Shown one piece after another: positions 1 to 64,000 of a DNA stretch of 64,000 bases. A program made the position numbers and the translations under genes. The stretch covers positions 1,612,001 to 1,676,000 of the forward strand of contig CP085323.1 of the NCBI GenBank assembly GCA_022870745.1, given 5' to 3'. Position 1 is the stretch's first letter, and each line of letters begins with the position of its first letter. The notes beneath the pieces are model-generated. The model was not told the origin of the DNA. It did not search any database and worked only from the letters and a program-made list of their open reading frames with translations. Source of the DNA: Silvibacterium acidisoli (lineage in GTDB: Bacteria; Acidobacteriota; Terriglobia; Terriglobales; Acidobacteriaceae).

Positions 1-1198
1 TGTAGCCGAGCTGACCGTACGCCTTGCGCAGGTTCTCCATGCCCTTGCCGAATACGGTCGCGTTAAACCAGTCGCCATCCTTCTCGGCAAACTGCGCGCG
101 GAGAGCCTTCACGTTGGTCACGGCCTTGTTGCCGCTGAAGGTGATCTTGCCCAGCCGGTAACGGCCACCTTCATCGATCGGCATCGTGATGTCGATACGC
201 TTGCCCTTGCGGGGACGGAAGGTAAGGAACGAGAGGCCGCTCTCGTTACGAAGATGGGTCTGCGGATCACCGACGGCGGCGCGGAAGTATCCGCGATCGC
301 GGTACGCCTGGCGCACGCGCTCGGAGTCTTCTTCGAGCTTGCTGGCGTCGTAGGTGCGCGCAAAAATATTCTCGAGGAAGATCGACTTTGGAATACCGAT
401 CGGACGCAGGTTGCGCATCGACTCGCGAAGCACTCGCGAGCTCACATGCTGATTGCCCTGGAAGCTGATCTTGCCCACCTTAACCTGCGGGCCTTCCTTG
501 ACGATGAAGTTGACCTGGACCGAGGCGGGCGGAATACGCTTGATATCGGCCTTGATGATCGCGAACTGGTGGCCGTGCTCACCCAGCAGCTCCTTGAGAA
601 CGGCGATGGCGCGGGCCAGCTTCGTCGGGTCGTACTTGCTCTCGATCGAGATCGAGACCTTTTCCTTCTTGAAGCGGTCGAGAACATCAGACTGCGTGAC
701 CGAGTTCAGGCCTTTGTAGTTGATTTCACGGATGGTCGGCTTTTCCGTCACGTAAACGTCGAGGATGACGCCCTTGGGCGAGTCCTCGCGCTCGATTCGG
801 ACATTCTCGAAATAGCCGGTGTTCCACAGCGAGTTAAAGTCGCGCTCTACCGTCAACGGATCGTAGGTATCATTCACGCGGCTGAACATGCGCGCGAGAA
901 CGGTTTCCTTCGGGATCTGGCGATTCCCGATGACACGAATCTGGCTGACGATCTCCTGCTGCGCCCAGGCCGAGACCGTGAGCAGGCAAAACAGAGAGAA
1001 AAACTGCAGTGTGCGGCGGATAGTGCGGCGCAGACTCTGGCTGGATTGGATTAGGGAGCTTACGCCCCCACGTTCAACGGGAAAAATAGGAACACCCTCA
1101 CTGCAAAAAATCTGGCCAATCTTGAGGAAAGAACGATTATAAGTGACGGACCGGCTCGGACCCAACTCCGCAGTTTGACTCGGCTTCCGGACCGGCAT
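1..1198 (-). CDS. bamA: Outer membrane protein assembly factor BamA (N-terminal part, runs off left edge)
   Basis: BamA inserts beta-barrel proteins into the outer membrane. The visible part is a signal peptide followed by repeated POTRA domains, with family-typical strings such as GNRQIPKET, GYFENVRIE, YDPTKLARA, RDRGYFRAAV and VTNVKALRAQ. The reading frame is open to the window edge, so the C-terminal barrel is missing. The start is uncertain. The hydrophobic signal segment (TLQFFSLFCLLTVSAWAQ) lies about 70 residues after the only in-frame ATG, at 1198. A TTG at 1165 is the other conventional start, and no ATG, GTG or TTG sits just before the signal. Either the protein has a long N-terminal extension or a rarer start codon is used. 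The family call is firm; the start is not. Confidence 0.9.
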   Translation of the reverse strand, partial: MPVRKPSQTAELGPSRSVTYNRSFLKIGQIFCSEGVPIFPVERGGVSSLIQSSQSLRRTIRRTLQFFSLFCLLTVSAWAQQEIVSQIRVIGNRQIPKETVLARMFSRVNDTYDPLTVERDFNSLWNTGYFENVRIEREDSPKGVILDVYVTEKPTIREINYKGLNSVTQSDVLDRFKKEKVSISIESKYDPTKLARAIAVLKELLGEHGHQFAIIKADIKRIPPASVQVNFIVKEGPQVKVGKISFQGNQHVSSRVLRESMRNLRPIGIPKSIFLENIFARTYDASKLEEDSERVRQAYRDRGYFRAAVGDPQTHLRNESGLSFLTFRPRKGKRIDITMPIDEGGRYRLGKITFSGNKAVTNVKALRAQFAEKDGDWFNATVFGKGMENLRKAYGQLGY

Positions 1199-1231
1199 CA
1201 GACGACTGCCGCGCGATGCAAGGACCGCCCC

Positions 1232-1414
1232 TTAACTCTCAAGTTCCGCGTGAATCTCCCATTCTCCGCCGGCCCAGATAATCGAAAGGACATTCGGTTT
1301 GCAGCAGACCTGGCAGTCCTCGACATAGGACTGACGGCTACCGCCTGATTCATCCACCACTGTCTCATTCCACTCTCCACAGCCAGCACATTGGAAGCCC
1401 GCCGGTAACGGCAT
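1232..1414 (-). CDS. CPXCG-type cysteine-rich small protein
   Basis: A 60-residue protein with two cysteine pairs, CAGC near residue 9 and CQVCC near residue 34, in the layout of the Cys_rich_CPXG zinc-ribbon family, whose members are 60-70 residues. The first pair reads CAGC rather than CPxC. No function is established for the family; metal binding is inferred from the cysteine pairs. It is a single gene between bamA and the molybdoenzyme, about 90 bp from the latter. The same DNA in another frame could encode a 63-residue peptide without cysteine pairs, which I consider a shadow. Confidence 0.7.
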   Translation of the reverse strand: MPLPAGFQCAGCGEWNETVVDESGGSRQSYVEDCQVCCKPNVLSIIWAGGEWEIHAELES

Positions 1415-1502
1415 AGCCCACCTCTGTCGGAAACGGCAAATCCGCTATTAGTTTAACGGATGGAATGGGTATGCGCTGCCTCTAAACCCGGCAGAGTGCA
1501 AT

Positions 1503-3656
1503 TCAGTAGACGATTTCTGCCCCTGTTTCGGGAGCGGCCTTCCTCACTTCTACCAGAGTGGAGTAAAAAGTAGCTCCGCCGCCAATGTCTGTCAGCCGCT
1601 GCGAGGTCAGCAGATTCACGTTATTTCCGCCCGGAGAAAGCTTGTTCCAGTTCAAACGGGAGGCGACCACCCCCTCGGGAACCCCCTCAGTTAATACAGC
1701 CTTCAGAATCAGGCTGCCCCGGCCATTGAAAACCTCAACTTTGTCTCCCTCGCGGATTCCCCTGTGGCCAGCATCGATGGCGTGCATCTCCAGGATGCCG
1801 TGGCGGCCATTTTCCATCTTCCGGTGACCGGGCAGGTTGGCAAAGGTGGAATTCATGTAGTTATCGGCTTTGCGGGGCAGGAATTCGAGCGGGTAAACGG
1901 CCGGCTCCTGATGACGCGACTCGACCGGTGGCCGGAAGCCCGGCAAGGGATCGAGCCCGGCAGCGGCGAGCAGCTCGGAATAAAACTCTCCCTTGCCGCT
2001 CGGGGTCAGGAAGCCGCCATCGGCGAACGGCAAAAACGGCTTCCCCTCAGCCTCGCATTCGAACTTCATTCGCATGCATCCACCGGCCTCTTCGAGAGCT
2101 TTTTCGGTAATGCCTGCCAGCCATGCCGGCTGGTCACCGTCTTCCCGGAGCGCCTGCCGGATCAGGTCCTCGGCGGTGTCCTGGAAGCATGGCTCAGTGA
2201 ACTCCATCCGCTGCGCGAGCGCGCTGAACAGATCGACGTTCGAGCGTGCCTCGCCCAACGGCTCAATCGCCTGGCTTGAGAGCTGGACGTGGTAGTGGCC
2301 GTAAGCTCCCTGAAAATCCTTGTGCTCAAGAAAGGTGGTGGCAGGAAGCAGGATGTCGGCGTAGTCCGCCGTATCGGTAAAGAACTGCTCGTGCACCACG
2401 GTGAACAGATCTTCGCGCTTCAGCCCGCGCAGCACCTGCGCCTGATCCGGCGCGACCGCCGCAGGATTCGAGTTATAGACAAAAAGAGCATGCACGCGCG
2501 GCGCGTCCAGTTCCGTCAACGCCTGCCCCAGCTGCGACATGTTCACAATCCGGGCATGCCGCTTAAGCGGGCTCGACAGCATCAGTTCGGGACGCTCAAG
2601 GGCATGCTTATCCCAGGGGAAAGCCCCGCTGGTCGAAAGCTGCAGACCGCCGCCGCGGAGCTTCCATGCTCCCGTCAGCAGCGGAAGCATCGAAACCGCC
2701 CGCGCGGCCGCTCCGCCGTTTTCAGATCGCTGAATGCCGTAGTTCATACGAATGACTGCCGGCGCGGCCGCGGTATATTCGCGAGCGAGCTGCTCGATTC
2801 CAGCAGTGGGCACGCCGGTCCAGAGCGCAACCCGTTCGGGGGTGTAATCTTTGACTCGCTCTCTCAGCGCGTCGAATCCATGGGTGTGGCTGGCAACGTA
2901 ACCGGCGTCGTAGAGACCGTCGCGGATCAGCACGTGCATAATGCCGAGAGCGAGAGCTACGTCGGTACCGGGACGGATCGCAATGTGCCAGTCGGCGAGC
3001 TTCGCCGTACGCGTGGCATACGGGTCGATTACGATCAGCCGCGCCCCCTTGCGGCGCGCCTCCTCGATCACTGGCCACAGGTGAATGTTGTTGCCATGGA
3101 TATTCGCGCCCCATGCGATGACCAGCCTGGCATAACGGAAATCTTCAGTATCCGTACCGAGCTTGCGGCCATAAACGGAGACGAATGCGTCTCCGCCCGC
3201 GGAGGAGCAGATCGTACGGTCGAGCTGCGAGGCGCCGAGGCGGTGAAAGAAGCGGCGATCCATCGAGCCGTAGCCAAGTACGCCAATGGTGCCGGCATAG
3301 GAATATGGCAGGATCGACTCAGGCCCATATTCGTCGCTAACGGCCTGCAGACGCGCTGAAATCACGTCGAGCGCTTCATCCCACCCGATACGCTCGAAGG
3401 CCTCCATCTCCCGCCCCTGCGGCAGCGGTCCCTTGGGCACGCCCGCGCGACGGCGCATGGGGTATAGAAGGCGGTCGGGCGAGTAAACGCGATCGAGATA
3501 CTTCGCGACCTTCCCGCAAAGGAAGCCCCTGGTTACCGGATGACTGGGATCGCCCTGGAGACGAGTAGCGCGGCCGGCATCGTCGATCGTTACCAGCACT
3601 CCGCACGAGTCCGGGCAGTCATGGGAGCAGACGGCATGGACGGTGCGATCGGGCAT
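1503..3656 (-). CDS. Molybdopterin-dependent oxidoreductase (DMSO reductase/formate dehydrogenase superfamily)
   Basis: A 717-residue catalytic subunit of the MopB superfamily. The N-terminal Fe4S4 domain has Cys10, Cys14, Cys18 and Cys47 (C-x3-C-x3-C-x28-C). The molybdopterin domains follow (WGANIHGNNIHLWP, VIDPYATRTAKLADW), and the C-terminal Molydop_binding domain ends the protein (FANLPGHRKMENG, RLNWNKLSPGGNNVNLL). Cys150 in RTICSSAGG lies where a molybdenum-ligand Cys is often found. There is no Tat signal, so it is probably cytoplasmic. No iron-sulfur or membrane partner subunit is adjacent. It starts 39 bp after the stop of the upstream histidine kinase on the same strand, suggesting cotranscription. 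The substrate cannot be told from sequence. Confidence 0.85.
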   Translation of the reverse strand: MPDRTVHAVCSHDCPDSCGVLVTIDDAGRATRLQGDPSHPVTRGFLCGKVAKYLDRVYSPDRLLYPMRRRAGVPKGPLPQGREMEAFERIGWDEALDVISARLQAVSDEYGPESILPYSYAGTIGVLGYGSMDRRFFHRLGASQLDRTICSSAGGDAFVSVYGRKLGTDTEDFRYARLVIAWGANIHGNNIHLWPVIEEARRKGARLIVIDPYATRTAKLADWHIAIRPGTDVALALGIMHVLIRDGLYDAGYVASHTHGFDALRERVKDYTPERVALWTGVPTAGIEQLAREYTAAAPAVIRMNYGIQRSENGGAAARAVSMLPLLTGAWKLRGGGLQLSTSGAFPWDKHALERPELMLSSPLKRHARIVNMSQLGQALTELDAPRVHALFVYNSNPAAVAPDQAQVLRGLKREDLFTVVHEQFFTDTADYADILLPATTFLEHKDFQGAYGHYHVQLSSQAIEPLGEARSNVDLFSALAQRMEFTEPCFQDTAEDLIRQALREDGDQPAWLAGITEKALEEAGGCMRMKFECEAEGKPFLPFADGGFLTPSGKGEFYSELLAAAGLDPLPGFRPPVESRHQEPAVYPLEFLPRKADNYMNSTFANLPGHRKMENGRHGILEMHAIDAGHRGIREGDKVEVFNGRGSLILKAVLTEGVPEGVVASRLNWNKLSPGGNNVNLLTSQRLTDIGGGATFYSTLVEVRKAAPETGAEIVY

Positions 3657-3695
3657 GTTTCATTTTAGAGGTTTGCTGGCGGCAAAGAACAGCTT

Positions 3696-5846
3696 TCAGC
3701 AGACTTTGCTGTAAGGCAGCTCTATGGTGAAAACAGCCCCGTGAAAGCGAGGATGAATGTGGCTTGCGACAGTCAGTTTGCCGTGATGCTTTTCAATCAG
3801 CCCGCGACTCACCCAGAGGCCCAGGCCGGTGCCGGAGTCGCGCTTTGTCGTAAAGAACGGCTCGAACAGGTGGCCAAAGTTCTCGTCGGAAATCCCCGGC
3901 CCCTGGTCAAGGATTCGGACGACAATCTTGTTTTCAGCGCGATGAGCCTCGATGTGAATCTCGCCGCCGGTTTCGCTGGCGTCGATGGCATTTGCGATCA
4001 GGTTGGTGATGACCTGGCGAATTTCCCCGGGCACCACGCAGGCAGTGATGTTGGACTCGATCTCCGCCGTCAGGTTAAGCATCTTTGCCATGGCGTTTCT
4101 GCGATAAAGCTGCTTGACCTCGAGGGCAATCTCGCCGATATCCGCCGGCTGCGGCGACGCGTTTTCGCGATAGAAACCTAACGTCTGGCGAACGATCTGC
4201 GCAACTCGCTGCATTTCGTCGGAAGCCATGGCCAGGTAGCCTCGCGTGGCCTCGTCCAGCTCGGTCGACTGCTGGGAAAGGTAGACAAGATTGGTGACGC
4301 ATTCGAGCGGATTGTTGATTTCGTGCGCGACTGTCGCAGCCATGCGTCCGGCCGTCGCCAGTTGCTCGGTGCGGCGCAACTTCTCTTCCGCAAGCTGCTG
4401 ATCGTGGACGTCGACAATGATGCCCACCCATTCCCGCACGCATCCCGATTCGTCTTTCATGGGAACAGCGCGGACGGTGCAGTGCCGGTATGTTTTCGAG
4501 GCCGCGTGCCAGACGCGCGCGCCATGCGTGTGGGTGCAGATGTCGCCCATCGACCACAACAAATCGTTGAGCATCCGCTGGCGATCGTCGGGATGCAGGG
4601 CCTCTGCCCAACCATAATCGCGGTGCTGCTCCCACGCCTGCCCGGTATATGCCGCCCATGCAGGCTGAGGCTCTGTAAACCTGCCGGATGAGTCGATCGT
4701 GTAAGCCAGCGCGGACGTAGCCTCGGTCAGCGAACGATAGCGCGACTCACTCAGGCTGAGCTCGCCGTACAGCGTAGCGTTTTCGATCGCCGCGGAAGCC
4801 CTTCGTGCCAGCTCCTCCGCGAATTTCAGGTCGTCTTCGTTGTAAGGTGCGGATTCAACACCGCGAGTCAGGCGCATCACGCCGAGCGTGTGGCGGTGAG
4901 TCTTCAACGGAACGAGGATCTGAGAGGAGATCCCTAGCTGCCGCAGCATGCGCAGATGCTCCGCACTCCTGGCGGTACTTACCAGATATTCGTCGGACAT
5001 CAGCGCGCGAAGCCTTGGAAGCCCCGTCTCCGCTACGATTGCCGAGCCGCTGCCATCATGCAGCCGCTGCGGATAGGTGTTCGTAAACTCGCGAATCTCC
5101 CGCTCCCTTGCAGGATCTTTATGAGCGACAGCGACGGCGGGCAAGTTTTCGCCCTCGAGAATGCTGACCGTGCAGCCGTCGGCGAATTGGGAAACCGCCA
5201 TGCGCACCAGCGAATCGAGGGTCTTTCTGTAATCGAGCGAAGAAGAAAGAACCACACCCGCTTCGGCCAGAAGAGCCAGCCGCGCCCGCTCGCGTTGCTC
5301 CCCTTCGCGCAGTGCCGCCATACGTAAGGCCGAGGCAGCAAGGTTGCCCAGCACACGCGCATTGTCGAGCTCTTCAGGCGTGAAGATGTGCGGCTCGCGA
5401 AAATAAAACGCGATGCTGCCGCGAAAACCAAAGAGGGCGCCGGTGGCAGCATCCTTGCCCATTTCCAGGCCAACCATCAGAAGGCTGCGGATGCCCTCGG
5501 CTGCGTACCACTCCAGGCGCTCGGCCACAGCCGGCTCGGCGGTTACGTCTTCCACAACCAGCAACTCGGCATCGTTTCGCAGGATGTGAAAGCTCCACTC
5601 GCCTTCGTGTGTGTTTGTTATCCCATGACAGGCCAGCAGCTGCCAGAGACGGCGGTCCCCAAGATCCTGCCAGACGGCGTACCCGTCGGCAGCCATCAGC
5701 AGCCTGGCATAATGCAGGACGCTCGCAGGTTGAAATGTGGATTCATTGCCCGACAGCAGGGCAGACGACGCCTCGACCAGCGCGCGCCGCGCGCGCACAG
5801 CCAGATCCTGACCAGATGTACCGATCGTTGCCTCTGTCGATCCCAT
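3696..5846 (-). CDS. GAF-GAF-PAS sensor histidine kinase
   Basis: A 716-residue soluble hybrid-sensor-type kinase. Order: GAF-like domain (about 40-180), second GAF (about 187-355), PAS fold (about 366-485), HisKA dimerisation domain with H-box ATVAHEINNPLE (about 500), and HATPase with N-box NLIANAIDAS, DQGPGIS, the F-box FEPFFTTK and G-box GTGLGLWVSRGLIEKHHG. No transmembrane segment or receiver is present, so it should sense a cytoplasmic signal and phosphorylate a separate regulator. None is encoded next to it; the nearest receiver protein, about 1.1 kb upstream on the opposite strand, is atypical. Its position 39 bp before the molybdoenzyme suggests a shared transcript and possibly a redox or small-molecule cue, which is inference. 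Confidence 0.88.
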   Translation of the reverse strand: MGSTEATIGTSGQDLAVRARRALVEASSALLSGNESTFQPASVLHYARLLMAADGYAVWQDLGDRRLWQLLACHGITNTHEGEWSFHILRNDAELLVVEDVTAEPAVAERLEWYAAEGIRSLLMVGLEMGKDAATGALFGFRGSIAFYFREPHIFTPEELDNARVLGNLAASALRMAALREGEQRERARLALLAEAGVVLSSSLDYRKTLDSLVRMAVSQFADGCTVSILEGENLPAVAVAHKDPAREREIREFTNTYPQRLHDGSGSAIVAETGLPRLRALMSDEYLVSTARSAEHLRMLRQLGISSQILVPLKTHRHTLGVMRLTRGVESAPYNEDDLKFAEELARRASAAIENATLYGELSLSESRYRSLTEATSALAYTIDSSGRFTEPQPAWAAYTGQAWEQHRDYGWAEALHPDDRQRMLNDLLWSMGDICTHTHGARVWHAASKTYRHCTVRAVPMKDESGCVREWVGIIVDVHDQQLAEEKLRRTEQLATAGRMAATVAHEINNPLECVTNLVYLSQQSTELDEATRGYLAMASDEMQRVAQIVRQTLGFYRENASPQPADIGEIALEVKQLYRRNAMAKMLNLTAEIESNITACVVPGEIRQVITNLIANAIDASETGGEIHIEAHRAENKIVVRILDQGPGISDENFGHLFEPFFTTKRDSGTGLGLWVSRGLIEKHHGKLTVASHIHPRFHGAVFTIELPYSKVC

Positions 5847-5972
5847 ATTGTCCGGCTAAGGTACGGACAGTTTAGCGAAGGATTTCCCGTTTCCGCACCG
5901 GAAAAGCAGCCGGGACTAATTTACTACCGGGCTGTGCTCGAATGACAACCCGGCAGTAATCGAAAGAGAAAT

Positions 5973-6581
5973 TTAGGATTGTGCCGTCTGTGCCGGAACA
6001 GCGGGAGCGACAGCCTTTGCGGGCGCAGGCGCCGGAGCGGGCTTCTTGGGAGCTTCCTTCTTTCCCGGGGCGAGGATGGCATGCAGAGTCGTGCCTTCCA
6101 TGCGCGGCATGAACTCAACCACGCCGGCATCGCCGATGTCCTGGATCAGGCGGTTGATGATCGCGTAGCCGAGCTCGCGGTGCGCCATCTGGCGGCCCTT
6201 GAAACGCAAAGAGGCCTTCACCTTGTCGCCTTCGGTCAGGAAGCGGACAGCCTGGTTTTTCTTTGTCTGGTAGTCATGCTCATCGACAGTGACCGAGAAC
6301 TTGACTTCCTTGATGATGATGATCTTCTGCTTCTTGCGGGCGGCGCGGTCGCTCTTATCCTTCTCGTACAGGAACTTTCCGTAGTCCTGGATACGGCACA
6401 CCGGCGGCACCGCGTTCGGTGAGACCTCCACGAGGTCCAGACCGCGCTCACGGGCGATCTTCAGAGCTTCAAACGGGGGCAGAATTCCTAACTGCTCACC
6501 GCTGTCGTCAATGACGCGCACTTCGCGGGCGCGAATTCTTTCGTTAATGCGAATAAACTGCTTGGCCGAACGCTTATCGAT
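5973..6581 (-). CDS. infC: Translation initiation factor IF-3 (probable AUC start)
   Basis: IF-3 binds the 30S subunit and checks start-codon and initiator-tRNA pairing. The N-domain (INERIRAREVRVID, ALKIARERGLDLVEVSP, CRIQDYGKFLYE) and C-domain (VKFSVTVDEHDYQTK, FKGRQMAH, EGTTLHAILAP) are complete. An alanine/proline/lysine-rich tail follows, common in acidobacterial IF-3. The likely start is an ATC codon at 6579-6581, exactly 6 nt after a perfect GGAGG, giving (M)DKRSAKQFIRINERI. The nearest conventional alternatives are a GTG at 6614 and an ATG at 6734, both of which would add residues not typical of IF-3. Rare start codons in infC are known for autoregulation (AUU in Escherichia coli, AUC in Myxococcus xanthus dsg). 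No rpmI or rplT follows it here. Confidence 0.9.
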   Translation of the reverse strand: MDKRSAKQFIRINERIRAREVRVIDDSGEQLGILPPFEALKIARERGLDLVEVSPNAVPPVCRIQDYGKFLYEKDKSDRAARKKQKIIIIKEVKFSVTVDEHDYQTKKNQAVRFLTEGDKVKASLRFKGRQMAHRELGYAIINRLIQDIGDAGVVEFMPRMEGTTLHAILAPGKKEAPKKPAPAPAPAKAVAPAVPAQTAQS

Positions 6582-6587
6582 GGGTTT

Positions 6588-6592
6588 CCTCC
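6588..6592 (-). promoter_or_regulatory. Shine-Dalgarno sequence deciding the infC AUC start
   Basis: Read on the minus strand, GGAGG is separated by 6 nt (aaaccc) from the ATC codon at 6581. No ATG, GTG or TTG lies at a usable distance downstream of it in the infC frame, so this site argues for initiation at ATC. Confidence 0.75.
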
Positions 6593-6822
6593 ACTCATTC
6601 CGTGGGCCTGCCACGTAGCTACTCAGTATATATGCTGGCCCGTTTTTTGTGACGCCGAGCCGGGGGGAAAGGGATGCCACCCCTCTGCGGCCGTTCCATA
6701 AAGTGACACACAAAGGTGACACAAGCGCCCTCACGCCGGGTCAATACTGCGTAAATCGCCTATCTGCGTTATTCACCGACAGATGCGCGTCTTCCGGCCA
6801 TGATATTCTTCCTCGTTACCGC

Positions 6823-6837
6823 ACCCACCAGGTGGGT
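6823..6837. promoter_or_regulatory. Palindrome, possible operator upstream of the receiver gene
   Basis: Perfect inverted repeat ACCCACC A GGTGGGT in the divergent promoter region. The size suits a dimeric regulator half-site pair; no regulator can be assigned. Confidence 0.3.
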
Positions 6838-6914
6838 AAGTACCGTTCGCGTCACAGTCACGACACGTTGGCGCTACAGAAGAATTACAAAAGAAAGACT
6901 CAGGTTCCCTTTAT

Positions 6915-7415
6915 ATGAAACGACGTCTCCTTCTGGTCGATGATGAACTTGCCATCCTGCTGACCCTGCGCGCCATTTTTGAAATCAACGGCTTTGAGGT
7001 GGAAACTGCCGCCTCGGCCCGGGAAGCGAAGCAGAAGATCAAGAACAGCCGTTTCCACATGGTTATCACCGATATGCGCATGGAAAGCGAGACCGCCGGC
7101 CGGGAGGTAGTCCTGGCCGCGCGCAACGCTTCTTATAAACCCGCGGTCGCCATGCTGACGGCTTTCCCGATAGAAGGCGCTGGCGACAGTTCGGAAGCTG
7201 ACGAGGTACTCGTCAAGCCGATGAACACCAACGACCTGCTGATCCAGATCGAGGCCATGCTGGTCTCCCACCAGGACAAGCAGGTTCCAAAGCCTGCTCC
7301 ACTCGTTGTGCAAAAAAAGAAGACTGCAGCTAAGAAAAAAGCGCCCGCGAAGAAGATCGCAGCAAAGAGCAAGCCCCGGACTGCCGCGAAGCGTCCGCTG
7401 ACCAAGAAGCCCTAG
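6915..7415 (+). CDS. Response-regulator receiver domain with histone-like lysine/alanine-rich tail
   Basis: Residues 1-118 form a CheY-type receiver: acidic pair D9/D10, phosphoacceptor D53 in ITDMRM, T82 and K101 in VKPMN. Residues about 120-166 are a low-complexity tail of Lys, Ala, Pro and Arg (for example KKKTAAKKKAPAKK), resembling histone H1 or bacterial AlgP/Hc1-like DNA-binding tails. There is no helix-turn-helix. A plausible reading is a phospho-switch attached to a nonspecific DNA- or RNA-binding tail, but this is inference. It is a single gene transcribed away from infC, and its stop lies 7 bp from the stop of the convergent zinc-ribbon gene. Confidence 0.85.
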   Translation: MKRRLLLVDDELAILLTLRAIFEINGFEVETAASAREAKQKIKNSRFHMVITDMRMESETAGREVVLAARNASYKPAVAMLTAFPIEGAGDSSEADEVLVKPMNTNDLLIQIEAMLVSHQDKQVPKPAPLVVQKKKTAAKKKAPAKKIAAKSKPRTAAKRPLTKKP

Positions 7416-7422
7416 CCCGTAC

Positions 7423-7731
7423 TCAACCCTGGGTAGCCGCCCGCACCACCGGCGGCTGCATCGGAGCTTTCATCTGGAAGCACTGCCTGCACAGCACCGG
7501 CCGCCCCTGTGTTGGTTTAAACGGAACGGTTGTTTCCATTCCACATTGGGAACAAACGGTACGCGTCTCCGGCCGGCCATTGCCCCCTGAGACACGCTTC
7601 GCTTTACAGCTCTTACACCGCTTGGGGTCATTCTTAAACTGCTTATCGTGAAAGAACAGTTGTTCCCCGGCGGTGAATACGAAGTCGTTCCCGCAATCGG
7701 CGCACTTCAAAACCTTATCTATGAAGTCCAT
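7423..7731 (-). CDS. Zinc-ribbon protein with two CxxC modules
   Basis: A 102-residue protein starting MDFIDKVLKCADCGNDF. It has CADC...CKSC in the first half, the zf-trcl-like pattern with FTAGEQLFFHDK, and CSQC...CRQC in the second half with TVPFKPTQGRPVLC, the pattern of CxxC_CxxC zinc ribbons. An ATG 24 nt further upstream is open, but the family homology begins at MDF. Metal-binding is inferred from four CxxC pairs; the role is unknown. It converges with the receiver gene (7-bp gap). Confidence 0.75.
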   Translation of the reverse strand: MDFIDKVLKCADCGNDFVFTAGEQLFFHDKQFKNDPKRCKSCKAKRVSGGNGRPETRTVCSQCGMETTVPFKPTQGRPVLCRQCFQMKAPMQPPVVRAATQG

Positions 7732-7941
7732 CTCACATCCCACATCTGCCCGCACCCTCGTGCCGGACAGATCCGGCCTACGACGTGGCCGGCGCTTTCC
7801 TGGCTTATATGGCTTCTTTGAAGATTTGCAACGAGGCCCGAGCCGCGTGAAGGATGCGGCGAATCTCCATTACCGGATCGCGGGATGGAGCGAAACTATG
7901 ACGCATGATCGATGGAACGTTAAAAGAACTCGATCTGCCAG

Positions 7942-7985
7942 CACGCCGGCGGCAAACGCGTGGGACGTTCGGCCATGCCGGCGTG
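7942..7985. other. Hairpin-forming inverted repeat downstream of rpsU
   Basis: Arms CACGCCGGC (7942-7950) and GCCGGCGTG (7977-7985) enclose 26 nt. It lies 31 bp beyond the rpsU stop in the direction of rpsU transcription. No long U-tract follows, so it may be a 3' stabilising structure rather than an intrinsic terminator. The remaining intergenic DNA (7732-8015) shows nothing else that I can support. Confidence 0.35.
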
Positions 7986-8015
7986 TCAGAGATATTGCTG
8001 TCTTGCTTTCCTTGC

Positions 8016-8213
8016 TTAGTCCTGCTCTTTACGAGCCTTCTTACGATTCCGCTTGCGTGCCAGCGCTTCTTTCACACGCTTCTTTTCGCCGGGCTTCAGG
8101 TAGAAGGAATGACGCTTCACTTCCTTGATGATGTCTTCCTGCTGTACCTTACGCTTAAACCGACGCAACGCATTTTCTAGCGGCTCGCCTTCCTGCACAC
8201 GAACCTCTGCCAA
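8016..8213 (-). CDS. rpsU: 30S ribosomal protein S21
   Basis: A 65-residue, very basic protein. The N-terminal EVRVQEGEPLENALRRFKRK and central RHSFYLKPGEKKRVK, followed by a run of Lys/Arg (ARKRNRKKARK), are diagnostic of S21, which assists initiation on the 30S platform near the anti-Shine-Dalgarno. The length is normal. It is a single gene, not joined to dnaG or rpoD as in enterics; the HAD gene upstream is divergent. Confidence 0.95.
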   Translation of the reverse strand: MAEVRVQEGEPLENALRRFKRKVQQEDIIKEVKRHSFYLKPGEKKRVKEALARKRNRKKARKEQD

Positions 8214-8324
8214 TGAACTACACCCCCAAACCGACCCCGCATGGGCTTTATCAGTTTACCGGGAATTTGATAGTCATGCACAGGAAATTCCATCAGACTA
8301 TAAATCCATGAAAAAATAGCTCCC

Positions 8325-8921
8325 ATGAAACTTCCTCTGCCCGGCGGCCCCTACAAAGCCTACCTGTTCGACTGCGACGGCACCATCGCCGACTCGATGC
8401 CGTTACACTACGTAGCCTGGAGCCGCGCTCTCGGTGAGTGGAACTGCGAGTTTCCCGAAAAAATCTTTTACGAATGGGGCGGACTGCCGGTCCCGCAGAT
8501 CATTTCCCAGCTAAATGCCGACAACGGCCTGAACATGCCAGTCGACGAAGTGGCGGAGCGCAAGGAAAGCTATTACTACGAAATCCTGCCCCAGCTGCAG
8601 GCCGTGGCGGAGGTTGTCGAGCACATCCACGATCAGCACGGAAAGATTCCTTTCGCCGTAGTCTCAGGCAGTTCCCGCGAGAGCGTCACCGCATCGCTTG
8701 AGTCCCTCGGCCTGCTGGATCGCTTCGATACACTCGTGTGCGCCGGGGAATATACAAAGAGCAAGCCGCATCCTGAGCCTTTTCTGAAGGCAGCAGAAAA
8801 GCTCGGCGTGGCGCCTGAAGACTGCATCGTTTTCGAAGACACGGAGATGGGCATCCAGGCCGCGAAGGACGCCGGCATGGCGTGGGTTAAAGTGCCCCCG
8901 CCGTGGGAGCGCAACTACTAG
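8325..8921 (+). CDS. HAD-superfamily phosphatase (beta-phosphoglucomutase/YqaB-like)
   Basis: A 198-residue HAD hydrolase. Motif I is FDCDGTIADS (Asp nucleophile and acid/base Asp), motif II VVSGSSRESV, motif III Lys in TKSKPHPEPF, and motif IV FEDTEMGIQAA. The helical cap after motif I is of the small C1 type seen in beta-phosphoglucomutases and sugar-phosphate phosphatases such as YqaB. The substrate is probably a small phosphosugar, but sequence does not fix it. The stop codon overlaps that of the convergent methyltransferase gene within CTACTAGTAG. Confidence 0.85.
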   Translation: MKLPLPGGPYKAYLFDCDGTIADSMPLHYVAWSRALGEWNCEFPEKIFYEWGGLPVPQIISQLNADNGLNMPVDEVAERKESYYYEILPQLQAVAEVVEHIHDQHGKIPFAVVSGSSRESVTASLESLGLLDRFDTLVCAGEYTKSKPHPEPFLKAAEKLGVAPEDCIVFEDTEMGIQAAKDAGMAWVKVPPPWERNY

Positions 8922-9484
8922 TAGATACCGGGAATCAGGCGCCGCGTGGTCCGGCTATAGGCAGCGTACCGTTCGCCGAAAGCCCTCAGCAGCGCCGCCT
9001 CCTCCACATGCATGCGGTAAATCAGCGCAGCGAGGGTGGGAGTCAGCACGATGGCGAGAGCCAGCCAGTTTCGCGCATGCAGGCCGACCGCTGCGAAGAT
9101 CAGCACGAGACCGAGGTAGGACGGATGCCGGACAACGCGGTATAAGCCAGTCGAGAGCAGCGTCTGCCCCTGCCGTACGGCAACATTCACGCTGAATGCC
9201 TTGCCTAACTCGAGAATGGCCTTCCAGCGAACTGCCAGACCGAGCGCGAAAACGGCGATACCAGCTATTTTCAGAGAATGCCCACCTGGCATGGTGGGAG
9301 CGGAGACTTCCCCGATCCATTGCGCCGCCGTTACGGAAGACGCGATCGCTGCCCAAAGCAGCAGCATGGACCCGCGATCCTGAATATCTCCGCCCGCACG
9401 GCGAGTGCGTGTCTTGATGACGAGACAGATCTCCGAAGCGAGCCAGCCCCACATCATTGTCTGCCAGATTGTGGAGAGGCTCAT
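8918..9484 (-). CDS. Isoprenylcysteine carboxyl methyltransferase-like integral membrane protein
   Basis: A 188-residue membrane protein with about five hydrophobic segments. It ends in the ICMT/PEMT signature: GLYRVVRHPSYLG (RHP cofactor motif) followed by a Glu-containing stretch (HVEEAALLRAFGERYAAYSR). The family methylates small or lipid substrates using S-adenosylmethionine at the membrane. Bacteria do not prenylate proteins in the eukaryotic way, so the substrate is unknown. It follows the outer-membrane-barrel gene by 6 bp on the same strand, so the two are probably cotranscribed. Confidence 0.8.
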   Translation of the reverse strand: MSLSTIWQTMMWGWLASEICLVIKTRTRRAGGDIQDRGSMLLLWAAIASSVTAAQWIGEVSAPTMPGGHSLKIAGIAVFALGLAVRWKAILELGKAFSVNVAVRQGQTLLSTGLYRVVRHPSYLGLVLIFAAVGLHARNWLALAIVLTPTLAALIYRMHVEEAALLRAFGERYAAYSRTTRRLIPGIY

Positions 9485-9490
9485 TGCGGC

Positions 9491-10165
9491 TTACTTGTGC
9501 AGCGAACCCACGCGATAGACGATACCGACCGACCCGGCGAATTCGTTCTGCAACGCATAGCCGTAGCGGGTGGGCTGGTAATCGGCTGTGAAGCGAACGG
9601 CCCAGCGGGGACGCAGGTTGTAGTCGCTCCATGCGCCGAAGGCTCCGCCCCAGGCCAGCTTGTTATTGAAGATGCCCACCTGGTTCGGGGTCACGCCCTG
9701 CGGGAAATCCTTGTCAAAGGATCCATAGGCGGCGCCGATGAGCGTATGCAGACCCACGGTATAGTTCTGGCGGCGCATAATGCGGAAGGTCGGACCAAAG
9801 AGGAACAGGTGCTCCGACATGGAAGCGTTCGTCGGGATATTGAAATCGTTGCCTTGCAGATCGAGGTTGCCGTAAAGACCGCGTACGCTCGTTTCGATAC
9901 CCCATGACGGACGGAAGTAAACCGTCGCTCCGCCATTCCAGCCGAGCAGGTTAATGGCGTGCACGTTGCGGCCCGAGCTCGGATTGAAGTGAGAGTACTG
10001 CGCGCCGCCGGTTACATCCCAGCGGTTGTTGTACTCGTCAAAACCGGCTACCGGCGCAACTGCTGTCACCTGGGCTGAAGCCCGCGCTGCAAATCCAAAA
10101 GAAGAAACCACCAGAGCGGCACACAGGAAACGGACAACGGCTTTCACGCGGATCTGAAACCTCAC
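9491..10165 (-). CDS. Outer membrane beta-barrel protein
   Basis: A 224-residue protein with a cleavable signal peptide (hydrophobic stretch about 10-30, ending ARASA-Q). Alternating aromatic/hydrophobic strands are typical of an eight-stranded OmpA/OmpW-like barrel: NRWDVTGGAQYSHF, WGIETSVRGLYGN, YTVGLHTLIGAAYG, RWAVRFTADYQPTRYG, and a last strand SVGIVYRVGSL. No OmpA peptidoglycan domain is present. The function is unknown; it could be a surface or stability barrel. First gene of a likely two-gene unit with the ICMT-like gene. Confidence 0.75.
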   Translation of the reverse strand: MRFQIRVKAVVRFLCAALVVSSFGFAARASAQVTAVAPVAGFDEYNNRWDVTGGAQYSHFNPSSGRNVHAINLLGWNGGATVYFRPSWGIETSVRGLYGNLDLQGNDFNIPTNASMSEHLFLFGPTFRIMRRQNYTVGLHTLIGAAYGSFDKDFPQGVTPNQVGIFNNKLAWGGAFGAWSDYNLRPRWAVRFTADYQPTRYGYALQNEFAGSVGIVYRVGSLHK

Positions 10166-10253
10166 AGAATGGACCAGTCCCGAAATACGGGGCCTAAACT
10201 CTCACAATACACGAATCAAGGCAGCTTTGGGCCGGTCAGCTTTGAAACGGCCG

Positions 10254-10285
10254 GCTAACCGCCTTTTCGCTAAAGAGCGGTTAGC
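10254..10285. other. Hairpin between the barrel gene and the S23-type gene
   Basis: Perfect 9-bp arms GCTAACCGC (10254-10262) and GCGGTTAGC (10277-10285) enclose 14 nt and are followed by the T-rich tttgtctttctt. It looks like a plus-strand intrinsic terminator but lies upstream of a plus-strand gene, so it may be an attenuator or a repeat. The preceding bases contain a further GGCCG/CGGCC pair. Confidence 0.4.
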
Positions 10286-10350
10286 TTTGTCTTTCTTCAA
10301 ACCTTGGTGCCGTTGCGTGGATTGATCGCCAAGTTTCTGATGAGTTCATT

Positions 10351-10734
10351 ATGAAAACACGGCACTTCCGGGAGTTGCAGGTTTGGCAGCGTGGGATGGT
10401 TCTTGCTCAGAGCGTCTACACCCTGACCCGAGACTTTCCTCAAGAAGAACGATTTGGATTGACCATCCAACTGCGCCGTGCTGCGGTTTCAATCCCCAGC
10501 AACATCGCTGAGGGTCATGGTCGCGGCTCGGATACTGCATTCGCGCATTTTCTGAGAGTGGCGAAAGGATCGTTGTTTGAAATGCAGACCCAATTGCAAT
10601 TGAGTGCGAATCTTGGACTGGTAAAGCCTGAGCCAGTGGACGCCCTGCTGCATGAAACCGAAGAACTCGCCAAGATGCTTAACGGACTACTGCGAACCAT
10701 CACCGTCGATACAAAACCGCTGACGGCTTCTTAG
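10351..10734 (+). CDS. Four-helix-bundle protein (23S rRNA intervening-sequence / S23 family)
   Basis: A 127-residue all-helical protein with the family signatures FRELQVWQRGMVLAQ, LRRAAVSIPSNIAEGHGRGS and FLRVAKGSLFEMQTQL. The founding members are encoded inside intervening sequences of 23S rRNA genes in Leptospira and Coxiella, but many bacteria carry isolated copies of unknown role, like this one. No rRNA sequence flanks it. It sits between two hairpins and converges with the rhomboid gene, so it may be a small accessory insert, which is inference. Confidence 0.85.
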   Translation: MKTRHFRELQVWQRGMVLAQSVYTLTRDFPQEERFGLTIQLRRAAVSIPSNIAEGHGRGSDTAFAHFLRVAKGSLFEMQTQLQLSANLGLVKPEPVDALLHETEELAKMLNGLLRTITVDTKPLTAS

Positions 10735-10760
10735 CTGGCCGGAATGAGCTGTCCGTATTT

Positions 10761-10781
10761 CAGCGGACCGGGGGTCCGCTG
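10761..10781. terminator. Hairpin between convergent S23-type and rhomboid genes
   Basis: Perfect arms CAGCGGACC / GGTCCGCTG with a GGG loop, followed by gccctt. It lies in the 54-bp gap between two convergent stops and could serve both strands, though the U-tract is weak. Its form (GC stem, tiny loop, CCCTT flank) also resembles the REP-like hairpins at 63.4 kb. Confidence 0.4.
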
Positions 10782-10788
10782 CCCTTCA

Positions 10789-11595
10789 TCAGTTCATCCA
10801 ACCGCGATCCTTAGGGTCCTTCTCCGGATCCACGTAACGGCCTTCCTTATCGAAGTGAACCTCGCGGTTCTGCTTGCGCATGTAGACCTCGAACTTACGG
10901 GCAGCACGACGGCGTTTCCAGCGATAGTACTGGTTGCGCCATCCGAACCACTTCTCGGAGCTGGCGCTGGCGAAGCCGCGACGGGGACCGAACTTGATGT
11001 AGAGAAATCCGAAGAGCGCTCCTCCGAGCTGCGAAAAAGCAAAGGCACGCTGGGTGGAGAAGAGCGAAGCCAACGTGATGAGCAGATACACAGCCACCAG
11101 GTATTTGGCCTTGATCATCATGGGCAGCGGAAACATCATGAACTGCGAATCCGCATAAAGAACGCCAAAGGCGATCAGAAGCCCGAAAATCCCACCGTAG
11201 CAACCGGTAAGCAGCACGGTTTCGCTTGGCATGGCCAGCGAAAGGCCTACAGCTGCCAGGCCCGCGCCGAGCACGGAGGCAAAATAGAGCTCCGCGACCC
11301 AGCGTGCGCCGTGGCTCGACTCGAGGAAACTGCCCAGGAACCACAGGGACAGGAGCTCAAAGGCCGTATTCAGAATGCCCTGGTGGACAAAACTGTAGGT
11401 AAGGAGCTGCCAGAGGCGGCCGTGCAGCACAAACTGCGGTACCAGTCCTACCCATGCCTCAATCGTGAGAGCAGCTGGCGCCGAGGCGATTCCCAAAACG
11501 AGCAGGACAAAAAAAGCGGCCAGGTTCCACAGGATCAGCCTGCGAGTAAAGCCGCGGAAGTCGGGGAAAGCTAGGATTCCGGATGAGCGTGGCAT
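10789..11595 (-). CDS. Rhomboid-family membrane protein with substituted catalytic residues (pseudoprotease candidate)
   Basis: A 268-residue protein with six hydrophobic segments in the rhomboid layout: loop-1 region LWQLLTYSFVHQGILN, FLGSFLES, the TM4 active-site region GCYGGIFGLL (about 131-140), and TM6 QLGGALFGFLY (about 189-199). In active rhomboids TM4 reads GxSG and TM6 begins with His. Here the Ser position is Tyr133 and the His position is Gln189. The fold signatures (GIFGLL, GGALFG) are intact, so this resembles an inactive, iRhom- or derlin-like protein that could bind membrane clients without cutting them. The C-terminal about 55 residues are charged and cytoplasmic. Confidence 0.8.
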   Translation of the reverse strand: MPRSSGILAFPDFRGFTRRLILWNLAAFFVLLVLGIASAPAALTIEAWVGLVPQFVLHGRLWQLLTYSFVHQGILNTAFELLSLWFLGSFLESSHGARWVAELYFASVLGAGLAAVGLSLAMPSETVLLTGCYGGIFGLLIAFGVLYADSQFMMFPLPMMIKAKYLVAVYLLITLASLFSTQRAFAFSQLGGALFGFLYIKFGPRRGFASASSEKWFGWRNQYYRWKRRRAARKFEVYMRKQNREVHFDKEGRYVDPEKDPKDRGWMN

Positions 11596-11718
11596 ACGTT
11601 GTCCCCACCCATTGTCTCACTGGCTCCCTATCCTTTGGTCACAGGACATGAAGGCGGATACCGATTTTCTCTGCATCCAATTCCCTTTTCCCAACGTCAG
11701 AGGGAAAGAAGCTGCGTA

Positions 11719-11758
11719 AGCTTCATGACTCGTTGTTAAGCGTGCGTTTCATGAAGCT
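11719..11758. promoter_or_regulatory. Inverted repeat upstream of the LysW-like gene
   Basis: Arms AGCTTCATGA (11719-11728) and TCATGAAGCT (11749-11758) enclose 20 nt, in the 263-bp gap between the divergent rhomboid and LysW-like genes. The arms are about 100 bp before the LysW-like start. This could be an operator pair or an mRNA hairpin; no regulator is known. Confidence 0.35.
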
Positions 11759-11858
11759 GGACGCTTGACGCGCCGGGCGGTTCTCTTCAACACTAACGGT
11801 GTTGCAAGTGAAACGTCACTGAGTACGAATCTGATTGCTGTAACTGGGAGGAATTCCT

Positions 11859-12050
11859 ATGCCACTTTGTCCTGAATGTGAAACTGCACTGGATATCGAT
11901 GACGACGAAGTAGATGAAGGCGACGTCATCCTGTGTGATGAATGCGGTACCGAATACGAGATTGTAGGTACCGATCCGATCGAGCTCGCCAAGGTTGAAG
12001 AGGACTACGACGAGGAAGACGATGAACCGGTAGATGAGGAAGAAGAATGA
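11859..12050 (+). CDS. LysW-like zinc-ribbon amino-group carrier protein
   Basis: A 63-residue acidic protein with CPEC (residues 4-7) and CDEC (26-29) zinc ligands, followed by GTEYEIVGTDPIEL, the pattern of LysW/ArgW. Those proteins carry alpha-aminoadipate or glutamate on a C-terminal Glu during lysine or arginine synthesis. The classical tail EDWGE is replaced by a run of acidic residues ending in EEEE, so a terminal Glu is present but the family motif is not. No lysX, argX, lysZ or lysY lies nearby. A strong ribosome-binding site GGGAGG precedes the ATG. Its last codons overlap the next gene (ATGA), so the pair is translationally coupled. Confidence 0.7.
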   Translation: MPLCPECETALDIDDDEVDEGDVILCDECGTEYEIVGTDPIELAKVEEDYDEEDDEPVDEEEE

Positions 12051-12388
12051 GGAAGTCAGTACGGCTGACCGGACTGGTACTTGTTCTGCTTCTGAGCACC
12101 GCTCTTTTTGCGCAGGCTAAGGGCCCCAAGTCTCTCGAAGGCAAAGTCTGGAGCGAGAGCAGCACTCCCATCTCCGGCGCCATCGTGTACCTTCAGGACT
12201 CGAAATCGAACAGCATCCGGACCTTTATCTCGACCAAAGACGGGGAATACCGCTTTGGCCAGCTCTCTCCGGATATCGACTATCAGGTCTGGGCCCAGTA
12301 CAAGGGATCGAAGAGCCCCTCGAAGACGGTCAGCTCATTCGATTCGCGCAAGCTGGTCACGATCGACTTCCACATGAAGAACGAGTAG
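12047..12388 (+). CDS. Secreted carboxypeptidase-regulatory-like (Ig-fold) domain protein
   Basis: A 113-residue protein: signal peptide (hydrophobic about 9-22, cut after LFAQA) and a single CarboxypepD_reg-type beta-sandwich, with KSLEGKVWSESSTPISGA, STKDGEYRFGQLSPDIDY and RKLVTIDFHM as the typical strands. Such domains are abundant in acidobacterial secreted and TonB-linked proteins and usually mediate structure or binding. The ATGA overlap with the LysW-like gene is odd, as one product is cytoplasmic and the other exported. A strong bidirectional terminator follows 25 bp after the stop. Confidence 0.75.
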   Translation: MRKSVRLTGLVLVLLLSTALFAQAKGPKSLEGKVWSESSTPISGAIVYLQDSKSNSIRTFISTKDGEYRFGQLSPDIDYQVWAQYKGSKSPSKTVSSFDSRKLVTIDFHMKNE

Positions 12389-12413
12389 CACTTCAGCTTT
12401 CTCTTCGATACGC

Positions 12414-12442
12414 AAAAGGCCACCGCTGAGCGGTGGCCTTTT
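12414..12442. terminator. Bidirectional intrinsic terminator between the Ig-fold gene and rpsA
   Basis: Perfect 13-bp stem: AAAAGGCCACCGC (12414-12426), loop TGA, GCGGTGGCCTTTT (12430-12442). The A-tract on one side and T-tract on the other make it work on both strands between the convergent genes. Confidence 0.85.
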
Positions 12443-12461
12443 ACCTGGGATTGACCCCTGT

Positions 12462-14336
12462 TTACTGCTCGCGCTTCCAGTTCATCAGGTCGCCGAGCGT
12501 GGTGGTCGAGCTGGAGACAGGAGCCTTGTAGGCTTCCACGTCCGCGCGGCTCGCTTCTTCGCCGACTGCACGCAGGCTGAGACCGACCTTCTTCTCGTCC
12601 TGGTTCATCTTGATGATCTTGAAGTCATGCTCCTGCCCCTGCTCGAGCTTGACCGGCACGTTCTCTCCATCGGTCGCTTCCGAGATGTGGCAGAGACCTT
12701 CCACACCTTCCGCGATTTCGACGAATGCGCCGAACTGAGCCGTGCGCAGAACCTTGCCGTGCACCACATCGCCAACGCGATGCTGCGCGAAGAAGGTATC
12801 CCACACGTCGGGCTGCAGCTGCTTGATGCCGAGCGACAGGCGGCGGTTCTCAGGCTCAACGCCCAGAACGACTGCCTTGACCTTCTCGCCCTTCTTCAGG
12901 ACTTCCGAAGGATGCTTCACGCGCTTGGTCCAGCTCAGGTTGCTCACGTGGACCAGTCCATCGATACCGTCTTCGATCTCGATGAAAGCGCCGAAGTCGG
13001 TCAGGTTGCGAACACGACCCTCGACATTGGTGCCTGCGGGGTAGCGGGCAACCAGGTTCTCCCACGGATTCTCGAGGAGCTGCTTCATGCCCAGCGAGAT
13101 GCGGCGATCGGACGGGTTCACGCTCAGAACGACCGTCTCCACTTCGTCGCCCGGCTTGACCAGCTTCGACGGATGCTTCATCCGCTTCGACCAGGTCATT
13201 TCCGAGACGTGGACCAGGCCTTCGATGCCCTGCTCCAGCTCAACGAAGGAGCCGTAGTCGGTTACCGAGAGGACGCGGCCGCGAACACGGGCGCCGATCG
13301 GGTAACGCTCGACGGCGTCGAGCCAGGGATCAGGCGTGAGCTGCTTGAAGCCAAGCGAGACGCGCTGCTTGTCTTTGTCGAACTTGAGGACCTTCACCTG
13401 GATCTCGTCACCGACGTTGACCAGGTCGCGCGGGTGCGTCAGGCGTCCCCACGACATATCTGTGATGTGCAGCAGGCCGTCGATGCCGCCCATGTCGACG
13501 AATGCGCCGTAGTCGGTCAGGTTCTTGACGGTTCCGGTGAGGATGCTGCCCTCTTCGAGGTGCTCGAGAGTAGTCGAACGCTTGGCGTTCTGCTCCTCCT
13601 CGAGAATCTCCTTGCGCGAAACAACGACGTTGCCGCGCTTCTTGTTCAGCTTGATGACGCGAACTTCGATCGGCTGACCGATGTAGGCATCCAGGTTGCG
13701 AACCGGACGAATCTCCAGCTGCGAACCCGGCAGGAATGCCTTCATGCCGATGTCGACAGTCAGACCGCCCTTGACGCGACCGAGAACGATACCGGTTACC
13801 GGGGTCTTTTCGTTGGCAGCCTTTTCGATCGTGTCCCAAGCGCGGTGGCGCTGCGCCTTCTCGTAGCTCAGAAGGTATCCGCCTTCGGATTCCTCGCGCT
13901 CAATCACAACCTCGACCGCGTCGCCTGCCTTCAGCTTGGGCTGGCCGGTGTGGTCCAGGACCTGGTCAAGCGGAATCAATCCTTCCGACTTCATGCCCAC
14001 GTCGACGACCACGTGCTTGTCCGTAATCTTGATTACGGTGCCAGACACGACTATGGTATCGTCAAAGGACTGCGCTGCGGCCTCTGCTGCCTGCTCACGG
14101 TCAAAGCTCTCGAGGGCGGCGGCGAAGTCTTCCATGCTGCCGAAGTCGAGATCTTCCTCGTTTGTTTCAGGTGCAGCGGCAACAGGCTCAGCTTGCGAAG
14201 CGGAGGAGGTTTCCGGGTTGTGAGTGAGTTCGATGGACGAATCGTTGTGATCCGTCGCGGCTTCCAGCGTTGGGGTTTCCAGTTCGGTGTTCAGAGGATT
14301 GCTCTCGACTTGTTCAGGATTAAGGACGTCTGCCAT
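12462..14336 (-). CDS. rpsA: 30S ribosomal protein S1
   Basis: S1 recruits mRNA to the 30S subunit. Six S1 RNA-binding domains are visible after an acidic N-terminal stretch of about 95 residues. The first (VVSGTVIKITDKHVVVDVG) and second (VTGIVLGRVKGGLTVDIG) are divergent, as expected for the ribosome-binding pair. Domains three to six carry the canonical DYGAFVD/DFGAFIE, GLVHVSEMTW and ISLGMKQL motifs. I chose the ATG at 14336 (MADVLNPEQ), with a GGAG about 9 nt upstream; an ATG 81 nt further upstream would add residues of no S1 character. The 624-residue length is slightly above the usual 550-600 because of the acidic N-terminus. Confidence 0.95.
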   Translation of the reverse strand: MADVLNPEQVESNPLNTELETPTLEAATDHNDSSIELTHNPETSSASQAEPVAAAPETNEEDLDFGSMEDFAAALESFDREQAAEAAAQSFDDTIVVSGTVIKITDKHVVVDVGMKSEGLIPLDQVLDHTGQPKLKAGDAVEVVIEREESEGGYLLSYEKAQRHRAWDTIEKAANEKTPVTGIVLGRVKGGLTVDIGMKAFLPGSQLEIRPVRNLDAYIGQPIEVRVIKLNKKRGNVVVSRKEILEEEQNAKRSTTLEHLEEGSILTGTVKNLTDYGAFVDMGGIDGLLHITDMSWGRLTHPRDLVNVGDEIQVKVLKFDKDKQRVSLGFKQLTPDPWLDAVERYPIGARVRGRVLSVTDYGSFVELEQGIEGLVHVSEMTWSKRMKHPSKLVKPGDEVETVVLSVNPSDRRISLGMKQLLENPWENLVARYPAGTNVEGRVRNLTDFGAFIEIEDGIDGLVHVSNLSWTKRVKHPSEVLKKGEKVKAVVLGVEPENRRLSLGIKQLQPDVWDTFFAQHRVGDVVHGKVLRTAQFGAFVEIAEGVEGLCHISEATDGENVPVKLEQGQEHDFKIIKMNQDEKKVGLSLRAVGEEASRADVEAYKAPVSSSTTTLGDLMNWKREQ

Positions 14337-14871
14337 AACTGCCAGCTCCGGGATTCGGTTGGCGGGTCCCGCAATTCCGCCCTGCAGTCTGGGGAATGTG
14401 CTGGTCAGTAAAATCAACCGGCTTCGACGCTGCAGATTTCTTCGCGGTGTCTCTTTAGATTCAGGAAGAGGCTGCGAAGATTCGGGGATCTAAAGCTTCC
14501 TTCTCTCCCATATCCGGGCGGAGTTCCGGGGCAGAAGGCGATGAGTGTTGGCCAGTGATGATTGGCCCGGCACTACGTCGGCCCTCCCCCTCAGGAGTGT
14601 CCGGCAGGCAGGGATGTCGAAGGAGCGGCGATCGAGACCTCGCGTTGAAATCCCTTCCACGAGGCCACATCAAAACTATAGAAGCCCGCTGTTGGGGCTG
14701 TCAATTCAACAGCATGGCAATGTCGCGAAAGATACCGTTTCTTAACACTCGCGAGCATTCCTTTGCACCACCTTCGGAGCAAAAAAGCATTCTAATCCCG
14801 TTTCCGGAAGTTTTTGAAGAAACTTTTCGCGATTGACATCCCCTCGGAATCCGATATAACGTCGTTCGAGT
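14337..14871. other. Divergent intergenic region between rpsA and padR
   Basis: 535 bp without a credible gene. It should hold the rpsA promoter and leader and does hold a clear padR promoter at its right end. An 8-bp inverted repeat CTTTAGAT (14453-14460) / ATCTAAAG (14488-14495) could fold in the rpsA leader, about 120 nt before its start, and is a candidate for autoregulation by S1. The rest (14500-14830) shows no RNA gene, repeat or ORF that I can support. Confidence 0.4.
14833..14860 (+). promoter_or_regulatory. Sigma-70-type promoter of padR
   Basis: TTGACA (14833-14838) and TATAAC (14855-14860) are separated by 16 bp, close to the sigma-70 consensus. Transcription would begin about 14866-14868, only 4-6 nt before the padR ATG at 14872, so the mRNA should be leaderless or nearly so, with no room for a ribosome-binding site. 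Confidence 0.7.
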
Positions 14872-15222
14872 ATGAAATCTGCCGAAGACAATCCGCTTCC
14901 CCTGTCGCCGCCAATCCTGCACATCCTGCTGGCACTCAGCGCCGGCGACCTGCATGGGTACGGCATCATGCTGACGGTTGCGAAGCAGTCCGGCGGCGAA
15001 TACAAAATCGGTCCGGGAACGCTTTACGACAACATCAGAAAGCTGCTCAACCTGAAGTGGATTGACGAGTCGATGGAGGGCGACGGAGAAGACTCCGCCC
15101 GCCGCGTGTATCACCTGAACCAGAAAGGCCGTGCCGTGCTGGTCTCGGAAACGGAGCGCCTGGCGCAGGTGCTTCGCGAAGCACGCCGCTGTCTGAAGCT
15201 GAATCCGGGCAGGCAGGCATGA
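14872..15222 (+). CDS. PadR-family transcriptional regulator
   Basis: A 116-residue PadR winged helix: LSPPILHILLALSAGDLHGYGIM (helix 1-2), the recognition region GEYKIGPGTLYDNIRKLL, and the wing ARRVYHLNQKGRAVL. PadR proteins repress until they bind a ligand and usually control adjacent membrane or transporter genes. The next gene overlaps by 4 nt (ATGA) and encodes a membrane-associated prefix-type protein, the usual acidobacterial arrangement. The promoter places the start codon within a few nucleotides of the transcript 5' end. Confidence 0.9.
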   Translation: MKSAEDNPLPLSPPILHILLALSAGDLHGYGIMLTVAKQSGGEYKIGPGTLYDNIRKLLNLKWIDESMEGDGEDSARRVYHLNQKGRAVLVSETERLAQVLREARRCLKLNPGRQA

Positions 15223-15596
15223 AAAAAACAGCCCGCGCTTTCTACCGCCTGCTCCTGGTTCTCCACCCCGCACAGTTCCGCGAAGAGTTTTCCGCTGAAA
15301 TTCTCCGCGACTTCGACGAGATTCTGACCCTGCAAGGTCCATCTGCACTTTTCGCCGACGCGCTGTTGTCGCTCGCCCGGCAGTGGACACAGTCCGGCCT
15401 GCCCGACGAAGCCACTCCCGAAGTGGAATTTTCCCTGCTTGGCGGCAGTTATGTCGCACTGGCGCAGAACAGGCTCACGCTCTTCGATCTTCTGCGCGGC
15501 TCCGTGCTTTCGACTGCCCTGTTCTTCTGGTTTGGGGTCAGCTCCACGCCGGAGACCTTTCGCTCCTTCCTTACCTTCCTGCACACGCTTCTGTAG
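15219..15596 (+). CDS. PadR-linked protein resembling the ABC-permease N-terminal prefix
   Basis: A 125-residue protein starting KKTARAFYRLLLVLHPAQFREEF, the helical motif (RLLLxLHPxxFRxEF) found at the N-terminus of acidobacterial MacB-type permeases downstream of PadR genes. It has one C-terminal hydrophobic segment (VLSTALFFWFGV) and then stops, without the FtsX/MacB domains. It is thus either a stand-alone form or the remnant of a truncated permease; the next gene is an unrelated transporter. Translationally coupled to padR. Confidence 0.6.
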   Translation: MKKTARAFYRLLLVLHPAQFREEFSAEILRDFDEILTLQGPSALFADALLSLARQWTQSGLPDEATPEVEFSLLGGSYVALAQNRLTLFDLLRGSVLSTALFFWFGVSSTPETFRSFLTFLHTLL

Positions 15597-15654
15597 CCTC
15601 GCGCAATTAGCGGTTTGTCGCATCGCTACCCGCGGCTATGCTCTAAGACACAAC

Positions 15655-16962
15655 ATGCGCGCTGCCCTGGAACGCTACTTTGAGTTCTCCCGACTGGGTA
15701 CGAACTGGAGGACGGAGTTTTTCGCCGGCCTGACCACCTTCGTCACCATGGCTTACATCGTGCTCGTGAACCCGGCCATCCTGGCGCAGGCGGGCATGCC
15801 GCTGCCGGCAGTGACCGCTGCGACCTGCCTTTCGGCTGCTTTTGGCTGCATGCTCATGGGCGTGATTGCGCGCTATCCGATCGCTCTGGCACCGGGCATG
15901 GGACTGAATGCGTACTTTACCTACACGGTTGTGCTGCGCATGCATGTGCCGTGGCAGACCGCTCTGGGAGCCGTCCTTGTTTCGGGTGTGGCCTTTCTCA
16001 TGCTCACAGCGCTGGGAATTCGCCAGCTGATTCTACGCAGCATTCCTAAGGAGCTTTACGCCGCAGTCGCAGGCGGCATCGGGCTTTTTATCGCACTGAT
16101 CGGACTGCACAATGCAGGCATCATAGTGTCGGACTCGACGACGCTGATTGCCCTTGGCGACCTGCGTTCGCCCCAGACCGCGCTGGCGCTCGCCGGGGTG
16201 ATCCTGATCGGAACGCTGCAGGTGTGGAAGGTGCGAGGCGCGCTGCTCTTTGGGGTAATCGGGATCACGCTCGCCGCCGTGCCTTTTCACCTGGTGCACT
16301 GGCATGCCTCCTCGTATCGCCTGACAGATATCACGCTGACTGCCGGAAAACTCGATCTGCGCTCTGCGCTGCACGTCGGACTGCTGGAAATTGTGTTCGT
16401 CTTCTTCTTCGTCGACCTTTTCGACAATCTCGGAACACTTGTAGCGGTTGCAAAGAAGGCCGGCCTGGTTGAGGCGGACAATTCCATCCCGAGGTTGAAC
16501 AGCATTCTTTTCGCCGATGCGGCAGCGACAATTGCCGGTTCGCTGGTGGGCACATCCACGGTGACCAGCTATGTCGAGTCGAGCGCCGGGGTGTCGGCAG
16601 GCGGGCGATCGGGAGTGACCGCGATCGTGACAGGATTGTGTTTCATCGCCGCGCTTTTTGCTGCGCCGTTTGTGGGCATCGTGCCGACGGCAGCCACCGC
16701 GCCGGCGTTGATTATTGTAGGCAGCCTCATGATCTCGACGCTCAGCGAAATCTCCTGGACTGAGCCGCTGTCGGCGATCCCGGCATTTCTTACGCTGATC
16801 ATGATTCCGCTGAGCGCTTCGATTGCGAACGGCCTCGGCTTTGGTGTGATCGCATACGCCTGCGTGCATATTCTTGGCGGTAAGTTCCGCCGTCAGGACT
16901 GGCTGCTTTACCTGCTGGCGGTGTTATTCCTGGCTCGATTTGTCTATGTCTCGGCGGCGTGA
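15655..16962 (+). CDS. NCS2-family purine permease (AzgA-like)
   Basis: A 435-residue inner-membrane transporter with about 12-14 hydrophobic segments. Motifs specific to the AzgA guanine/hypoxanthine/adenine branch are present: TFVTMAYIVLVNPAIL near the N-terminus, APGMGLNAYFTY, FFFVDLFDNLGTLV, and YVESSAGVSAGGRSG. The start is the ATG at 15655 (MRAALERYFEFSRLGTNW); the open frame extends further upstream, but into the preceding gene. It probably imports purine bases by proton symport. Single gene, 58 bp after the prefix-type gene. Confidence 0.9.
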   Translation: MRAALERYFEFSRLGTNWRTEFFAGLTTFVTMAYIVLVNPAILAQAGMPLPAVTAATCLSAAFGCMLMGVIARYPIALAPGMGLNAYFTYTVVLRMHVPWQTALGAVLVSGVAFLMLTALGIRQLILRSIPKELYAAVAGGIGLFIALIGLHNAGIIVSDSTTLIALGDLRSPQTALALAGVILIGTLQVWKVRGALLFGVIGITLAAVPFHLVHWHASSYRLTDITLTAGKLDLRSALHVGLLEIVFVFFFVDLFDNLGTLVAVAKKAGLVEADNSIPRLNSILFADAAATIAGSLVGTSTVTSYVESSAGVSAGGRSGVTAIVTGLCFIAALFAAPFVGIVPTAATAPALIIVGSLMISTLSEISWTEPLSAIPAFLTLIMIPLSASIANGLGFGVIAYACVHILGGKFRRQDWLLYLLAVLFLARFVYVSAA

Positions 16963-17080
16963 GGCGAGCAAGGAGTTGTGATTGGCGTCAACGGCTAATG
17001 CGGAATCCCTGATGCCTAATCCCCTGCTCTTAGGTTAAGATCGGCAGCAGCAATCCAATAACTTGTTGCCCGGCCTGCGT

Positions 17081-17839
17081 ATGCCATCAGCCTCATCCCG
17101 TTCACGTCGTGCGTTTTCGATCTTCATCTCTTTGCTTGCTAGTGCGACGCTGTTTCTTTCCGGCTGCGAAAATGTCGCCAACTCATCCCATCCGGTAACG
17201 CTGGTGCGCATGATCGACGCTTCCTACCAGGGCCACGCTTATGACGCCTACCAGGGTTCAACGCCCATCGCGGTGAACTTTGCCGGACCGAGCGTCGGCA
17301 GCTACGCGTATCTTTCTCCGGGCGCGACGACGATCAAGATCGTGCCGACAGGCAAGCCGCAGACCACCGTCACGTCCGTCACAGGTACGTTTACAGCGAG
17401 CGAGCAGCACAGTGTTTACATCACGGATAGCAATGGCGGCATAACCGCTCAGGTTCTGACCGATCAGAATGCGGCCGGACCGGGCGGCGATGTTTCGTTG
17501 CGTTTTTTACAGCAGGCGACCGGTGCCGGAAATCTCGACATCTATCTTGCCGCCGATGGCAGCTTGCCGGTGGTGACCGGAACGACGGCGCTCGACCTTT
17601 CGAAGGCCAAACCGCTGCTTTCCAGCGAGGCCGCTGGTTCGGTTTCGAGCTACTATAACGTGCCGCCCGGCACCTACGACGTCATCGTCGTGCCTTCAGG
17701 GGCAACCGATACTTCCGCCGGATACGTCAGTTCCGCAACAGCCCTGACTGCGGGACAGGTTCGCACCCTGCTGATTGTCGACCAACAATTGTTGGCTACG
17801 CCCCCGGTATCGGTCATCACCGCTGACGATTACAACTGA
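17081..17839 (+). CDS. DUF4397 lipoprotein
   Basis: A 252-residue exported protein with a basic N-terminus, a hydrophobic segment and lipobox LSGC. Two DUF4397 beta-repeats follow, one with VTLVRMIDASYQGHAYDAY and SPGATTIKIVPTG, the other with GNLDIYLAADGS and PPGTYDVIVVPSGA. The domain is common in secreted bacterial proteins and has no known activity. I use the ATG at 17081; an upstream in-frame TTG at 17063 is possible but would only lengthen the basic leader. No operon partner: the next gene starts 129 bp away and is also a lipoprotein. Confidence 0.8.
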   Translation: MPSASSRSRRAFSIFISLLASATLFLSGCENVANSSHPVTLVRMIDASYQGHAYDAYQGSTPIAVNFAGPSVGSYAYLSPGATTIKIVPTGKPQTTVTSVTGTFTASEQHSVYITDSNGGITAQVLTDQNAAGPGGDVSLRFLQQATGAGNLDIYLAADGSLPVVTGTTALDLSKAKPLLSSEAAGSVSSYYNVPPGTYDVIVVPSGATDTSAGYVSSATALTAGQVRTLLIVDQQLLATPPVSVITADDYN

Positions 17840-17968
17840 GCAGAAATCGCGCAGATTTATCGATGTTATCGAAACCGTTACCTGCCTGATTTGAATAAGA
17901 TACGGAATTGCGAGTAGTATCCAGCCGCGGCCTCTGCAGGCCGCATCTAGTGTTAGCTGGAGAACTCT

Positions 17969-19717
17969 ATGAGTAAGGCATTGAAGTCTCTTCCCTTTTT
18001 CGGCCTCGCGCTGGTGATCGGCACAGCGGGATGCCATAGCAATCCGGAACAAAACCCACAACAGGCCACGAGCACTGAAGCCTCCCAGGTCAGCAATGAC
18101 GCTGGGGACCCCGCAATGCAGGCAAACCTTGCTCCCGCGGTAGCCGTAAGCTCCGGAGCAGCAGCACCAGCAGCTCCGGCGCAGAGCGCTCCGGCACCCA
18201 GAAGTTCAGCGCAGCAGGAAACCGCGCCACCACCTCCTGCTGACTCCGGCCAGCAGAGTGCTCCAGCTCCCGCACAGAGTTACGCTCCGGCGCCATCGCA
18301 GACTTATTCCGATCAGGATTATTCGGACCAGGATTACGACTACAACGCACCGCCGCCTCCGGATGAATCCGTACAGGAGCAGCCGGTGTATGCCTCAGAG
18401 CCTCCGCCGCCGATGCCGGAGTACGATCAACCTGAATGCCCGGGCGACAACTATATGTGGACGCCTGGCTACTGGAACTATGCATCGGCGGGATACTTCT
18501 GGGTTCCGGGAACCTGGCTGCTGGCGCCTTATGTGGGTGCCCTCTGGACGCCTGGATACTGGGGCTACTACAACAACCGTTACCTCTGGCACCACGGTTA
18601 CTGGGGTCCGCACATTGGCTTCTATGGCGGAGTGAATTACGGCCACGGCTATTCCGGCGTGGGTTACCAGGGCGGCTACTGGCGCGACAACAATTTCCTC
18701 TATAACCGTTCGATCACACGCGTCAACACAACGGTCATCAATAACACCTACATCCACAATGTGACCATCATCAACAACAACAACCGCGTGAGCTATAACG
18801 GCGGACGCGGCGGCCTGATGACGCGTCCACTGCCTGCCGAGCGTGTGGCGCGGCAGGAGAGCCACATGGGTCCGCTGCCCGCGCAGATGGCGCACGTGCA
18901 GCAGGCCGGCCAGGACCGTCAGAACTGGGCCAGCGTGAATCGCGGACGTCCTTCTGTAGCGGTAGCGGCTCGTCCTTTGCAGACCAATTACCGTGCTCCG
19001 GCGGCGACACCGCAGGTCGTCCGACAGCAGGTGCAGCAGGAACGTGCCCATCCGCCGGTCGTACAGCAGCAGCCGGTACGGCCGATGCAACCGAACAATG
19101 CTCGTCCCGGACAGCCGGCAAACAATGTTCGCCCCGGACAGCCGAATCAGCCTGGGCAGCGGCCAGGACAACCCGCGAATAACGTACGTCCAGGTCAGCC
19201 GAACAACAACGTACGGCCCGGACAGCCTAACCAGCCGGTAAATCACCCTGGACAACCGGTGCAGAATGCACGTCCTGGTCAGCCTGCGCAACAGCAGAGG
19301 CCCGGACAGCCCCAGCAGCGACCGGGACAACCAGCCAACAACGTAAGACCGGCGCAGCCTGCGAACAACGCGCGTCCAGCTCAGCAGCAACAGCGTCCGC
19401 CCGCGCAGCAGCAACAGCGTCCGCCCGCGCAGCAGCAACAGCGTCCGCCCGCGCAGCAGCAACAGCGTCCGCCCGCGCAGCAGCAACGCCCGGCACAACC
19501 GGCAGCGCGCCCTGCACCGCAGCAGCAGCGCCCTGCCCCGCAGCAACAGCGGCCTGCCCCGCAGCAACAGCGGCCCGCCCCGCAGCAACAGCGGCCTGCC
19601 CCGCAGCAACAGCGGCCCGCACCGCAGCAGCAGCGGCCGCAGGGGCATCCGGCTCCGCAGGCTCATCCTGAGCAGCATCCGCAGCAGCACGAGGAGGAGC
19701 ATCGTCCAGGTGTTTAA
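17969..19717 (+). CDS. YXWGXW-repeat lipoprotein with Pro/Gln-rich repetitive tail
   Basis: A 582-residue predicted lipoprotein (lipobox GTAGC). After an Ala/Pro/Ser-rich linker comes the YXWGXW-type region (residues about 150-215), with MWTPGYWNY, FWVPGTWLLAPY, LWTPGYWGYYNN and LWHHGYWGPHIG, then an Asn-rich strand (TTVINNTYIHNVTIINNNN). The C-terminal half is intrinsically disordered. It is made of RPGQP repeats, then four exact QQQQRPPA units and six PQQQRPA units encoded by tandem DNA repeats, so length polymorphism is expected. The family is surface-associated, with unknown function. A strong terminator follows. Confidence 0.8.
   Translation: MSKALKSLPFFGLALVIGTAGCHSNPEQNPQQATSTEASQVSNDAGDPAMQANLAPAVAVSSGAAAPAAPAQSAPAPRSSAQQETAPPPPADSGQQSAPAPAQSYAPAPSQTYSDQDYSDQDYDYNAPPPPDESVQEQPVYASEPPPPMPEYDQPECPGDNYMWTPGYWNYASAGYFWVPGTWLLAPYVGALWTPGYWGYYNNRYLWHHGYWGPHIGFYGGVNYGHGYSGVGYQGGYWRDNNFLYNRSITRVNTTVINNTYIHNVTIINNNNRVSYNGGRGGLMTRPLPAERVARQESHMGPLPAQMAHVQQAGQDRQNWASVNRGRPSVAVAARPLQTNYRAPAATPQVVRQQVQQERAHPPVVQQQPVRPMQPNNARPGQPANNVRPGQPNQPGQRPGQPANNVRPGQPNNNVRPGQPNQPVNHPGQPVQNARPGQPAQQQRPGQPQQRPGQPANNVRPAQPANNARPAQQQQRPPAQQQQRPPAQQQQRPPAQQQQRPPAQQQRPAQPAARPAPQQQRPAPQQQRPAPQQQRPAPQQQRPAPQQQRPAPQQQRPQGHPAPQAHPEQHPQQHEEEHRPGV
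19382..19477 (+). repeat. 24-bp tandem repeat, four exact copies, in the YXWGXW gene
   Basis: The unit CAGCAGCAACAGCGTCCGCC + CGCG (24 bp) occurs four times without a mismatch, encoding an eight-residue Gln/Arg/Pro/Ala unit. Identity at the DNA level points to recent slippage expansion. Confidence 0.9.
19517..19642 (+). repeat. 21-bp tandem repeat, six copies, in the YXWGXW gene
   Basis: Six 21-bp units encode PQQQRPA-type heptads. They differ mostly at third positions (cctgcc/cccgcc alternation), suggesting an older array with higher-order duplication than the 24-bp array just upstream. Confidence 0.85.
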
Positions 19718-19736
19718 TGCGGTCCTGATGTAAACG

Positions 19737-19766
19737 AAAAGGAGAGCCTCGCGGCTCTCCTTTTTT
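19737..19766. terminator. Intrinsic terminator between the YXWGXW gene and the efflux operon
   Basis: AAAAGGAGAGCC (19737-19748), loop TCGC, GGCTCTCCTTTT (19753-19764) plus TT. Perfect 12-bp stem with a T-tract on both strands, between convergent genes. Confidence 0.9.
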
Positions 19767-19791
19767 GTTTCGCTAAACCGTTCCGTTCGAA

Positions 19792-21267
19792 TCAGAAGCC
19801 GGGGAGTTTGGATGTATCCCACCCGCCGCCTAACGCCTTTATCAGCAGGACGCTTGCGTCAAGTCTGCGCTGCATGATGGTCAGGTCGTTGCGCTGATTG
19901 TTCAGCGCCGCGGTCTGCCAGGTTACGACCTGCAGGTAAGTATCGACACCGCCTTCGTAACGGGTCTGGAACAGGTCCAGCGATTGCTCGGCGGATTCCG
20001 TTGCCTGGTGTTGCTGATCGGCCTCGTGAGTGAGGACTCGTTGTGCGGCCAGGTTGTCTTCTACCTGCTGGAAAGCCGAAAGAACCGTCTGGCTGTATGT
20101 GGCGACGGTCGAGTCGTACTGCGCTTCCGTCATCAGCTTGGTCGATTTGCGCCGTCCAGCATCGAAAAGCGTTTCAGAAAACGTGGGTCCGACCGCCCAG
20201 AAGCGCGAAGGCCAGTTAAACCAGTTCAAGGCCGAGGTTCCCTGCAGGCCGAAAACGGCGCTGAGCGAAAGCGTTGGATAGTAGGCCGCCTGCGCGATGC
20301 CAATCTGCTCGTTGGCAGCGGCCATGCGGCGCTCGTCGCCGGCAATGTCAGGCCGACGCTCGAGCAGCTCAGCGGGAAGAGCAGCGGGGATCTGCGGGAT
20401 GACCGGCGCCTGCTGGTTGAGCGGCGTGGGTGCAAGCGTGAACTCAGCCGGAGCCTTGCCGACCAGCACGGCGATGGCGTGTTCGTATTGCGTACGCTGC
20501 ACCTCGAGGTCGGTCAGCTCGACTTTTGCCTGATCCAGCTGCGTACGGGCCTGGGCTACGTCCGACATCGGCGCGGCGCCGCCGTCGAAGCGGTCCTGCG
20601 TGAGCTGGAGCGCCTGGGTGTAAGCCTTGACCGTATCTTCGAGAAGCCGTGTCTGGGCATCGGAGGTGCGCAGGCCGAAGTAATCCATCGCCAGCTCGGC
20701 ATGCAGACTGAGACGAACAGATTCCAGATCGGCATCGAGTGCCTGGGCCTGTTCGCGCGCGGCAGTGACGCCACGGCGGATTCGTCCCCAGAGGTCGATC
20801 TCGTAGTTCATGTCAAAAGGCAGGGAGAAGTTGCCTTCTCCGCTGTTGACCATCGTCTCTGAAAAGTAGGGCTGGTGCGCGGAATCGCGCACGGCGGCAA
20901 CGCTGGGAGCGACTCCAACAGTAGGAGCCTCGAATGACCGGGCATAACCGATCTGCGCGCGCGCGGCACGAAAATTTGCCTCAGCGGCTTTGAGCGTCTG
21001 GTTCGCGGTATCGACCTGGGTTTCGAGCGCGTTCAGCCCGGCGTCGTTGTAGATGGTCCACCAGTCGCCTTTGAGCGCGGTGTCTGCAGGCTGGCCGGGC
21101 TTCCAGCCGTCCTGAGTTTTGTTCGCGTCAGGCGCGGGCTGTTCCTTGAACGCGGGCGGGGTAGGCACAGCAGGCCTTTTGTAGTTTGGTCCGACCGTGC
21201 AGCCGGCGAGCGGCAGCAGGGCCGCAGCCATTACCGAGGCCGTTCGAAGAAGAGAAGCGTGCTTCAT
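19792..21267 (-). CDS. RND efflux outer membrane channel (NodT/OprM family lipoprotein)
   Basis: A 491-residue outer-membrane factor. Lipobox LAGC with the typical VGPNYKRPAVPTP after it, two OEP repeats (AEANFRAARAQIGYARS..., AEQSLDLFQTRYEGGVDTYLQV), and GLRTSDAQTRLLEDTV, ELLERRPDIAGDERRMAAAN and IGIAQAAYYPTLSLSAVFG as family signatures. It forms the trimeric exit duct for the pump encoded just upstream. The first codon overlaps the stop of the adaptor gene by 4 nt (ATGA), so the two are translationally coupled. Last gene of the operon. Confidence 0.93.
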   Translation of the reverse strand: MKHASLLRTASVMAAALLPLAGCTVGPNYKRPAVPTPPAFKEQPAPDANKTQDGWKPGQPADTALKGDWWTIYNDAGLNALETQVDTANQTLKAAEANFRAARAQIGYARSFEAPTVGVAPSVAAVRDSAHQPYFSETMVNSGEGNFSLPFDMNYEIDLWGRIRRGVTAAREQAQALDADLESVRLSLHAELAMDYFGLRTSDAQTRLLEDTVKAYTQALQLTQDRFDGGAAPMSDVAQARTQLDQAKVELTDLEVQRTQYEHAIAVLVGKAPAEFTLAPTPLNQQAPVIPQIPAALPAELLERRPDIAGDERRMAAANEQIGIAQAAYYPTLSLSAVFGLQGTSALNWFNWPSRFWAVGPTFSETLFDAGRRKSTKLMTEAQYDSTVATYSQTVLSAFQQVEDNLAAQRVLTHEADQQHQATESAEQSLDLFQTRYEGGVDTYLQVVTWQTAALNNQRNDLTIMQRRLDASVLLIKALGGGWDTSKLPGF

Positions 21268-22556
21268 TCTCCCGCTCCCGTTTCAACGCGCACCTGTTGC
21301 CCCTGGGCCAGCGAGTCGGAGGGATTGAGGATGACCTGGTCCTGATTGGTGAGGCCCGAGGTGATCTCGACGGTGGCTCCGTAATCGTGGCCGATCGTTA
21401 CTGGGACAAGCTCAACGTGGTTGTTGCGGACGACACCGACACGCAGGCCCTCCGCGCGGAAGAGCAGCGCGTTCGAAGGCAAAGTAAGCGACTGGCTCTC
21501 CGCCGGCACAGGCAGGTGAACGAAAGCATACTGCCCCGGCAGCAGCTTATGCGAGCGGTTGTCGATATCGACTTCCACATTCAGCGTTCGGCTGGATGCA
21601 TCGATCGAATCGGAGTTGCGCACCACATCGCCTTCGAACTTCTGTCCGGGTGCCGCGTCCGATGTAATGACGACGCGGTCGCCATTGTTCACGAAGCGCG
21701 CATCGACTTCCGGAACAGGCACGAACATGCGCAGCTTGTCTGTTGAAGCCATGTGGAAGAGCTCGGCGCGCGGCGCGGCTGAGTCGCCTCCCTGAATCAG
21801 CGAGCCGATATCGACATTGCGAGCGGTGATAACTCCATCGAACGGCGCGTAGATTTTTTCAAAACCCTGCAGCTGCTGGATGCGGCGGAGATTTGCCTGC
21901 GCCGATTCGAGCGCAGACTGCTTGGCGGCGAAGTCGCTGGTGGCCTGATCGGCTTCCTGGTGAGAGACAGCGTTCTTTGCGAGCAGCTTTTTCCAGCGCT
22001 CAGCAGTGATCTGCGCAATCTGCAGGTTGGCCTGGGCGGTGGCGAGATCGGACGTGGCCTGCTGCACCTGCTGGTCGACCTCGGGAGTCTCGATGTCGGC
22101 CAGCACCTGGCCCTGGCGCACGTGCGCGCCGATGTCGGCATACCAATGCTTCAGGTAGCCATTAGTGCGGGCGTAGATGCCGGTGTCAATGTAGGCCTGG
22201 GTATTGACAGGCAGCACGATCTCGAGCGCTTTCGCGCCACGCGCGGGATTAGTGACCTGCACCGCATCGATCGCATTCTCGCGGGTGACGGTCTTCAGCT
22301 CGGACTCAGCGTGAACGCGCGAACGGATGCCGATGACGATGAAGACCAGGATGACGACGGCGACCACTCCCAGACCGATGATAAAGACGGGCGAGAGACG
22401 GCGGTCCGGATCGACGACTACCGTGGGCTCTTCCGGCGCCGGCCGCCGGGCATCGTGGCTCGGAGGCGGTTCGGAGGGAACGCTTTCCCGCGCGTCGCGG
22501 AGTCCTTCGTTCTGTTCAGACATCTGATTCTGCCTGCTTTCTGTGAAATGTTCCAT
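21264..22556 (-). CDS. RND efflux periplasmic adaptor (membrane fusion protein)
   Basis: A 430-residue protein with a cytoplasmic N-terminus, a single transmembrane anchor (SPVFIIGLGVVAVVILVFIV), a lipoyl half-motif (GYLKHWYADIGAHVRQGQ), a coiled-coil hairpin (QQVQQATSDLATAQANLQ and following), the second lipoyl half (APFDGVITARNVDIG), and beta-barrel and membrane-proximal domains. It links the inner-membrane pump to the OprM-type channel. The ATG at 22556 (MEHFTESRQ) has AAGGA 8 nt upstream; an internal ATG at 22523 is an alternative. The longer open frame overlaps the pump gene and is not credible. Confidence 0.92.
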   Translation of the reverse strand: MEHFTESRQNQMSEQNEGLRDARESVPSEPPPSHDARRPAPEEPTVVVDPDRRLSPVFIIGLGVVAVVILVFIVIGIRSRVHAESELKTVTRENAIDAVQVTNPARGAKALEIVLPVNTQAYIDTGIYARTNGYLKHWYADIGAHVRQGQVLADIETPEVDQQVQQATSDLATAQANLQIAQITAERWKKLLAKNAVSHQEADQATSDFAAKQSALESAQANLRRIQQLQGFEKIYAPFDGVITARNVDIGSLIQGGDSAAPRAELFHMASTDKLRMFVPVPEVDARFVNNGDRVVITSDAAPGQKFEGDVVRNSDSIDASSRTLNVEVDIDNRSHKLLPGQYAFVHLPVPAESQSLTLPSNALLFRAEGLRVGVVRNNHVELVPVTIGHDYGATVEITSGLTNQDQVILNPSDSLAQGQQVRVETGAGE

Positions 22557-22578
22557 ATTCCTGATCCTTGATCGTGAC

Positions 22579-25500
22579 CTATGCGTGATGCGGCTCCAGA
22601 GCCGGCTCGCGCTCCTCAACTGCTGACCCACCCTTTGCGCGCCCGTGCAGCAGAGCAAAGACGGAAGGCACGAAGATGAGCGTCGCGACGGTGGCGCACA
22701 TGAGGCCTCCGATGACGGCCCGCCCCAGTGGTGCATTCTGTTCTCCGCCGTCGCCAAGGCCGAGCGCCATGGGCACCATGCCGATGATCATTGCCAGCGC
22801 GGTCATACAGACGGGGCGGAAACGGGTGGCGCCCGCCTCGATGGCAGCGAGAATGGCGTCGTTATGCTCTGCCAGTCTCAGCTTCGCGAAAGAGACGACC
22901 AGGATGGAGTTGGCCGTAGCCACGCCCATGCACATGATCGCGCCCATCAGTGCCGGAACACTGAGCGAAGTGTGCGTGAAGAAGAGAAACAGCACGATAC
23001 CGGCAAGAGCGGCGGGCAGCGCCGTGATGATGATGAACGGATCGAGCCACGACTGGAAGTTCACCACGATCAGCATGTATACGAGCAGGATCGAGAAGAC
23101 CAGTCCACCCAGCAGCGAGATATAGGAGCTGCGCATGGTCTGTGATTGGCCACGGATGGAGAGGAACATGCCGCGGGGTACGCTCTTTCCTTGATGGCTT
23201 ACGATGGCCTCGATCTGCTTCGACACAGATCCGAGATCGCGATCCTGTACCGCACCATAAATATCGATGGTGCGGCGGATATTGTACTCGCTCACCACTG
23301 CGTACTCATGGTTACGGTGAACGGAAGTCAGGTCGTTCAGCGTCTCCGGCGTGGGACGAGCCGCGGCGGTGGTCGAGTTGATCGGGATGTTGGTCAGATC
23401 CTGCATGGAGTCCATGCGGTATTGCGGAGTCTGGGCCACGAGGTTATAGTTCACGCCGTTCTTAAAATTCAGGAAGAACATCGGCGTGATCTGGAAGCTG
23501 CCGCTCAGGCTGTTCAGCATGCTTTGCGCCACGTCGCGAGCCGTGTAACCGCCTTGCTCAGCCTTGGTGCGATCGACATCGACGTCGAGGGTGGGGTAGT
23601 CGAGCGGCTGCTGGATGCGAAGATCGACAAGACCCGGAACCTGGCGCAGCTTCTGCATCATCTCGGTCGCAACCTTCGTGCCCGCCTCCAGGTCGTTGCT
23701 CTGTATCTGGATATCGATCGGCGAAGGCAGGCCGAAGTTCAGAATCTGTGTGGTGATATCTGCCGGCAGGAAGTAGAACACCGTACCCGGGAACTCGCGG
23801 GGGAGTTCCTTGCGCAGGGTACGAATATAGTTGGCCGTCGGGTGGTGGTCTTCGTTCAACGATACGAGGATGTCACCATCCGCTGCGCCGAATGCGCCGG
23901 AGGTCATGTGCATGGTGTTCATCGGGCTGTAAGGCAGGCCGATGTTGTCGAGGATGTTGTTGAGCTCGGATTGAGGAATCTTCTTGCGAATCGATGTCTC
24001 CACCTCGTCAGCGAGACGCGCGGTTTCTTCGATACGAAGGCCCGTCTTTCCACGCATGTGCAGGATGAACTCACCCGAATCGGTGCTGGGGAAGAAGTCC
24101 TGCCCAAGGAACGGCAGAAGCAAAAACGCGCAGCAGCAGATCAGCAGGAACACCGGGATGAATACCTTACGCAGGAAAACAAGGCGGGTCAGCAGAACTT
24201 CGTAGCTCGACCGGATGCTCTCGAAAACACGCTCGAAGCCTCGCTGAAAGAGGATGAACGGATTGCGTGTAGCGCCCGTGTGCTTGTGACGCAGCAGATA
24301 CATGGCCAGCGTCGGCACCAGGGTTCTCGACAGGATGTAGGACGCGAGCATCGCGAAGATGACGGCTTCCGCCAGCGGCGCGAAGAGATATTTCGATACG
24401 CCGGACAGGAAGAACATCGGCAGGAAGACGATGCAGATGCAGAGCGTGGAAACCAGCGCCGGGACGGCGATCTGCGCAGCGCCTTCGAGGATGGCCTCAC
24501 GCATCTCGTAGCCGTTTTCGAGGAAGCGCTCGATGTTTTCGATGGTGACCGTGGCGTCGTCGACGAGAATACCGACGGCCAGCGCCAAACCGCCGAGGGT
24601 CATGGTGTTGATGGTCTCGCCCATCATGCTGAGCACGATGACCGAGGTGAGAATCGAGAGCGGAATCGAGACCGCGATGATGACCGTGGAACGCCAGCTG
24701 CCAAGGAAGAGCAGGATCATCAGGCCGGTGAGCGCGGCCGCGATAATCGCCTCACGAATCACACCCGATACCGCGGCTCTTACGAAGATGCTCTGGTCGG
24801 CAAGAGGCGTGATCTTGAGATTTGGGGGAACGAGCTGAGCGACACGCGGCAGCAGTCCGCGAATACCGGACACCACCGCCAGCGTTGAAGCACTGCCGCC
24901 CTTGATGATGCTGATGAGCACGCCGCGGTGGCCATCCTGGCGGACGATATTCGTCTGGAAGGCTGCGCCGTTCGATACCGTGGCGACGTCGCGCAGGTAA
25001 ACCATTGCGCCGTTCACCTGCTTGATGGGCAGCATCGAAAGCTCATCGATAGTGCGAGGTGCGGCATTGCTGCGCACGTCATACTCCAGCGGCCCGATCT
25101 TGGCAGTACCGGATGGCAGCACCACGCTGCCGTTCTGCATGGCCGTCAGCACATCGCCTGGGCTCACGCCCTTCGACTGCATCTTCACCTGGTCCATGCT
25201 GACGGTAATCTGCGCCTGCTTGCCGCCGTAAACCTGCGGAACTACGGCGCCGGGAATGGTCACCAGCGACGGGCGGATGAAGTTCTGAGCGTAATCGTTG
25301 AGCTGCTGCTCGTTGAAGCCCTTACCCGAGATGCCGAGCTGAATAATAGGCACGCTCGAAGCGGAAAAGTTAATGATCTCGGGCGGCAGGGTTCCGGGCG
25401 GCAGCTGGCGGAGCATGTACTGCGAAGCAGCGGTGATCTGCGCATTGGCGGTTTCGAGGCTGGCTCCCGGCTGGAGGTAGACCTTGATGGTGGCTACGCC

Positions 25501-25761
25501 GTTGTAGCTCGTGGACTCGGTGTGCTCGATGTTATCGACGAGAGTGGTGAGGGCTTTCTCGTAGGGAGCGACCAGGCGGCCTTCCATCTCTTCCGGGTTG
25601 AGGCCCGTATACTGCCAGGCAACCGACACGACAGGGATGTTGATATTTGGGAAGATGTCGGTTGGCGTCCGCAGGATCACCACCGGGCTCATGATGATGA
25701 TGAGCAGGGCCAGGATGATGAAGGTATACGGACGATCCAGTGCTAACTTAACTATCCACAC
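22579..25761 (-). CDS. RND efflux inner-membrane transporter
   Basis: A 1060-residue pump of the AcrB/MdtB-like superfamily with 12 transmembrane segments and two large periplasmic loops. It starts with VKLALDRPYTFIILA, and the proton-relay acidic pair lies in TM4 (GILVDDATVTIENI). IFPNINIPVVSVAWQY and the second-half signature GVATANSILVVSFAKLR are present. The start is GTG at 25761, preceded at 10 nt by AAGGAGG, itself part of a perfect palindrome. First gene of the pump-adaptor-channel operon; a LysR regulator is divergent. The substrate cannot be deduced; drugs, solvents or plant phenolics are possible. Confidence 0.93.
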   Translation of the reverse strand: MWIVKLALDRPYTFIILALLIIIMSPVVILRTPTDIFPNINIPVVSVAWQYTGLNPEEMEGRLVAPYEKALTTLVDNIEHTESTSYNGVATIKVYLQPGASLETANAQITAASQYMLRQLPPGTLPPEIINFSASSVPIIQLGISGKGFNEQQLNDYAQNFIRPSLVTIPGAVVPQVYGGKQAQITVSMDQVKMQSKGVSPGDVLTAMQNGSVVLPSGTAKIGPLEYDVRSNAAPRTIDELSMLPIKQVNGAMVYLRDVATVSNGAAFQTNIVRQDGHRGVLISIIKGGSASTLAVVSGIRGLLPRVAQLVPPNLKITPLADQSIFVRAAVSGVIREAIIAAALTGLMILLFLGSWRSTVIIAVSIPLSILTSVIVLSMMGETINTMTLGGLALAVGILVDDATVTIENIERFLENGYEMREAILEGAAQIAVPALVSTLCICIVFLPMFFLSGVSKYLFAPLAEAVIFAMLASYILSRTLVPTLAMYLLRHKHTGATRNPFILFQRGFERVFESIRSSYEVLLTRLVFLRKVFIPVFLLICCCAFLLLPFLGQDFFPSTDSGEFILHMRGKTGLRIEETARLADEVETSIRKKIPQSELNNILDNIGLPYSPMNTMHMTSGAFGAADGDILVSLNEDHHPTANYIRTLRKELPREFPGTVFYFLPADITTQILNFGLPSPIDIQIQSNDLEAGTKVATEMMQKLRQVPGLVDLRIQQPLDYPTLDVDVDRTKAEQGGYTARDVAQSMLNSLSGSFQITPMFFLNFKNGVNYNLVAQTPQYRMDSMQDLTNIPINSTTAAARPTPETLNDLTSVHRNHEYAVVSEYNIRRTIDIYGAVQDRDLGSVSKQIEAIVSHQGKSVPRGMFLSIRGQSQTMRSSYISLLGGLVFSILLVYMLIVVNFQSWLDPFIIITALPAALAGIVLFLFFTHTSLSVPALMGAIMCMGVATANSILVVSFAKLRLAEHNDAILAAIEAGATRFRPVCMTALAMIIGMVPMALGLGDGGEQNAPLGRAVIGGLMCATVATLIFVPSVFALLHGRAKGGSAVEEREPALEPHHA

Positions 25762-25764
25762 AGT

Positions 25765-25778
25765 AAGGAGGCCTCCTT
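25765..25778 (-). promoter_or_regulatory. Palindromic Shine-Dalgarno region of the RND pump gene
   Basis: AAGGAGGCCTCCTT is a perfect 14-bp palindrome. Its AAGGAGG is the pump's ribosome-binding site, 10 nt before the GTG start. Folding it on itself would pair AAGGA with TCCTT across a GGCC loop and could hide the site. Confidence 0.5.
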
Positions 25779-25896
25779 GCGACGACCGGCCAGGCGCTCA
25801 TCGGAAAAACCGCTATGTCAATTTTGACTCAAGGCACGTCTGTCCGATTCGTACTTATTTCCGTCCACACTCATCGGCGAAACCGAATAATACTGC

Positions 25897-25909
25897 TTGC
25901 ATATTGCAA
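25897..25909. promoter_or_regulatory. Candidate LysR operator (T-N11-A)
   Basis: TTGCA-TAT-TGCAA is a near-perfect inverted repeat that fits the T-N11-A rule for LysR-type regulators. It sits about midway between the divergent pump and regulator genes. Confidence 0.5.
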
Positions 25910-26163
25910 TGCCGGGCCGATACGGCCTCCGGCCCAGACATGCCAGCGACCGCGATGTGTCTCTTCCTGCTTCAAGCTTAAGCGCTTTCAAGCGGTGGAT
26001 AAATAGAGGTTTCTACACAAAAGGCATGTGTTAGCACACGATTACCATTTCTAAACGAGCTTAGATTCAGATCCACTGCTATCTACCTGCTAAGGCTTGT
26101 GGAGCCGCTCCTCTCAGGGATTCAGGAAATGCCGGCGGCTGGCTGCCAGTTACAATCTGTGAA

Positions 26164-27048
26164 ATGGAACTACGGCATCTTCGATATTTTATTGCGGTAG
26201 CGGAGACCGGCGGATTCGGCCGCGCGGCGCGTACATTGCACGTTGCCCAGTCGGCAATCAGCGAACAGATACGCGATCTCGAAGACGAACTTGGCCTGCC
26301 GTTGTTTGATCGGCAAAACCGTCGCATTCAGCTCACTTATCAGGGTGAGCAGTTCCTCGAAGATGCGAGGGCTGTGCTGGAGTTGACCAACCGTGCGATC
26401 ACCAATCTGCAACGCGCGCAGAAGGGCGAGGTGGGAAAACTTGCGATCGGCTACTTTGTCGGTGGACTGGGACCGTATTTCTCCCCGATCATCCGTGAGT
26501 TCCGGCGAACATATCCCGGTATCCAGATATCCCTGGTAGAGATGGCGCCGGGTATGCAGTATCAGGCGCTGCAGAACGGGTCGATCGATGTGAGCTTCAC
26601 GCGGACGCTGCCCGCCATGCATGCTTCGCAACTGCGGTCGGTGCCCCTGCACACGGAACCGCTGTACGCGGTGCTGTTGCGCACCCATCCGCTGGCGCAA
26701 AGGGAGTCGCTGTACATGCGCGAGCTCGAGTCGGAGATCTTCATCCTGAATGACCGGCGGTATTCTCCGGCGGTGTTCGACAAGGTGATCACTCTCTGTA
26801 CGGAAGCCGGATTCTCGCCAAAGATCGGAACGACCGGCAGCGTGTCCTCGGGTGTCATCGCGCTGGTCGAAGCGGAAGAGGGCGTGGCCATCCTGCCACA
26901 GGGCTCGCGCATTCTGAGCTCCGCGGATACTGTCTGGGTGCCCCTGGCGGACAAGGGCGCCGTAGTCGACCTGGTGCTGGCCTGGTCTCCCAAGATGGAG
27001 CGCCCTGCACTCCAGTCGTTTCTCGACCTGGTGCGCAAACGCAAGTGA
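26164..27048 (+). CDS. LysR-family transcriptional regulator
   Basis: A 294-residue LTTR. The N-terminal winged helix is MELRHLRYFIAVAETGGFGRAARTLHVAQSAISEQIRDLE, then the linker helix and a two-lobed effector domain starting at GKLAIGYFVGGLGPYF and ending about residue 290. Transcribed divergently from the RND operon with a T-N11-A palindrome between them, it most likely activates the pump in response to an aromatic or other small ligand; the effector is unknown. Confidence 0.92.
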   Translation: MELRHLRYFIAVAETGGFGRAARTLHVAQSAISEQIRDLEDELGLPLFDRQNRRIQLTYQGEQFLEDARAVLELTNRAITNLQRAQKGEVGKLAIGYFVGGLGPYFSPIIREFRRTYPGIQISLVEMAPGMQYQALQNGSIDVSFTRTLPAMHASQLRSVPLHTEPLYAVLLRTHPLAQRESLYMRELESEIFILNDRRYSPAVFDKVITLCTEAGFSPKIGTTGSVSSGVIALVEAEEGVAILPQGSRILSSADTVWVPLADKGAVVDLVLAWSPKMERPALQSFLDLVRKRK

Positions 27049-27075
27049 CCGATAGTCCAGCCGCAACAGGGCGGC

Positions 27076-29433
27076 CTACGGCTCTATACGGAAGTGCGCC
27101 GCCTGCTCTGCGGTCGAGCTTCCACCGATGTAAACGGTGTATTCGGTATCCGGCTCAACGACCTGCTTCGATTTCACGTTGTAGAACGAGAGCTCCTGGT
27201 AACCGAGGGGAAAGCTGACTGTGCGCGACTCGCCGGGCTTGAGCGTGATTCGGGCGAAACCCTTAAGGTTACGAACCGGCTGTTCGGTGCTGGCGCCACG
27301 TACGTTCACGTAGCATTGCACGATCTCAGTTCCCTCGCGGCTACCTGTATTTGTGACCTCTGCGGTAGCAGAGAGCGGCTTCTCTTTCGGGGCTGCTGTC
27401 AGCTCACCGGCACTCAGCGTCGACTTCGAGATGGAGACGTTTGCGTAGCGGAACGTCGTGTACGTCAGGCCATGGCCGAAGGGAAACAAAGCGTCGTTCG
27501 GCACGTCCAGGTACTTCGAGACATACTTGGTTTCAACGTAGGCATTCGGATGCGCGGGGTCAGGATGCTGAATGGGACGCCCGGTCGGCAACTGGTTGTA
27601 GTAAAGCGGCTCCTGTCCGACGGCACGCGGAAAGCTCATGGTCAACTTGCCGCTGGGCATGGTGTCACCGTACAACACATCGGCGATGGCCGGGCCTGTC
27701 TCGACGCCGGGGAACCAGACCTCCATGATGGCGGGTACGTGAGCAGCCGCCCAGTCGAGCACAAGCGGACGCCCGGAGAATACAAGCAGAACGACGGGCT
27801 TGCCGGCGGCCTGTACTGCTTCGAGCAACTGCTGCTGATTGCCGGGAAGGTCGAGATAGGCGCGCGAGGCGGCCTCACCGCTCATGTCGCTCGATTCGCC
27901 CAGCGCCATCACTACCAGGTCTGCATTGCGGGCAGCGTTCACTGCTTCAGCAAAACCGGCAGTCGATGTCCCCGAGATATCGGTTCCCTTTTCGTAGATG
28001 AGCGAGGCTCCATGCTGCTGTGCCCGCTCACTCAGTGTTTGCCGAAGCGTCCTCACATCGTCGAAGTTATTAGCTCCGGACCAGGCGCCCACCATGTCGC
28101 GCGAATCGTCGGCAAGCGGGCCGATCAGCGCAATCTTCTGCGCTTTTGCCGCGAGCGGCAGAAGCGACTGTCCATTGACCGCATTGTTCTGCAGCAGCAC
28201 GAAGGATTCTTCCGCCGCGCGCCGAGCGAGGGCACGGTGTTCCGGCACAGCTTTCGTCACTTCTGGGCCTTCTGTAAACGGATGATCGAAAAGACCGAGA
28301 GCAAACTTCACCCGCAACACGCGACGGACTGCCTCATCGACCACGGGCATCGGAACCTTGCCTGACTTCACCAGTGCCGGCAGCTCAACATCGTAGAAGT
28401 GCGAATTCATGTCGATATCGACGCCTGCCGTCAGAGCCTTATCCGTGGCGGAGGCCGCATTGAGCGCGATGCCGTGATGAGTCAACTCCATGACGGCGGT
28501 GTAATCGGAAACGACGAGTCCATCGAAGCCCCATTCGTCACGCAGGATCGTTTGCATGAGATAGGGGTTCGCGCTTGCCGGCACGCCGTTCAGAGAATTG
28601 AAGGCAGACATGATGGTTGCAGAACCGGCCTCAACGGCAGCGTGATATGGCTGCAGATAGACCTGCCGCAACAGAAGATCGCTCATGTCCGTAGTGTTGT
28701 ATTCACGGCCGGCTTCCGCCGCTCCATAAGCAGCGAAATGCTTGACCGAGGCCGCGACGGATGTGGGTTCAGAGAGGCTGTTTCCCTGGTATCCGCGAAT
28801 GTAAGCCCGGGCGATCGCCGAGCCGAGATAGGGGTCTTCGCCGGCACCCTCGGTGACTCGCCCCCAACGCGCGTCACGTGCGATATCGACCATCGGCGAG
28901 TAAACCCAGTCCACCCCTGCGGTGCGTGCTTCTTCGGCGGCCATGTGCGCGAGATCAGTGACCAGTTCCGGATCCCAGCTTGAAGCGGTGCCCAGCGGTA
29001 CTGGAAAGATGGTGCGGAAGCCATGAATGACATCGGCTCCGAAGAGCAGGGGGATATGCAGACGGGTATTATCGACCGCCGCATGCTGGAAGTGATTGGT
29101 GAGACCCTGGCCTACGGTGTTCAGCATGGAACCGAGCTCGCCCTTCTTCGCGAGCTCGTAGCTATCGACGCCGCCTGGACCGGGAGGGTTCACGTTGAGC
29201 GCCGCCGTTGTGGGTCCGGCGCTCTTATCCGGGTGAGCTTCTGTAGCGCTGTACTGAACCAGCTGCCCGATCTTCTCCTCGAGCGTCATGCGTGCGAGCA
29301 GATCGTTGACCTTGCGCTCGATCTCGGCGCTCGCCAGCTGCGGATTGGATGGCGAAGCCGCAGCATTCTGGGCAAGGAGCCATACCCCATGGAACAACAG
29401 TCCACAAACGAGCACCGATCGAAACCTGGTCAT
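27076..29433 (-). CDS. bglX: Periplasmic beta-glucosidase, glycoside hydrolase family 3 (BglX-type)
   Basis: A 785-residue exported GH3 enzyme: signal peptide (VLVCGLLFHGVWLLAQNAAA), (beta/alpha)8 domain with EKIGQLVQY, VAASVKHFAAYG (substrate-binding KH) and the nucleophile Asp in GLVVSDYTAV, an alpha/beta sandwich (LVLDWAAAHVPAIMEVWFPG), and a C-terminal fibronectin-III-like domain (TAEVTNTGSREGTEIVQCYV). Domain order and length match BglX. It hydrolyses terminal beta-glucosides, probably cello- or other plant oligosaccharides. It follows the other GH3 gene by 79 bp on the same strand, so cotranscription is likely. Confidence 0.9.
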   Translation of the reverse strand: MTRFRSVLVCGLLFHGVWLLAQNAAASPSNPQLASAEIERKVNDLLARMTLEEKIGQLVQYSATEAHPDKSAGPTTAALNVNPPGPGGVDSYELAKKGELGSMLNTVGQGLTNHFQHAAVDNTRLHIPLLFGADVIHGFRTIFPVPLGTASSWDPELVTDLAHMAAEEARTAGVDWVYSPMVDIARDARWGRVTEGAGEDPYLGSAIARAYIRGYQGNSLSEPTSVAASVKHFAAYGAAEAGREYNTTDMSDLLLRQVYLQPYHAAVEAGSATIMSAFNSLNGVPASANPYLMQTILRDEWGFDGLVVSDYTAVMELTHHGIALNAASATDKALTAGVDIDMNSHFYDVELPALVKSGKVPMPVVDEAVRRVLRVKFALGLFDHPFTEGPEVTKAVPEHRALARRAAEESFVLLQNNAVNGQSLLPLAAKAQKIALIGPLADDSRDMVGAWSGANNFDDVRTLRQTLSERAQQHGASLIYEKGTDISGTSTAGFAEAVNAARNADLVVMALGESSDMSGEAASRAYLDLPGNQQQLLEAVQAAGKPVVLLVFSGRPLVLDWAAAHVPAIMEVWFPGVETGPAIADVLYGDTMPSGKLTMSFPRAVGQEPLYYNQLPTGRPIQHPDPAHPNAYVETKYVSKYLDVPNDALFPFGHGLTYTTFRYANVSISKSTLSAGELTAAPKEKPLSATAEVTNTGSREGTEIVQCYVNVRGASTEQPVRNLKGFARITLKPGESRTVSFPLGYQELSFYNVKSKQVVEPDTEYTVYIGGSSTAEQAAHFRIEP

Positions 29434-29512
29434 GCTTTCATTCCTCTCCCACTAGGATGCGACTCAGATCCCTCCCATGAGCGCATCCGGTTCAGGTTGA
29501 GACAAATACCGC

Positions 29513-31768
29513 TCACCGGACCTCAAAGCTTCCCTTGAGAGGTGTATCCGCCGAAGATGAGCCCGCGGCGACGCGGTATTTGCCCGGAAGCAGCGTCCAG
29601 CCGTTCTTTTGCTCGTCGAAGACCTGCATGACGCGCGTGTCGAGCGGGATCGTCACGGTCTTCGATTCGCCGGCCTGCAGATTTACGCGCTGCCAGCCTG
29701 CCAGTCGCTGGTATGGCTCATTCGCCGCATCGGGAATCGTAACGTAGACCTGGGCGATCTCGGTGCCGGCCCTGCTGCCGGTGTTTTTCACCTGCAAACT
29801 TGCCGTACGGTGGCTGCTAACCTTCAGGTCTGAGTAGGAATAGGTAGTGTAGGAGAGACCGAAGCCAAAGGGAAACAGCACCGGCTTGTGCTCCGCCTCA
29901 TACCATTTGTAGCCGACCTTCGCGTCTTCGTCGTAATGCACGGAGTACTTCGAGGCCGTGTGCGTTTCTCCATTCACCGCACCGGTTCCCTGACCTTCGT
30001 CCTCCCGCGAGAGCGCGGGAATTATCGGATGCGGCAGATCCTCTTCACTGCGCGGGAAGGTCATGGCCAGCTTTGCCGACGGATTGACCTGCCCGGTGAG
30101 AATGCTTGCAAGCGCTTTGTGACCGCTGCTGCCCGCGTACCATGCCTCCACGATTCCCTGTACCTTGTCCTCCCAGGGCATCTTTACCGCGGTCCCGGTT
30201 TCAAGCACCACGATCGTGCGCGGATTCGCCGCCGCAACTCTTTCGATCAGCTCATCCTGCCTGTCGGGCAGCGACAAGCTCGGCAGATCCATACCCTCCG
30301 ACTGCCACTGGTAAGCGAAGACAATTGCCATGTCCGCGCCCTTGGCGAGCTTTGCCGCAGCATCGAGGTCGTGCCCGGAGTCGAAGTCGATCTTTGCTTC
30401 GGGCATCTGCGCGCGCAATGCCTTGAGCGGCGAAGTTGGGAACCACACGTGATCCTGCCAGTGCGTGGCTCCCTGCCCCGGAGGCATGATCGCGTTACCG
30501 CCGGGCGGGTCGACCTGCGCCGAGCCGCCGCCCGAGATCATTCCCACGTCGGCATGACCGCCAATCATCGCAATCGAATGCACCCTTGAGCTGTTGAGCG
30601 GCAGAATCGCGTTCTGATTCCTGAGCAGAACGATGCTCTGCTCTTCCACCTTCTGGGCAACAGCGAGGCCACCCTCAACGTCGGGTACGCCGGTCCGGGT
30701 GGGATGATCCACGAGGCCGCCGAGAAACTCCGCATAGAGAACGCGGCGCGCGCTGTCGTCGATCTCGGACATGGGCACCTTGCCAGCCTCGACTGCCTCC
30801 TTCAGCTTCGGGCCGAGGAAGTCAGCCATCGGCTGCTCCTGGTCGAGGCCCGCGCCGATCGCTGCCACCGTACTGTGAGTTCCACCCCAGTCAGAGAGCA
30901 CAAAGCCCGGGAACTTCCATTCGCCCTTCAGCACGTCGTGGAGGATGTAGGGATTTTCGCAGGCGTAGATCGCGTTGACGCGGTTATAAGAGCACATGAC
31001 CGCGCCCGGCTTGGCGATGTCGATGGCGACGTGGAAGGCTAAGAGGTCGCTTTCCTGCATGGCTTTTTTCGACACGATCGCGTTTACGATGTTCCGGCCC
31101 GTTTCCTGGTCGTTCATCGCGTAGTGCTTGATGTCGCCGATGACGTGCTCGCCCTGCTCGCACTTCATCAGGTTGCCTACCACCGTGCCGGCCAGCAAAG
31201 GATCCTCGCCGGCATATTCGAAGGTGCGGCCGTTTCTCGGATCGCGGGTAATATCCACGCCGCCGCCGAGCGTCATATTGAATCCCTGGTTGCGAAGTTC
31301 GCGGCCGATCAATGCTCCATATTCGCAGGCGGTCCCAGCGTCCCAGCTTGAGGCTGCCGCCAGGTTGGATGGAAGCGCAGTGGCATACCGTCCGTTGTCA
31401 CTGCCGCTGCGGACACCGTAGGCGGCATCGGAGATGACAAGCGGCGGAATCCCGAGCCTGGGAACTCCCTCGACGTAACCCGCTCCGCCATTGCCCAGGT
31501 TGGTCAACGGCATCTGCCAGTTGGGAACGTGCGGCATGCCGTTGCCGTGCAGCAGCGCGATCTTTTCATCGAGCGTCATCTGCTTCAGCACCAGTTCGGC
31601 GCGTTCTGATGGGGAAAGGCTCGCGTTCGCCCAGGGACGCGATGAATCCCGGGGGCTCGATGCGTCCTGCGCCAGCATGCCGGCGGCAAGCATAAGTTGT
31701 GACGCTGTGACCAGGAGCGCCAAGCGCTGGCGAAAGCTCCGCATTGATTTGCCTTGGGACTTTTGCAT
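29513..31768 (-). CDS. Exported glycoside hydrolase family 3 protein
   Basis: A 751-residue GH3 enzyme, distinct from its neighbour. It has a signal peptide (RLALLVTASQLMLAAGMLA), catalytic domain with TLDEKIALLHGNGMPHV, GDIKHYAMNDQETGR and the nucleophile Asp in GFVLSDWGGTHS, C-terminal sandwich (VVLETGTAVKMPWEDKVQG) and fibronectin-III-like domain (LQVKNTGSRAGTEIAQVYV). The start ATG at 31768 has GAGG 5 nt upstream; the longer open frame adds residues with no signal-peptide logic. The NDQETGR type is frequent in beta-glucosidase/beta-xylosidase-like GH3 proteins of soil bacteria; exact substrate unknown. First gene of the GH3 pair. Confidence 0.88.
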   Translation of the reverse strand: MQKSQGKSMRSFRQRLALLVTASQLMLAAGMLAQDASSPRDSSRPWANASLSPSERAELVLKQMTLDEKIALLHGNGMPHVPNWQMPLTNLGNGGAGYVEGVPRLGIPPLVISDAAYGVRSGSDNGRYATALPSNLAAASSWDAGTACEYGALIGRELRNQGFNMTLGGGVDITRDPRNGRTFEYAGEDPLLAGTVVGNLMKCEQGEHVIGDIKHYAMNDQETGRNIVNAIVSKKAMQESDLLAFHVAIDIAKPGAVMCSYNRVNAIYACENPYILHDVLKGEWKFPGFVLSDWGGTHSTVAAIGAGLDQEQPMADFLGPKLKEAVEAGKVPMSEIDDSARRVLYAEFLGGLVDHPTRTGVPDVEGGLAVAQKVEEQSIVLLRNQNAILPLNSSRVHSIAMIGGHADVGMISGGGSAQVDPPGGNAIMPPGQGATHWQDHVWFPTSPLKALRAQMPEAKIDFDSGHDLDAAAKLAKGADMAIVFAYQWQSEGMDLPSLSLPDRQDELIERVAAANPRTIVVLETGTAVKMPWEDKVQGIVEAWYAGSSGHKALASILTGQVNPSAKLAMTFPRSEEDLPHPIIPALSREDEGQGTGAVNGETHTASKYSVHYDEDAKVGYKWYEAEHKPVLFPFGFGLSYTTYSYSDLKVSSHRTASLQVKNTGSRAGTEIAQVYVTIPDAANEPYQRLAGWQRVNLQAGESKTVTIPLDTRVMQVFDEQKNGWTLLPGKYRVAAGSSSADTPLKGSFEVR

Positions 31769-32118
31769 GGATCCTCGTTTTGCCGGCCGGTACCCGGTGC
31801 GGCGTTCAGGTCTATTAGAAATCACGCCGCTCTCTCGTGGCCGCACCTTCCTGCCTAAAGAAGGTTAAGTCGCTTCGGACATCCCGTAAACCCGAACGCG
31901 ATTTCGCTGCCACCAATCATCTACCACCGGACGGACGGGTCGCGTACAGTGGTTGGCGTAGAAATATTGCTTCTCGAACCCTGCCTGAGAATGCAACCGC
32001 AACAGGCAATTTACGCAATGCTGTTCGAGAGATTGAACCAGTTCCCGGACTTTCGCAAGGGAACGCAGAGAACCCGCCCGCGGATGCGAGCGCAAACAAT
32101 TTGGGGCCCAGGATACCA
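31769..32118. other. Divergent intergenic region between the GH3 pair and the GT39-like gene
   Basis: 350 bp. An open frame runs through part of it into the glycosyltransferase gene, but its residues look non-coding. TCTCGAAC (about 31972) and GTTCGAGA (about 32024) form an 8-bp inverted repeat that could pair. No RNA gene or regulator site with stronger support. Confidence 0.35.
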
Positions 32119-34149
32119 ATGACCGACGATCGCCGACCCACCGGCTACTCCCTTCGCAAGTTTCATGCCTTCGCCGCACTTCTCATTCTCATCTTTCTCG
32201 GCGAGCTCATATTTTCCGTCCACCGGCAGTCGTTGAGCTGGGATGAGGGCGACCACATCTTCGCGGGATACCAGAGCTGGAAGACGGGAGACTTCGGAAT
32301 CAATCCCGAACACCCGCCGCTGGTAAAAGCCCTCGCCACGCTGCCTATGCTGGCGATGCACCTGAAGACGCCGCCATCCAAGCACCTGGCGTTTTTCAAG
32401 GACGAGGCTTACATGGATGGCCGCGACCTGATCTACAACAACGGAGGCATCGAGACTGCGAACAGGATCATCTTTCGCGATCGCATGATGGCTTCGATCT
32501 TCTCGCTCGTGCTGGCGGCGCTGGTATATCTCTTCACCCTCGAGATCTTCGGCCCGGCGGCAGCGCTCTTCGCACTGGCAGTTGTCGTCTTCGAGCCCAA
32601 CCTGATCGCGCATGGAGCTTACGTCACGACGGACATGGCCGTCACCTGTGGAATCTTTGCAACCATTTATGCGCTCTATCGCTTTCGCCAGCACGCTACG
32701 CTGGGCAGGCTGGCAGTACTGGGCATCGCTCTTGGCGTCGCCCTGGCCGTAAAACATTCGGCCACTCTGCTGCTGCCCATCTCGTTAATGATTCTTCTCG
32801 CCGAACTGGTGGGGCCCCAGCAAGATTCCTCCCGCATGCAGACGGTCCGGCAATTCGCCGCGGCCTTTATCGGAGCCGGAGCGCTCGGCATTCTGATCCT
32901 GTGGTCGACTTATCACTTCCGCTTTTCGGCGCACCCGAACGGGTCCATGCAGCCCGGCCTCACGGAGTATATGAGCTCGCTCCATGGAATCGAGCCGGCT
33001 GTATATGGATGGCTGGCGCGCTGGCACATTCTGCCCGAGTCCTATCTCTACGGAATGGTTGACATTCGGGTCCAGTCGATCGCCGGGCAGTCTTTCCCCA
33101 CGTATCTTTTCGGCAAGGTCTACGCGCATGGGGTGCCTTGGTATTTTCCCGCCGCGTTCTTGGTGAAATCCACGATCGGCTTCATGGCGCTACTGCTTAT
33201 CGCGGCCTACGCGGTCATCGCCCGCAGGCTCGATGGCTGGCAACGGCTTGTCTATCTCGTCGTGCCGCCGCTCGTGTACCTGCTGATCGCTATCGATACA
33301 GGCCTCAATATTGGCGCGCGCCATATCCTGCCGATGTATCCCTTCCTGGCTGTGCTGATCGCCGGAGCGGCCGTTGCGCTGTGGCGGCAACACCGGGCAT
33401 GGGCTTATGTAACGGCCGCCTTGCTCTGCTTCCATATCGTCTCGTCGGTACGCAGTGCGCCGGTTTACCTTGCCTACTCCAATGAATTTTTTGGCGGTCC
33501 TGCAGAGACTCACCGATACCTTACCGACTCGAATGTGGACTGGGGGCAGCAACTCCGCTCGGTGAAGGCGTACCTCGACCAGCACAATATCCACGATTGC
33601 TGGTTCGGCTACTTCGTGCAGCCTTCCATCGACTACCATTCGTACGGTATCCCGTGCCGCCAGTTGCCGACTGCCGACAGCATGTGGACTCATCAGCAGG
33701 TAGACGCGCCAGCGACGATTTCCGGAACCGTGCTCATCAGCGCGGCCACACTTACCGGCTACGAGTTCGGATCGGTGGTGCTGAGCCCCTTTCAGCCATT
33801 CATGAACCTGAAACCTGTCGCCGTCATCGACGACGGGGTGAACGTCTACCAGGGAACATTCGACACGCGGCTCTCATCCGCTTTCGGCTACTTCACGCGC
33901 TCGACGGAGGCTCTTGCGGCGCACGACGCCAATGGCGCATTGGCAGCAGCGCAGCAGGCAGTTGCCATCGACCCGGAGCTTCTACAGGGCCAGGTGGCTT
34001 TGGGCGACGCTCTCGCTGCACTGCATCGCAATGCGGAAAGCGCCCAGGCTTACGACCGTGCCCTTGATATCGTGCAACGCATGGAACCGAGCGCACGCTT
34101 TGACTGGACTCATACCCTGCAGAACAAAAAGAAGGCGGTCGCATCCTGA
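32119..34149 (+). CDS. GT39/ArnT-like membrane glycosyltransferase with C-terminal TPRs
   Basis: A 676-residue integral membrane protein with about 11-12 hydrophobic segments. The first periplasmic loop carries LSWDEGDHIFAGYQSW, the acidic motif of dolichyl-phosphate-mannose-type (PMT/ArnT) transferases, and NPEHPPLVKAL, also typical. After the membrane part come a periplasmic domain and two TPR-like repeats (ALAAAQQAVAIDPELLQGQV, SAQAYDRALDIVQ). It should move a sugar from a polyprenyl-phosphate donor onto a protein or glycolipid. The start is the ATG at 32119 (MTDDRRPTGYSLRKF); the upstream frame is not convincing. The next gene starts 29 bp later on the same strand. Confidence 0.82.
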   Translation: MTDDRRPTGYSLRKFHAFAALLILIFLGELIFSVHRQSLSWDEGDHIFAGYQSWKTGDFGINPEHPPLVKALATLPMLAMHLKTPPSKHLAFFKDEAYMDGRDLIYNNGGIETANRIIFRDRMMASIFSLVLAALVYLFTLEIFGPAAALFALAVVVFEPNLIAHGAYVTTDMAVTCGIFATIYALYRFRQHATLGRLAVLGIALGVALAVKHSATLLLPISLMILLAELVGPQQDSSRMQTVRQFAAAFIGAGALGILILWSTYHFRFSAHPNGSMQPGLTEYMSSLHGIEPAVYGWLARWHILPESYLYGMVDIRVQSIAGQSFPTYLFGKVYAHGVPWYFPAAFLVKSTIGFMALLLIAAYAVIARRLDGWQRLVYLVVPPLVYLLIAIDTGLNIGARHILPMYPFLAVLIAGAAVALWRQHRAWAYVTAALLCFHIVSSVRSAPVYLAYSNEFFGGPAETHRYLTDSNVDWGQQLRSVKAYLDQHNIHDCWFGYFVQPSIDYHSYGIPCRQLPTADSMWTHQQVDAPATISGTVLISAATLTGYEFGSVVLSPFQPFMNLKPVAVIDDGVNVYQGTFDTRLSSAFGYFTRSTEALAAHDANGALAAAQQAVAIDPELLQGQVALGDALAALHRNAESAQAYDRALDIVQRMEPSARFDWTHTLQNKKKAVAS

Positions 34150-34178
34150 CACGCAGCGGCTAAGAGTAAAACTACGTT

Positions 34179-35015
34179 ATGCGTCCATTGCTGTTGATGG
34201 TGTTCTGGCTGGGACTGGGCGGAGGAAACATCCGGGCTGCCTCTGCGCCCGGCATTCCACCATCGGCCACGATCAGAAACCTCAATCAACTGCATGAGGT
34301 AAAGGCTTCGGGAGTCCTACTCGACTGGAATACGGGCCGGGTACTGGGGACTACGGGCGAAGAACGAGCATCTGCACCCGGCTCGATCCTGAAGCCTCTT
34401 CTGCTTTCTTACGCATTGCAGCAGCACATTGTCAGCGCCAGCACGCAGGTGTACTGCCGCCGTACGTTACATGTTGCCGGACGCGAGCTTGCCTGTTCTC
34501 ATCCTGACGACAGACCACTGCTGAACGCAGAGGACGCACTGGCGGAATCGTGCAATACATGGTTTGCGGAGCTTGCCCGGCGCATGAGCCCGCAGGATAT
34601 TCCGGCTGCGCTGCGCCGGTTCGGTCTGGCGCAATCCTCGTCCCATCTGAATGATCCTGAGCAGCGCATTCTTACCGTGCTCGGGCTTGAGAATATTTCG
34701 ACGACGCCGATGCAGCTAGCAGTGGCGTATCGTGCACTGCTTCTACATGAGGCACGCACGAGCGCCGTATGGACCGGCCTGCGGAACTCGGTGAACTGGG
34801 GGATGGCGCACGACGCACATCTCCCAAACATAGAGGTACTGGGTAAGACAGGCACCGCGAGCAACCCAGGGGAGTGGCGCACACACGGATGGTTCGCAGG
34901 CGGCGTGCCGGGCCGCTACGTTGTGGTGGTCTATGTGCCGCGCGGAGACGGCGGCACAGCCGCAACGCTTGCGGGGGCCGTACTGCGTAAAGAGATGCAA
35001 GAGGATGGCCGATGA
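34179..35015 (+). CDS. Penicillin-binding-protein-like transpeptidase domain, stand-alone
   Basis: A 278-residue exported protein (signal peptide about 1-21) consisting of little more than a penicillin-binding fold. All three active-site motifs are present: SxxK as S69-I-L-K72, SxN as S124-C-N126, and KTG at 223-225 (GKTGTAS). No transglycosylase or PBP dimerisation domain. It could be a D,D-transpeptidase/carboxypeptidase or a class-D-like serine enzyme. The stop overlaps the next gene by 4 nt, coupling it to the SpoIID/peptidase fusion. E. coli-type yfaQ (DUF2300) proteins also seem to combine similar elements, which I recall only loosely. Confidence 0.75.
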   Translation: MRPLLLMVFWLGLGGGNIRAASAPGIPPSATIRNLNQLHEVKASGVLLDWNTGRVLGTTGEERASAPGSILKPLLLSYALQQHIVSASTQVYCRRTLHVAGRELACSHPDDRPLLNAEDALAESCNTWFAELARRMSPQDIPAALRRFGLAQSSSHLNDPEQRILTVLGLENISTTPMQLAVAYRALLLHEARTSAVWTGLRNSVNWGMAHDAHLPNIEVLGKTGTASNPGEWRTHGWFAGGVPGRYVVVVYVPRGDGGTAATLAGAVLRKEMQEDGR

Positions 35016-36697
35016 GGTGGCGGGGCGCCCTGCTGCTCTGCACGGCGCTGGCGTGTTTTGCGCAGGAAGACGGAGGCGGGCGGGACGTAAGCGTTGCGCT
35101 GCTCTCTGCGCATCCCCCGCAAAGGATCATCATCTCAGCGGCCGGACCGGGAGCCTGGTGGTCATCCTGCGCTACCTGCCAGCGGCAGCCGCTTACTACT
35201 CCATTACAGATGCCTGGGAAGCGAGAACTCGTAGCAGGCGGCCCGATTACGATTCACGATGCAGAACACTCGCAGGAACGCACCGCGAACGGCAGGTGGC
35301 ATTTTCGCGCGGGGAGCGATGGCGCAGTGCAGATCACGCTCACACTGCCCAGCGAACGCTACGTCGCCGCGGTACTGATGGGTGAAACAGCGCCGGGTGA
35401 GCCCCGCGAATCGCTCCGTGCCATGGCGGTCGTTGCCAGGACATTCGCCCTGCATTCCACCTCCGCGCAAGGTCCTCCTGATGACATCTGTGACAGCACG
35501 GCATGCCAGGCGATCAGGCTTGGTCCGGTATCCGATGCAGTGAACGAAGCCGTACGCAGCACCGCTGGAGAAACTTTGTGGTTTGAGACACACCGTGCGC
35601 AGGTATTCTTCAGCGGCAGCTGCGGAGGCACGACGGAGAGCGCAGGCGCGGTCTGGCCAAAGCTCGCAAATGTGCCCTATCTCAGGTCGACACTGGATCC
35701 CTATTGTGTTCGCAAGGACCGGGCAGCATGGCATGCAGAGATTCCGCTGGCGACCCTGCAACAGATTGCGGCGCGCGAAGGATGGCGCGTGCCGGCGCAT
35801 ATTGCATCCTTACAGGTGACGCAAAGGACTTCCTCACAGCGTGCAAGAACACTCCTCCTTGTTGGACACGATGCACGAAGCGCTACTGTGTCTGCATCGT
35901 CGCTGCGGCTTGCCATAGGCCGTTCGCTCGGATGGAACCTGGTGCGAAGTGATGCTTACGACATCCGCGTCCGCGATGGGGTGCTCGTCTTTGACGGACA
36001 TGGGCATGGCCATGGTGTGGGCCTTTGCCAGCAGGGTGCTGCCGAGATGGCGCGAACGGGCAAGTCTTATCGGGAGATCCTCTCCTTCTACTTTCCCGGC
36101 ACAAACGTGCGTGTTCTCAGGCTGGATGATGGCTGGAAGGAGAAGTCGCAGGATGCCATCAGCTTCAGAAGCACTAGCGCTCTCCCGCAGTCTTCAACTA
36201 TGGAGGCCGTGAGAGCGTGGGCAATGGCAAAGAGCAGCTTTGCCCCACGCCAGGATGTGTCTCCCATGGTGATTTTCGCGCCCAGCACAGAGATCTTCCG
36301 GCAGATGACAGGGCAGCCGGGATGGCAACTGGCCAGCACTTCCGGCTCTACGATCATTCTGCAGCCATCGGAGGTGCTGGCTGCGAACCATGCATCGCTG
36401 GGGGCCACGTTGCGTCACGAGATGCTCCACGTTGCCGTGGAAGCGAGCGCGAACAGCAGATCTCCGCTATGGCTGCGCGAGGGCCTGGTGGAAGTGCTGG
36501 CGGGCGATGCTGCTCGTGGGGAGCCCTTGCTCTCCGCGGTGGAAACAGAGCGGCTGCTGCGAAGCTCGGACAGCCGCCAGGCAAGCGAGGCTGCACACCG
36601 CGCCGCGGCGGCACGCACCCGGCAGCTGGTTGAACATTATGGAATGTCCGTGGTGCGCGGATGGCTGGTATCCGGCTCTCCTGTGCCAGCGGACTGA
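35012..36697 (+). CDS. SpoIID-domain protein fused to a C-terminal HExxH zinc-peptidase-like domain
   Basis: A 561-residue exported protein. Residues about 105-375 match SpoIID/LytB: SERYVAAVLMGETAPGEP with catalytic-position E125, SLRAMAVVARTFAL, SGSCGGTTES, and GHGHGVGLCQQGAAEMA (331-347). SpoIID enzymes cut peptidoglycan glycan strands lacking stem peptides. Residues about 400-560 hold HEMLH (469-473), with E490 or E494 as third zinc ligand (PLWLREGLVE), like the gluzincin peptidase-MA type. The pairing of both activities on one chain is unusual. Translationally coupled to the transpeptidase-like gene; converges with, and overlaps by 61 bp, the membrane-protein gene of the alpha-2-macroglobulin operon. 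Confidence 0.8.
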   Translation: MRWRGALLLCTALACFAQEDGGGRDVSVALLSAHPPQRIIISAAGPGAWWSSCATCQRQPLTTPLQMPGKRELVAGGPITIHDAEHSQERTANGRWHFRAGSDGAVQITLTLPSERYVAAVLMGETAPGEPRESLRAMAVVARTFALHSTSAQGPPDDICDSTACQAIRLGPVSDAVNEAVRSTAGETLWFETHRAQVFFSGSCGGTTESAGAVWPKLANVPYLRSTLDPYCVRKDRAAWHAEIPLATLQQIAAREGWRVPAHIASLQVTQRTSSQRARTLLLVGHDARSATVSASSLRLAIGRSLGWNLVRSDAYDIRVRDGVLVFDGHGHGHGVGLCQQGAAEMARTGKSYREILSFYFPGTNVRVLRLDDGWKEKSQDAISFRSTSALPQSSTMEAVRAWAMAKSSFAPRQDVSPMVIFAPSTEIFRQMTGQPGWQLASTSGSTIILQPSEVLAANHASLGATLRHEMLHVAVEASANSRSPLWLREGLVEVLAGDAARGEPLLSAVETERLLRSSDSRQASEAAHRAAAARTRQLVEHYGMSVVRGWLVSGSPVPAD

Positions 36698-37410
36698 AGC
36701 CGGAGTATCGCGCGGGCCATCGACTGCATCAGCAATGCAACCGATACAGCGTTCAACAAGATCACAATCAGCAACCGCAGCAAAAGGCTGAATGTCTCCA
36801 CGGTAAGGCCGTGTCCCGGCGTCCACGATAAAACGCTGCCAGTGATGATTGCTTCAACGATTGCGAGCAGGAGCAACGAGAGCCAGTATCTTCCTGAACC
36901 GAGGATTGCCGGCAACCCTCGTTGCAATTTGCCGCAGGCGACAAGCGCAAAAGCAATCGCGCCAAGCAGGCCCGCCGAGATCCACTGCAGCGCGCTCCAC
37001 ATCCAGAAAAGCAGGATGTACAGATGCAAATAGGAGAAAAGATTTCGCAGCGAGGCTGGAAATCGCGAGTTGAGATATCCCGCCCAGAGACCATCCTTTG
37101 CATTCAGATTGTCAATGCCCAGCGAGATCAGATACCAGACGAGTGCCGCGATCAGCACAACGCCCGTACCTGACAGGAGGCGACGTGCCGACACCGGCCG
37201 CCCCACCATGCGCAGCGCAATGGCGCTCTCGCCCGCACCCGCCGCCAGGGCGATCAGCAATGCGAGCAGGATGCTGGCCAGCACCTCGAACGCATTGGCA
37301 TCGGGGACATGCAACCACCCGGCGACCAGAAGCAAGAGCACGGCTGCGAGCGCAATCTGCTGCAAGGCAACGGCTGCCACGCTGCCTGGAGAAAAACGCG
37401 ACACGGTCAT
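36637..37410 (-). CDS. Membrane protein of the alpha-2-macroglobulin operon
   Basis: A 257-residue protein with about six or seven hydrophobic segments (for example VALQQIALAAVLLLLVAGWL, LASILLALLIALAAGA, ILLFWMWSALQWISAGLLGA, LLLRLLIVILLNAVSVALLM) and a short charged tail. I recognise no family. The ATG overlaps the stop of the alpha-2-macroglobulin gene (ATGA), so it is the third gene of a coupled operon; it may anchor or energise the periplasmic proteins, which is inference. Its 3' end overlaps the convergent SpoIID fusion gene by 61 bp. Confidence 0.7.
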   Translation of the reverse strand: MTVSRFSPGSVAAVALQQIALAAVLLLLVAGWLHVPDANAFEVLASILLALLIALAAGAGESAIALRMVGRPVSARRLLSGTGVVLIAALVWYLISLGIDNLNAKDGLWAGYLNSRFPASLRNLFSYLHLYILLFWMWSALQWISAGLLGAIAFALVACGKLQRGLPAILGSGRYWLSLLLLAIVEAIITGSVLSWTPGHGLTVETFSLLLRLLIVILLNAVSVALLMQSMARAILRLQSAGTGEPDTSHPRTTDIP

Positions 37411-40400
37411 TGCGCACCTCCCGGAGCAGGAACGTCCAGATGCAGGGCGTCGCTGGAGGCCTGCACTCCCGATTGATACATCGGCTCCACGTGTGAAGGA
37501 CTGATGTTAAAGCTTCCTGGATTCACGATACGTATCAGGTAGAAGATCTCCTGCCGCCCGCTGAAGTCGCTTGCGAAGAACGTGGCGCGATCGTCGTGAA
37601 ACTCTCTGCGTGTAAACCAGTCGAACCAGCCGCCTGGACGATCTTCGACGGGATAACTATCTTCGTTCGTTACAAACTCGGCTCCGGCTGGAATCGGATC
37701 TTCGAGCATCAGGTAGCGCATGGGAGAGCCGTTGATCGCTTCGTGTACAGCAAGCACGTCGCCTACCTGCGCGCTGCCGGAGAGCGGCACCAGCTTGTAG
37801 ACAACTTTGCCGTCCTTCTGGGCGGGCTGCAATTTGTAATAGTCACGAGTGAGATTGAGCGACAGCTTGCCTGCCTGGTAATCCTTCTTCTCTGTCGAGA
37901 AATAGCGGCCGCGAGCAGACCAGTAGATGCGTCCCGAGCCGGAGCTGCGAACGACCTGCACGCTGTTGTCGCCCGGCGCAAGCTGTTCACTGCCCAGATC
38001 GATCTTGAAGGCAGCGCCGCTCAGGGCATCGTCTGCCGTGAAGCTGTGCTGCCCGACAGACTTTCCGTTCACCAGCACGTTCACGCTGAAGTTCGCTTCC
38101 AGTTCGTGCGATGCGGCGAGATAGTCCACGAGGCCGAAGAGCACCATGGCGGTCTGTTCAGTGGACTCCCACCATCCGCCATTGTTGCGCTCCAGCATCA
38201 GCCACTGCGCTGCCGGTGGAAGCAGGGCGTCGTTCGGATTGATCCTGGCCAGCAGGCGCACGGCATAGGCGGTTGCCTCGGCGTCGTTGGTGTACTCGGC
38301 GTCAAGCAGCGGAACATACGAACCGGTCCAGGAAACAAGCTCGCCGGTGCGAACCGCTTTACCGCGAAGCAGATCGGCAGCTTCGCTCGCGCGCGGGTCC
38401 TTCACCTCGAGCATTGCGAGGCCTGTCATGGCCAGCGCCTCCGGCTGGAGATCTGTGCGGCGCTCCCACTGCGTGTCGAGGGCTTCCTTCAGATTTCTGT
38501 CTCCGGCATTTGCGAGCGCGTAGATCACCGCCGCACGCAGCTCAGGGCGCATCTTGGGATGCTGCTTCAAAGCGTTGCGCAGATAATCCATACCGCGTGC
38601 GACCATCTGCTTCTGCTGAGGAGTGAAGGGGATATATTGCGCACCCTGCCCGAGGCCGCCTACTACGTAGGCTGTCATGTAGACGCGGCTGTCATCTTCT
38701 TTCCACCAGCCCCATCCGCCGTCGTCATGCTGATAGTCCTGCAGGCGTTCGAGGCCCGCGGCCAGCTTCGCATGCAAATCGTCCTGGTTGATATGCGTTC
38801 CCGGCGTGAGGCGCTGCAATGTTTCCGAAACGATTACGTTTGGCAGAAAACTGGACATCGTCTGCTCTGTGCATCCGTATGGATAGCCGGTAAGGTAATC
38901 CAGTGCCGTGAAGAGCGATCCGGCGATGGAGGGGCTGACCTCGACATGCAGCGAATGTGCCGCTGCGTCTGTCCCTGCCGGAAAACTCACTTTTGCATTC
39001 GCCTGCGAGGACGCCTGGCTGATCACACCGCTTGACGATAGCGTCTTCGCGACGCCCGCGGGCTCCACGGGAAAGCTGATCTCGAGTGCGTCCGATTCCG
39101 CATCGGTGATAGCCGCGCCGACCAGCTTTGCAGTCCCAACCTGAGAGGCACGCAGACGCCACAACACCGTGGCTTCTCCCTTGCTGGGAACGGTGACGCT
39201 TGCATCGGGGGCGTGCACCACATCGAGGCCGCTGACGTTGAGGGATACCTTCGCGGTCTTCTCTGTCTGGAGGTAGTTATGCACGATGACGGGAAGCGTG
39301 ATCTCGTCGCCCTTCACCATGAAGCGCGGCGTCCCCATGCGCACCAGTACGTCCTTGCGAACCAGCACCTTATTGCTGGCCGAGCCGGCTTTCGAGTCGT
39401 TGGTGATGGCGTGGACGGTGGTACGCCACGTGGTCAACGCATCGGGGAAGGTCAGCGTCACGCGCGCGTGGCCGGTGCTGTCCGTGTGCACGTCGGGCGC
39501 CCAGTAGGCCGTATCCGGAAACGCCTTGCGCACTTTGGGCGCGGCCTCGCTGCCCGGCTTTACTTGTGCGAGCTGTGGACGGTATCGGCGATTGCGTTCC
39601 GCCAGCAGTGGAGATTTCTGGCCTGCTTCTCCGCTGAAGTAATAGTCGAGCGACGACTCAATCTCCGCGCTGTTGTAACGCTGCGGGTGGAGGCTCTTGA
39701 TCATGTCTCCGCTGCTATCCGGATACAGGGAATAGATGGCCTCGTCGACCACGCCGAAGCTGACGTCGGCACTGACCGGCTTGCCGGTGAAGTCTTTCGT
39801 GAAGACGTCATAGGTCGCGCTCTGCTGCGGCTGGAAGATGTCTTTCGACGGAGTGACTTCTACCTGCAGCTTCTGCTGAACGGGCGGTACCTGGATGCGT
39901 TTCGATGCCTGGTAGAGCGTGCTGTTCTTGAGGAAAATCGCGGAGACTGTAATGTTCGGCTGCGCGTCTGCCGTAATGGGTAGATCGAACGAGAGCGTCT
40001 TGCCATCGGTATGCAGCACGTCACGCTTGAGCAGCGATGCGCCTTCCGTGATCACGAGCGCATGGAAGCCTTCGACATCCGACACGATACTGACGTGAGC
40101 TACATCGCCTGGCGAGTAGGACTTCTTGTCCGTGACAATCTGCGCCGTACCAACGTTGCCTTCCCACGACTGCTCGCCTGCACCCAGGATGTAGAGGTAG
40201 GTCGTGTCAATCGGATCGGGCGTACCGGTCTGCACCGAGCTTGCCGTGGCAATCAGCTCGGCGCTGTTGTACTTCGGCATGCCCACGGGAATCTCGCCGA
40301 TGGCGTGGCCGGAAGCGTCGGTAGTCACGTCTGTAGAGGCGCCGTCTTCTGTCACCGTCCTGCCGTTCTCCCAGTGATGGAAGCTGAGTTGAAGATGGAC

Positions 40401-42092
40401 GTGCGTGCTGACAGGCTTGTCGTCGTAATCGACGGCGGTCACGCGGACCTTCGCGGTTTCGTTGGGCCGGACGACATAGCTGACTGGCTCCACGTTGACG
40501 CGGAAGGTGCTGTAGGTGGCGAGAAAGCGACCACGGCCTGTAATCTCGCGATTCGCCGCATCAGTCACGCCGGCCTCGATCGTGTAGTCCAGATCGGAGT
40601 ACGACTTCCTTTCAACCTGCGTCGGCACCTGCACGGTTAAGAGGCCATTGCGATCGAGGACGCCGGTCTTTTCCGCCTCCTCATCGCCGTTGTATCCATT
40701 GCTGTCGTCGTCACTGCCAACGTCCGCGGAGTTGTCGTCGTCCTCCTCACCCCACCAGTAATGGCGCGAGCTGTAGACGCGGTACTTGACCTTGCCGCCT
40801 GCCACCGGCTCGCCGAAGAAGTAGCGCGAATCGATGGTGACGGGAACTGTCGCGCCTTCCAGAACCCTCTTCGACTGCGCTGTCACCTGCACGCGGTATT
40901 CCGGCTTGCGGTATTCCTCTACGTGAAAGCTGGCGGTTGCGAATGCGCCTTCTCCGCTGCCGACGGAGAGATTGTAGTAACCGAGCGAAGCGTCTTTGGG
41001 CAGATCGTAGTCGCCGGAGACATTGCCGTTCGTGACCGGCATGTCTTTCTCAAACACCGACTGGCCCTCGCCATTCTGGATACTTACATGTACCTTCGCT
41101 GCCTTCGGAATGGCCAGCGTGTTTCCAGTCTTCTCGCGAAGAATCGCCTTCCAATGCACCGTATGCGTCGGGCGATACACCGGCCGCTCGGTGAAGGCGT
41201 AACCAACCATGCTTCGATTGGCCAGATAGCTCAGCATCCAGCCGCCCGGCGTGGATACGGCAACATCTTTACCCTTTGCCGAGACGATCCAGAGATTATC
41301 GTCAGCGCCTTTTTTATCCTGCACCGGCAGGTCGGCAACACCATTCGCGTCCGTGGTTGCCGAGGCAAACTGCTTCTGGCTGTAACCTGCGTCCACCTTC
41401 ACGCCTTCGATCGGAGTGCCGGTAGCGCGATCAACAACGTAAGCAGTGATGCTGCTGGAGGTGGTGCGCGTCACGAGTGCCATATTCGTGATCATCAGCA
41501 GCGTATAGGCCTTGTAGCGCCCGTCAGTAGCTTCGAGCAGGTAGAGGCCCGCATCCAGCTTTGGAACCGGGAGCTCGTTCGCATCGGAAATATAGGTAGA
41601 CGGCACCTGCTGACGCCAACGCGCCACCAGTTGCGATGGGTTCAAAATGGGAATCTGCGCGAACTCCGCTTCAGAAAGGATGCGGCTCTTGCGGCTCAAC
41701 TTTGCCTGCTTGCGCCGCAGGGAACGGCGCGCCTCATGGGAGAACTGATGACGAAAGAACGAGCGGATGCGGTTCCACAGGTCGGTCTTCCAGTCATGAA
41801 AACGCTCCAGCCATGACTTCTCATCCACATGCTCCGGGCCGAGCAGGCTGGCTTCCGGACCGAAGGAGTGCAGCTCGCGCAGGTTCTCGATGAACTTCAC
41901 TGGATCGTTCACGCGATAGACGCGGAACTCCAGCGCGTCCACGTTGTGCGTGTAGAGGTGGATCGTCGGCTTATCGCCGGGCGCGAAGGTTTTGCTTGTG
42001 CTCAGGTTGAATGACACAGCATCGTCCTGGGCATGCAGCGGGGCGAATGCAAGAAGGAACAGGACGAGCAGCGAAAAAACGCGGGGCCTCAT
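37407..42092 (-). CDS. Bacterial alpha-2-macroglobulin with thioester (YfaS/MagD-like)
   Basis: A 1561-residue exported protein (signal peptide ending APLHA-Q). The macroglobulin domains start near residue 25. There are an MG-type domain with bait-region candidates (about 760-880), the A2M signature KAFPDTAYWAPDVHTDSTG, the thioester motif GCTEQ with Cys1074, and the alpha/alpha toroid that follows (DGGWGWWKEDDSR, NGGWWESTEQTAMVLFGL). Cys and Gln of CTEQ form the internal thioester that traps attacking proteases covalently. No lipobox is seen, unlike E. coli ECAM, so it may be periplasmic and soluble. Coupled by ATGA overlaps to DUF1175 upstream and the membrane protein downstream. Confidence 0.92.
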   Translation of the reverse strand: MRPRVFSLLVLFLLAFAPLHAQDDAVSFNLSTSKTFAPGDKPTIHLYTHNVDALEFRVYRVNDPVKFIENLRELHSFGPEASLLGPEHVDEKSWLERFHDWKTDLWNRIRSFFRHQFSHEARRSLRRKQAKLSRKSRILSEAEFAQIPILNPSQLVARWRQQVPSTYISDANELPVPKLDAGLYLLEATDGRYKAYTLLMITNMALVTRTTSSSITAYVVDRATGTPIEGVKVDAGYSQKQFASATTDANGVADLPVQDKKGADDNLWIVSAKGKDVAVSTPGGWMLSYLANRSMVGYAFTERPVYRPTHTVHWKAILREKTGNTLAIPKAAKVHVSIQNGEGQSVFEKDMPVTNGNVSGDYDLPKDASLGYYNLSVGSGEGAFATASFHVEEYRKPEYRVQVTAQSKRVLEGATVPVTIDSRYFFGEPVAGGKVKYRVYSSRHYWWGEEDDDNSADVGSDDDSNGYNGDEEAEKTGVLDRNGLLTVQVPTQVERKSYSDLDYTIEAGVTDAANREITGRGRFLATYSTFRVNVEPVSYVVRPNETAKVRVTAVDYDDKPVSTHVHLQLSFHHWENGRTVTEDGASTDVTTDASGHAIGEIPVGMPKYNSAELIATASSVQTGTPDPIDTTYLYILGAGEQSWEGNVGTAQIVTDKKSYSPGDVAHVSIVSDVEGFHALVITEGASLLKRDVLHTDGKTLSFDLPITADAQPNITVSAIFLKNSTLYQASKRIQVPPVQQKLQVEVTPSKDIFQPQQSATYDVFTKDFTGKPVSADVSFGVVDEAIYSLYPDSSGDMIKSLHPQRYNSAEIESSLDYYFSGEAGQKSPLLAERNRRYRPQLAQVKPGSEAAPKVRKAFPDTAYWAPDVHTDSTGHARVTLTFPDALTTWRTTVHAITNDSKAGSASNKVLVRKDVLVRMGTPRFMVKGDEITLPVIVHNYLQTEKTAKVSLNVSGLDVVHAPDASVTVPSKGEATVLWRLRASQVGTAKLVGAAITDAESDALEISFPVEPAGVAKTLSSSGVISQASSQANAKVSFPAGTDAAAHSLHVEVSPSIAGSLFTALDYLTGYPYGCTEQTMSSFLPNVIVSETLQRLTPGTHINQDDLHAKLAAGLERLQDYQHDDGGWGWWKEDDSRVYMTAYVVGGLGQGAQYIPFTPQQKQMVARGMDYLRNALKQHPKMRPELRAAVIYALANAGDRNLKEALDTQWERRTDLQPEALAMTGLAMLEVKDPRASEAADLLRGKAVRTGELVSWTGSYVPLLDAEYTNDAEATAYAVRLLARINPNDALLPPAAQWLMLERNNGGWWESTEQTAMVLFGLVDYLAASHELEANFSVNVLVNGKSVGQHSFTADDALSGAAFKIDLGSEQLAPGDNSVQVVRSSGSGRIYWSARGRYFSTEKKDYQAGKLSLNLTRDYYKLQPAQKDGKVVYKLVPLSGSAQVGDVLAVHEAINGSPMRYLMLEDPIPAGAEFVTNEDSYPVEDRPGGWFDWFTRREFHDDRATFFASDFSGRQEIFYLIRIVNPGSFNISPSHVEPMYQSGVQASSDALHLDVPAPGGAQ

Positions 42093-43087
42093 TCAGAATC
42101 CTCACGAAGGATGTTCCAGCGATAGACGCCCAGGAAGTTGCTGTTTTCCGGGTTTGGCCGCCAGCGGGGATCGGGGTGCTGCAAGAGATCCTGCAGCAGA
42201 ACACGGCGCACTTCGCCTGGCTTCTCGCCAATCGGCCCAGTGTGATAGATGACCCACTTCTGCGCTGCTCCGGTAACGATCATGGAGTGGTAGGGAGAGT
42301 TTTGCTCGAGTTGACGAAAGAATAATAAATCCCCGGGGCGTGCCCGCTGCACATCGCGGCTTAGAAAAAACGTATTCCATCGCCAGAGGGTGCGCGCATC
42401 CGCAAATTGCGCAAAAGCACCATTACTCTCGTCACCTTGGGCGAAGGAGCCATCACGCGTTCTAAAGAGTCCGGCTCCCAGCGGAGTCTGCGGATAGACA
42501 TATTGCCCAATGGAAGGCTGACTCAGATCCAGCCCTGCAGGTGCACTTGCGAGCCAGCTCTCGTCATGTGCGTGGAGAGCGTTGCGGTAACACCAGCGGA
42601 GGAGCGCGGCGCAGTCGTCGATCTCGCCGGGAAGCTTATCGGGCGGCAGATCGGCGGCAGCCTCGGCCATCGCGGTAAACCATCCCCGGAAGGCATTACG
42701 GTCCTCAGCCGTATGCAGCCTGAGAAAGTCCGGGGTTCCATCGCCCGCGCTGTCGCCTGAAGCTGGGGCGAAGTGCAGCCGTAGCGTTGCTTCGGATTTT
42801 CCGTCAGAGATCTTGAGGGTCTTATCACCGGGAAGCACCGGCGACTGCACCATGAGCGAGACTGAGTCTTTCCCCTTGTCCAGCAGGTGCGCCGGAAGAC
42901 CGCTGACGGAAATCGCAGCCGAAGCATGCAGCGCCGTGCCTGCAAAATGAAAACGGCCGTCAGCTGGCATCTGGAGTTGCCGGGTCTCGACGCGCAGGCG
43001 TGGCTTCTGCACGGTCTTAAAAACGGCAAAGAGTGCCGCGACGCACAGCAGCGCGATAGAGATGCCCGCAATGCCCCTTGGATTCAA
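42089..43087 (-). CDS. DUF1175 protein with NlpC/P60-like features
   Basis: A 332-residue protein with an N-terminal anchor (GIAGISIALLCVAALFAVF), a beta-rich region (to about 110) and the DUF1175 domain known from E. coli YfaT. Within it DDCAALLRWCYRNAL (Cys159), RARPGDLLFFRQ (about 248-259) and SPYHSMIVTG (His267) line up with the Cys, PGDLvfF and His motifs of NlpC/P60 cysteine peptidases, which cut peptidoglycan stem peptides. The NlpC reading is mine and is inference. First gene of the alpha-2-macroglobulin operon; a tRNA gene lies just upstream. Confidence 0.8.
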   Translation of the reverse strand: MNPRGIAGISIALLCVAALFAVFKTVQKPRLRVETRQLQMPADGRFHFAGTALHASAAISVSGLPAHLLDKGKDSVSLMVQSPVLPGDKTLKISDGKSEATLRLHFAPASGDSAGDGTPDFLRLHTAEDRNAFRGWFTAMAEAAADLPPDKLPGEIDDCAALLRWCYRNALHAHDESWLASAPAGLDLSQPSIGQYVYPQTPLGAGLFRTRDGSFAQGDESNGAFAQFADARTLWRWNTFFLSRDVQRARPGDLLFFRQLEQNSPYHSMIVTGAAQKWVIYHTGPIGEKPGEVRRVLLQDLLQHPDPRWRPNPENSNFLGVYRWNILREDSE

Positions 43088-43161
43088 GCAGATATATCGT
43101 AACGTCGTACGGCAGCGATGAGAAGCAGGTTGTTGTGGTGGATGGTCGCAGTGAGGAAGAT

Positions 43162-43238
43162 TGGTCGGGGAGAGAGGATTCGAACCTCCGACCCCCTCGT
43201 CCCGAACGAGGTGCTCTACCAGGCTGAGCCACTCCCCG
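43162..43238 (-). tRNA. tRNA-Pro (anticodon CGG)
   Basis: On the minus strand the gene begins cggggag and ends ctccccg-a-cca. D-arm gctcagcctggtagagc, anticodon stem cctcg/cgagg with loop ttCGGga, variable region, and T-arm with ggTTCGAATcc are all present. The acceptor stem is 7 bp and CCA is encoded. It lies 74 bp upstream of the DUF1175 start. The 77-nt length is normal. Confidence 0.95.
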
Positions 43239-43350
43239 AACTTCTACTGCTTTGGGTAGGTCACTCGCGAGACGGGTTCCTGGTCGATCCCGCTCATGTT
43301 GCGAGCTCTTTCGAGTCTACCAGAAAATTTCTGATGGTTACACTAGAGCG

Positions 43351-44265
43351 GTGAATCCTTCCGCAGATATTCGCCAGGTTCGCGTCCTGGACGGAGGTAT
43401 GGCAACCGAGCTCGAAGAGCGCGGCTTCGAGCTGCCTGGCCCGCTGTGGTCAGCGCATGTGCTCGAGGCGGCCCCCGAAGCGGTCATGGCAGTGCACCTG
43501 GACTATCTTCGCGCCGGGGCGGATTGCATTTCGACGGCGAGCTATCAGATTTCGGCGATGGGTTACGAAGAGATTGGGCGAACTGCTGCCGATGCCGCCG
43601 AAGCTATCCGAAAATCGGTCGCCGTTGCGATGCAGGCGCGGGAGATCTATCGTTCGGAATCGGAGCGTCCGGTATTCGTCGCGGTTTCGCTCGGGCCGTA
43701 TGGGGCGGCGCTGCACGACGGTTCCGAGTTCCACGGCGATTACCGCGTGGGCCTTGACGAGCTGGTTCGCTACCATCGCGAGCGGCTGGAGGTTGCCGCC
43801 GACACGCCTGCGGATTTCATCGCGATTGAAACTGTCCCATCGCTTGAAGAGGCTCGCGCGATCGCCGAAGCTGCGGGTTCGATCTCCGCGATCCGGAACC
43901 TCTGGGTTTCTTTCATCTGCCGGGACGACGAGCACGTAGTACATGGCGAACGGCTGGCGGAGTGCGCGGCCATGCTAGAACCAATCCCCGGTGTCGTTGC
44001 CGTCGGCGTGAACTGCACGCAGCCGGCCTTTCTTGACGGACTTATCGCCGGGGCCCGGATGGGCACACGGAAGCCGGTGCTGGTTTACCCGAATTCGGGT
44101 GAACTATGGGACGCCGATAGGCGCTGCTGGTACGGTTCGGGGGAAATTGCACCATTTAGAGAGCAGGCACGGGGATGGTTTCAGGCGGGAGCGCAGGCCG
44201 TGGGCGGCTGTTGCCGCACCGGACCGGACCATGTGCGGACGCTTCGATGGCTGGTCGAGAGCTGA
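43351..44265 (+). CDS. mmuM: Homocysteine S-methyltransferase
   Basis: A 304-residue (beta/alpha)8 enzyme of the MmuM/BHMT family. The N-terminal VLDGGMATELEERG, the zinc-ligand Cys in GVNCTQP, and the Cys pair in VGGCCRTGPDHVR are diagnostic. It transfers a methyl group from S-methylmethionine or SAM to homocysteine. The start is taken as GTG at 43351, since the frame upstream runs through the tRNA-flanking region without homology. The next gene, purL, begins 58 bp later; the grouping with purine synthesis is probably incidental. Confidence 0.9.
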   Translation: MNPSADIRQVRVLDGGMATELEERGFELPGPLWSAHVLEAAPEAVMAVHLDYLRAGADCISTASYQISAMGYEEIGRTAADAAEAIRKSVAVAMQAREIYRSESERPVFVAVSLGPYGAALHDGSEFHGDYRVGLDELVRYHRERLEVAADTPADFIAIETVPSLEEARAIAEAAGSISAIRNLWVSFICRDDEHVVHGERLAECAAMLEPIPGVVAVGVNCTQPAFLDGLIAGARMGTRKPVLVYPNSGELWDADRRCWYGSGEIAPFREQARGWFQAGAQAVGGCCRTGPDHVRTLRWLVES

Positions 44266-44323
44266 AAGAGCGGACACTCGCAAAAAGTTGCCTCCAGCCA
44301 TGCGACAATAAGATTTCAAAGTT

Positions 44324-46684
44324 ATGAATCCGGAACCTGCTGCCGTGGCCCCTCAACCGGTCACCGTTACGCCCGAGCTTCTGGCTCAGCATAGTATTAC
44401 TGCCGAGGAATATGAACGTATCCTGGCAGCGCTAGGCCGCACCCCCAGCCTTACCGAACTTGGTATTTACAGCGTGATGTGGAGCGAGCACTGCTCGTAT
44501 AAGTCATCGCGCGTGCATCTGAAGCGGCTGCCCACCAAGAGCGATCGCGTGGTGCAGGGGCCAGGTGAGAACGCCGGCATTATTGACGTCGGCGACGGAT
44601 GGGCATGCGCCTTCAAGATCGAGTCGCACAACCACCCCTCCTACATTGAGCCCCACCAGGGCGCCGCGACCGGCGTCGGCGGTATTCTGCGCGACATCTT
44701 CACGATGAACGCTCGCCCGCTGGCGGTGATGGATTCGCTGCGCTTCGGACCGCTATCGACCGAGGAAGAGCCGGACGAGGCCCTGGTTCGCAAGAACCAC
44801 TCGATCGTCGAGGGCGTGGTGAGCGGCGTGGCCAGCTACGGCAATTGCTTCGGCGTGCCGAACCTGGGCGGCGAGACGCGCTTCGAAACCTGCTATTCGG
44901 GCAATCCGCTGACGAATGCCTTTGCACTCGGCCTGGTCAAGCGCGATGAGATCTTCTACGCGAAGGCCACGGGCGTGGGCAATCCGGTGATCTACGTTGG
45001 CGCCAAGACGGGCCGCGACGGTATCCACGGCGCGACCATGGCGTCGGAAGAGTTCAAGGAAGGCTCCGAACAGAAGCGGCCGAATGTGCAGGTTGGCGAT
45101 CCTTTTATGGAGAAGCTGCTGCTCGAGGCCTGCATCGAGGCGATGGCGACCGGCGCGGTTCTGGGCATCCAGGACATGGGCGCTGCCGGGCTGACCTGTT
45201 CGACCTGTGAAATGGGCGCGCGCGGCGGTGTTGGCCTTGAAGTTGAACTGGATCATGTACCGCAGCGCGAGACCGGCATGAACTCCTACGAGATCATGCT
45301 TTCGGAATCCCAGGAGCGCATGCTGCTGGTTGCAGATAAAGGCCGCGAAGATGAGGTTCTGAAGGTTTTCGCCAAGTGGGGCCTCGATGCCTCGATCGTC
45401 GGCACGGTCATTGCCGAACCGAAGATGCGCATCCTGCATCACGGTGTGGTCGTCGCGGACATTCCCAACCAGTCGCTGACCGATGATGCACCTGTGTACC
45501 ACCGTCCGGTGGGCACGTGGAAGGCTCCGGTACCGGCTGAGCCTTCGGCTGAGATTCTGGCCGAGTTGAGCAAGGATCGTGACTACACGGCTGACCTTAA
45601 GAAGCTGCTGGCTGCTTCGAATATCTGCGATAAGCGCTGGGTGTTTGAGCAGTACGACTCGATGGTGCAGACCAATACCGTTCAGGGTCCTGGTGCGGAA
45701 GCCGGCGTGATGCGCATCAAGGGCACGAATCGTGCTCTTGCCATGGCGCTCGACGGCAATGGACGCTGGTGCTACCTCGACCCCAAGGAAGGCGCGAAGC
45801 TGGCGGTGGCCGAGGCAGCACGCAAGGTCGCCTGTACGGGCGCGACTCCTGTCGCAGCGACAAACTGCCTGAACTTTGGCAATCCGGAGAAGCCGGAGAT
45901 CATGGCGCAGCTTTCTTCCGCCATTGACGGCATTGCCGAGGCCTGCACGGCGCTTGGCACTCCGATTACCGGCGGCAATGTTTCGCTGTACAACGAAACC
46001 AAGGGTGAAGGGATTTATCCGACTCCGGTCCTGGGGATCGTCGGCATTCTTGACGATGTGACGAAGGCCGTTCCGAGCGGTTTCCAGCGTGAAGGCGAGG
46101 CGGTTCTGCTGGTCGGCGGGGGCGTGGCAGCCCAGACTGCTTCGATTGCGGTGAAGGATCTTGGATCTTCCAGCTATGCCAAGCAGGTGCTGGGTGGATT
46201 CTGGGGCACGGTTCCTTCGGGATTCTCGCTTGAAGGCGAAGCGCAATTGCACAAGGTGCTGGCGCAGCTCGCGAATGAGAACCTGATTACTTCTTCGGCA
46301 GATATCAGCGATGGCGGCATCGCCGTGGCGCTGGCGGAGGCTGCATTCCGCAATGGTGTCGGCGTAAATGCCAACATCATTCCCGTCGCGGACGCTCCAG
46401 CTGCGGTTGCCCTTTTCGGTGAGAGCGCATCGCTGGTGATCATCACCTGCTCGAAGGAAAACATCGAGAAGGTCGAGGAGCTTGTGAACAGCTACTCCGA
46501 ACTGAGTTCCCTGCTGCTGGGCGAGACCGGCGGCAGCCGCGTCACGATCGAGATTGCGAACGATATTGCTTCTACCTCAGGTGGCGTTGTGATCGACGCT
46601 TCAATTGCGGAGCTGCGCGATCCTTGGGCGAACGCTCTTGAATCCGCGCTGCACGACCAGACGGCGAACGAGGTGCTGGCATGA
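44324..46684 (+). CDS. purL: Phosphoribosylformylglycinamidine synthase subunit PurL
   Basis: A 786-residue FGAM synthase of the small (Bacillus-type) form, which works with separate PurQ and PurS. Seen: [35 protein letters not shown] (ATP/FGAR site), [13 protein letters not shown], two AIRS-type halves, and the C-terminal [18 protein letters not shown]. It catalyses the ATP- and glutamine-dependent fourth step of de novo purine synthesis. The start of purF overlaps its stop by 4 nt, so the two are translationally coupled. purQ and purS are not in the window. Confidence 0.95.
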
Positions 46685-48201
46685 AGCGCCTGATGTACCA
46701 GGGTGTTCCGGGGGTTCCCGATACGCTTCCCACCCATGACGATAAGAGTGTCATGGATGGGGCACCCATGTTGATCCAGATTGACGAAGATCCGAAGCTG
46801 AAGGAAGAGTGCGGCGTTGCGGCGGTCTATAACCACCCCGACGCGGCGCGGCAGGTTTACCTGAGCCTTTATGCCCTGCAGCATCGCGGACAGGAGTCGG
46901 CTGGCATTGCCACTGCCGACGGGACCAACCTTTCGAACATCAAGGGCATGGGGCTGGTTGCGGACATTTTCACGGAAGATGTTCTGGCGAAGCTGAAGGG
47001 CGACCAGGCGATCGGCCATACCCGCTACTCGACGACCGGCGACTCGGCACTGCTGAATGCGCAGCCGATCCGCGTGGAATCGACCAAGGGCATGATTGCG
47101 ATCGCCCATAATGGCAACCTGATCAACCTGGGAAATATTCGCGCGCGGCTGGAGCGCGCCGGCGCATTCTTCCAGACGACCAGCGATTCGGAGATCATTG
47201 TCCAGCTGATTGCGCACTCGAAAGAGAACACGCTGGTCGATGCCATTGCCGACTCGCTGAGCCAGGTAGATGGCGCCTTCTCGATCGTCATGATGACGCG
47301 GGACCGCATCTTTGCGGCACGCGATCCCCGTGGCTTCCGTCCGCTGTCGATGGGGCGTATCGAGAATCCGGATGGTCCCGATACGATCGTCTTCGCTTCG
47401 GAGACCTGTGCCTTCGACCTGCTGCGCGCGAAGTATGTTCGCGACGTAGAGCCGGGCGAGCTGGTGATGGTTTCGAAGGACGGCGTGACGAGCCGCCGTT
47501 TCTCAAGCGGCGTTCCGCAGTCGAGCTGCATTTTTGAACAGGTTTACTTTGCGCGCCCTGACAGCAGAATCTACAACCGGTGGGTACAGGAGAGCCGCGA
47601 AGAGATGGGGCGGCAGCTTGCCCGCGAGTCTGGAGTGGATGCCGACCTGGTCGTCCCGGTTCCTGACTCGGGGGTGACGGCAGCCATCGGCTACGCGGCG
47701 GAGAGCGGTATCCCCTTCCGCTTCGGCCTGATCCGTAATCACTACGTCGGCCGCACGTTCATCGAGCCGGAGCAGCGGGTACGCGATTTCGGCGTGAAGC
47801 TGAAGCTAAACCCGGTGCGTAACCTGCTCGAAGGAAAGCGGATCATCCTGATCGACGACTCGATCATCCGCGGAACTACAAGCAGAAAAATTGTCCGCAT
47901 GGTGCGGGCTGCGGGCGCAAAGGAAGTCCACATGCGCATCAGCTGCCCTCCGACGACGTCGCCGTGTTATTACGGGGTCGATACGCCAAGCAAGCGGGAG
48001 TTGATTGCTGCCAACCAGAGCGTGGCAGAGATCGAGCGCTTTATCGAGGCCGACTCACTGGCCTACCTTTCGCTCGACGGGCTGAAGCATGCCTGCGACG
48101 GCGGCGAGGGAAACCAGTACTGCGTGGCCTGCTATACGGGGCAGTATCCGACGCCGGTGATCGACGTGGATGAGATTCTGCCGGCGACAGCAGCGCGGTA
48201 A
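46681..48201 (+). CDS. purF: Amidophosphoribosyltransferase PurF
   Basis: Committing enzyme of purine synthesis. The Ntn-type nucleophile is the Cys in [22 protein letters not shown] and RYSTTGDS (glutaminase) and the PRPP loop [14 protein letters not shown] are present. Iron-sulfur cysteines of the Bacillus type are seen ([21 protein letters not shown]). The ATG at 46681 overlaps the purL stop and has GAGGT 5 nt upstream; an ATG at 46768 would give a more usual 14-residue propeptide. The stretch between them is a copy of the window's REP-like repeat, encoding [13 protein letters not shown]. If translated, it would be lost when the propeptide is removed. Confidence 0.95.
46728..46767 (+). repeat. 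REP-like palindromic element (family A) inside the purF 5' region
   Basis: A TCCCACCC start, a CCATGAC/GTCATGG palindrome around a 9-nt loop, and a GATGGGGCACCC end. It matches the elements at 54190-54482, 60871-60912 and, in shorter form, 58593-58627. It ends exactly before the ATG at 46768. Confidence 0.85.
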
Positions 48202-48221
48202 CCGGACAGGCAAGCAGGACG

Positions 48222-48246
48222 AAGAGCGGCTCCCAGCCGCTCTTTT
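48222..48246. terminator. Intrinsic terminator after purF
   Basis: AAGAGCGGCT (48222-48231), loop CCC, AGCCGCTCTT (48235-48244) plus TT. Perfect 10-bp stem; sits between purF and the convergent small zinc-protein gene, with T- and A-tracts usable in both directions. Confidence 0.85.
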
Positions 48247-48250
48247 CCGT

Positions 48251-48469
48251 TTAGCTGGACTCTTCCGGGCCTGACACGTCGTTCCTCTTTTTTTGTGCGA
48301 GCTCCCTGCGGCGGGCGAGGATGCTCATCGCCTGGACAGGATTTGCGTAGAAGCGATCGCGGCAGAACCGGCAGCGAACCGGGTAGCGCAAAGAAAACAA
48401 ACGCGGAAAATCTTCGGATCGGAATTTCGAAAAGCGAAAATCTGAGTTGTAACAATTGGGACAGATCAT
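48251..48469 (-). CDS. Small zinc-ribbon-like protein
   Basis: A 72-residue basic protein, MICPNCYNSDFRFSKF at the start and RCRFCRDRFY in the middle, so it has one CPNC and one CRFC pair. The spacing fits a zinc ribbon. No known name. It converges with purF across a terminator, and its start faces the divergent gene at 48634. Codon usage is like its neighbours. Confidence 0.6.
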   Translation of the reverse strand: MICPNCYNSDFRFSKFRSEDFPRLFSLRYPVRCRFCRDRFYANPVQAMSILARRRELAQKKRNDVSGPEESS

Positions 48470-48633
48470 GGAAGCAACATCTCTCCGGTGAGCCTTCCGG
48501 TATGACTGCGGACTCGGCAGCGAAAAACAAACAAATAGTTGCTCCGAGAAGGAAGAACTGCGCTACTGTAGTGTCGAGCGCTGCCTGCACGCTTGTGAAT
48601 TCAGGTGGTCTGCAAAAGCTTGGGAGTTCGATT

Positions 48634-48903
48634 ATGGCATGGGACGTTTCATTTCACTGTGATATTTGCGGCAAAAAGAAGGGAGAGGCCAACCACTGGT
48701 GGATGGTAGCCCTTGGTGAAGTTCCCTGCTTTGAACAAGGCCAGCCTGGTTTACGGTTTACCCTGATGCCATGGAACATGGGAGAGAGCCGCAACCCTGA
48801 GATGTACCATTTGTGCGGCCAGGGCTGCGCCATGAAGGCCATGGAGCGCTTCATGACCTCTGGCGAGATTGAGCTTGATGAATATCATCAAGCCGCGCAC
48901 TGA
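48634..48903 (+). CDS. Small cysteine-rich protein (FHCDICGKKK type)
   Basis: An 89-residue protein that starts MAWDVSFHCDICGKKKGE, with a CDIC pair and, near the C-terminus, HLCGQGCAMKAMERFM (CGQGC), plausibly together binding zinc. The middle (HWWMVALG...LMPWNM) is aromatic. I do not recognise a named family, but the pattern looks real. The ATG at 48634 has GGGAG 9 nt upstream. The longer frame starting at 48295 would overlap the divergent zinc-ribbon gene and is not credible. Single gene with a hairpin terminator about 80 bp downstream. Confidence 0.65.
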   Translation: MAWDVSFHCDICGKKKGEANHWWMVALGEVPCFEQGQPGLRFTLMPWNMGESRNPEMYHLCGQGCAMKAMERFMTSGEIELDEYHQAAH

Positions 48904-48982
48904 CTGCGCAGCTGACTCTGTACCCCTGCATTTTGGGCAATGAAGTTGACGGGCGCTGGTTATTGCCTGAAAAGAGCTGCCT

Positions 48983-49004
48983 CAGCGGCTAAAGCCGCTG
49001 TTTT
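48983..49004 (+). terminator. Hairpin downstream of the small cysteine-rich gene
   Basis: CAGCGGCT (48983-48990), loop AA, AGCCGCTG (48993-49000), then TTTT. Usable as a plus-strand terminator. The core GGCTaaAGCC also resembles the REP family B hairpins at 63.4 kb. Confidence 0.6.
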
Positions 49005-49057
49005 CCGGTGCTTAAGCAGCATGGCCAAACCATGCAGTGCCAGGTTACCGGCAGATT

Positions 49058-49579
49058 TTAATTATTCCCGTCGAAGAGGCCTGGACCGCTCTCGTTTTTG
49101 CGGCTGCTCTGGCGGATGGGCGTAGCCTTTGTAGCGCGCGAGCGGGTAGCCGGCTCTACTGAGAGCATTCCTAAGAGCTCCATCATCTCGGAACGCAGTT
49201 TTTTCAGCCTTCCGTCGAGGCCGGCGGTCTTGTCGGTCTTCTCGGCCTTCCCGTCGCGATCGAGCGGCAGCTCCGACTGGTTTTTCTTACGCGGCTCGCG
49301 CTGCTCTGCGGCGAAGATCTGCCGTGCGCCGGCGATGGTATAGCCCTCGGAGTAGAGCAGGGTCTTGATGCGCAGCGCCAGTTCGACTTCACGCTTGCGA
49401 TAAAGGCGCTGGCCGGTGCCGCCCTTATTGGGCTTGAGCTGGGGGAATTCGCTTTCCCAGAAGCGCAGCACATAGGCCTCTACACCACAGAGCTTCGCGA
49501 CTTCTCCGATACGGAAGTAGAGCTTGTCGGGGATGGGTTGTGTGGTCGCGCCGTTGTTGCCTGTTGCTTGCTTCGACAT
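49058..49579 (-). CDS. MerR-family transcriptional regulator
   Basis: A 173-residue protein. The MerR winged helix starts at [31 protein letters not shown] and has the wing [35 protein letters not shown] coiled coil (about 115-145, [16 protein letters not shown]) and a short basic tail follow. The branch with VLRFWESEF is typical of stand-alone proteobacterial and acidobacterial MerR regulators with no cysteine ligand site. The ATG at 49579 (MSKQATGNN) is chosen because the DNA-binding domain follows shortly; an in-frame start at 49654 is possible. Target unknown. Confidence 0.85.
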
Positions 49580-49712
49580 CGTGGGTGAACCGGCTCCGGG
49601 GAAATCAGGCGAGGGCTTATCACTCAGGCCTGTTCCACAAAAAGTATAGGCCACTGTGAGCCTATGGAACAGAGTTTTACCATCCTGCGTATAAGCATTG
49701 CAGGAGCTGGCG

Positions 49713-50306
49713 ATGGTGAGAAAAAAAATTGCACTCGTGGCTGTGGCATTTCTATTGATGACTATCGGCTGCCGCGTTCAGGTCGAGAAAGACAAAGAAG
49801 GCAACGATAAGAACGTGAAGATCGATACGCCGGTCGGCAAGCTCCGCGTCAATTCTGACGATACCTCGGCAGCCGATGTGGGGTTACCCGTCTATCCGGG
49901 AGCGGCCCTGGTTAAAGGCGGCGACAATAAATCCGCCGATGTGCGATTCGGCTTTGGCGACTGGCAGTTCCGCGTGAAGGCGGTTTCATACGAGACCAGC
50001 GACTCTTCCGATAAGGTCATGGCGTATTACAAGAAGGCGCTGGGGCGCTACGGCGATGTGATTCAGTGTAAGGGTGACGAGCCGGTAGGCGAGCCGACAC
50101 ACACACGCGAGGGCCTTACCTGCAACGAGGACCACGCAAAGAGCAACGCCCATGTGACGAAAGACATGACGATGTCGCTCGAAGCGGGTTCGCGGCATCA
50201 CCAGCACATCTTCGGGATTGATAAGGAGACGGGCTCGGGCACACGATTTGCCCTGGTCGAGCTGCAACTGCCGTCCGGACCGGACGATGACTCCAACGAC
50301 AATTAG
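49713..50306 (+). CDS. Predicted lipoprotein of unknown function
   Basis: A 197-residue exported protein with lipobox MTIGC, then a charged stretch ([15 protein letters not shown]), and a globular domain starting at [26 protein letters not shown]. The layout (YPGA..., later [15 protein letters not shown]) recalls the periplasmic domain seen in many acidobacterial small lipoproteins, but I cannot name a family. ATG at 49713 has GCAGGAG 6 nt upstream, better than the start 15 nt earlier. Divergent from merR with a promoter region of about 130 bp between them. Confidence 0.7.
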
Positions 50307-50367
50307 GGCCTGCCGGGCCAGGGATAACGGTTTGCGCTCCTGTTCCCGGTAGGATACCGTCGAAGTG

Positions 50368-51042
50368 ATGAGTCTTTTATGCCACAGGTGCGGGTCTGCC
50401 CTTACGTCTGCAGATGAGCTGTTTTGCCCGCATTGTGGTGCTCCACAACTTCGCTACGAGCCATCGGAGGACGGCGGAACGACATATGTTTCGCCACCGC
50501 CGGCCGGGGGGCGGCGCGGGTCGGACACGATCTCGTGGAAGACGGCCGTGGCCTGCGCCTTTCTGGTTGCGGTGCCGGTGGCTGTACTCTCGTCGATGCT
50601 CGATTTCAGCTCGATCTGGGTCATTGGGGGCGGAGTTGCCACGGTCTCAATTTACCGCCGCCGCATCGGCGTGCCGCCGTCGGGCAAGATGGGCTGGCGC
50701 ATCGGTGCGCTGCTCGGCATTTTTGCCGGATCGCTTTCGACAGCCTTTTACAGCATCAAACTTCTTGTTGAGCGCCACATGCTGCACAGCAGCGAGCTCG
50801 ACCAGCAGATTCATCTCTTCACGCAGCAGTTCGCCGAACAGGTCAACAAGTCCGATCCGCAGACGGCGGCGGCGATGGCCGAGCTGAACCGCTTCTGGCT
50901 TTCTCCGGATGGCGCGGCGGCGATCGTGCTGGGCGGGGCAGCGATGACGATTCTTTTCACGATTTTGTTTGCAGCCGCGGGCGGCGCTATCGGCGCACGC
51001 ATTACAACGCTGGGCAGCACCCGGGCCCGTCACAGCTCCTGA
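50368..51042 (+). CDS. Zinc-ribbon membrane protein
   Basis: A 224-residue protein. An N-terminal zinc ribbon (LLCHRCGSALTSADELFCPHCGAPQLRYEP: CHRC and CPHC) precedes about four hydrophobic segments (AVACAFLVAVPVAVLSSM, IWVIGGGVATVSIY, IGALLGIFAGSLSTAFYSI, AMTILFTILFAAAGGAIGA). Between TM3 and TM4 is a charged region (SSELDQQIHLFTQQFAEQVNK). Such zinc-ribbon plus DUF4199-like membrane proteins are common in Acidobacteria with no known role. The ATG at 50368 is one codon after a GTG. Convergence or operon with pyrR: the next gene is 66 bp on, same strand. Confidence 0.7.
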   Translation: MSLLCHRCGSALTSADELFCPHCGAPQLRYEPSEDGGTTYVSPPPAGGRRGSDTISWKTAVACAFLVAVPVAVLSSMLDFSSIWVIGGGVATVSIYRRRIGVPPSGKMGWRIGALLGIFAGSLSTAFYSIKLLVERHMLHSSELDQQIHLFTQQFAEQVNKSDPQTAAAMAELNRFWLSPDGAAAIVLGGAAMTILFTILFAAAGGAIGARITTLGSTRARHSS

Positions 51043-51108
51043 AGCACGCAGCAGAGTACTTGATCCAGTGCGCTCAGGACTCGTATCATCCGGCAAGAGC
51101 CAAGATAT

Positions 51109-51678
51109 ATGTCTGAACCGAAAAGCAAGCCGCAGCTGCGCGAGAAGGGCCGCATTATGTCGGCCTCGGAGATTGAGCGGACCCTGGTCCGCCTGGCCCA
51201 CGAAATTGTGGAGAAGAACAACGGCGCCGACCATCTTGGACTGGTGGGGATCAAGCGCCGCGGCGTTCCCCTGGCCGAGCGGCTGGGCAGCCTGATTGGC
51301 GGCATCGAGAAGCGGCCGATCGATACAGGCGTGCTCGACATCAGCTTTTACCGCGACGATCTTTCCACGCATGACGTGCGGCCGGTGGTAGTGCACGGCG
51401 CGCTCGGTTTTGACGTGAACGACCGTAACATCATCCTGATCGATGACGTTCTTTACACGGGCCGCACCATACGTGCCGCGCTCGATGCGCTCTTCAGCCA
51501 TGGACGTCCGCGCAGCGTGCAGCTGCTGGTGCTGATCGACCGCGGGCATCGTGAGCTGCCCATCGAGGCCAGGTTTGTGGGCCGCACGGTGCAGACCACG
51601 AATAACGAAATTATCGAAGTCAAGCTGCGGGAGATCGATAGCGACGAGCAGGTTCTGCTGGTCGAACATATCGTTTAG
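51109..51678 (+). CDS. pyrR: Bifunctional pyr operon regulator/uracil phosphoribosyltransferase PyrR
   Basis: A 189-residue PRTase. The PRPP loop NIILIDDVLYTGRTIRAALD, the substrate hood SFYRDDLSTH, and GLVGIKRRGVPLAERLG are the PyrR signatures. In Bacillus PyrR binds pyr mRNA and promotes attenuation; it also makes UMP from uracil. Here it heads the pyrR-pyrB-pyrC operon, but no attenuator or antiterminator hairpin is visible in the 66-bp leader or in the 36-bp pyrR-pyrB gap, so regulation at those places is doubtful and the enzyme role may dominate. Confidence 0.93.
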   Translation: MSEPKSKPQLREKGRIMSASEIERTLVRLAHEIVEKNNGADHLGLVGIKRRGVPLAERLGSLIGGIEKRPIDTGVLDISFYRDDLSTHDVRPVVVHGALGFDVNDRNIILIDDVLYTGRTIRAALDALFSHGRPRSVQLLVLIDRGHRELPIEARFVGRTVQTTNNEIIEVKLREIDSDEQVLLVEHIV

Positions 51679-51714
51679 CCCGGCAGCGTTTCACACAGGA
51701 AGCTCGTCAGCAGA

Positions 51715-52773
51715 ATGCAGGCAAAAACATCAGTAAAGACGGCGGGCAGCTCTGCCCGCAAGGCCAAGGCGGAACCTCGCTCTTCAGAAGAGGCTCCCGC
51801 TTCGGCTCGAGGCAACATCCATCCGGGGTCGCTGCTCTCGTCGAACGATCTCGATCTTGCAAAAATCAACTCCATCCTCGCGCTCGCCGATGAGCTTGAG
51901 ACCGAAAACCCGATCAAGCGGGCGGAGCGGCTTTTCAAGCGGCGGGTTTCGCTGCTGTTCTACGAGTCGAGCACGCGCACGCGTACATCTTTCGAGCTGG
52001 CGGCGAAGGCGCTCGGATCGGACACGTCGCTGGTAAGTGCACTCTCGTCCAGCATCGAGAAGGGTGAGTCACTCAAGGACACCGGAATCACGTTGAAGGC
52101 GCTGGGCGCGGAGTGCATCATTCTGCGCAGCCCCTACTCGGGCGCTCCTTACCTGCTGGCCAAGGAAACGGGGTTGCCGATTCTGAATGGCGGCGACGGC
52201 ATGCACGAGCATCCATCGCAGGCGCTGCTCGATCTGCGCACCATGCTTTCGCGGCTGAAGCTAGGCTCCAAAGTTACCGAGAAGACGCTCGAGGGCGTGA
52301 CCGTAACCATCTGCGGCGATATCTTCCATAGCCGCGTGGCGCGCTCGAATGCCCTGCTGCTGCCGAAGCTGGGAGCACGCGTTATCCTGTCTGGCCCGCA
52401 GCCGCTGCTGCCGGAGATTGCCGGGCAGATTGCCCCGAACCTTACGATCGAGCGCGATTTCAATAAAGCGCTCGACCAGTCGCAGATCGTGATGATGCTG
52501 CGCATCCAGGCGGAGCGGCTGGCAGGTTTGTCGCTCGACCTTGAAGAGTACAAGCTGCGCTACCAGGCGAATGCGGAGCGCATTGCGGCACATGCTCCGA
52601 AGGCAGTGATACTGCATCCGGGGCCGATGATTCGCGGGCTCGAGATTACGAGCGACGTGGCGGATGGGCCGCAATCGGCGATTGCCGAACAGGTGCATCA
52701 TGGACTGGCAGTGCGCATGGCGCTGATTCAGCGGGCGCTTGGAGCCCGCAGCCTGAAGGGAGCAAAACGATGA
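51715..52773 (+). CDS. pyrB: Aspartate carbamoyltransferase catalytic subunit
   Basis: A 352-residue ATCase catalytic chain. A basic Ala/Ser/Lys-rich N-terminal extension of about 35 residues precedes the conserved core, which has FYESSTRTRTSFELAAK (carbamoyl-phosphate loop), MHEHPSQALLDLRT, and the C-terminal HPGPMIRGLEIT. It makes carbamoyl-aspartate, the first committed pyrimidine step. No regulatory chain pyrI is adjacent. It begins 36 bp after pyrR and its stop overlaps the pyrC start by 4 nt. Confidence 0.94.
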   Translation: MQAKTSVKTAGSSARKAKAEPRSSEEAPASARGNIHPGSLLSSNDLDLAKINSILALADELETENPIKRAERLFKRRVSLLFYESSTRTRTSFELAAKALGSDTSLVSALSSSIEKGESLKDTGITLKALGAECIILRSPYSGAPYLLAKETGLPILNGGDGMHEHPSQALLDLRTMLSRLKLGSKVTEKTLEGVTVTICGDIFHSRVARSNALLLPKLGARVILSGPQPLLPEIAGQIAPNLTIERDFNKALDQSQIVMMLRIQAERLAGLSLDLEEYKLRYQANAERIAAHAPKAVILHPGPMIRGLEITSDVADGPQSAIAEQVHHGLAVRMALIQRALGARSLKGAKR

Positions 52774-54065
52774 AGCCGATCCTGATTCGTGGAGGGCACC
52801 TCATCGATCCCGCGTCCGGCGTGGATGCTTTGCGCGATGTTCTGCTGGTGGACGGTAAGGTTGCAGCGGTGGACGCACCGGGCAAGATCAAGAACGGCGA
52901 TGCAGATGTGATCGATGCCAAGGGGCTGGTAGTCGCTCCGGGGCTGGTGGACATTCACGTGCACCTGCGTGAGCCGGGACAGGGCTACAAAGAGACGATC
53001 GCTACCGGCACAGCTGCTGCCGCAGCAGGCGGATTTACGAGCGTCTGCGCGATGCCGAACACTACTCCCGTGAACGACTCGGCGGAGACAACCCGCTGGA
53101 TGCTTTCGCCGGAGCGCAATGCTGCGATCCGCGTCTTCCCCATTGCCGCGGCGACACGCGGCTCGATGGGAGAATCGCTCACTGAGTACACTTCGCTGAA
53201 GGCTGCGGGCGCTGTGGGCGTGACCGATGACGGCAAACCGATTCTTGGCGAAGCGATCATGCGAGAGGCGCTTACCGCTGCGGCCCGCTTGAACCTGCCG
53301 GTGATTCAGCATGCGGAAGACACGCGCATGACCGGCGGCTGCTCGATGAATGCCGGACCTGTGGCCTTTCGTCTTGGATTGCGCGGAATGACGGTGGAAG
53401 CTGAATCCAGCCTAGTGGAGCGCGATCTTCGCCTGCTGGCCCAGGTTAAGGACAGCCGCGCGCACCTGCATGTGGCGCATCTTTCGACCAAGGCTGCGCT
53501 CGATGCCGTACGCAAGGCTCGCCGCAATGGACTGCGCGCAACCTGCGAGGTGGCTCCGCACCACTTTGTGCTGAATGAAGAGGCGGTCGGCCAGTACGAC
53601 ACGCATGCGAAGATGAATCCGCCGCTGCGTGCCGAAGCGGATCGTGCCGCGATGATCGAGGGCATTATCGATGGCTCGGTCGATTGCATCGCCACCGATC
53701 ACGCTCCTCACGCCGCGCACGAGAAGGAGCAGGAGTTCGAACGCGCTCCAAACGGTATTACCGGGCTCGAGTCGGCGCTGGGGCTGACGATTGCGACACT
53801 ACACGGCAAGCATAAACTGCCGATCAGCCGCATTATCGCCCTGCTGAGCACGCAGCCAGCGAATGTGCTGGCGCTGCGTGGACGCGGGACACTCGCCATC
53901 GGCGCGTTTGCTGACGTGGTGATCTTCAATCCAACCGCACAATGGACCTTCAAGGCTGCAGAGTCGAAGTCGAAGTCGAAGAATACTCCGTTCGACGGCT
54001 GGACGATGCAGGGCCAGGTTCAGATGACGATCAGCGAAGGGCGCGTGGTTTACAAGCGCGGATAG
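52770..54065 (+). CDS. pyrC: Dihydroorotase
   Basis: A 431-residue amidohydrolase of the class I type. DIHVHLREPGQGYKE holds the HxH metal ligands; further elements are SVCAMPNTTPVND, GVTDDGKPI, QHAEDTRMTGG, HVAHLSTKAALDAV, and IATDHAPHAAHEKEQEF with the catalytic Asp. It cyclises carbamoyl-aspartate to dihydroorotate. Translationally coupled to pyrB and last gene of the operon; a strong terminator follows 49 bp later. Confidence 0.95.
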   Translation: MKPILIRGGHLIDPASGVDALRDVLLVDGKVAAVDAPGKIKNGDADVIDAKGLVVAPGLVDIHVHLREPGQGYKETIATGTAAAAAGGFTSVCAMPNTTPVNDSAETTRWMLSPERNAAIRVFPIAAATRGSMGESLTEYTSLKAAGAVGVTDDGKPILGEAIMREALTAAARLNLPVIQHAEDTRMTGGCSMNAGPVAFRLGLRGMTVEAESSLVERDLRLLAQVKDSRAHLHVAHLSTKAALDAVRKARRNGLRATCEVAPHHFVLNEEAVGQYDTHAKMNPPLRAEADRAAMIEGIIDGSVDCIATDHAPHAAHEKEQEFERAPNGITGLESALGLTIATLHGKHKLPISRIIALLSTQPANVLALRGRGTLAIGAFADVVIFNPTAQWTFKAAESKSKSKNTPFDGWTMQGQVQMTISEGRVVYKRG

Positions 54066-54113
54066 CTTGATTGCATGGGCTGAAGGCGTGCCCTGATACA
54101 AAGTAAAAAACCA

Positions 54114-54151
54114 GCGCCGCAGAAGCATTCTTGTTCTGCGGCGCGATTTTT
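54114..54151 (+). terminator. Intrinsic terminator of the pyr operon
   Basis: GCGCCGCAGAA (54114-54124), 9-nt loop, TTCTGCGGCGC (54134-54144), then gaTTTTTTg. Perfect 11-bp stem and T-run. Confidence 0.9.
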
Positions 54152-54185
54152 TGCTGGTCTGAAACGAGCGCACTGCTGGCGGCTT

Positions 54186-54495
54186 ACTTTCCCACCCAAG
54201 ACGATGAGACCGTCTTGAATGGGGCACCCTTTGTTCTTCGGTGTGCCAGCATGGCTATGGGATGCGGTTTACTTTCCCACCCAAGACGATGAGACCGTCT
54301 TGGATGGGGCACCCTTTGTTCTTCGGTGTGCCCGCTTGCTATGGGATGCGGTTTACTTTCCCACCCAAGACGATGAGACCGTCTTGAATGGGGCACCCTT
54401 TGTTCTTCGGTGTGCCCGCTTGCTATGGGATGCGGTTTACTTTCCCACCCAAGACGATGAAGCCGTCTTGGGTGGGGCACCCTTTGTTCTTCCCT
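54186..54495. repeat. Tandem array of four 84-85-bp units of REP-like family A
   Basis: Units begin at 54190, 54275, 54359 and 54443. Each has TCCCACCC, a CAAGACG-type palindrome (AAGACGatgagacCGTCTT), GGGGCACCC and a 45-bp spacer (TTTGTTCTTCGGTGTGCC and following) leading to the next. Copies differ by a few bases; the fourth is followed by a truncated spacer. ORFs on both strands across it are products of the repeat and not genes. The 457-bp gap between pyrC and the phage module holds only the terminator, this array and, at 54071-54100, a degraded family B element. Confidence 0.92.
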
Positions 54496-54522
54496 GCGCT
54501 GGCATCGCGTGTGCAGATTCTT

Positions 54523-54741
54523 CTATTTCCTGCGCAGTATTTCGAAGGCTAACTGCAACAAGGTGAAGAGTGCTCCGCTGGCTACGGCGAAGCCGCGTGC
54601 GCGTTGCAGGCTTTGTTCGTGGCGGCCTACGCGGCCTTCGATCGATGCGATGCGTCCCGAGTTTCCATCGCCGAGTAGTGTGCCCATCTGGTTCTTCAGA
54701 ACGGATAGGTCGGCGAGTACCTGTGCTTCGAAGTCAGTCAT
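54523..54741 (-). CDS. Small phage-type coiled-coil protein with C-terminal membrane segment
   Basis: A 72-residue protein: an N-terminal stretch MTDFEAQVLADLSVLKNQMG, a heptad-rich middle (SGRIASIEGRVGRHEQSLQR) and a C-terminal hydrophobic helix (GALFTLLQLAFEIL). This layout recalls XhlA/hemolysin-type phage lysis-accessory proteins, though without a confident match. It starts 11 bp after the stop of the large tail protein and is the last gene of the phage block. Confidence 0.55.
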   Translation of the reverse strand: MTDFEAQVLADLSVLKNQMGTLLGDGNSGRIASIEGRVGRHEQSLQRARGFAVASGALFTLLQLAFEILRRK

Positions 54742-54752
54742 ATATTTTCCGT

Positions 54753-57074
54753 TTACGACAGGGGGATATTAGTAAAGATGGCCGCGGAGAAACGGGAGTA
54801 ATTCGGCGGCGTCGATGCGTCATACATGCGGATGTAGAAACGTTCGGTGACAGCTCCGCGCGGAATGCTGAAGTTGGCCACCGGCGAGCGCAGCACCAGA
54901 TCAGATCCTGAGCCGGGAGCGAAGGCCCAGTCGCGCCGGCGCACTTCGAAGCCGCCTCCGCTGGGTGCCGTAATGCCTGCGCTGACCGCGATAGCGCTGC
55001 CGATTAGTGAGGTTACGGTGAAAGCGGCGAGGTTCGCGAGGGGCGATGTTGTCTCTGCCTGTTGCGGCAGCCATACGGTTGCGGGAACGGTCGCGGATGT
55101 CTTCACTGAGATGGCATCGGCCCAGTCGTTGGCGAATCCGATCCTGTACTGCAAGAGCTCGGGCACGCCGGGAACCGGTTGTATCTCCACGGTGCGCACA
55201 ACGAGGTTCGCATTGAGGCTGACTGAAGCTGCGTCGATGGCGAGCACGTCGCCGGGCCACACGTCGCTGGTCTGCTGCATGTTCCAGGCGGTGTAAGTGC
55301 CTTTCCATGCGGCTCCGCGATTTGTAGAGAAATCGAGGAGCGCAAGGGTGGCATTTTCGCAATCGGCGCTGCTGCGCGGAGCGGGGCTGGTGACGCTTCC
55401 GATCCACGCTGCGGTTCCGGGGATCTGGCCTCCGCTGCCGAGCGATGCGATGCTGGCGGTGTTCGCCATGCGGGCCACGGAGCGATGGCCGGTGCGATAG
55501 GTAACGGCAATGACTTCGCCAGCCTGCGGCGTGGTGGTGGAGTAGAAGCGCAGGCGGCCGGTGCGTTCGACTTCGCAGTCTGCGCCCTGTGCTGTGGTGC
55601 CGAGGCGGCGCACGATGGGCGACGAACCCGGTGGCGTACTGACGACCCAGTTAGGCCCCTGCTGCTCGATTGCGAAACCCGCAATGCTGCAGGAAAGGCT
55701 GCTGCTATTGAGCGGCGCAAGCGTGGCGACGGAAGGCAGCGAGGTAAGTGAACCGGAGTAGAGGATGACGGGCGCGGCGGCTACTCCGCCGGTGGTGTCC
55801 TGCACCTCGAGAATGACATTGCCGCCGGAAGCCAGGTCGTTGCCGCCGTAGGTTTGCGGACCCGTACTGTCGAGCGAATAGTATGTCTGCTGGACACGCT
55901 GCATCTCGTTGCAAAAGGTCCGCAGGCGCAGGGTGTAAACGTGACCGGCGATGGTGGTAAAGGAGGAGCCTGCGACGACTCCATCGACGAGTGCGGTAAC
56001 GATGGTGTTTGAGCCGGACGTAGTGACGGAAAAGCCTGCAGTGCAGTTGATGATCTTTACCGCGCCGTTGTAGATGCCGTTGAGCACGCCCTGGTTCAGT
56101 GATCCGAACTGTACGCCTGTCGCCTCGAAGACCATGGAACCGCCGAGCTCGACGAGATTCACAGCCTCCAGCAGCGTGTCGCCGTCGATGCCGTCACCAC
56201 CGGTGCAGGTGAGGCCGGCTGAGGTGATCGAGATGCGATTGGCGGAGTCCTTGATCGCCCAGATCTGCGTGTTGATGGTGGGCTCGTTGAAGAGCTCGGT
56301 GAGTGGCTTGGTCTGTGATGAAGAAGGCGCGTAGGGCAACTCGGTGAGGTTGAAGAGCAGTGTAACGCCATCGCCTTCGAAGTATTCGGTCACATAGGCT
56401 GCAGGCTCTTCTGCCCCGCAGACAGTGATGTCGTTTGCGAGCGCCTTCACCATGGATGCTTCGAGGTTCGAGAGCGCCAGCGTACCGCCTGTCTCGCTCA
56501 GCGTGTGCGTGACGGAGCCGACGGGAACGATAGAGAGTGCGCCGTTGACGACACGATAAGCACTGCGAGCGGCAGCGGTAAGAGTGCCGGCATTCTGCGA
56601 CCAGGTTTGTGCGGCGTCGGCGAAAAACTGGCTGGAGCTTTGACCTGCGACTGGCGCGGGGAATGCGATGCCTGTGCCTTCGAGGCGCGTGTTGAGATTG
56701 GTAAGCAGCGTGGCCAGGGGCTGAGAGATGGCGGGTAATGAACGCGGCAGCGGCTGCTGGTTCAGCAGCACCTCGTCGCTGATGGCATTGATGAGCCACT
56801 GCCAAGCGGGCCCTTCGGTGCCCTGGCCTGCAAGCTGCATGGCGGGCTCGGTGGCGATGTATCCGGTAAAGAGCAGAGTGCCGTTATCGCTGGCCACGAC
56901 CACCCGCGCATTGCGCACCGGCACCGCAAGCGAGACGGTTTGCGGCGCGAGCGTGAAGCTCGCAAGCGATGGCTCATTCAGTTCGCGCTCGATGAGAAGC
57001 TTCGCAGAAGCCACGATGGACGAGGTGTAATCGATCGCGCCTTTGCCGTCGAGATTATTGATGGTCAGATTCAA
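54753..57074 (-). CDS. Large phage tail/hub-like protein
   Basis: A 773-residue protein. The N-terminal region LNLTINNLDGKGAIDYTSSI...LLFTGYIATEP...WQWLINAISDEVLLNQQ resembles tail hub or baseplate-hub proteins (gp27/late-control-D type), followed by beta-rich, Ser/Thr/Gly-rich domains (VYTLRLRTFCNEMQRVQQTYYSLD, TAWNMQQTSDVWPGDVLAI) and a C-terminal receptor-binding-like tail (RFYIRMYDASTPPNYSRF). I use the TTG at 57074 with AAGGAG 9 nt upstream; the longer open frame overlaps the next gene. It probably forms the tail tip and cell-contact part; that is inference. Confidence 0.65.
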   Translation of the reverse strand: MNLTINNLDGKGAIDYTSSIVASAKLLIERELNEPSLASFTLAPQTVSLAVPVRNARVVVASDNGTLLFTGYIATEPAMQLAGQGTEGPAWQWLINAISDEVLLNQQPLPRSLPAISQPLATLLTNLNTRLEGTGIAFPAPVAGQSSSQFFADAAQTWSQNAGTLTAAARSAYRVVNGALSIVPVGSVTHTLSETGGTLALSNLEASMVKALANDITVCGAEEPAAYVTEYFEGDGVTLLFNLTELPYAPSSSQTKPLTELFNEPTINTQIWAIKDSANRISITSAGLTCTGGDGIDGDTLLEAVNLVELGGSMVFEATGVQFGSLNQGVLNGIYNGAVKIINCTAGFSVTTSGSNTIVTALVDGVVAGSSFTTIAGHVYTLRLRTFCNEMQRVQQTYYSLDSTGPQTYGGNDLASGGNVILEVQDTTGGVAAAPVILYSGSLTSLPSVATLAPLNSSSLSCSIAGFAIEQQGPNWVVSTPPGSSPIVRRLGTTAQGADCEVERTGRLRFYSTTTPQAGEVIAVTYRTGHRSVARMANTASIASLGSGGQIPGTAAWIGSVTSPAPRSSADCENATLALLDFSTNRGAAWKGTYTAWNMQQTSDVWPGDVLAIDAASVSLNANLVVRTVEIQPVPGVPELLQYRIGFANDWADAISVKTSATVPATVWLPQQAETTSPLANLAAFTVTSLIGSAIAVSAGITAPSGGGFEVRRRDWAFAPGSGSDLVLRSPVANFSIPRGAVTERFYIRMYDASTPPNYSRFSAAIFTNIPLS

Positions 57075-57096
57075 GCGGGATTTCTCCTTGGCAGCC

Positions 57097-58080
57097 TTAG
57101 ACCAGGGTCTGGGCGGACGGCAGGTAAGTGCGATAGCAGACGACCTGCTGGCCATCATTCGCGTCGGTTGCAGGCAGAGCGCGAAAGCCTGCGGCAAGCG
57201 CGATGCGGTCGAGCGGGCCTGCCATGTTTGCCGTTGATTCGGCTGCGCCTGCCAGCGCTTCGAGACGTGGATAGTAAAAACAGAGGCGATCTCCCTGTTC
57301 GCCGGGCATGACGAAGAGCGCGGACCACTCCTGGAAGAAGCTGCCGCCTTCGCGGTCGACAAAGCCGAGCACGGCCTGCACCTTCAAGGTGCTGGCGGGC
57401 ACGCCTGCTATGAGCGGCTGCGCAAGCTGCAGGCCGGTGGGCAGAACCCCTGACACGCGCGCGACGTTGAAGGTGACCCGGCGGATGGCGTCGGCGTCCA
57501 GTGTATTTGTCGCAGTGGCAGATACGTATCCTGCGCTAACTCCGGAGCCGATGTACCCTGATTGCGCGGCGTAGTCGTTGTCGACGGCGACGATAGAGCC
57601 TGCGGTGAAGCCGGCGGACGCCCCACTGGCCATGGCAAGAAAGCTAGCGGTCGAACCGGATGCGGCGAGTGGTACTGCGGCGGCAGCTTTTGCTCCAGAG
57701 CCGTTGGCTGCCGCTCCGGATGCGGGTTCGAGCAAGTTCATATGTTGCGTGCCGCCTGCGAGGGCCATGGAGAGCTTGGTCCATGTCTTGAAACGGAAGG
57801 AGACGCTGGCGTCTATGCTCTCGCGGACCTGGTAGTGCGTCAGAGCGGGCGAGCCGGTGGTGAGACCGGTGGTCTTGCTGAGCGACTTGCGGGCGAAGTC
57901 TTCGATCCATCCGAGGTCGATCCATGGCAAGGGCGGAGTGTCGAGCGCGAATTGACCCGACAGAGAGGGATCGAAGACGGAAACCTTACGGTTGGTGCGA
58001 TCGACTGGTGCAAAATACGCGCGCACCCGCCGCGTTACGGGCGGCATGGCGCTCCATGTGGTCAGCGGCGTTGTGCTCAT
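57097..58080 (-). CDS. Phage tail-tube-like protein
   Basis: A 327-residue protein. STTPLTTWSAMPPVTRRVRAYFAPVDR, the central DASVSFRFKTWTKLSMALAGGTQHM, and the C-terminal half with FVDREGGSFFQEWSALFVMPGEQGDR and RIALAAGFRALP fit a tube-type fold with Ala/Gly-rich insertion. The role is assigned from gene order (after completion protein, before tail hub) and general character; no precise family. Its ATG overlaps the stop of the upstream gene by 4 nt. Confidence 0.55.
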   Translation of the reverse strand: MSTTPLTTWSAMPPVTRRVRAYFAPVDRTNRKVSVFDPSLSGQFALDTPPLPWIDLGWIEDFARKSLSKTTGLTTGSPALTHYQVRESIDASVSFRFKTWTKLSMALAGGTQHMNLLEPASGAAANGSGAKAAAAVPLAASGSTASFLAMASGASAGFTAGSIVAVDNDYAAQSGYIGSGVSAGYVSATATNTLDADAIRRVTFNVARVSGVLPTGLQLAQPLIAGVPASTLKVQAVLGFVDREGGSFFQEWSALFVMPGEQGDRLCFYYPRLEALAGAAESTANMAGPLDRIALAAGFRALPATDANDGQQVVCYRTYLPSAQTLV

Positions 58081-58565
58081 TGTTCTCCCTGTTCCTGGAA
58101 GGCGAAGACGGTCACAGTGGCGATACGGTTGAGGCGCTCACGTACGGTACTGGCAGGCGCGAAGGCAGCCGGCGTCCAGAAGACCTGCGTGTTCAGTGTG
58201 GTAGCAGGCGTCGTCGCGTAGTTCATCTTCTGCGTGCCGGGCGGTGCTAGAAGCTGCGTGAGCTCGTAGTCCATCTCTTCGAGGTCACGGCCGCGATCGA
58301 GTCCGTTATTGCCTTGCGTGCCTGCCGTGGCGTAGTGGATTTCGCACTGCATGGTGGCCAGCGGCGCGGGCAGTTGATTGTCCACGCTGAGCGATGTCCA
58401 GCGCAGGACGAAGACATCGGTGAGCAGCTGCGGCATGGGCTGCTCGGCTTCTTCGACGAGGATGCCGGGGCGAGATAGCCCGCGCAGCGTCATGACGCGC
58501 TCCGGGTTCAGCGTGGCGAGGCGGTTGCGCAGCGTGATGTAAAAAGTGTCTTTCGCGTTCTGCAT
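58077..58565 (-). CDS. Phage tail-completion-like protein
   Basis: A 162-residue protein, MQNAKDTFYITLRNRLATLNPERVM at the start, then ILVEEAEQPMPQLLTDVFVLRW and MQCEIHYATAGTQG, ending with TVRERLNRIATVTVFAFQEQGEQ. Layout and position match tail terminator/completion proteins that cap the tube; specific function inferred. The ATG at 58565 has CAGGAG 7 nt upstream; the longer frame adds residues reading into the repeat element. Translationally coupled to the tube-like gene. Confidence 0.5.
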   Translation of the reverse strand: MQNAKDTFYITLRNRLATLNPERVMTLRGLSRPGILVEEAEQPMPQLLTDVFVLRWTSLSVDNQLPAPLATMQCEIHYATAGTQGNNGLDRGRDLEEMDYELTQLLAPPGTQKMNYATTPATTLNTQVFWTPAAFAPASTVRERLNRIATVTVFAFQEQGEQ

Positions 58566-58592
58566 GGTGTGCTCCTGAGACAAGATCATTCC

Positions 58593-58627
58593 TCCCACCC
58601 AAGCGGAGCTTGGATGGGCACCCCTTT
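58593..58627. repeat. REP-like element (family A, short form) between phage genes
   Basis: TCCCACCCAAG-cggag-CTTGGATGGGCACCCC: same ends as the 54.2-kb units but a shorter palindrome. It lies in the 82-bp gap between two phage genes. Confidence 0.75.
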
Positions 58628-58647
58628 TCGTGGTGGTTCATGCTTGG

Positions 58648-59100
58648 CTAAGACGCGGACTGCAGCTGCCAGCCGGAGGCCGATTCTCGTAACAGTAATC
58701 GATACATATAGACCTGGCCGAGCGTTTCTGATATCGAGGTTTCTTCGATGAGGAAGAGCTTGCCGTCGATCACCGCTCCTGCGGCCATCGCGAAGAGGGT
58801 ATCGGCGGAACTTAGCTGCAGCTGACTGATGGCGGCCTGTACAGCAACGGCAGAAACCAGCAACTCGTACTTTGCGGGCTGCCCCTCGGCTACGGTCGCG
58901 CGTACGCGGCGAAAGACGGCCGGCGCCAAGGGCAGCAGCTCAAAACCGGGAGCTGTGATGCCGAGCTGTGCCGGGTCGGTCGAGACAGGGGTTGCGGGTG
59001 GCATTTGCAGCGAGGCTGTCGTGCCTCCGTTGGCGCGCAGCAGGGCGTTGGCCATGCGCAGGGCGTGGCTGTTGAATGTCTGTGTGCTGGTGTCGGCCAT
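58648..59100 (-). CDS. Hypothetical phage-block protein
   Basis: A 150-residue protein, MADTSTQTFNSHALRMANALLRANG at the start, a beta-rich middle with FELLPLAPAVFRRVRATVAEGQPAKYELLVSAVAV, and LLLRESASGWQLQSAS at the C-terminus. I recognise no family. Position (after connector, before completion protein) suggests a head-tail joining or tail-assembly part. The ATG is 3 bp after the upstream stop. Confidence 0.55.
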   Translation of the reverse strand: MADTSTQTFNSHALRMANALLRANGGTTASLQMPPATPVSTDPAQLGITAPGFELLPLAPAVFRRVRATVAEGQPAKYELLVSAVAVQAAISQLQLSSADTLFAMAAGAVIDGKLFLIEETSISETLGQVYMYRLLLRESASGWQLQSAS

Positions 59101-59103
59101 GGA

Positions 59104-59727
59104 TTATCCCAGACGGGTTGCCACCCACGGAGCGAGCAGCGCCTGTACTGTTCCGTCGATGAGTGTGTTTGAGAAGTACTGGATCTGCATGGTATCGAGC
59201 TTGCTCGACTTGACGTTGAGCCCGGGCGTAGATTGCGCGTTCTTGACGATGAGCGCGCAGGCGCTGAGCACGGCATCGGGAATGGTCGCGAGGCCAGCGG
59301 TATAGGTGACTTCGACTTCGTTGTAGGGCAGGCCCATGATGTTGAGCGGGAAGGTCAGCTCGCCTGTGTCAGCCACGAAATCTACCGTGGTTGGATCGAT
59401 CGTGGTCCATGCTCCGGGCAGCGAGAAGGCCCACAGCACTTCTTCCTGCATGGGGTAGATGAGCTCGCCGCGTCGTGGTCTTGCGTAGCGTGCCTGGATG
59501 CTCACCAACGGTGAGTTCGCCGGTGCGATGGGAGCGAGTGGAAGATGGCTGAGGCGAACGGTCTGCGAGCCGGCGACCATGCGCAGGCGCTCGGTATATT
59601 GCGTGGGATTGAGGCTCACACGGCGGCAGTGCGTGTTGATGATGGCCGAGGCTACGGTGATCCAGTCGTCGGTGACATCGGCGGAGAGCCCGTAGCTCTC
59701 ATATTGTGACGGCTGTAGATATCCCAT
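59104..59727 (-). CDS. Phage head-tail connector-like protein
   Basis: A 207-residue protein, MGYLQPSQYESYGLSADVTDDWITVASAIINTHCRRVS at the start (helical adaptor-type), then a beta-rich insertion (GELIYPMQEEVLWAFSL, DFVADTGELTFPLNIMGLPYNEVEVTYTAGL), and a C-terminal helix. The N-terminal helices and strand pair resemble HK97 gp6-type connectors but with a larger insertion. Position right after the capsid gene supports the call. A terminator separates it from the capsid gene, so it may have its own promoter or rely on read-through. Confidence 0.6.
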   Translation of the reverse strand: MGYLQPSQYESYGLSADVTDDWITVASAIINTHCRRVSLNPTQYTERLRMVAGSQTVRLSHLPLAPIAPANSPLVSIQARYARPRRGELIYPMQEEVLWAFSLPGAWTTIDPTTVDFVADTGELTFPLNIMGLPYNEVEVTYTAGLATIPDAVLSACALIVKNAQSTPGLNVKSSKLDTMQIQYFSNTLIDGTVQALLAPWVATRLG

Positions 59728-59757
59728 TTTTCTCCTTTAGTCAGGATCCAAAAACAG

Positions 59758-59790
59758 AAAAGCCCGCAGCATTTTCAGCTGCGGGCTTTT
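59758..59790. terminator. Intrinsic terminator downstream of the capsid gene
   Basis: AAAAGCCCGCAG (59758-59769), 9-nt loop, CTGCGGGCTTTT (59779-59790). Perfect 12-bp stem. On the minus strand the T-rich ttttctgttttt follows, in the direction of capsid transcription, 9 bp after its stop. Confidence 0.9.
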
Positions 59791-59798
59791 GCTATCGA

Positions 59799-60767
59799 CT
59801 ACCGGTCTACGAGCACCTGATAGTGAGCGTAGCTGGCGCCCTTGACCACCGGGGCTCCGAACTTGACGACCACGTACTGTGAAGCGAGCGAGCTGGGAAC
59901 TCCGAGGCGGAAGACGCGCGGGTTCGGATCGCTGAGCCAGTGGTACTCGATCATGTCCTCGGTGACGATGTAGGCGGGCAGCACGGCCGATCCAGAGCCG
60001 GGCGTGCCGGTGTAGCTCAATGTCCAGTCGGGAATCAGCGGCAGATTGCCGGCCTGGGTGGAGAGCATTTTGACGGTGACGCCGCCGGTGATTTCGGTCG
60101 TGCCGAGGACGACGTTGAAGTCGGCCTTCATCTCACGATCGATCAGGTCGAGCAGCACGGGGTTTGCGTAGATCGCGGTTGGCCTTACGGCGAAGCTCGA
60201 GTTCGCGACCATCTGCGCCACGGTCGACTTGAGTCCGTCGACGATGCTGGCGGTGCTGGCGATGGTGGTGGTGTTGCCACCGGCGACGATCTGCTGCGCC
60301 ACGCCGTAGTACTGTGTTGTGGTGGGCGTGGTCAGCGAGGTGTCATTGCCGTTCCACAGCGCAACGTCATGCGTGTGCAGGACGCCTTCGATGGTGTCGA
60401 CCAGGTCCTTGGCCTGCAGATAAGCGAACTGCTTCTGCTGTGTTCCAAGCTCGACGTCGAAGAGGTTGTAGTTCAGCTGGGCAACCAGCGCCTTGAGCGG
60501 CACGCTGCGCTCGACACGCGTGGGGCTGACAACAGGCGCCACAATCGTACGAGGATCGACAAAGCCCGACGTGCCCGGGGTGGGAATCGCCGTCTCTTCG
60601 AAGAAACGCGACGGGTGGCCGGTGGCAGGAACCTGCTTGATGCGCTGACCGAAGCTGCCGCGGCGGCGAACGATGTCCGTGATCTCGGTGTTGTACATCG
60701 GCACTTCAATCGCGCCAGGCCCGATGTAGTCAGCAGCCGAATGAATGTCGTAGAAATTTGCGTTCAT
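59799..60767 (-). CDS. Phage major capsid protein (HK97-fold type)
   Basis: A 322-residue protein. MNANFYDIHSAADYIGPGAIE at the start, MYNTEITDIVRRRGSFGQRI and RVERSVPLKALVAQLNYNLF (E-loop and spine region), IEGVLHTHDVALWNGND, and the C-terminal ASQYVVVKFGAPVVKGASYAHY strands fit SU10/Bacteriophage-type HK97-fold capsid proteins that have no N-terminal delta domain. The scaffold-like protein upstream takes that role. Strong ribosome-binding site GGAAGGAAAA. Terminators lie on both sides. Confidence 0.75.
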   Translation of the reverse strand: MNANFYDIHSAADYIGPGAIEVPMYNTEITDIVRRRGSFGQRIKQVPATGHPSRFFEETAIPTPGTSGFVDPRTIVAPVVSPTRVERSVPLKALVAQLNYNLFDVELGTQQKQFAYLQAKDLVDTIEGVLHTHDVALWNGNDTSLTTPTTTQYYGVAQQIVAGGNTTTIASTASIVDGLKSTVAQMVANSSFAVRPTAIYANPVLLDLIDREMKADFNVVLGTTEITGGVTVKMLSTQAGNLPLIPDWTLSYTGTPGSGSAVLPAYIVTEDMIEYHWLSDPNPRVFRLGVPSSLASQYVVVKFGAPVVKGASYAHYQVLVDR

Positions 60768-60807
60768 GGTTTTCCTTCCGCCCTTGGGCTGTTGTGTTTA
60801 AAACGAA

Positions 60808-60832
60808 AAGGGTCCGCTTTGTGCGGACCCTT
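60808..60832. terminator. Hairpin terminator upstream of the capsid gene
   Basis: AAGGGTCCGC (60808-60817), 5-nt loop, GCGGACCCTT (60823-60832). On the minus strand it is followed by ttcgtttt, so transcription from the scaffold gene should partly stop before the capsid gene, whose ATG is only about 40 nt on. Confidence 0.8.
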
Positions 60833-60870
60833 GCAGGGGCTTAAGCCTTGCCTGATACGACGCTTGTGGT

Positions 60871-60912
60871 GGACCCGTCCATGACGATGAAGCTGTCATG
60901 GATGGGGCACCC
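60871..60912. repeat. REP-like element (family A) between scaffold and capsid genes
   Basis: GGACCCGTCCATGAC-gatgaagct-GTCATGGATGGGGCACCC. The palindrome and 3' end match the purF copy best (CCATGAC/GTCATGG). Confidence 0.85.
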
Positions 60913-60940
60913 GCGATTTCGTAACAGTTACGAGACCTTT

Positions 60941-61372
60941 TTACGCGACGGCACCCGCGCGCAACAGCTGCGACTTCACGGCGATGCGCTGCTCGAGGCT
61001 CAGGCCGGTGAGGGCTGCATCGAGTGCTCCCGCTTCGATGGAGTCGAGGGCGGTAATGCCGCCTTTCGCGAGCAGCTGTACAGTCGCCGCGGGCAGCGTC
61101 TTACGCAGCGAGGCTGGCTTTTCTTCCTGCGCGCGCAGCTCCATGAGCTGCTTTTCGGCTGCGGCCAGGCGGCGTTCCAGCTCCTGCTCGCGAGCCGTGA
61201 TCTCGACGCCCGGCTCGATGGCCGTTGCGACAATCTTCTGGAGGTCGCCGTGGCGTTCGGCCTCACGCTGCTCCAGCAGCAGGGCGGTCTTCTCAAGCTG
61301 CGCCGCGGCGACGCTCAGCCTCTCGATGCTCTCGTTCATCGACCCCGGGATGTTGCTTGCCTCTATCTCCAT
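60941..61372 (-). CDS. Coiled-coil scaffold-like protein of the capsid module
   Basis: A 143-residue mostly helical protein: two coiled-coil stretches (MNESIERLSVAAAQLEKTALLLEQREAERHG and REQELERRLAAAEKQLMELRAQEE), then a short C-terminal domain (RKTLPAATVQLLAKGG). Location between protease and capsid genes and the low complexity suggest a scaffold that the protease removes. Its start overlaps the protease gene by 10 bp. Confidence 0.65.
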   Translation of the reverse strand: MEIEASNIPGSMNESIERLSVAAAQLEKTALLLEQREAERHGDLQKIVATAIEPGVEITAREQELERRLAAAEKQLMELRAQEEKPASLRKTLPAATVQLLAKGGITALDSIEAGALDAALTGLSLEQRIAVKSQLLRAGAVA

Positions 61373-61971
61373 CGTGTTTCCTTTCCCTGTCGTGTTTCGA
61401 GTTGCTGCTGCGGGTGATGCCTTCCTGCCGTGCGCGAGGCCTGTGCTGTGATGCCGGTGGTGCGGCAGCGACGCGCGCTCAGCTGGAAGGATGTGTCGCG
61501 ATACGCGGCTTTTTCGCGGAGCAGGATGGCTGCACCGGTGAAGGTCGCTCGCGTCAACGTCCAGATCGAGGCGTTCATATCGGCCACGTGCGCGTCGGCC
61601 AGCTCATAGGACATGCCCATCGAGCCGGTAGCGCCCTGCCGCATCTGTTCCTCGACCTCGGGAAAGTCTTTCCCGAAGAGATATCCGCTTACCTTGAGGC
61701 GGTTTCCCTCGATGTCGGCCTGGGTGATGATGCCGCACTTGCGGCGCGCATCGTGGCCGTCCCAGGAAGGCGTGTAGTCGACCGCCATGCCGATGAGCGA
61801 GGGCAGCGCCGCTGTGGCCGCGGCTCGCGTGAGAATGACGCGATGGCCGCGCGCTCCCGATGGCGGACGCGTGCTGGGCTCATCGATCAGCGTCAGCACG
61901 CCTTCGAACGGAATGCGATTGGGGTGGCCTGCGACCTCAGGCAGTGCGACTGCCAGTGCTTCCAGTCTCAT
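61363..61971 (-). CDS. Prohead protease-like protein
   Basis: A 202-residue protein of the prohead serine-protease type: VLTLIDEPSTRPPSGARGHRVILT, the fold core ALPSLIGMAVDYTPSWDGHDARRKCGIITQADIEGNRLKVSG, and GATGSMGMSYELADAHV with the presumed nucleophile Ser and the HDARRK His region. The last about 45 residues are low complexity (HHPQQQLETRQGKETRW). Its role is to clear scaffold from procapsids; identification from motif layout and gene order. No separate start issue; 42 bp after the portal stop. Confidence 0.65.
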   Translation of the reverse strand: MRLEALAVALPEVAGHPNRIPFEGVLTLIDEPSTRPPSGARGHRVILTRAAATAALPSLIGMAVDYTPSWDGHDARRKCGIITQADIEGNRLKVSGYLFGKDFPEVEEQMRQGATGSMGMSYELADAHVADMNASIWTLTRATFTGAAILLREKAAYRDTSFQLSARRCRTTGITAQASRTAGRHHPQQQLETRQGKETRWR

Positions 61972-62013
61972 TGCTGCTCCTTGGGTTTCTTCGTGGGGTT
62001 CCTGCTTGGTGGG

Positions 62014-63312
62014 TTATTCATTCTGTTTCAATGCGGATTCAGCGACCTCCTCTTCTGCGACCGGATCGGGTCCCGGCACGGAATTCGAAATGGAGGCGCC
62101 AGGCAGCGGAGACAGGCCGCGCATGGCGCGCACCTCGTTCACGGTGAGAACCCCGGCGGCAAGCAATGCCGTCTGGATCTCGATCTCCTGCATCTCGTCG
62201 CGGGAGTCGAGCTCGTTGAAGACGAACTCGAACTCATGCCAGCCAAGCCGCTTCGCGAAGAGGTCGCGGGTGATGTGCTCGGCAACAAGCCGCGCCAGCG
62301 GTGTGATGGCAGAGTGGAAAGCTTCGTCCATCAGCTCGCCCGCGGTGGACTTGTTCACATCCTGCTCAAGGCCCAGCATCAGCGGCGGCAGATTGAAAGC
62401 GTTCGCGATCATGCGAATGAGGAACTGCTGCCAGTTGAGGCGCAGGTCGGCATCGGTGCCTTGCGCAAAGCGCAGCACCTCGGGCTTCTGCGGCGAGCTG
62501 AGAATGGGAACGCGTCCGGTGCCTTCGATCTCGTCCTGCCACCAGCGGATGAGCCGCTCCTGCTGCGCGGGCGTGGTTTCGTCGATCCAGAGAGCGTACT
62601 GAACGACGCTGTTGCTGGCGAGCTTGCCGGCGAAGCGGTGCGCGCCAAGAAAGGAGTTGACGCTCTCGAACGCAACTTCCAGAGGCCCCAGCCCAAAGGG
62701 CGTGTAGGTGCGCGGATTCATGCGCATATAGATAAGCTCGTTGTCGTTCAACGCGATCGACGACTGATCGCCGACCAGACCTGTCGCCTGCGCGTAGCGC
62801 GGCGAATCGGGGCGGCCATCCCAGCGCGGATTGATGCGAATGGTCGCACCATCGACCGGCCACAGCTCGAATGGCTTTTCGGAATTGCCAGTCAGGTCCA
62901 TCTCGATCGCGCCGTATCCGCCGACAAGTGCATCTTCGAGCACCTGCTCGATGAGTGTGCGGAAGGAATCGGAGTCATTGGGGGCCTGGAGGGTGCGGCG
63001 CAGGATTGCAGCCTTGCGCGCGGCATAGCCGACCTTTCCTGGCATGTAATCGCGTTTGAGGCGAACCTGCCAGTCCAGGCTGGCCACGCGGTCCTTAATG
63101 ATGTTGATGGCGCGGCGCACGACCGGCGTCTCGGCGAAGCGGCGCAGGTTTGCAGGCGTGGGCTTGGGCAGCGTGTGTCCGGGCGCTGGATAAGGTCCCA
63201 GGATTGACGGCAGGGCCAGCGTCTTGCGCTGCAACGGAGCGGCTTCGGCGGCCTCTACATTTCCGCCTCCCAGCTTTTTCCAGGCACTTCGGATGGAATC
63301 TTTCACGCTCAC
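62014..63312 (-). CDS. Phage portal protein (HK97-type)
   Basis: A 432-residue portal. PLQRKTLALPSILGPYP, AINIIKDRVASLDWQVRLKRDY, WPVDGATIRINPRWDGRPD, IYMRMNPRTYTPFGLGPLEVA, IRMIANAFNLPPLMLGL, and an acidic C-terminus form the portal series. It forms the dodecameric DNA gate. I use GTG at 63312, with AAGGAG 9 nt upstream; the start at 63339 would be a TTG and would put the AAGGAG inside the coding region. A short repeat block lies immediately upstream. Confidence 0.85.
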   Translation of the reverse strand: MSVKDSIRSAWKKLGGGNVEAAEAAPLQRKTLALPSILGPYPAPGHTLPKPTPANLRRFAETPVVRRAINIIKDRVASLDWQVRLKRDYMPGKVGYAARKAAILRRTLQAPNDSDSFRTLIEQVLEDALVGGYGAIEMDLTGNSEKPFELWPVDGATIRINPRWDGRPDSPRYAQATGLVGDQSSIALNDNELIYMRMNPRTYTPFGLGPLEVAFESVNSFLGAHRFAGKLASNSVVQYALWIDETTPAQQERLIRWWQDEIEGTGRVPILSSPQKPEVLRFAQGTDADLRLNWQQFLIRMIANAFNLPPLMLGLEQDVNKSTAGELMDEAFHSAITPLARLVAEHITRDLFAKRLGWHEFEFVFNELDSRDEMQEIEIQTALLAAGVLTVNEVRAMRGLSPLPGASISNSVPGPDPVAEEEVAESALKQNE

Positions 63313-63345
63313 TTGGCTCTGCTCCTTTGTCGATTGCAAATGGAA

Positions 63346-63430
63346 AAGGCATGGCCTGCGCCATGCCTTCTGCTTTCAGGGGCTGAAGCCCCTTGCCTGT
63401 TGTTTGCTATGGCACGGCTGAAGCCGTGCC
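63346..63430. repeat. Triple REP-like hairpins (family B) upstream of the portal gene
   Basis: Three perfect hairpins in a row: AAGGCATGGC/GCCATGCCTT (63346-63369), AGGGGCT/AGCCCCT (63378-63393), and GGCACGGCT/AGCCGTGCC (63411-63430). The core of the last two is GGCTgaAGCC. A degraded copy is at 54071-54100, and AGGGGCTtaAGCCTT at 60834-60848 is a short one. Confidence 0.85.
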
Positions 63431-63441
63431 CTTTCACAAAG

Positions 63442-64000
63442 CTAGATTCTCAACTCTCGTCTTGCGGTTGCGGCTACGCGGTCCAGGTCATTCGTCGTCA
63501 ACACACGGATCTGTTGCGCTTCCATCGTCTCGATGGCGAAGCGATATTGCGCTTCGCCATCTTCGGTCTCTTTGCGTTCGCGTATCGGTTCAACGATGGC
63601 CGTCAGCTCCAGCGATGCATTTTCGATGCGACGCACGCCTTCCGTCAGCGAAGATAGACTGAAGGCGAGCACCTTGGCAGTCTCCGAATCGCCGTCGAGC
63701 GAGACCGCGTGAAACATGCGGATGACGCCGTTGGGGCGATACCCACAGTCGATGCGCAACGGATCGCCGGGCCGTGTGTAGCTGGCGGCGGCGATGCGCT
63801 TCTGCATCAGGTCCCAAACGCCGGCGCGCTCGAACTCGGATCGCATTTTTGCATGGATAGCCATGCGTCCGCTGCGCCGCGAAGCCGGCTCACGCTTTCT
63901 CGCCTCGACATGCAGCCGCATCAACTGCTCGATCTCCGCGGGGATCGACTCTGCCAGGCAGGCCTTGGACGTCGTGATCTGCAGAAGGTTCGAGAACGAG
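63442..64000 (-). CDS. Hypothetical phage-block protein (N-terminus beyond the right edge)
   Basis: The frame is open to the window edge; at least 185 residues are visible, beginning SFSNLLQITTSKACLAESIP and including the internal region RPNGVIRMFHAVSLDGDSETAKVLAFS, then IENASLELTAIVEPIRE and a C-terminal helix VLTTNDLDRVAATARREL. I do not recognise a family. It lies where a terminase or a module-entry gene would be expected, but it has no Walker or nuclease motif in the visible part. A conventional ATG near 63921 is possible but there is good coding character further upstream. Confidence 0.55.
   Translation of the reverse strand, partial: SFSNLLQITTSKACLAESIPAEIEQLMRLHVEARKREPASRRSGRMAIHAKMRSEFERAGVWDLMQKRIAAASYTRPGDPLRIDCGYRPNGVIRMFHAVSLDGDSETAKVLAFSLSSLTEGVRRIENASLELTAIVEPIRERKETEDGEAQYRFAIETMEAQQIRVLTTNDLDRVAATARRELRI

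Follow-up and report, generated by a model that had tools for sequence, protein, structure and literature searches.

A five-gene convergent cluster lies at positions 34179-43087 of the 64,000-nucleotide window (the whole stretch of DNA that was analysed) of Silvibacterium acidisoli (GCA_022870745.1, CP085323.1). All five open reading frames (ORFs) were confirmed with the coordinates given in a preliminary description of this DNA, whose gene identifications were right, as judged from the Pfam matches, HEMLH and REG in the second gene, CTEQ in the alpha-2-macroglobulin (A2M) and six hydrophobic segments in the membrane gene. The genes and sites are the following.

34179..35015, + strand: secreted-type PBP transpeptidase domain protein, 278 aa (PF00905, 3.2e-19)
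34383..34394, + strand: SxxK (SILK) active-site motif of the PBP gene, kept in 54/54 alignment rows with the site
34548..34556, + strand: SxN (SCN) motif of the PBP gene, 54/54 rows
34845..34853, + strand: KTG motif of the PBP gene, 53/53 rows
35012..36697, + strand: SpoIID-type lytic transglycosylase domain and C-terminal HExxH zinc-peptidase domain, 561 aa (PF08486, 2.8e-14)
35384..35386, + strand: putative catalytic Glu125 of the SpoIID domain, E in 55/55 rows with the site
36416..36430, + strand: HEMLH zinc motif of the SpoIID-peptidase gene, HExxH in 56/57 rows
36637..36697, both strands: tail-to-tail overlap of the two arms, 61 bases
36637..37410, - strand: six-helix membrane protein (six hydrophobic segments), without known family
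37407..42092, - strand: bacterial A2M, 1561 aa (TED, A2M, MG2 and bait domains in Pfam, 1e-23 to 1e-16)
38862..38873, - strand: CTEQ thioester motif of the A2M, CxEQ in 57/57 rows covering the site
42089..43087, - strand, TTG start: DUF1175 protein (YfaT family), NlpC/P60-like (PF06672, 2.2e-69)
42611..42616, - strand: Asp158-Cys159, putative catalytic Cys of DUF1175, invariant in 25/25 rows including E. coli YfaT

The genes are tightly packed, with a 4-base ATGA stop/start overlap at each of the three within-arm junctions, and among convergent relatives 18 of 27 likewise have arms with overlapping ends. A tRNA-Pro adjoins the cluster in the window. A tRNA-borne island was considered and rejected, none of the 25 relatives' stretches scanned having a tRNA.

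The A2M has a signal-type N-terminus, a bait-region domain and a thioester domain, and its relatives in the PDB, by sequence comparison, include CD109 (1.4e-32) and YfhM (2e-26). Bacterial A2Ms have been divided into type I, with a thioester and a PBP1C, and type II, without thioester and encoded in a mag operon. This A2M has the CXEQ thioester of type I. A full PBP1C, the other type I feature, was not found next to it: PBP1C models scored far below their cut-offs and the neighbour is only the 278-aa transpeptidase domain. The published division does not hold here, and is not a clean one.

The Asp-Cys pair of DUF1175 and His267 were each present in 56/56 rows. The NLPC_P60 match to DUF1175 is weak and below the cut-off (0.04 for the window protein, 4e-4 for YfaT). 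The family is termed inactive in the accessible part of PMC10318531, but the intact putative Cys-His pair suggests that the protein may be an active enzyme.

The family alignment of the PBP gene matches FtsI/PBP2 in the PDB (2.5e-24), and that of the SpoIID-peptidase gene matches 4rwr (1.8e-37). The SpoIID domain scores 154 bits with TIGR02669 (cut-off 83) and 54 bits with PF08486 (cut-off 23), and the predicted model of the protein (pLDDT 82.5) gives matches to SpoIID and weak ones to gluzincin peptidases. The role of Glu125 is presumed from the SpoIID literature, and Glu490, in the REG downstream of HEMLH, is assigned by motif as the third zinc ligand.

The stand-alone transpeptidase and the peptidase fusion had been taken as differences from the yfa/mag loci of other bacteria; together, they correspond to a split YfaQ (DUF2300). 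By profile comparison, the PBP gene corresponds to the N-terminal domain of YfaQ, and the SpoIID-peptidase gene to its middle and C-terminal parts. The three domains match YfaQ in the same order (hhalign, E 8e-5, 2e-12 and 9e-5); comparisons off the diagonal gave E values of at least 0.15, and 18 controls at least 0.057. The match of the PBP to the YfaQ N-terminus (E 8e-5) has a probability of 61%, its controls lying above 0.2; for both PBP and peptidase against the YfaQ set the probabilities are only about 60%, and the value is 5.5% when the PBP alignment is compared with the single YfaQ sequence. PBP, SpoIID and peptidase form one fused ORF in many relatives. The Pfam DUF2300 model has no match in the window protein itself and reached its cut-off in none of 12 Acidobacteriota genomes, but it matches 5 of 21 aligned relatives at E 0.01 or better. 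One of these five, the homologue L040 (2e-25, 34% identical to the window protein), passes the cut-off and another, L041, lies just under it. The window pair is assigned to DUF2300 because of the fused relatives, the three-domain matches in corresponding places only and the L040 match, and DUF2300 thereby gains a domain identity.

Of 150 genomes of the host's family, 29 have DUF1175; each of these 29 also has the full SpoIID-peptidase protein, which was found in 31 genomes altogether. DUF1175 adjoins the A2M in 28/28 family loci and in 20/20 fetched loci of other families, and the membrane gene follows the A2M in each of the 25 family loci that are not truncated at a contig boundary. The PBP-SpoIID pair converges on the A2M arm in 21 of 25 complete family loci and is found on a different contig in the remaining 4; in all four unlinked cases the PBP is upstream of the SpoIID-peptidase gene. 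The cluster is thus not a chance assembly, given the constancy of the DUF1175-A2M pair (28/28), of the membrane gene (25/25) and of the convergence (21/25), and the earlier proposal of one functional unit withstood this comparison of neighbourhoods across relatives. Of its claim that the orientation differs from yfa/mag, the convergence was borne out here but is confined to some lineages: elsewhere in the phylum, outside the host's family, 11 of the 17 linked loci carry every part on the same strand, and the convergent arrangement is therefore probably a derived inversion.

DUF1175 presence and absence both occur within several genera of the host's family, and the four flanking genes tested were beside the cluster in 0/28 relatives' stretches. 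Such flanking-gene turnover and patchy occurrence are accessory-like. In same-genus genomes lacking the cluster, no empty site with both flanking genes together was found.

The membrane protein had no Pfam, NCBIfam or PDB match. Pfam searches of 26 members gave scattered weak matches only, the PDB sequence search was without match and the fold search gave nothing under E 0.6. It is a candidate anchor.

The closest known loci are yfaA-yfaT-yfaS-yfaQ-yfaP of E. coli and a Citrobacter plasmid relative, which likewise hold DUF1175, A2M and YfaQ in one neighbourhood and have kept the DUF1175 Cys-His pair and the HExxH peptidase (HEYLH in YfaQ). In contrast to the window, they are on a single strand with a fused YfaQ, have DUF2138 and DUF2135, and showed no detectable six-helix protein. 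As compared in E. coli and one Citrobacter plasmid, with the locus L217 added for the PBP motifs, their A2M has no CxEQ whereas that of the window has CTEQ, about 150 SpoIID residues are missing from YfaQ, and SxN and KTG are replaced by SCG and by KTW or KTF. L217 belongs to the phylum of Pelotalea chapellei, which we take to be Desulfobacterota. It is a canonical operon with the thioester retained, likewise combining a thioester A2M (CVEQ), DUF1175 and a DUF2300 protein, but has DUF2138, two DUF2135 genes and degenerate YfaQ-like PBP motifs. Neither DUF2138 nor DUF2135 was found in any of the 29 DUF1175-positive family genomes, for DUF2138 the window's own genome included. The intact catalytic residues, the absence of DUF2138/DUF2135 and the six-helix membrane protein are thus real differences from yfa/mag. 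The composition does differ, as first described, yet in features not named then (no DUF2138/DUF2135, retained PBP and SpoIID residues) and not by extra transpeptidase or peptidase genes.

The type I yfhM-pbpC locus likewise has a thioester A2M beside a PBP transpeptidase and, to our knowledge, no DUF1175, SpoIID or peptidase partner. Its PBP1C is described as a bifunctional synthase in the accessible parts of PMC4498604 and PMC5764988. The type II magABCDEF of Pseudomonas aeruginosa is likewise an A2M operon, there of six genes. We take MagE to be a DUF1175 member and MagC a DUF2300 member. According to the accessible part of PMC5764988, MagD lacks CXEQ and is periplasmic and inner-membrane associated, and MagB anchors the complex.

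The cluster is almost certainly one yfa/mag-type system because of the three-domain YfaQ homology, the co-occurrence and the synteny; the resemblance and the envelope setting were correctly recognised at the outset. In its best explanation, which we regard as reasonably probable, it is a single periplasmic yfa/mag homologue with intact catalytic residues that couples protease trapping to wall repair. DUF1175 and the six-helix protein would assist in bringing the A2M to the inner membrane; the presumed Pseudomonas relative of DUF1175, MagE, is needed for normal A2M amounts. From A2M biochemistry, an intruding protease would cut the bait and be captured covalently by the exposed CTEQ thioester. 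The PBP transpeptidase, SpoIID lytic transglycosylase and zinc peptidase would trim and re-crosslink damaged peptidoglycan, protease capture and wall repair acting jointly. That the job of the system is envelope defence or repair against attack has a slightly better than even chance. In the accessible text of PMC12663445, magD protects against VgrG3 and, with limited effect, against Tae1, both T6SS effectors that target the cell wall, but not against TseH, and is dispensable against B. thailandensis. None of the five proteins matched the anti-phage defence models of PADLOC.

Dedicated lytic transglycosylases serve secretion machines, and the wall enzymes could similarly make a passage in the sacculus and close it again, letting the very large A2M pass to, or assemble near, the outer membrane or surface. 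Such a gate would fit the presence of a lytic transglycosylase, an NlpC/P60-like protein and a crosslinker fold next to a single secreted protein of very large size, and the co-occurrence of wall genes and A2M even if unlinked, but the reported periplasmic, inner-membrane association of MagD (PMC5764988, accessible part) makes it rather unlikely. Housekeeping morphogenesis, with the system shaping the sacculus in normal growth and the A2M shielding its enzymes from proteolysis, is given a similarly low probability. The neighbouring enzymes do belong to wall-acting families, and in the accessible part of PMC12282094 E. coli cells become wider under various nutrient conditions when yfaQ is deleted, and this deletion connects with those of mepS, mepK and nlpI, among others; however, the patchy occurrence (29/150, present or absent inside several genera) and the turnover of the four flanking genes (0/28) speak against it. 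A complement-like response is still less probable: after the bait is cut, the thioester would join the A2M covalently to the protease and to damaged peptidoglycan (amine or hydroxyl), much as C3b is deposited on surfaces, and would thus flag the breach to the transpeptidase, lytic transglycosylase and peptidases that go with it, and enterobacterial yfa would be a decayed descendant in which thioester and wall catalysis were lost together. Two unrelated arms merely lying tail to tail would agree with the convergence, the PBP/SpoIID pair elsewhere in 4/25 family loci and the fused gene without A2M on contigs L066 and L067, but this very improbable reading was rejected given the co-occurrence (29/29), the same-strand relatives (11/17) and yfaT-yfaS-yfaQ on one strand in E. 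coli.

With an A2M that resembles the human protease trap of that name, and with its wall enzymes, the cluster looks like the fully armed form of a poorly understood envelope-protection system, of which the E. coli form is without several active sites. The type II A2M gene set is thereby linked to a PBP domain as well, and both published bacterial A2M settings (PBP1C and YfaQ) pair the macroglobulin with a wall-crosslinking fold. This pairing offers a reason for the protection by MagD against cell-wall toxins despite its look of a protease trap, and a variant with intact catalytic residues is a place to test the trap-plus-repair idea.

Partial sets also occur. Two cases speak against the best explanation. 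The fused gene was present without A2M or DUF1175 on L066 and L067, whose contigs were searched, and in the L120 genome (an Acidobacteria assembly), A2M, PBP, SpoIID and peptidase were present and DUF1175 was not found, as in all 16 genomes behind SpoIID loci, L120 among them; it was also absent from the 194 genomes in the phylum of a Verrucomicrobiia locus. In the phylum of Pelotalea, DUF1175 was found in 5 of 198. Of four of these five loci fetched, L216 had DUF1175 with no other part found, one was a canonical operon and two were DUF1175-A2M-PBP-peptidase sets without SpoIID.

The five genes converging around the alpha-2-macroglobulin (A2M) gene are a variant of a known A2M system. All five ORFs of the preliminary description were found at the proposed coordinates, and four of the five products are supported by Pfam:

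34179-35015, + strand: penicillin-binding-protein (PBP) transpeptidase domain, 278 aa (Pfam)
35012-36697, + strand: SpoIID with C-terminal HExxH peptidase (Pfam for SpoIID)
36637-37410, - strand: membrane protein, six helices (without Pfam match)
37407-42092, - strand: A2M, 1561 aa (Pfam)
42089-43087, - strand: DUF1175 (Pfam)

The three junctions within the arms are all ATGA stop/start overlaps. The tails of the arms overlap by 61 bases (36637-36697), as they also do, often by nearly the same length, in 18 of 27 convergent relatives, and antisense coupling of the arms through this overlap is possible. A genome search found one A2M. A tRNA-Pro(CGG) lies immediately upstream of DUF1175 (43162-43238); a tRNA scan of the stretches of 25 relatives found none.

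The stand-alone transpeptidase and the peptidase fusion had been taken as differences from the yfa/mag loci of Proteobacteria. This view was largely not upheld, as the three domains match YfaQ, the DUF2300 protein of E. coli, and are fused in relatives. Judged from sequence, the PBP and SpoIID-peptidase genes are a YfaQ split in two. A single ORF holds all three domains in the Acidobacteriota loci L066, L067 and L068, as well as in further families of the phylum; PBP and SpoIID are together and the peptidase separate in L074 and L120, and the order is permuted to PBP-peptidase-SpoIID in family f24 (L172, L173 and L175) according to our own profiles, Pfam having found no SpoIID in L172. The annotation of E. 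coli YfaQ is tandem DUF2300, and the protein also has a SpoIID match at 7e-6. An alignment to YfaQ from E. coli and Citrobacter spans all three domains; when whole-set profiles were compared, PBP and SpoIID together matched at E 1.7e-13 and the peptidase at 4.7e-5. The PBP alignment with YfaQ by itself is a weak match. Domain by domain, against a YfaQ set comprising E. coli, Citrobacter and L217 (a locus from the Pelotalea phylum), the PBP profile matched the N-terminus (E 8e-5, probability 61%), SpoIID the middle (E 2e-12, 98%) and the peptidase the C-terminus (E 9e-5, 60%). Matches were found only at these corresponding places, the six off-diagonal pairs giving E of at least 0.15 and the reversed or shuffled controls (n = 18) at least 0.057. 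Pfam DUF2300 matched within the peptidase part in the homologue L040 (2e-25) and in L041 (4e-5, slightly below the cut-off); it reached 0.01 or better in 5 of 21 relatives and had no match in the window protein. That the N-terminus of YfaQ is transpeptidase-like and its C-terminus SpoIID-like has already been published (PMC12282094), in a paper whose main text contains no yfaS, macroglobulin or word starting with "peptidase".

The five-gene block proved to be a conserved neighbourhood. Neighbouring sequence was fetched for each of the other 28 DUF1175 genes among 150 Acidobacteriaceae genomes, and A2M adjoins DUF1175 in 28/28. The membrane gene comes next after A2M in all 25 loci that do not break off at a contig boundary (L037, L039 and L043 do), and 21 of these 25 have the PBP and SpoIID-peptidase pair convergent with the A2M arm; in the remaining four the pair is on another contig, with SpoIID-peptidase downstream of PBP in each. 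The conserved block is limited to five genes, because the flanking mannosyltransferase-like, GH3, S-methyltransferase and PurL genes had no match in the 28 stretches (tblastn at 1e-4). A SpoIID-peptidase alignment search of the 150 genomes gave full-length matches in 31 (in two pieces in G132), including all 29 DUF1175-positive genomes (hypergeometric p 6e-29, the samples being taken as the same 150 genomes and shared ancestry being uncorrected). The two others, G142 and G122, are 77% and 79% complete and contain the membrane gene and an A2M running off the contig. Between genomes of genera g1, g2, g9, g18, g28, g33 and g51, DUF1175 and SpoIID-peptidase are present or missing together. By these sequence criteria the five genes are one system. 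Counting against this, the L066 and L067 contigs, 10.7 and 6.2 kb long, show neither A2M nor DUF1175 beside the fused gene, and no DUF1175 was found in the L120 genome despite the remaining parts. Family genomes, including system-less ones, also encode a separate set of proteins of ~440-600 aa with a domain related to the peptidase (e.g. G027:C18:194062-194565).

DUF1175 was matched in 55 of 396 genomes of the phylum, 9 of which belong to the own family, and 20 of the 46 loci in other families were fetched. A2M adjoins DUF1175 in all 20, and a PBP, SpoIID or peptidase part is on the same stretch in 17, several loci being edge-cut. Convergence, proposed as another difference from yfa/mag, holds for some lineages only: among the linked loci of other families, 11/17 share the A2M strand and 6/17 are convergent. 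The one-strand order DUF1175, A2M, membrane gene, fused protein was seen in L169, L170, L171, L184, L187 and L068. An A2M tree of 57 rows (11 partial, broken or re-fetched loci excluded) was built by a quick method with SH-aLRT support only, several flagged long branches and a midpoint root. It places all convergent loci in one 39-row set (support 99; 8 rows unlinked or cut) and, inside it, the split-gene loci in a 31-row set (support 100; 4 rows unlinked). The window groups in this tree with the named Acidobacteriaceae loci L060 and L065, which points to a source in Acidobacteriota. The simplest reading would be one inversion followed by one gene fission on the branch of the window, a direction that we infer because the root was set at the midpoint; the splits in f24 and L074/L120 are separate events. 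Two Pelotalea-phylum loci, L214 and L215, have DUF1175-A2M(CNEQ)-PBP-peptidase, a SpoIID part not being found, and their A2Ms nest among Acidobacteriota rows of this midpoint-rooted tree, which suggests transfer.

The active-site survey took in the window together with family, phylum and named loci, and each count is of rows that cover the site (1 to 8 gapped rows excluded per site). Conserved throughout were the A2M thioester CxEQ (57/57), the PBP motifs SxxK (54/54), SxN (54/54) and KTG (53/53), the SpoIID Glu (55/55), and the Asp-Cys and His of DUF1175 (56/56 each). The peptidase HExxH is present in 56/57, the exception being L072, whose stretch shows no other part; SpoIID CGG is found in 51/55, and f24 deviates in the GHGVGLCQ stretch. 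In contrast, E. coli and Citrobacter YfaQ have SCG for SxN and KTW for KTG and are without the SpoIID portion bearing CGG and GHGVGLCQ, although HExxH is retained; no CxEQ was found in their A2Ms. L217, a canonical DUF2138-DUF1175-A2M-DUF2300-DUF2135 operon, retains CVEQ and has degenerate PBP motifs. DUF1175 is described as inactive and peptidoglycan-binding in PMC10318531; given its invariant Cys and His, the "inactive" label deserves a test.

The SpoIID-peptidase model (pLDDT 82.5) matches SpoIID structures (5i1t, TM 0.71 by target); weaker matches are to gluzincin metallopeptidases, among them collagenase T (E 6e-4) and M1 enzymes. The membrane protein model is helical (pLDDT 73), and its fold search gave nothing convincing. 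This protein keeps a constant position after A2M and diverges fast (1 invariant column in 330, 26 sequences); no membrane gene was detected beside the f24 loci. The membrane protein may stand in for MagB, the anchor of the Pseudomonas complex (PMC5764988). Thioester A2Ms capture proteases covalently, MagD traps a protease nevertheless without a thioester, and MagD amounts fall when MagE or MagB is lost (PMC5764988). MagD protects against the cell-wall effectors VgrG3 and, to a limited extent, Tae1, and not against TseH (PMC12663445). Deletion of yfaQ gives wider cells and is connected with deletions of wall or envelope genes, e.g. mepS and mepK (PMC12282094). Based on this literature on MagD, MagE/MagB and yfaQ, the intact cluster would most likely couple a protease trap to wall repair.

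The loci described here merge traits of type I A2Ms, which accompany PBP1C, and type II A2Ms, which belong to a six-gene operon; PMC5764988 presents the two types as quite distinct. A literature search with most subscription papers outside its scope found no mention of DUF2300, DUF1175 in two papers, no co-mention of macroglobulin, Acidobacteria and thioester, and, in the texts it covered, only a cyanobacterial proteome mentioning both SpoIID and macroglobulin. DUF2138, DUF1175, A2M, DUF2300 and DUF2135 lie in a row on the Citrobacter portucalensis plasmid NZ_CP134684.1, typed as mobilizable (L144, 5028-14363). The yfaS gene of E. coli MG1655 (L031, 7799-12403) is annotated as a pseudogene, a stop splitting it into two same-frame ORFs.
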